DNA from: Actinomycetota bacterium
GTDB taxonomy: Bacteria > Acidobacteriota > Blastocatellia > Chloracidobacteriales > Chloracidobacteriaceae
NCBI GenBank assembly: GCA_013298335.1
Contig: JAAFHI010000016.1
Span: 1 to 13,939 of the forward strand
DNA: 13,939 nucleotides
Reading direction: 5' to 3'
In this document: piece by piece, positions 1 to 13,939 of the stretch
Layout: each line of letters starts with the position of its first letter
Position numbering within the stretch: position 1 is the stretch's first letter
Position numbers and translations under genes: made by a program
Notes under the pieces: model-generated
What the model was told of the DNA's origin: nothing
The model's database searches: none
Seen by the model: only the letters and a program-made list of their open reading frames with translations

Positions 1-237
1 ACGAAGCGCGTTTTGCGGGTCACGCAGGCGGCGGAAAACGTCCCGCCGTCGTTCCCGATGTCGGGCGCGGAAATGGCGGTGGATTACGACTGGGTGACGA
101 TTTCCGGCCAGCGGTACTGGATGCCGATCAGCGCCGAAGTGCTCCAGATCAGCGACCGCTACCAGCAGACCTTCCGCAACATCATCGAATTTCGCGACTA
201 CCGGAAATTCGACGGCGACGTGAAGATCGTCGACTGA
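1..237 (+). CDS. Exported beta-rich acidobacterial-type protein, paralogue 1 (3' part only)
   Basis: The frame is open from base 1 and stops with TGA at 235-237, so the gene is cut by the window edge and only 78 C-terminal residues are visible. They match the ends of the next two genes: an LRV strand, then PPSFPMSGAE, VDYDWVTISG, RYWMP, an EFRDYRKF block and a terminal GDVKIVD. The TTG at 13 is not a real start, because upstream in-frame residues (TKRV) continue the homology. Function is unknown. By its relatives it should be a secreted protein whose second half forms antiparallel beta structure, perhaps a LolA/LppX-like fold (inference). It is the first visible copy of a three-gene tandem array. 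Confidence 0.8.
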   Translation, partial: TKRVLRVTQAAENVPPSFPMSGAEMAVDYDWVTISGQRYWMPISAEVLQISDRYQQTFRNIIEFRDYRKFDGDVKIVD

Positions 238-430
238 GCGGGACAACGCCCCGGACCCTCCGTTTTTCCGGCGGGCGGCCCGCTTCTCTGCGCCGAAATT
301 CAAATTAAAACATTCTATAAATTGAACTTGGGAGATGTGTGGCCGATTTTCGGCATGGTACAGTGTGTTAGAACCCGTCCCATTGAAAATCCGGATTTCG
401 CAACGGCGGCAAGGGAGCGCCATCACATTT

Positions 431-1207
431 ATGCGATTTCTCGGCCTCGTTCTGACCACCATCATTCTCATATCGATTCCGGGCGCGGCCCAGATCCGGC
501 ACCGCGCTGAACTTTCCCTGCTTGAACAATCCCGCGACTGCGCCCTGACCCACCTCGACGACCTGCCCGACTTTATCGCGACCCAGATCACCCGTCGGTC
601 GTGGCTGTCCGGAGGCGAATGGCATCTGATGGACGTTCTCGAAATGACCATCAGTTACGAACACGGCGCGGGCGAAAAAACGCGATTGGTCTCAGTCAAC
701 GGTCTCCCGCCGAATCAGGCGTACCGGAACGCACCGGGTGCGAAGGCGGTCGGCGTGTTCTCTTTACAATGGGTCACCCTGTTTCAGCCGACCACCCACG
801 CGACCTTCGCCCCGGACGGCGACGACTGGTATCGGGAAAGACACTGCCGGACGTATCGGTTCGCCGTGCCGAGGCCAAGTTCCACTTATAAACTCGCCGC
901 CTCCCTGAACGGAAAACCGTCACAATTCACCATCGTCGGATATAGCGGACGGATGTGGCTCGACGTCGAAACCGGCTATCCGCTGCGGATCGAGAAGGTT
1001 GCCGACGATATTCCGTCGGATTTCCCCATTTCGGGCGCGGAGACGGTCGCCGAATACGACTGGATTACGATTTCCGGGAAACGCTTCTGGCTGCCGGTCC
1101 AGTCCGAATCTTTTGTGGAATTGAGCAGCGACCGCCGGAGGTTCCTCAACGTTACGGAATTCCGGAACTACCGCAAATTCGACGGCGATGTGAAAGTCGT
1201 GGACTGA
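431..1207 (+). CDS. Exported beta-rich protein of unknown function, paralogue 2 (short form)
   Basis: I start this 258-residue protein at ATG 431 because it opens with MRFLGLVLTTIILIS, a signal peptide almost identical in layout to paralogue 3 (both begin MRFL) and ending near GAAQ (residue 21). An upstream in-frame ATG at 335 would bury that signal. A GGGAG sequence at 413-417 is a rather distant ribosome site. The mature part has the helix LLEQSRDCALTHLDDLPDF (about 30-48) followed by a beta-rich domain: VGYSGRMWLD (about 168-178), AEYDWITISGKRFWLP (207-222) and a terminal EFRNYRKFDGDVKVVD. It lacks the extra N-terminal domain and Pro/Thr linker of paralogue 3. The LPDF-x3-Q element is typical of uncharacterised acidobacterial exported proteins (from memory). 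No enzymatic motif is seen. Confidence 0.8.
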   Translation: MRFLGLVLTTIILISIPGAAQIRHRAELSLLEQSRDCALTHLDDLPDFIATQITRRSWLSGGEWHLMDVLEMTISYEHGAGEKTRLVSVNGLPPNQAYRNAPGAKAVGVFSLQWVTLFQPTTHATFAPDGDDWYRERHCRTYRFAVPRPSSTYKLAASLNGKPSQFTIVGYSGRMWLDVETGYPLRIEKVADDIPSDFPISGAETVAEYDWITISGKRFWLPVQSESFVELSSDRRRFLNVTEFRNYRKFDGDVKVVD

Positions 1208-1336
1208 CGGTCGCCCCGTGCCGCCGCGCGGGCTTGCCGGACCGGAAAAAGCCTCTTACTGTGTTAAAAAACACTCCGGCGGATTTTCTAGACGGGAACA
1301 TGACGCCCTGATGACGGCGAAAGAAGGAAGATTCCC

Positions 1337-2566
1337 ATGCGATTTCTCTGCCTCGCGCTCACCGCAACGCTCCTGACCCCGGTTATGACCGGTGCCCAGA
1401 ACCCGCCCGAATCGAAACCGCCGACCGTCGCCAAGCCGGTCGCCGCCGACCCGCCGCTCACTGAAGTCCAGTTCTACCGGCTGCTTCAGGAAGCCCGGAA
1501 ACGGGCCACCCTGACCGAAGAGGTCGAGCGGACGCTCCGGCAGCGCGGCATTTCCTTCGAAGTCACCGACGCCATTCTCAACAGCGCCCGCGAGTTCGGC
1601 GCCACGCCCAGAATCATCGTGGCGCTGATGGCAGCCGAGGATTTCCGCCAAACCGGCAAGGGAAGCGCGCCGGAATCGCCCGCGACGACGCCATCGAATC
1701 CACCAAAATCACAGCCGACAACACCGCCACCGACGAATCCATCACCCCCGACGACGGCGCGGACGACAACGAAGCCGACCCAGCCGATCCTCTCCCGCCC
1801 CGGCCCCGGAGCGCCGGAAAGCCCCGAACAGAGGGTGGCCGAGCGCGTCGCCCGCCGTGTGGCCGCGCTCCCGATACTCGAACAGGCCCGCGAATACGCG
1901 CTCGCCACGCTCAACGACCTGCCCGATTTCGTCGCCGACCAGACCATCCGCCGGTCCACGCTCGTCCGGGGCGCATGGCAGCACCGCGACCTCCTCGAAA
2001 CGACGGTCAGCTATGAAAACACGGTCGGCGAAACGGTCCGGCTGATCTCGGTTGACGGCATTCCGGCCACCAAAAGCTATGAGGACGTGGGCGGCACGAC
2101 CAACGTCGGAACGTTTTCCTGGCACCTGACGTCGCCGTTCGCGCCGAACTCGAACGGAACCTTCAGCGAAGTCGGTCAGGAACGGTACCGCGGTCGGGAC
2201 TGCGTGATTTATCGCTATCAGGTCTCGAAGGAAACGTCGAAGTACCAGCTTCGCGCCTCCACCACGCCCTACGCCCCGGCGGAAAAACTCATCGTCGGAT
2301 ACAGCGGCAAGATGTGGATTGATCGCGACACCAAGTACGTGCTGCGCGTCGAGATGGAATCCGACGACGTCCCGCCGGATTTTCCCATGTCGCACACGGA
2401 AGTGGTGGTGGACTACGACTGGGTGACCATTTCCGAGCGACGTTTCTGGCTGCCGGTCAAGGCTGAAGCCCTCGCGGAATTCCCGAAACAGGGACAGACG
2501 TTTCTCAACGTCATTGATTTCCGCAACTACCGCAAGTTCGAAGGGGAGATCAAGATCGTGGACTGA
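1337..2566 (+). CDS. Exported beta-rich protein of unknown function, paralogue 3 (long form with extra N-terminal domain)
   Basis: This 409-residue protein has a purine-rich ribosome site (GAAGGAAG, 1323-1330) in front of ATG 1337. Layout: signal peptide 1-20 (cleavage near GAQ); a helical module 41-102 with the stretches YRLLQEARKRATLTEEVE and VTDAILNSAREFG; a Pro/Thr/Ser-rich linker about 108-162; then the same domain as paralogues 1 and 2, with a helix LPILEQAREYALATLNDLPDF (178-198), VGYSGKMWID (320-329), VDYDWVTISERRFWLP (358-373) and a terminal FRNYRKFEGEIKIVD. The linker suggests the helical module and beta domain act as separate units in the periplasm or outside the cell. Neither domain shows a catalytic motif I recognise. 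The third position in a tandem array and the shared ends point to local duplication followed by domain gain. Confidence 0.85.
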   Translation: MRFLCLALTATLLTPVMTGAQNPPESKPPTVAKPVAADPPLTEVQFYRLLQEARKRATLTEEVERTLRQRGISFEVTDAILNSAREFGATPRIIVALMAAEDFRQTGKGSAPESPATTPSNPPKSQPTTPPPTNPSPPTTARTTTKPTQPILSRPGPGAPESPEQRVAERVARRVAALPILEQAREYALATLNDLPDFVADQTIRRSTLVRGAWQHRDLLETTVSYENTVGETVRLISVDGIPATKSYEDVGGTTNVGTFSWHLTSPFAPNSNGTFSEVGQERYRGRDCVIYRYQVSKETSKYQLRASTTPYAPAEKLIVGYSGKMWIDRDTKYVLRVEMESDDVPPDFPMSHTEVVVDYDWVTISERRFWLPVKAEALAEFPKQGQTFLNVIDFRNYRKFEGEIKIVD

Positions 2567-2575
2567 CGACGGATC

Positions 2576-2592
2576 GCGCGCAACCTGCGCGC
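2576..2592 (+). terminator. Possible weak hairpin terminator after paralogue 3
   Basis: A perfect 6-bp stem GCGCGC/GCGCGC with a 5-base loop lies 9 bases after the stop codon at 2566. There is no proper T-run behind it (TTCTGAAAT), so it may only be a 3'-end stabilising hairpin. Confidence 0.3.
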
Positions 2593-2687
2593 TTCTGAAA
2601 TCGGCCATCATCCGGAAACTCGCGGAAACTGCTACTCCTTATATATACATGGGGAACCGATTCGCTCGGACGAAAGGAACCTCGCCC

Positions 2688-3485
2688 ATGACCGCTTCCA
2701 TCACCGCCGCCGCCCTCGCGCTGACGCTCGCCAGCGGGCTCGCCCACGCGGGAACGCCCGGCCCGTCACCTTCCATTGTGCCCTGGAAAGCGTCGCTCGC
2801 TTCCCCGTCCGACGAAAAGACCGTCGAGGAAAAAATCCTCGCGCATGTCCGCGCCATCGCCGCGCGCCAGAAACCGGGTCGCCAGCCCGAGGATGTCGAT
2901 GTCGACAAACTGCTCTCGGCGCAGGGATTCTATGATGTGGACCTCGCCTTTATCGTCCAGGAAACCGAGGCGACCTACCACATCCGGTTCTACACGGACG
3001 AACTCGGCGCGACCACGGAAGACCTCATGAAAACGCTGACCGTCCGAAAACTCGCGACCGTCACGGCCCGCAAGGTCAAACGCGGCGACGTCCGGCGGGT
3101 GAGTCTGACGACCGAAAACCGCGCCGCGAAAGACGTTCGGGCGGTGCTCGACACGCAGGTGGCGGCGTGGAATCGCGGCGACATCGAGGCGTTCATGGAA
3201 GGCTACTGGCGGTCGCCCGACCTGACCTTCGTTTCGGGTACGTCGGTCACGAAGGGCTGGGACGAGACCCTCGCGCGCTATCGCAAACGGTACCAAAGCG
3301 AAGGCCGGGAAATGGGGACGCTGACCTTCGAGGACCTCGAAATTCAGGTGTTCTCGAAGGATTCGGCGTTCGTCCGGGGGGCGTGGAAGCTGAAGATGAA
3401 GGATTCCGCCCCCGGCGGGCGGTTCACGCTCATCTTCCGGCGGTTTCCCGAGGGCTGGCGCATTATCCACGACCATACGTCGTAG
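2688..3485 (+). CDS. Secreted protein with ACP-like domain and SnoaL/DUF4440-like domain
   Basis: ATG 2688 is chosen because AAAGGAA lies about 8 bases upstream (2674-2680) and the protein then begins with a clean signal peptide, MTASITAAALALTLASGLAHA. An in-frame ATG at 2649 has no such support. The 265-residue product has two parts. Residues 45-130 resemble an acyl carrier protein in spacing: EEKILAHVRAIAA, then VDKLLSAQGFYDVDLAFIVQ, then a TEDLMKTLTVRKL helix. The serine that would carry phosphopantetheine is absent (FYDVDL where ACPs have DSL). Residues 150-265 fit the NTF2-like SnoaL/DUF4440 superfamily: AWNRGDIEAFMEGYW, KGWDETLARYRKRY, FVRGAWKL and a closing EGWRIIHDHTS. Such domains form cone-shaped ligand pockets or small enzymes; no ligand can be named here. 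Neighbours are not clearly related. Confidence 0.75.
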   Translation: MTASITAAALALTLASGLAHAGTPGPSPSIVPWKASLASPSDEKTVEEKILAHVRAIAARQKPGRQPEDVDVDKLLSAQGFYDVDLAFIVQETEATYHIRFYTDELGATTEDLMKTLTVRKLATVTARKVKRGDVRRVSLTTENRAAKDVRAVLDTQVAAWNRGDIEAFMEGYWRSPDLTFVSGTSVTKGWDETLARYRKRYQSEGREMGTLTFEDLEIQVFSKDSAFVRGAWKLKMKDSAPGGRFTLIFRRFPEGWRIIHDHTS

Positions 3486-3495
3486 TTGCGTGCTT

Positions 3496-3512
3496 TTGGC
3501 ATAAGAATTGCT
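3496..3512 (+). promoter_or_regulatory. Sigma-54-type (-24/-12) promoter candidate for the Panacea module
   Basis: TTGGCA-TAAGAA-TTGCT matches the sigma-54 consensus TTGGCACRN4TTGCW with correct spacing. The -24 GG is at 3498-3499 and the -12 GC at 3510-3511; the only deviation at a well conserved position is C to T after TTGGCA. Transcription would start near 3523, giving a leader of about 65 bases. No well-spaced sigma-70 pair is visible between 3486 and 3560. A short motif can arise by chance, and no activator site was identified. Confidence 0.5.
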
Positions 3513-3531
3513 TTTGTTTCGTGCTAATGTT

Positions 3532-3567
3532 GCTGTCCTATCGACAGCCGCAATGAAAAGACGGCTG
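3532..3567 (+). promoter_or_regulatory. Two mutually exclusive hairpins in the module leader
   Basis: GCTGT (3532-3536) can pair with ACAGC (3544-3548), and CAGCCG (3545-3550) can pair with CGGCTG (3562-3567). The two stems share bases 3545-3548, so only one can form at a time. They sit directly ahead of the ribosome site AAAGGAG (3576-3582). This is a visible structure; a regulatory role is inference. Confidence 0.35.
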
Positions 3568-3587
3568 CGAAGACGAAAGGAGAAAAA

Positions 3588-4013
3588 ATGGTAACAGCAC
3601 TGGATGTCGCGGAATTCATCCTTCAAGAAAAAGGTGAAATGACCGCAATGAAGCTTCAAAAACTGGTTTATTACGCTCAGGTCTGGTCCCTTGTCTGGGA
3701 TGAAAAACCACTTTTTGAAGAAAAAATAGAGGCTTGGGTGGGTGGCCCTGTCGTCCCGTCCCTTTATGAGCGACATAAGGGACAATTCACCGTCACCACA
3801 CTGGGCGGCAATCCCAACACCCTGGACGACAATGAAAAGGATACGGTTCGCCATGTCCTTGAATTTTATGGAGATAGGTCGGCTCATTGGTTGAGCGACC
3901 TGACGCATATCGAAAAACCTTGGATCGCCGCTCGCCAAGGGCTACCGCCGGGGGTACGAGGAAACGCCGAGATTTCCCTCGCTTCAATGGCTGAGTACTA
4001 CTCGGAACTTTAG
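3588..4013 (+). CDS. Panacea (DUF4065/SocA-like) domain antitoxin
   Basis: The 141-residue protein has the Panacea signature: MTAMKLQKLVYYAQVWSLVW (18-37), PLFEEKIEAWVGGPVVPSLY (41-60), a short DTVRHVLEFYG helix (85-95), then WLSDLTHIEKPW (101-112), corresponding to the family's L-x2-x-TH-x-E-x-PW element. The domain is complete. Panacea proteins act as antitoxins for many unrelated toxins, and some are linked to proteolytic adaptor roles (SocA). A strong ribosome site, AAAGGAG, lies 5 bases before ATG 3588. The stop codon TAG overlaps the ribosome site (AGGAG, 4012-4016) of the next gene, so the two are translated together. Base composition is clearly poorer in G+C than the flanks (25 of 60 at 3601-3660 against 39 of 60 at 3241-3300, hand counts), suggesting acquisition by transfer. 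Confidence 0.88.
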   Translation: MVTALDVAEFILQEKGEMTAMKLQKLVYYAQVWSLVWDEKPLFEEKIEAWVGGPVVPSLYERHKGQFTVTTLGGNPNTLDDNEKDTVRHVLEFYGDRSAHWLSDLTHIEKPWIAARQGLPPGVRGNAEISLASMAEYYSEL

Positions 4014-4022
4014 GAGTAAATC

Positions 4023-4472
4023 GTGGCGAAAAACAAAAAACCTAAAACGTCACTGATTGGAAACAATCTGAGAGGGAAACATCCAAAGGCTGAAACCCCG
4101 CCTAATTCAAACAACCAGCGCCCGTCTTGGAGAATTTCCAAAATTGAAATGGATGGTCCTTTTGGTTGGCAAGAACTTGACGTTGAAAAACTTGATGAGG
4201 TTCGAGCCAAACTTTCCGATTTTGAATCCTCGACCTGGAACCAGATTCTCGTTGAAAACAAGCATCGAAACCACACGGTTCAAGTTTCCGGAATCATTCC
4301 CCAAGCGCAATCAAGACTTGAGGAAATCCAACTCGGCGACGTTGAAGAACTGGTTTCATTGAGATTGAGTGGTCCAGAGCGAGTTTGGGGGATACGTGAA
4401 GCTGCCGTGATGCTGGTCCTTTGGTGGGACCCTGACCATCAGATTTGCCCGTCACCCAAGAAACATACCTGA
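4023..4472 (+). CDS. Unclassified small protein, predicted toxin partner of the Panacea antitoxin
   Basis: The GTG start at 4023 follows AGGAG (4012-4016) that overlaps the previous stop codon; the gap between the two genes is 9 bases. The 149-residue product has a basic, probably disordered N-terminus (1-35, many Lys and Asn) and then a compact domain. Notable elements are SWRISKIEMDGPFGW (35-49), ESSTWNQIL (68-76), AQSRLEEIQLGDVEELVSLR (95-114) and RVWGIREAAVMLVLWWDPDH (120-139), closing with CPSPKKHT. I recall families ending in LWWDP-x-H-x-x-CPS-x-KKHT beside DUF4065 genes, usually annotated as hypothetical. The beta-strand followed by His-rich C-terminus is loosely like RelE/YoeB ribonucleases, but homology is not established. 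Position second to an antitoxin and low G+C (23 of 60 at 4141-4200) support a toxin role by inference. Confidence 0.7.
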   Translation: MAKNKKPKTSLIGNNLRGKHPKAETPPNSNNQRPSWRISKIEMDGPFGWQELDVEKLDEVRAKLSDFESSTWNQILVENKHRNHTVQVSGIIPQAQSRLEEIQLGDVEELVSLRLSGPERVWGIREAAVMLVLWWDPDHQICPSPKKHT

Positions 4473-4488
4473 TTGTTCCACCGACACG

Positions 4489-4532
4489 AAAAAGCGCGGC
4501 CCGGAGAGAATTTCTCCGCGCCGCGCTTTTTT
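4489..4532. terminator. Bidirectional intrinsic terminator between convergent genes
   Basis: The stem pairs 4493-4500 with 4520-4527 (AGCGCGGC/GCCGCGCT), skips one mismatch, then pairs 4502-4507 with 4513-4518 (CGGAGA/TCTCCG) around a 5-base loop. Flanking AAAA (4489-4492) and TTTTTT (4527-4532) give a T-run in both directions. It ends the Panacea module on the plus strand and amt on the minus strand. Confidence 0.9.
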
Positions 4533-4548
4533 GAATGGAATCAATCGC

Positions 4549-5880
4549 TTACGAAGCCGAACTGGGTTCGGGCGACCCCGAGGTTTCCGGTTTGAGCAGT
4601 CCTTCGAGCGGATTCACGATGACCGAGCCGCCGAGAATATCCGCCCCGGCACCGTCGGCGTAGACTTCTTCGCCGTGTTCGTGCCGGTCGAGACCTTCGA
4701 CTTCCTCACGCAGACCGACCCGCAGCGGCGTCACCAGACCGATGAGTTTGAGCAGTCCGTATGACATGACGACCGTGAACCCGATCGTCGCACCGACCGC
4801 AATCAGTTGCGTCAGAAGGAGTTTCGGATTTCCGGCGAGCAGGCCGTCCGCGCCGGCGCTGTTGAGCGATTTCTGGGCGAACACACCCGTCAGCAACGCT
4901 CCTGAGATGCCGCCGATGCCGTGGCAGGCGAACACGTCGAGCGTGTCGTCGAGTTTGGTCCGCGCCCGCATCTGGATGGCGAAGTAACTCGCCGTCGCGC
5001 TGATGATTCCGATGGCCACCGCCGCGAGCGGCGAAACGAATCCGGCTGCCGGCGTGATGCCGACCAGACCGACCACCGCCGCCGTCGCCGCGCCGACCGC
5101 CGTCGGTTTGCCGCCGGTGCCGGTTTCGAGCATGAGCCACATCAGCATCGCTGCCGCCGCGCTCATGTTGGTGGTGACGAACGCGAGACTCGCCAGCCCG
5201 TTGGCGCCGAGCGCCGAACCGGCGTTGAATCCGAACCAGCCGAACCAGAGCAGCCCGGCCCCGAGCAGAACGAACGGAATGTTGTGCGGCAGGCTCGGCG
5301 TCCGCCGGTTTTCCTGCCGGGGGCCGAGTACCAGCGCGCAGACCAGCGCGGCGCAGCCCGCCGTGATGTGGACGACCGTGCCGCCCGCGAAATCGAGCGC
5401 GCCCAGATTGCGAATCCAGCCGCCGATGCCCCAGACCCAGTGCGCGACCGGCGCGTAGACCACGACGCCCCAGAAAATGATGAAGAGCATGTAGGCGCGG
5501 AATTTCATCCGGCCAACGATCGCCCCGCAGATGAGCGCGGGGGTGATGACGGCAAACATGCACTGGAAGATGGCGAATGCGAGGTGCGGAATCGTGGCGG
5601 CGTAGTCGGCCTGCGGATCCTGTCCGACGCCGTTGAAGCCGACCCACGTCAGTTTCCCGAGCCACTGCGAACCCGGCGAAAAGGCCAGCGAGTAGCCGAT
5701 GCCCATCCACACGAGCGCGCTCGCCGCGAGCGCGATGACCACCATCATGAACGTATTCAGCGCGTTGCGCCGATGAACGAGTCCACCATAGAAAAACGCC
5801 AGACCCGGCGTCATCAGAAAGACCAGCGCGGTGCTGATCAGAACCCAGGCGGTATCCCCTGCCGAAATGGTTGAATTCAT
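4549..5880 (-). CDS. amt: Ammonium transporter Amt
   Basis: This 443-residue integral membrane protein is a full-length Amt/Mep/Rh channel that brings ammonium into the cell. It shows the family order: an AFFYGGLVHRRNALNT segment after helix 1 (28-43), F105/F109 near the outer gate, DFAGGTVVHITAG (163-175) with the acidic residue D163 and pore histidine H171, FGFNAGSALGANG (216-228), and DVFACHGIGGISG (315-327) with the second pore histidine H320. About eleven hydrophobic helices can be counted. The cytoplasmic tail LREEVEGLDRHEHGEEVY (390-407) is the conserved regulatory segment that PII proteins dock on. Its ATG overlaps the stop of glnB by four bases (ATGA), so translation is coupled. The extreme C-terminus is Pro/Ser-rich. 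Confidence 0.97.
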   Translation of the reverse strand: MNSTISAGDTAWVLISTALVFLMTPGLAFFYGGLVHRRNALNTFMMVVIALAASALVWMGIGYSLAFSPGSQWLGKLTWVGFNGVGQDPQADYAATIPHLAFAIFQCMFAVITPALICGAIVGRMKFRAYMLFIIFWGVVVYAPVAHWVWGIGGWIRNLGALDFAGGTVVHITAGCAALVCALVLGPRQENRRTPSLPHNIPFVLLGAGLLWFGWFGFNAGSALGANGLASLAFVTTNMSAAAAMLMWLMLETGTGGKPTAVGAATAAVVGLVGITPAAGFVSPLAAVAIGIISATASYFAIQMRARTKLDDTLDVFACHGIGGISGALLTGVFAQKSLNSAGADGLLAGNPKLLLTQLIAVGATIGFTVVMSYGLLKLIGLVTPLRVGLREEVEGLDRHEHGEEVYADGAGADILGGSVIVNPLEGLLKPETSGSPEPSSAS

Positions 5881-6287
5881 TGAGCCTTGCCCTCCCGTAG
5901 GCGTGCGTCGCGTTGCGCTCGTTGCTGCACTTCATCCGCCGAAACCGGTGTGAGGGCTGCTTCGTTTTCCTCACCCGTGCGGATTCGTATGACCCTCTCC
6001 AGGGGCTGGACGAGGATTTTCCCATCGCCCACTTCGCCCGTGCGCGCGGCGTCCAAGATCGCATTTATGGTTGGTTCGACAAATGGCTCGGAGACGGCCA
6101 TCTGAACCTGTACTTTTTCGACGAACTCCATAATCACCTGGCTGCCGCGAACGTGGCTGATGACCTCGCGTTCGCCGCCGTGCCCGTACACCCGACTGAT
6201 GTACAACCCGGTGACCCCGACCCGGAACAGCGAGGCCTTGACCTCGTTCAGACATTCCGGGCGAATGATGGCGGTTATGAGTTTCAT
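5877..6287 (-). CDS. glnB: PII family nitrogen regulator with atypical T-loop
   Basis: The 136-residue product is a PII signal protein that would sense ATP/ADP and 2-oxoglutarate and gate the adjacent Amt channel. The core is canonical: MKLITAIIRPECLNEVK (1-17), the B-loop TGEVGDGKI (83-91) and the C-loop VIRIRTGEE (99-107). The T-loop (36-55) departs from E. coli GlnB. Tyr51, the uridylylation site, is Val51; Gln39, which contacts magnesium and 2-oxoglutarate, is Glu39; Tyr46 is Val46. Arg47, the residue that plugs AmtB in the known GlnK-AmtB complex, is kept, as is Lys58. A C-terminal extension of about 24 polar residues exceeds the usual 112. The gene starts at ATG 6287 with only a weak ribosome site (GATGGGATT) and overlaps amt by four bases. 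GlnK would be an equally fair name. Confidence 0.93.
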   Translation of the reverse strand: MKLITAIIRPECLNEVKASLFRVGVTGLYISRVYGHGGEREVISHVRGSQVIMEFVEKVQVQMAVSEPFVEPTINAILDAARTGEVGDGKILVQPLERVIRIRTGEENEAALTPVSADEVQQRAQRDARLREGKAQ

Positions 6288-6313
6288 GCGGTCTGGAATC
6301 CCATCGGAAAAGC

Positions 6314-6460
6314 AGTCAGAAATCAGTGGTCAGTAGCCAGCAGTCAGAAGTCAGTGGCCAGACTGACGAAACCGCCAGGAGCCCCATCCGCCAACGTTTT
6401 TGAATTTCAGTCATTCCGGCTGGCCACTGGCTACTGGCTGCTGACGACTGTTGGCCACTG
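6314..6460. repeat. Heptamer inverted element A (AGTCAGT family)
   Basis: The left arm (6314-6367) is a degenerate run of 7-bp units, AGTCAGA AATCAGT, GGTCAGT, AGCCAGC and so on, about seven copies. The right arm (6420-6460) contains the reverse-complement units (ACTGGCT, ACTGGCT, GCTGACG). About 50 unrelated bases separate the arms. It lies in the leader of glnB on the minus strand. Element D uses the same heptamer. Confidence 0.75.
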
Positions 6461-6802
6461 CCTTCGGCGACTGAAAAAACAAATCTCCCGACAGCCGGTT
6501 TCGGCTCTCGACGTCGTTGGGGGGACGGATGTGGAAGCGGGTTTGTTTATGATGGGAGTATGAAATAGCACGCATCCGCCGGAACGGATAGTCCGTTGAC
6601 GCACTGTGTCGAAAATTTATGAAAAGATAAGGAGAACCACCCCTAAATCTGGAGAAATCAGTACATTCAATAGAAAAACAGGCGATTTGGTGTGTATGTT
6701 CGGGCACAGTCGGATTGGTAGGCCTATCCGAGAATGGGCGTCGCCAAAAAGCCGAACCTAACCAGGGAGAGCAGGTCGCCCGGACGCGGCGACGCATACG
6801 CA
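6461..6802. other. Gene-free stretch between element A and the TPR gene
   Basis: No reading frame here looks coding. Visible items are a small inverted repeat AGCCG-GTTT-CGGCT near 6500, a perfect AACGGA-TAG-TCCGTT at 6583-6597, the promoter candidate at 6596-6623, and a purine-rich AAGGAGAA that no start codon follows. G+C drops in 6600-6700. It must hold the divergent promoters of glnB (minus) and the TPR gene (plus). Confidence 0.5.
6596..6623 (+). promoter_or_regulatory. Sigma-70-like promoter candidate for the TPR gene
   Basis: TTGACG (6596-6601), a 16-base spacer and TATGAA (6618-6623) score 5/6 and 4/6 against the consensus. The implied leader before ATG 6803 is about 170 bases. The -35 box overlaps the right half of the AACGGA/TCCGTT inverted repeat (6583-6597). 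Confidence 0.4.
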
Positions 6803-7603
6803 ATGAACACCATCCTTCGTCTTTTCCTGCTCGCGATCCTGCTGTCGCCGGTCATCGGATATGCCCAGACGCCGGCCAATCCCAAAACCGCCGACGAGTT
6901 CTACAATCGGGGAAACGAAGCCCTTTCAAACGGCAATCTCGACGGGGCCATCGCCGATTTCACACAGGCGGTCGCCCTCGACCCGAAACTGTCGGAAGCG
7001 TTCTACAACCGGGCCAACGCGTTTCAGAAAAAGGGCGATGTGGAAAATGCCATCCTCGATTACTCCCGGACGATCGCGCTGGAGCCGGACCGCACCGACG
7101 CCATCTACAACCGGGGCATGGTCTATCTCGATAAAAACGATTTCGACCACGCGATGACCGACTTCGAGCACCTGCTCCGGCTGAATCCGAAGGACGCCCA
7201 GGGATTTTACGGGCGGGGCCAGTGCCACGAAGGAAAGGGCGATTACGATCAGGCCATCGCCGACTACACCCAGACGATCACGATTTTCCCCCAGGGCCGG
7301 GCCGCCTACTTCAACCGCGGATACGCCTACATCAGGAAAAAAGACCATGACCGGGCGATTGCCGACTTCACGACGTACCTGACGATCACTCCCGACGATC
7401 AGGAAGCCCATTACAATCGCGGTCTGGCCTATTTCAACAAGGGCGACTTCACGAATGCCGTCGCCGATTTCACGAAATCCATCGAACTGAACCCGAAGGA
7501 CGGCAAGTCGTACCAGAGCCGGAGCGCGGCCTATTTCAAACTCGGCAAAAAGGCGCTCGCCGAAGCCGACAAGCGCAAGGCCAGGGAACTGGGCGTGCAG
7601 TAG
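6803..7603 (+). CDS. Exported tetratricopeptide repeat protein
   Basis: ATG 6803 gives a typical signal peptide, MNTILRLFLLAILLSPVIG, with cleavage near YAQ (20-22). The upstream in-frame ATG at 6734 would add 23 mostly polar residues before it, so I prefer 6803 although no good ribosome site is close. The 266-residue protein is almost entirely TPR: six full 34-residue repeats from residue 30 to 233 (starting at 30, 64, 98, 132, 166 and 200) and a shorter seventh, 234-266. Each has the consensus Y-x-RG and an A-x-x-D-F/Y block with a closing P at the turn. Such proteins are protein-protein scaffolds; the partner is unknown. It stands alone, followed directly after its stop codon by repeat element B. 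Confidence 0.92.
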   Translation: MNTILRLFLLAILLSPVIGYAQTPANPKTADEFYNRGNEALSNGNLDGAIADFTQAVALDPKLSEAFYNRANAFQKKGDVENAILDYSRTIALEPDRTDAIYNRGMVYLDKNDFDHAMTDFEHLLRLNPKDAQGFYGRGQCHEGKGDYDQAIADYTQTITIFPQGRAAYFNRGYAYIRKKDHDRAIADFTTYLTITPDDQEAHYNRGLAYFNKGDFTNAVADFTKSIELNPKDGKSYQSRSAAYFKLGKKALAEADKRKARELGVQ

Positions 7604-7760
7604 GGAGAATGCGGAATACGGAATATCGAATTTCGAATGCGGAATTCGAAGACGGGCCATCAAACCGCAACGACCCTCCTCGGGAACGCGGACTCGGGTT
7701 GAAATTCAAAATTCAGCCTCCATGATTCCGCATTCGATATTCCGCATTCCGCATTTCTCC
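7604..7760. repeat. Heptamer inverted element B (GCGGAAT family)
   Basis: The left arm starts at the base after the TPR stop codon and contains five 7-bp units from 7611: GCGGAAT, ACGGAAT, ATCGAAT, TTCGAAT, GCGGAAT. The right arm (7725-7760) holds the reverse-complement units ATTCCGC, ATTCGAT, ATTCCGC, ATTCCGC. Bases 7604-7631 pair with 7732-7760 with very few mismatches across a spacer of about 100 bases. The right arm ends 10 bases before the next ATG. Confidence 0.85.
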
Positions 7761-7770
7761 AAATCATCCC

Positions 7771-8226
7771 ATGTCCGACTACCTGCGCCAGCGCACCCGT
7801 GAACGCCGCCAGCAATTCACCACCGCACAGTCTCAAACGACCGGGAAAACCGCCCGGCGCAAGGCCGAATCCCCGCTTTTAATCGTGGAAACACCTGAAA
7901 AGACGGTGTTTACCATCGCGCCGCGGACAACCGGCGGCTTTCTCGGCCTGTTCAAACGCACGATCGGCCCCGCCGAATCGGTCACGGTCACCCGAACGAA
8001 CCTCACGCTGACGGTCGGCAACCAAAAGCCGCGCGAATTCGCCTTCGGAAAAATCTACAATCTGCGGGTACTGGTTACCGAAGGCGGCAACAGCAACCGC
8101 GCGCCGGGTGAAGTCAAATTCGAGTTCGGCGATGAAACGGTCAGTTTCGGCGCGGGATTGGAAAAAAGCGACGCGAAGCGCATTCTGAACATCATTCGTG
8201 AACGGATGATGGCGTACTTTGCGTGA
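7771..8226 (+). CDS. Small PH-like domain protein of unknown function
   Basis: A 151-residue protein without signal peptide or membrane helix. The N-terminus (1-35) is basic and Gln/Arg-rich (YLRQRTRERRQQF). The rest is beta-rich: LLIVETPEKTVFTIAPR (36-52), ESVTVTRTNLTLTVG (69-83), REFAFGKIYNLRVLV (88-102), GEVKFEFGDETVSFGAGL (113-130), and a last helix EKSDAKRILNIIRERM (131-146). Six or seven strands capped by a C-terminal helix, with the F-x-FG-x-x-x-x-x-FG-x-GL element, resemble bacterial PH-like domains; this is pattern recognition, not a verified match. No ribosome site precedes ATG 7771, since the upstream bases belong to repeat B, and repeat C begins right after the TGA. The gene is thus framed by repeats on both sides. 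Confidence 0.7.
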   Translation: MSDYLRQRTRERRQQFTTAQSQTTGKTARRKAESPLLIVETPEKTVFTIAPRTTGGFLGLFKRTIGPAESVTVTRTNLTLTVGNQKPREFAFGKIYNLRVLVTEGGNSNRAPGEVKFEFGDETVSFGAGLEKSDAKRILNIIRERMMAYFA

Positions 8227-8359
8227 GGTTTTGGGTTTTGGGTTTTGGGTTTTGGGTTTTGGGTTTTGGGTTTTGGGTTTTGGAAAAGTGTTTGAGCCTT
8301 TGAAAATCAAATCAACCGTTTTCCCCGGAACCGAAAACCCTCACCCAAAACCCAAAACC
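8227..8359. repeat. Heptamer inverted element C (GGGTTTT family, quadruplex-capable)
   Basis: Starting at the base after the stop codon of the PH-like gene, eight 7-bp steps of GGTTTTG run from 8227 to 8283 without a mismatch, giving seven GGG runs (at 8233, 8240, 8247, 8254, 8261, 8268 and 8275) separated by T4. The right arm (8334-8359) is the complement, ACCCAAA ACCCAAA ACC plus a degenerate unit. The spacer is about 50 bases. Confidence 0.9.
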
Positions 8360-8485
8360 TGATCCCGGATACCTTTTCCGAACTCTTCCACCCGTCCGGG
8401 CGTGAAGGAATGTTCACCGCCGGGTATGTTTTCGGCGAAAATTCCTTCCGGGACGACCGGGCCACCCGCTTCGCGTCGCCGAAAA

Positions 8486-9757
8486 ATGAAAGACAAGGTG
8501 TTTCGTTTGTTCAACTTCTACAAAATGGCGACGGTGCTTTCCGTCGGATTGACGCTGGCCGCGCCGACGGTCGCTTTTTCCCAGGCCGTCCCGACTCCGC
8601 CGCCGAGCGGGAAACCGGAAACCCGTCCCGCCACCGAAAAACCCGCTCCGCCGACACCGGCACAGGAAGAAACGACGGGGCCGGTCCAGGACCCGTCGCT
8701 GATCGCGAAGGAGTCCGCCCGCTGGCACTACGAACGTGCGCTCGTGCTTAACGCGCAGGAAAAACCGTCGAAAGCGCTCGCCGCGCTGTATCGCGCCTTC
8801 GACTGGATCGACGCCCGTCGCGCCGAACTCGAAACCGCCGCCAAATCGAAACTCACGCCGGTTGAACGCAAAACCCTCGACGTCATCGAACGCGACGCCA
8901 AGGACAGGCGGCTGAACGGCTCGAAGGTTCAAGGCGAAGCTTGGGCGCTCTATCGCGAACAGATCGAAAAACTCGCTCAAACCACGCTTTCGACGACCCG
9001 ACTTGACGAATGGGTTTCGTTGAAACGCGATCAGGCCGAATGTTCGTACCTTGCGGCGGTGATTCATGCCCGAAACGGACGCGCCGCCGACGCCATCACG
9101 GCGCTCGCCTCGGTCGTGGACGCCGACCCGGCGATTCCCGAACACGTTCCGGCACGCCTGCTCCTGATTCGTTCCTACCAGCAGATCCGGGCGTGGGAAC
9201 GCGCCCTTCCCCACCTCAAACAACTGATGAGCGAACTGTCGGTCTCTGACCCGCAGGCGCGAAAAGCCCTCCTGACCCTGTCGCGCGCCCGCGCGGGCCA
9301 GCGCACGGACGACACGCCGGAAGCCGCGATGCGCGTCGCCATCGCCGCCATCGACGACACGCTCTATTCCGAGCCGGGCAAATTCCGCGAAGCGACACTC
9401 GGACGCAAACTGCGCGACCCGCTGGTCTACATCGAACTGGCCGACCTCTTTTCGGACGAGGAAGACAGCGCCGAGGTTGAAAGCACGCTGGCGGAAGCGA
9501 TTCGCGTCCGGGGCGGATTTTTCCCGGTCGCTTTCCTTGGCATTGCCGACCTCGACGAAGTCGCCGGACAATCGCTCGAAGCGGCTGGAAAGAAAAAGGA
9601 AGCCTTCGCCCGGTATGAATCCGCGCTCAAGGATTACGATATGGCCTTCAATCAGATGAAAGCGCTTGACTTCACCGAGGGGAGCGACTTGGATGTCAGC
9701 CATCTCGAACAGCTTCGTAAAAAAATTGCGGCCTTACAGCCTGCGGCAACCCGTTGA
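8486..9757 (+). CDS. Exported TPR-like helical-repeat protein
   Basis: I place the start at ATG 8486, giving 423 residues and a signal sequence with basic MKDKVFRLFNFYK, a hydrophobic core ATVLSVGLTLAAPTVA and cleavage near FSQA (31-34). A GTG at 8402 in the same frame and an ATG at 8525 are alternatives; none has a convincing ribosome site. A Pro-rich stretch follows (35-65), then helices throughout. Helix-turn-helix pairs of TPR type are visible at 76-106 (ARWHYERALVLNAQEKPSKA), 185-215, 222-252 and 314-345 (YIELADLFSDEEDSAEVEST), ending with a charged helix at 363-417. The middle (110-180) is helical without repeat signature. The role is probably a periplasmic scaffold; no enzyme motif is seen. 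It lies 48 bases upstream of the ferritin-like gene and may share its transcript. Confidence 0.75.
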   Translation: MKDKVFRLFNFYKMATVLSVGLTLAAPTVAFSQAVPTPPPSGKPETRPATEKPAPPTPAQEETTGPVQDPSLIAKESARWHYERALVLNAQEKPSKALAALYRAFDWIDARRAELETAAKSKLTPVERKTLDVIERDAKDRRLNGSKVQGEAWALYREQIEKLAQTTLSTTRLDEWVSLKRDQAECSYLAAVIHARNGRAADAITALASVVDADPAIPEHVPARLLLIRSYQQIRAWERALPHLKQLMSELSVSDPQARKALLTLSRARAGQRTDDTPEAAMRVAIAAIDDTLYSEPGKFREATLGRKLRDPLVYIELADLFSDEEDSAEVESTLAEAIRVRGGFFPVAFLGIADLDEVAGQSLEAAGKKKEAFARYESALKDYDMAFNQMKALDFTEGSDLDVSHLEQLRKKIAALQPAATR

Positions 9758-9805
9758 ATCCATTCCGGATGTCTCGCCGTAACCTGTTGTGGAGGAAGAG
9801 TTTCA

Positions 9806-10429
9806 ATGAACCGAACCAGTCCCGATGCCTTTGCGCGACGCGTTGCCGACCTCATTCGCCCCCGGCGGGAATTCCTGAAATTCGGCCTCGCGGCGGGTAC
9901 GACGAGCGCGCTGATGCTCGCGCAGGCGAGCGGATTCGCCCAGGAAACGTCGTCGGAGGAAGTTGAACGCCCGAATATCAAGCCGAGCCTCAAGGGCGAC
10001 CTGCAAATTCTCAACGTTGCGCTGGCCCTCGAATACGAAGCGGTTGCGGCCTACGACATCGGCGCCAAAAGCGGCCTGCTCAAGGGACCGGTGCTCGATG
10101 TCGCCGTTGCATTTCAAAAAGACCACGCTTCGCACCAGTCAGCGCTCATTTCGACCATCCGGAAGTTTGGCGGGACGCCCGTCCAGCCGCCCAGGGACTT
10201 CAATTTCGAGGAACAGCTTGAAAACGTGAAGGAAATGGCCGATGTACTCGCCTTTGCACTCACCTACGAAGCGGCGGCGGCCTCGGCCTACCTCGGGGTG
10301 ATCCCCCAGGTCTTCACGACCGATCTGCTCCCCGCCGTGGCGGGCATCGCGGCCAACGAGGCCCAGCACGCGGCGATTCTGCGCTACGCCCTGGGACGGG
10401 TTCCCTGCCCGGACGCGGTGGTGCGGTAG
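9806..10429 (+). CDS. Tat-exported ferritin-like domain protein
   Basis: The strong ribosome site GGAGGAAGAG (9791-9800) fixes ATG 9806. The 207-residue protein begins with a twin-arginine signal, PRREFLKFGLAAGTT (19-33), and a cleavage region near FAQ (44-46). This points to folding, and probably metal loading, before export. The mature part is a four-helix bundle of the Ferritin_2 type: ILNVALALEYEAVAAYD (68-84), FQKDHASHQSALI (103-115), LAFALTYEAAAASAYL (148-163), and IAANEAQHAAILRYALG (181-197). Candidate metal ligands are E76 or E78, H107/H110, E155, E185 and H188 (the E-x-x-H of NEAQH). Relatives are annotated as ferritin-like or dessication-related proteins; actual oxidase activity is uncertain. 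The stop codon is followed at once by repeat element D. Confidence 0.9.
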   Translation: MNRTSPDAFARRVADLIRPRREFLKFGLAAGTTSALMLAQASGFAQETSSEEVERPNIKPSLKGDLQILNVALALEYEAVAAYDIGAKSGLLKGPVLDVAVAFQKDHASHQSALISTIRKFGGTPVQPPRDFNFEEQLENVKEMADVLAFALTYEAAAASAYLGVIPQVFTTDLLPAVAGIAANEAQHAAILRYALGRVPCPDAVVR

Positions 10430-10600
10430 CAGCAGTCAGTTGCCAGTAGTCAGTAGTCAGTAGTCAGTAGTCAGTAGTCAGTAGTCAGTAGTCAGTAGTC
10501 AGTAAAAAAGCAGGTCGGAGCATGTCTCCCACCTGCTTTTTTCTTGCTGACTGCTGGCCGCTGGCTACTGGCCACTGGCTACTGGCCACTGACTGCCGGC
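10430..10600. repeat. Heptamer inverted element D (AGTCAGT family) enclosing a terminator
   Basis: From the base after the ferritin-like stop codon, TCAGTAG units repeat with 7-bp period to about 10503; the units from about 10444 onward are perfect. The right arm (10544-10600) holds degenerate complement units (GACTGCTGGCCGCTGGCTACTGG pattern). A bidirectional terminator sits in the loop. The right arm also encodes the last residues and stop codon of the CNNM gene on the minus strand. Confidence 0.9.
10504..10542. terminator. Bidirectional intrinsic terminator inside repeat D
   Basis: GCAGGT (10510-10515) pairs with ACCTGC (10531-10536), and GGAG (10517-10520) pairs with CTCC (10526-10529) around CATGT, with one C/C mismatch between the stems. 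A6 precedes it and T6 follows, so it works for the ferritin-like gene (+) and the CNNM gene (-). Confidence 0.9.
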
Positions 10601-11928
10601 TCCCCGGCGGCGCGCATCCGGACGCGCGAAACGCGGCGGCGTTCGACCTGTTCAACCGTGAAGGTCCAGTCCTGATGGGTCACCACGTCGCCCGGCGTGA
10701 GGAGCCGTCCGGCCTGGGTCATCAGATAACCGGCGAGGGTGGCGTAATTGTCGGATTCGGGGAGTTGAACTTCGAATTTCCGGTTCACTTCGCGGATGGA
10801 GATGCTGCCGTCGAAAATGACCGAACCATCGGGGTCGGGCCAGATCATGGCTTCTTCGTCGGTGACGTCGTGTTCGTCGCGGATTTCTCCGACAATCTGC
10901 TCGACGAGGTCTTCCAGGGTCACGATGCCTTCGACGTTGCCGTGTTCGTCAACAACGATGCCGAGCGGCGACTGGGCGGCGCGCAACTGCCGCAGGGCTT
11001 CTTCGAGGTGGGCCGTGTCGGGCAGAAAAACCGGTTTCCGGAGCAGCGTCTTGAGGTTCGGCTTTTCCTGGCGGGCGAGCCGGGCGAGCACGTCCTTCGA
11101 ATGGATGAAACCGACGACGTTGTCGGGTTGTCCGTCGTAGACCGGCAGCCGCGAATAGCCGGACTCGCAAAACAGCCGGACGATTTCATCGGCGTCCGCC
11201 GTCAGCGCGAGGCTTACGACCTCGGGCCGCGGCACCATCACTTCCCGGACGACCGTTTCGGTAAAATGAAAAACGTTGTGGATGAGTTCGCGTTCGTCGG
11301 CGTTGAGGTGGCCGCTCTGATGGCTCATCGAGACAAGCTGGCGGATTTCCTCTTCCGTGTAGGCCGTGTGGTGGCCGCTTTCCGATCCCTTGATGCCAAA
11401 CAGCCCGACCGTCAGCGATCCGGCCTTGTCGAGCACCCAGATGAACGGCTTGAACACCTTGCAGAAAATTTCGAGCGGGGCGGAAATAACCAGCGCGACC
11501 CGTTCGGCGCGGGCGAGCGCAATGGATTTCGGCGTCAGTTCTCCGAGGACGATGTGAAAAATCGTAATCGCGACGAATGAAATCGCGACGGCGATGCCGT
11601 GCGATGTGGCGGCAAGGAGCATTCCGGGCGGAACGACGGCCTGAAAGAGGTCTTCAAAAAGATGCGCGAGGGTAACTTCGCCGACCCAGCCGAGCGCGAG
11701 GCTCGCGAGCGTGATGCCGAACTGGGTGGCGGAAATGGCTTCGTCGAGGTTGCCGAGCAGGCGGAGGGTCGTCTTCGCCCCGCGGCTGCCCTCGTCGGCG
11801 ATGACCTGAATCCGGGACCGGCGAACCGCCACCAGCGAGAATTCCGCCGCAACGAAGAAGGCGTTGGCAGCCACCAGACCGCCAACGCTCAGAAGTTTCA
11901 AACCGATGATTCCGACAGAATCGCTCAT
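10579..11928 (-). CDS. CNNM/CorC (hemolysin C) family membrane protein with CBS pair
   Basis: The 449-residue protein has the standard three-part layout. A DUF21/CNNM membrane domain (about 1-185) carries several hydrophobic helices (FFVAAEFSLVAVRRSRI, 24-40; ITLASLALGWVGE, 72-84; FHIVLGELTPKSIALARAE, 124-142). A CBS pair follows (about 225-350; EVMVPRPEVVSL 229-240 and GIVTLEDLVEQIVGEIRDE 334-352), then a CorC_HlyC C-terminal domain (about 365-440; ESDNYATLAGYL). Family members are linked to magnesium or cobalt efflux and ion homeostasis; the hemolysin name is historical. I start at ATG 11928, since the open frame upstream is only translated repeat. No ribosome site is present, because element E abuts the start codon. 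The last six residues (PAVSGQ) and the TAG stop come from repeat D. It probably shares a transcript with upstream carD. Confidence 0.92.
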   Translation of the reverse strand: MSDSVGIIGLKLLSVGGLVAANAFFVAAEFSLVAVRRSRIQVIADEGSRGAKTTLRLLGNLDEAISATQFGITLASLALGWVGEVTLAHLFEDLFQAVVPPGMLLAATSHGIAVAISFVAITIFHIVLGELTPKSIALARAERVALVISAPLEIFCKVFKPFIWVLDKAGSLTVGLFGIKGSESGHHTAYTEEEIRQLVSMSHQSGHLNADERELIHNVFHFTETVVREVMVPRPEVVSLALTADADEIVRLFCESGYSRLPVYDGQPDNVVGFIHSKDVLARLARQEKPNLKTLLRKPVFLPDTAHLEEALRQLRAAQSPLGIVVDEHGNVEGIVTLEDLVEQIVGEIRDEHDVTDEEAMIWPDPDGSVIFDGSISIREVNRKFEVQLPESDNYATLAGYLMTQAGRLLTPGDVVTHQDWTFTVEQVERRRVSRVRMRAAGEPAVSGQ

Positions 11929-12061
11929 AAAGGATGAAGGATGAAGGATGAAGGATGAATCGGGTTCTGGGTTCTGGGTTCCGGGTTCTGGGTCTTCACA
12001 CCGAAAACCCAAAACCCAAGACCCCAAACGTCATCCCTCATCCTTCATCCCTCATCCTTCC
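11929..12061. repeat. Nested heptamer inverted element E (AAGGATG outside, GGGTTCT inside)
   Basis: Four perfect AAGGATG units (11930-11957) face complement CATCCCT/CATCCTT units at 12031-12060. Inside them, five GGGTTCT-like units (11962-11994) face AAAACCC units at 12004-12025. The element fills the whole 134-base gap between the carD stop and the CNNM start, leaving only an 8-base centre near 11996-12003. Confidence 0.88.
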
Positions 12062-12062
12062 A

Positions 12063-12611
12063 CTAGACAGCCGCGGTGACAGCCTGGGCGGCGGCGGCTT
12101 TCTCGTTCTTTTTGTCGAACTTGATGAACGCTTTCTTGAGCGCCATTTCGACGGCTTCCTCGACCTTGTCCTGCTGTTTGCTCGACGCCATCGACAGTTC
12201 GCTGATGACCAGGTAGCGGGCGCGTTCGAGCATCCGCTTCTCGCGGAAGGAAAGGGGTTTCAACTGGCTCAGATAGGTCAGGTGCTTCAGGATTTCGGCG
12301 ACGCTGAAAATGTCGCCGGTGCGCATCTTCTCCGAGAATTCCTTGAAGCGGTCCTTCCAGTCGGACGGCGGCGCAACGAAATTGGCCGCCAGCAATTTGA
12401 GCAACTTCTCGCAATCGAGAGTCCGAATCGGCGAGCGGATGCCGATTTCGTCGACCTTGTTGAACGGTACGTTGACCACCGTGTTATTTTCCTGAAGGCG
12501 CAGTTGGTAGAATTCCATCTGCGTGCCGTCAAACACCATCTGCTTGACCGCCTCAACGATACCGATGCCGTGATTCGGATAGATGACTTTGTCGCCGACT
12601 TTGAAGCCCAC
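12063..12611 (-). CDS. carD: CarD family RNA polymerase-binding transcriptional regulator
   Basis: CarD binds the RNA polymerase beta subunit and steadies the open promoter complex, often at rRNA and housekeeping promoters. The GTG start at 12611 is set by an ideal ribosome site, AAGGAGG (12623-12617), 5 bases upstream, and gives 182 residues. The N-terminal CarD/TRCF-like domain (1 to about 65) begins GFKVGDKVIYPNHGIG, with EFYQLRLQENNTVVNVPF at 33-50. The helical DNA-binding domain (about 75-165) contains SDWKDRFKEFSEKMRTGD (83-100), including Trp85, which by alignment and number matches the tryptophan that wedges into the -10 minor groove in mycobacterial CarD, and LSFREKRMLERARYLVISEL (120-139). 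The tail is Lys/Ala-rich. An in-frame start farther upstream (12737) would add unrelated residues and lie ahead of the predicted promoter start. It precedes the CNNM gene by 134 bases of repeat. Confidence 0.93.
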   Translation of the reverse strand: MGFKVGDKVIYPNHGIGIVEAVKQMVFDGTQMEFYQLRLQENNTVVNVPFNKVDEIGIRSPIRTLDCEKLLKLLAANFVAPPSDWKDRFKEFSEKMRTGDIFSVAEILKHLTYLSQLKPLSFREKRMLERARYLVISELSMASSKQQDKVEEAVEMALKKAFIKFDKKNEKAAAAQAVTAAV

Positions 12612-12629
12612 TTTTACCTCCTTGGGTAG

Positions 12630-12651
12630 CCGTGCGGAAAAACGAGCACGG
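12630..12651 (-). promoter_or_regulatory. Hairpin in the carD leader
   Basis: CCGTGC (12651-12646 read on the minus strand) pairs perfectly with GCACGG (12635-12630) across a 10-base loop containing T5. It ends 6 bases before the ribosome site of carD. It may stabilise the leader or affect initiation (inference). Confidence 0.35.
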
Positions 12652-12710
12652 ATGAAGCTCAGGGTAGGATGCGATTTGAACGCACACCTGAAAAAAAGAA
12701 GAAAAATCAC

Positions 12711-12733
12711 TTCGGATTCTACGCGCATCCGAA
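12711..12733. promoter_or_regulatory. Palindrome across the carD -10 region, operator candidate
   Basis: TTCGGAT (12711-12717), a 9-base centre and ATCCGAA (12727-12733) form a perfect 7-bp inverted repeat. It covers the carD -10 box and most of the spacer, a usual place for a repressor site. The binding protein is unknown. Confidence 0.45.
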
Positions 12734-12744
12734 ACATCGGTCAA
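12716..12744 (-). promoter_or_regulatory. Sigma-70-type promoter of carD
   Basis: On the minus strand TTGACC (12744-12739), exactly 17 bases, and TAGAAT (12721-12716) match the consensus at 5/6 and 5/6. Transcription should begin near 12709, leaving a leader of about 98 bases before GTG 12611. The initially transcribed region is T-rich. Confidence 0.7.
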
Positions 12745-12773
12745 ACGGATTGGTTATGTGGACTTAACGGACG

Positions 12774-12828
12774 GAAGCGTGTCCGCACGCTTCGACGCAC
12801 CGATGACGCGGGCCCCCTCCGCGTCATC
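12774..12828 (+). promoter_or_regulatory. Two perfect hairpins upstream of the methyltransferase-like gene
   Basis: GAAGCGTG/CACGCTTC (12774-12781 and 12786-12793, loop TCCG) is followed by GATGACGCG/CGCGTCATC (12802-12810 and 12820-12828, 9-base loop). Neither has a T-run. They end 15 bases before the ribosome site GAGGA (12843-12847). Confidence 0.5.
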
Positions 12829-12855
12829 CAGACAGGATAATCGAGGATCATCGCA

Positions 12856-13785
12856 GTGAATTCAGAAGCCCGTACCCGTGCTTTTTTCTACGACCTGAAC
12901 GTGGCCCCGCTCTGGCGGGACTGTTTCGACCAGCTTTTCACCGATCAGGTGGGTCTGCCCGACCGCGGACGCATCCTCCTGATCGAATGCGGCACCGGCG
13001 GACTCGCCGTCGAACTCGCCGCGCGCCTGCGCGAAACCGGCAGCGTGACCGCCAGCGACAGCGACCCGGAACGCCTCGCGCTCGCCCGCGACAAGGCGAC
13101 CGTCGCCAATCTTGAAAACATCCGGTTCCTTTCGATTGAACAACTTGCCGAGGAACGCCTCGCCGACGCCTTCGATCTGATCATCGGCGACGCCTCGCTG
13201 CTTCCCGCGGCGTCCCTCGCCACGATTCTCAAAACCCTCCGCGCCGGCATCAACTACGACGGGAAAACCGTCGCCTACGTCGCGTCGCGCGGCAGTTTCG
13301 ACGAGTTCTTTTCGATTTTCTGGGAAGCGCTCTACACCTGCGACCTGGCGGAAGAACTCGGCCCGGCACTCGAAGGTCTGCTGTTCGCCCAGCCGACCAA
13401 GGGCGACATCGAGGAACAGGCCGTCGCCGCCGGCTGGCGCAACATACTCGTCACCATCGCCCGGCAGGACATCGCCTTCGAAACCGGCACCGCCTTCCTC
13501 GAATCGCCGCTCATCGCCGGACATTGGCTCGACCGCTGGATGGCGATTGTTCCCGCCGACCGAATCGCCGACGTCAAGGCTGCCATCGTCTCCATCATCG
13601 ACCGCGACCGCGAGGAAATGCCCTTCGAACTCGGCCTCAAAGCCGCGCTCGTCACCGGCAATCGCCGCGCCGACACAACCATCGCTGAAGAACCCGAAGA
13701 AGAAGGTGAAGAGGCGCTGGTCGAAGATGACCTCGCCGACCTGCTCGCCGCGCCGGACGACGACGCGACCGAGTGGACGCAGTAA
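12856..13785 (+). CDS. SAM-dependent methyltransferase-like protein with acidic tail
   Basis: The GTG start at 12856 is preceded by GAGGA (12843-12847). The 309-residue product opens with a helix (RDCFDQLF, 21-28) and then a Rossmann-type core: ILLIECGTGGLAVELAARL (40-58) fits motif I of class I methyltransferases with E-x-GTGG for the usual D/E-x-G-x-G-x-G, SVTASDSDPERLALAR (63-78) carries the acidic residue after strand 2, NIRFLSIEQL (88-97) is strand 3, and ADAFDLIIGDASLLP (103-117) is motif IV-like. The second half (about 150-270) is helical and unknown to me. The last 32 residues are strongly acidic (EEPEEEGEEALVEDDLADLL). The substrate cannot be named. Loss of cofactor binding is possible, since motif I is not perfect. 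It is divergent from carD with about 245 bases between the start codons. Confidence 0.7.
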   Translation: MNSEARTRAFFYDLNVAPLWRDCFDQLFTDQVGLPDRGRILLIECGTGGLAVELAARLRETGSVTASDSDPERLALARDKATVANLENIRFLSIEQLAEERLADAFDLIIGDASLLPAASLATILKTLRAGINYDGKTVAYVASRGSFDEFFSIFWEALYTCDLAEELGPALEGLLFAQPTKGDIEEQAVAAGWRNILVTIARQDIAFETGTAFLESPLIAGHWLDRWMAIVPADRIADVKAAIVSIIDRDREEMPFELGLKAALVTGNRRADTTIAEEPEEEGEEALVEDDLADLLAAPDDDATEWTQ

Positions 13786-13787
13786 AA

Positions 13788-13808
13788 AACGGACCGCGGC
13801 GGACCGTT
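13788..13808 (-). terminator. Intrinsic terminator of the P450 gene
   Basis: On the minus strand AACGG/CCGTT encloses CCG-CCG-CGG with one T/T mismatch and runs straight into TTTT. An alternative fold pairs 13795-13802 with 13810-13817 (CGCGGCGG/CCGCCGCG). It overlaps the P450 stop codon and lies just after the methyltransferase-like stop at 13785. Confidence 0.6.
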
Positions 13809-13939
13809 ACCGCCGCGCTTCCACCGTCATCATCATTCCGTGCTTCGGACGCAACGTAATCAGCGGCTCGGTCTTCACCGGATGCCCCGGTACGAGCCGC
13901 AATTTCCACTTCCGGGCGAGCGTCGCCAGAATCAGAACG
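13807..13939 (-). CDS. Cytochrome P450, C-terminal end only
   Basis: This frame runs off the right edge and stops with TAA at 13809-13807, leaving 44 codons. The residues [16 protein letters not shown], then [18 protein letters not shown] and MMMTVEARR, match the usual ending of bacterial P450s: the helix L end, the strand R-x-x-x-V-PG, then the P-x-x-TLRP-x-HG-x-x-M beta hairpin at the substrate pocket. The haem-binding cysteine loop would lie outside the window. Substrate and electron partner cannot be inferred. The gene is convergent with the methyltransferase-like gene and ends in a shared 24-base gap. The short length leaves some doubt, but the motif is distinctive. Confidence 0.75.

Follow-up and report, generated by a model that had tools for sequence, protein, structure and literature searches.

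The window, the whole stretch of 13,939 nucleotides that was analysed, carries a candidate two-gene unit in which panA is followed on the same strand, after an intergenic gap of 9 nt, by a partner gene. The features of the pair and its immediate surroundings are as follows.

2514–3485: SnoaL/DUF4440 gene, adjoining the pair on the panA side
3545–3567, no strand assigned: inverted repeat CAGCCG-11 nt-CGGCTG a short distance ahead of panA, among five short pairs listed
3588–4013, forward strand: panA, a putative stand-alone Panacea (DUF4065/SocA-like) antitoxin of 141 aa with an ATG start (open reading frame call, PF13274)
4012–4016, forward strand: ribosome-binding site AGGAG of the partner gene, overlapping the panA stop codon (direct reading)
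4023–4472, forward strand: panT-like partner gene, 149 aa with a GTG start, predicted RelE/BECR fold and basic N-terminal arm (open reading frame, model, alignment)
approximately 4487–4533, no strand assigned: near-symmetrical G+C-rich hairpin with an A run and a T run, likely terminator (folding energy, position by reading)
4549–5880, reverse strand: ammonium transporter gene, convergent to the pair

The TAG stop codon of panA occupies positions 4011–4013, and AGGAG lies six bases ahead of the GTG of the partner gene. Thus, the overlap of the two genes given in the preliminary description holds for the stop codon and the ribosome site, but the reading frames themselves are separate, although both lie in the same frame. 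The hairpin 3′ of the partner gene is very stable (−34.7 kcal/mol, z −7.1; none of 200 shuffles equally stable) and ends in a U run, in agreement with the strong terminator described earlier; being located between convergent genes, it may equally serve the ammonium transporter gene and is possibly shared. A candidate promoter of its own had also been ascribed to the pair, and a consensus scan of 3400–4700 returned none (0.5 expected by chance), a weak test because the same scan missed the hairpin as well. The inverted repeat upstream of panA is, as read from the letters, a possible operator or may be due to chance; no DNA-binding domain was found in PanA or its partner.

The other genes near the pair are ordinary and encode, besides the ammonium transporter, P-II, TPR, CorC and CarD proteins. 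Nothing was found in the window with Rfam. At 335–1207 and 1337–2566 (and 13–237), the window also encodes tandem paralogous proteins ending in a YRKFDGDVKIVD-like motif. The two longer paralogues are 48% identical across 237 residues, and the longest has no Pfam match at E ≤ 0.001.

The pair has a G+C content of 48.2% (50.2% for panA and 46.7% for the partner gene), compared to a background of 60.0% (sd 3.7), and only 2 of 333 background windows are as low. This background consists of overlapping 885-bp windows from the flanks of the pair's own window and from 13 usable contigs, 7 of the 20 contigs fetched being all N and therefore left out. Third-position G+C is 0.51 in panA and 0.44 in the partner gene, against 0.71–0.82 in eight neighbouring open reading frames. 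The pair is thus well below its background, as noted earlier, but not at the 38–42% of the blocks then sampled. Based on this difference in overall and third-position G+C, the pair looks horizontally acquired. Neither gene was found by our searches in five genomes of the same family (G051, G063, G096, G123 and G165).

PanA matches PF13274 over residues 23–112 with an E-value of 2.3e-17 and a score of 64.4 bits, which passes the curated cut-off of 25.7 and confirms a complete Panacea gene at this locus; no domain beyond Panacea was found. Sequence comparison of PanA with solved structures gave matches at chance level (best E 0.16, a nucleoside diphosphate kinase). A pair of the SocAB type (type VI) was considered and rejected, as PanA scores 47.5 bits against the SocA equivalog NF047745, for which the cut-off is 190. 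The Panacea proteins of the family are mostly acidic, with a median pI of 5.2 and a pI below 6.5 in 59 of 86.

The partner protein has no Pfam family at E ≤ 1. At the same threshold, 36 members of its family gave nine listed Pfam families, none of which is RelE, HigB, YoeB, YafQ, ParE or another BECR family. The family is nevertheless large: a profile search gave 789 matches at E ≤ 0.01 among 8000 candidates scored (120 listed). The genome itself has a single clear copy, the second place (E 0.63) being at chance level. Partner genes were found in 3 of 395 other genomes of the phylum (E ≤ 1e-5), which makes the distribution patchy. According to record titles, the hosts of 80 genome loci include genera of Cyanobacteria, Acidobacteria, Deltaproteobacteria, Planctomycetota, Chlamydiae, Poribacteria, Acidimicrobiaceae, Verrucomicrobia and others. 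Plasmid records gave no partner match, and the sole match among phage records, a weak one (24.8% identity, E 3e-7), is to a record that carries no annotation.

Sequence links to named models are weak. The partner scores 20.6 bits against the NCBIfam MAG6450 family NF046006, under its curated cut-off of 40, while 32 of the 36 family members match this model at E ≤ 0.01. It matches PHROG 8366 with an E-value of 2.1e-8 and residues 185–280 of PADLOC NsnC with an E-value of 1e-5. Since the MAG6450 and NsnC models each match in 2 of 14 control genomes at E ≤ 0.1, these two links alone cannot carry the case. At E ≤ 1e-4, NF046006 matches in 3 of 396 phylum genomes, one of which (G386) represents the partner family itself, and none of these matches is above the cut-off. 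Comparisons by sequence with solved structures gave chance-level matches for the partner-family profile (best E 0.6) and for a 99-aa bridge family (best E 0.11), and the viral fold library gave nothing at E < 0.001.

The predicted structure of the partner has the fold of RelE, HigB, YoeB and YafQ (BECR). RelE is the top row in both lists of the fold comparison (7.3 and 8.0), and rows named ParE or ParDE are lower (4.2–4.8 in one list and 5.2–6.1 in that of the fused model described below). Many RelE-type toxins cut RNA. The partner, once described as unclassified, is therefore so only with respect to Pfam; it has a predicted fold in addition to its weak sequence links. An arm of approximately 30 residues at the N-terminus is basic and predicted to be flexible, with a net charge of at least +3 in 75 of 86 proteins. 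Arg120, Trp134, Asp136, His139 and Thr149 are invariant in the rows covering each position, as counted over the 85 non-redundant rows of an alignment of 90 (E < 1e-20, at least 120 aa, L012 dropped). At a further locus (L102, 1381–2326), the product of the gene after Panacea has 154 aa and contains WLDPEHKLYP, a divergent form of the family motif, which suggests, at the level of sequence, a wider superfamily of Panacea partners.

The two genes are also linked at other loci. In the best 80 of 168 relatives, selected by the partner alone, a Panacea-profile match lies upstream on the same strand at 79 loci, and within 100 nt or overlapping at 73. Panacea is directly upstream at all nine viral loci, three of which are identical in sequence, and is present at all five partner places of the phylum sample. 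The homologues are thus near-exclusively found beside Panacea, and the 79 of 80 loci rule out a chance adjacency. The gap between Panacea and partner exceeds 100 nt at L018, L034, L059, L079, L080 and L085, in some cases visibly due to one short or split frame. PanA and partner distances are correlated (r 0.43 for 84 pairs, with a permutation maximum of 0.18), to which shared host descent contributes. In the reverse direction, 28 of 30 phylum Panacea loci fetched scored with a profile built from the Panacea proteins of the partner-linked family. The partner is present at the three top-scoring loci, two lower ones have distant relatives of it (E 3e-3 and 2e-9) and 23 have none. This result indicates that a single clade of Panacea proteins goes with a single toxin family, and that the remaining Panaceas have different neighbours.

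Several loci differ in detail. At L018, L034 and L079, Panacea is a short remnant, split across frames or more than 1 kb away, and the toxin-like sequence persists. L033 (5947–6399) encodes a partner homologue that has no adjoining Panacea and has the core motif WWDAGH, as compared to WWDPxH; it is located 143 nt downstream of a pair resembling a RelE-type toxin-antitoxin system, as judged by eye. L047 and L048 encode identical partner proteins.

As panA and the partner gene share one reading frame, a natural read-through allows both proteins to be folded as a single chain. The input consisted of the window and 20 loci read through in this way, plus rows for one protein alone, 18 of the partner and 19 of PanA. 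The resulting joint model is confident (pLDDT 92.7, pTM 0.84), as obtained without a decoy control or an interface read-out. Residues 16–25 of the toxin half reach a pLDDT of 84, compared to 52 (residues 11–20) and 79 (residues 21–30) in the monomer, and the loop 41–50 changes from 69 in the monomer to blocks of 91–95, whereas residues 6–15 remain at 56; these differences are to be read with the alignment being deeper than that of the monomer and the linker continuing as a helix. No Panacea structure is among the 50 entries listed for the fused model. At least a fifth of these rows span the toxin half only, so the list is uninformative on the Panacea fold.

Together, the near-exclusive pairing and the confident joint model support the earlier proposal of a candidate toxin-antitoxin system. 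We consider it likely (probability of about 0.7) that the pair is a horizontally acquired type II PanAT operon, in which a RelE/BECR-fold toxin, probably cleaving mRNA, is bound and neutralised by Panacea. This reading is based on the operon structure, the pairing, the predicted fold, the conserved core, the base composition and the joint model. The 149-aa putative toxin would block translation through mRNA cleavage, probably at the ribosome. The stand-alone, usually acidic Panacea would hold it off by direct binding, with a grip that would include the basic, flexible N-terminal arm. We propose this clamping of the arm because of the precedent of PanT-D11 (PMC10440598), the opposite character of the basic arm and the acidic Panacea, and the confidence of the arm in the joint model; alternatively, its role might be in binding to the ribosome. 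Loss or displacement of Panacea, whether through turnover by proteases or in response to a phage or stress cue sensed by Panacea, would free the toxin and arrest the cell.

A toxin of the same fold could act without RNase chemistry, as a ParE-like gyrase inhibitor or on another target. This is unlikely, as RelE leads both fold lists well above the ParE and ParDE rows. Moreover, the invariant Arg120, Asp136 and His139 would presumably suit an RNase site, judging from the catalytic roles of residues in the RelE family. The relative PtuZ has also been modelled as HigB/YoeB-like in its C-terminal domain (PMC11980606). Still less probable is a partner that is not a toxin and forms with Panacea a conserved complex serving regulation or structure. 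It is true that the toxicity of the partner is a prediction from its modelled fold and that MAG6450, to which it is related, has no annotation beyond conserved hypothetical protein (PMC3179502); on the other hand, type II toxin-antitoxin operons typically share the gene order, the patchy spread and the pairing seen here, as well as the fold predicted for the partner.

A more serious contender, although secondary, is that the pair is an anti-phage device first and a toxin-antitoxin system second, with Panacea as the sensor and the partner as a RelE-like abortive-infection effector related to a domain of NsnABC/ptuXYZ. This overlaps with the PanAT operon reading and differs from it in trigger and purpose. 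It draws on the link to NsnC, together with a place represented by L149 and L152, where GmrSD_N (DUF262), a DUF3696-type ATPase and NsnC are encoded in that order (1042–4151 in L152). The ATPase (AAA_15/DUF3696) matches NsnB with an E-value of 1.3e-76 and the 293-aa NsnC matches with 5.8e-83; a family matching NsnC also aligns with the partner family by profile. The gene layout of ptuXYZ described by Gerdes is the same (PMC11980606). From this gene order, PADLOC NsnABC and ptuXYZ look like one candidate defence system under two names, and the partner would share its effector domain. Nine loci on viral contigs, as well as a preference for Panacea as a sensor (Ernits 2023, PMC10440598), are also consistent with an anti-phage role. 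The flanking genes are equivocal. Some of them are defence-like, but no neighbour is dominant among 139 flanking open reading frames, and no defence family is matched by more than four of them among the 25 of 296 families listed; the neighbours in the window itself are the ordinary ones named above. This survey skipped 11 loci (chlamydial, duplicate or distant), L033 being without the pair, and 149 frames were reduced to 139 by removing five longer than 900 aa and five from L001 (the window) and from L008 and L031, which repeat other loci exactly or nearly so.

More tentatively still, one RelE-fold effector may be under two controls, a Panacea sensor-antitoxin in the present pair, where it stands alone, and the ATPase/DUF262 gate of NsnABC/ptuXYZ, where it is fused behind a PIN-like domain. 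In that case, the pair would act by abortive infection, the arm-clamping Panacea being released by a phage cue, and defence systems would arise by swapping control modules around one effector. For the PanAT operon, the near-exclusive pairing offers a natural system for how the promiscuous Panacea holds and releases a RelE-type toxin, and the link to the candidate anti-phage effector NsnC makes the question of Panacea sensing directly testable. The analysis also places a large, widespread family of hypothetical proteins within a predicted toxin fold.

Comparison with NsnC/PtuZ is restricted to the approximately 100 residues at the C-terminal end of NsnC. The partner lacks the PIN-like N-terminal half and an ATPase or DUF262 gene, being paired with Panacea instead. 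As only this end matches and the adjoining genes are SnoaL-like and an ammonium transporter, we rejected the pair as an NsnABC/ptuXYZ system. Searches of the literature found nothing about PADLOC NsnC by title among the papers listed, nothing relevant for NsnA, NsnB and NsnC together, and for ptuXYZ Gerdes 2025 alone, the main text of which mentions neither DUF4065 nor Panacea, PanA or SocA (PMC11980606).

The MAG6450 family (NF046006) and PHROG 8366 are linked to the partner by sequence, and their libraries state no function for either; the partner is under the curated cut-off of NF046006. We read "prophage protein ps3" as a name given to DUF4065 proteins. The locus number of the M. agalactiae namesake, MAG6450, adjoins that of MAG6440, a "putative prophage protein ps3" (PMC3179502), so the MAG6450 family may also be Panacea-linked.

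The antitoxins of RelE, HigB, YoeB and YafQ are RelB, HigA, YefM and DinJ, in place of which the partner has Panacea. It further differs from these toxins in having no Pfam match, in its basic arm, in the WWDPxH motif near the C-terminus and in its conserved final threonine. By description only, it can be likened to the toxin of the AarT-AAA pair (NetFlax D3:D29, PMC10440598), which has no recognisable family and an mRNA-interferase fold, with an ATPase rather than Panacea as antitoxin.

That Panacea neutralises toxins of many folds is already established. ParE matches are reported beside Panacea (Kurata 2022, PMC8832971), and RelE/ParE are among the common folds of the NetFlax network (PMC10440598). 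Among the ten PanAT toxins that have been characterised, none is described as RelE-like in Table 1 of Kurata 2022 (PMC8832971). Searches on DUF4065/Panacea toxins found no description of the partner family among the papers listed, and those since 2023 on DUF4065 with toxin-antitoxin and hypothetical proteins found nothing; the family may already be among the 88 clusters of Kurata 2022 or the NetFlax nodes. The pair otherwise resembles PanAT systems (PMC8832971, PMC10440598) in having the Panacea antitoxin first, two genes less than 100 nt apart and a distribution across many phyla. The likeness may extend to the flexible N-terminal region of the toxin, which a stand-alone Panacea would grip as predicted for PanT-D11, where the parts of the toxin in contact with Panacea are its unstructured N-terminus and a short helix, in a prediction backed by exchanges (PMC10440598).
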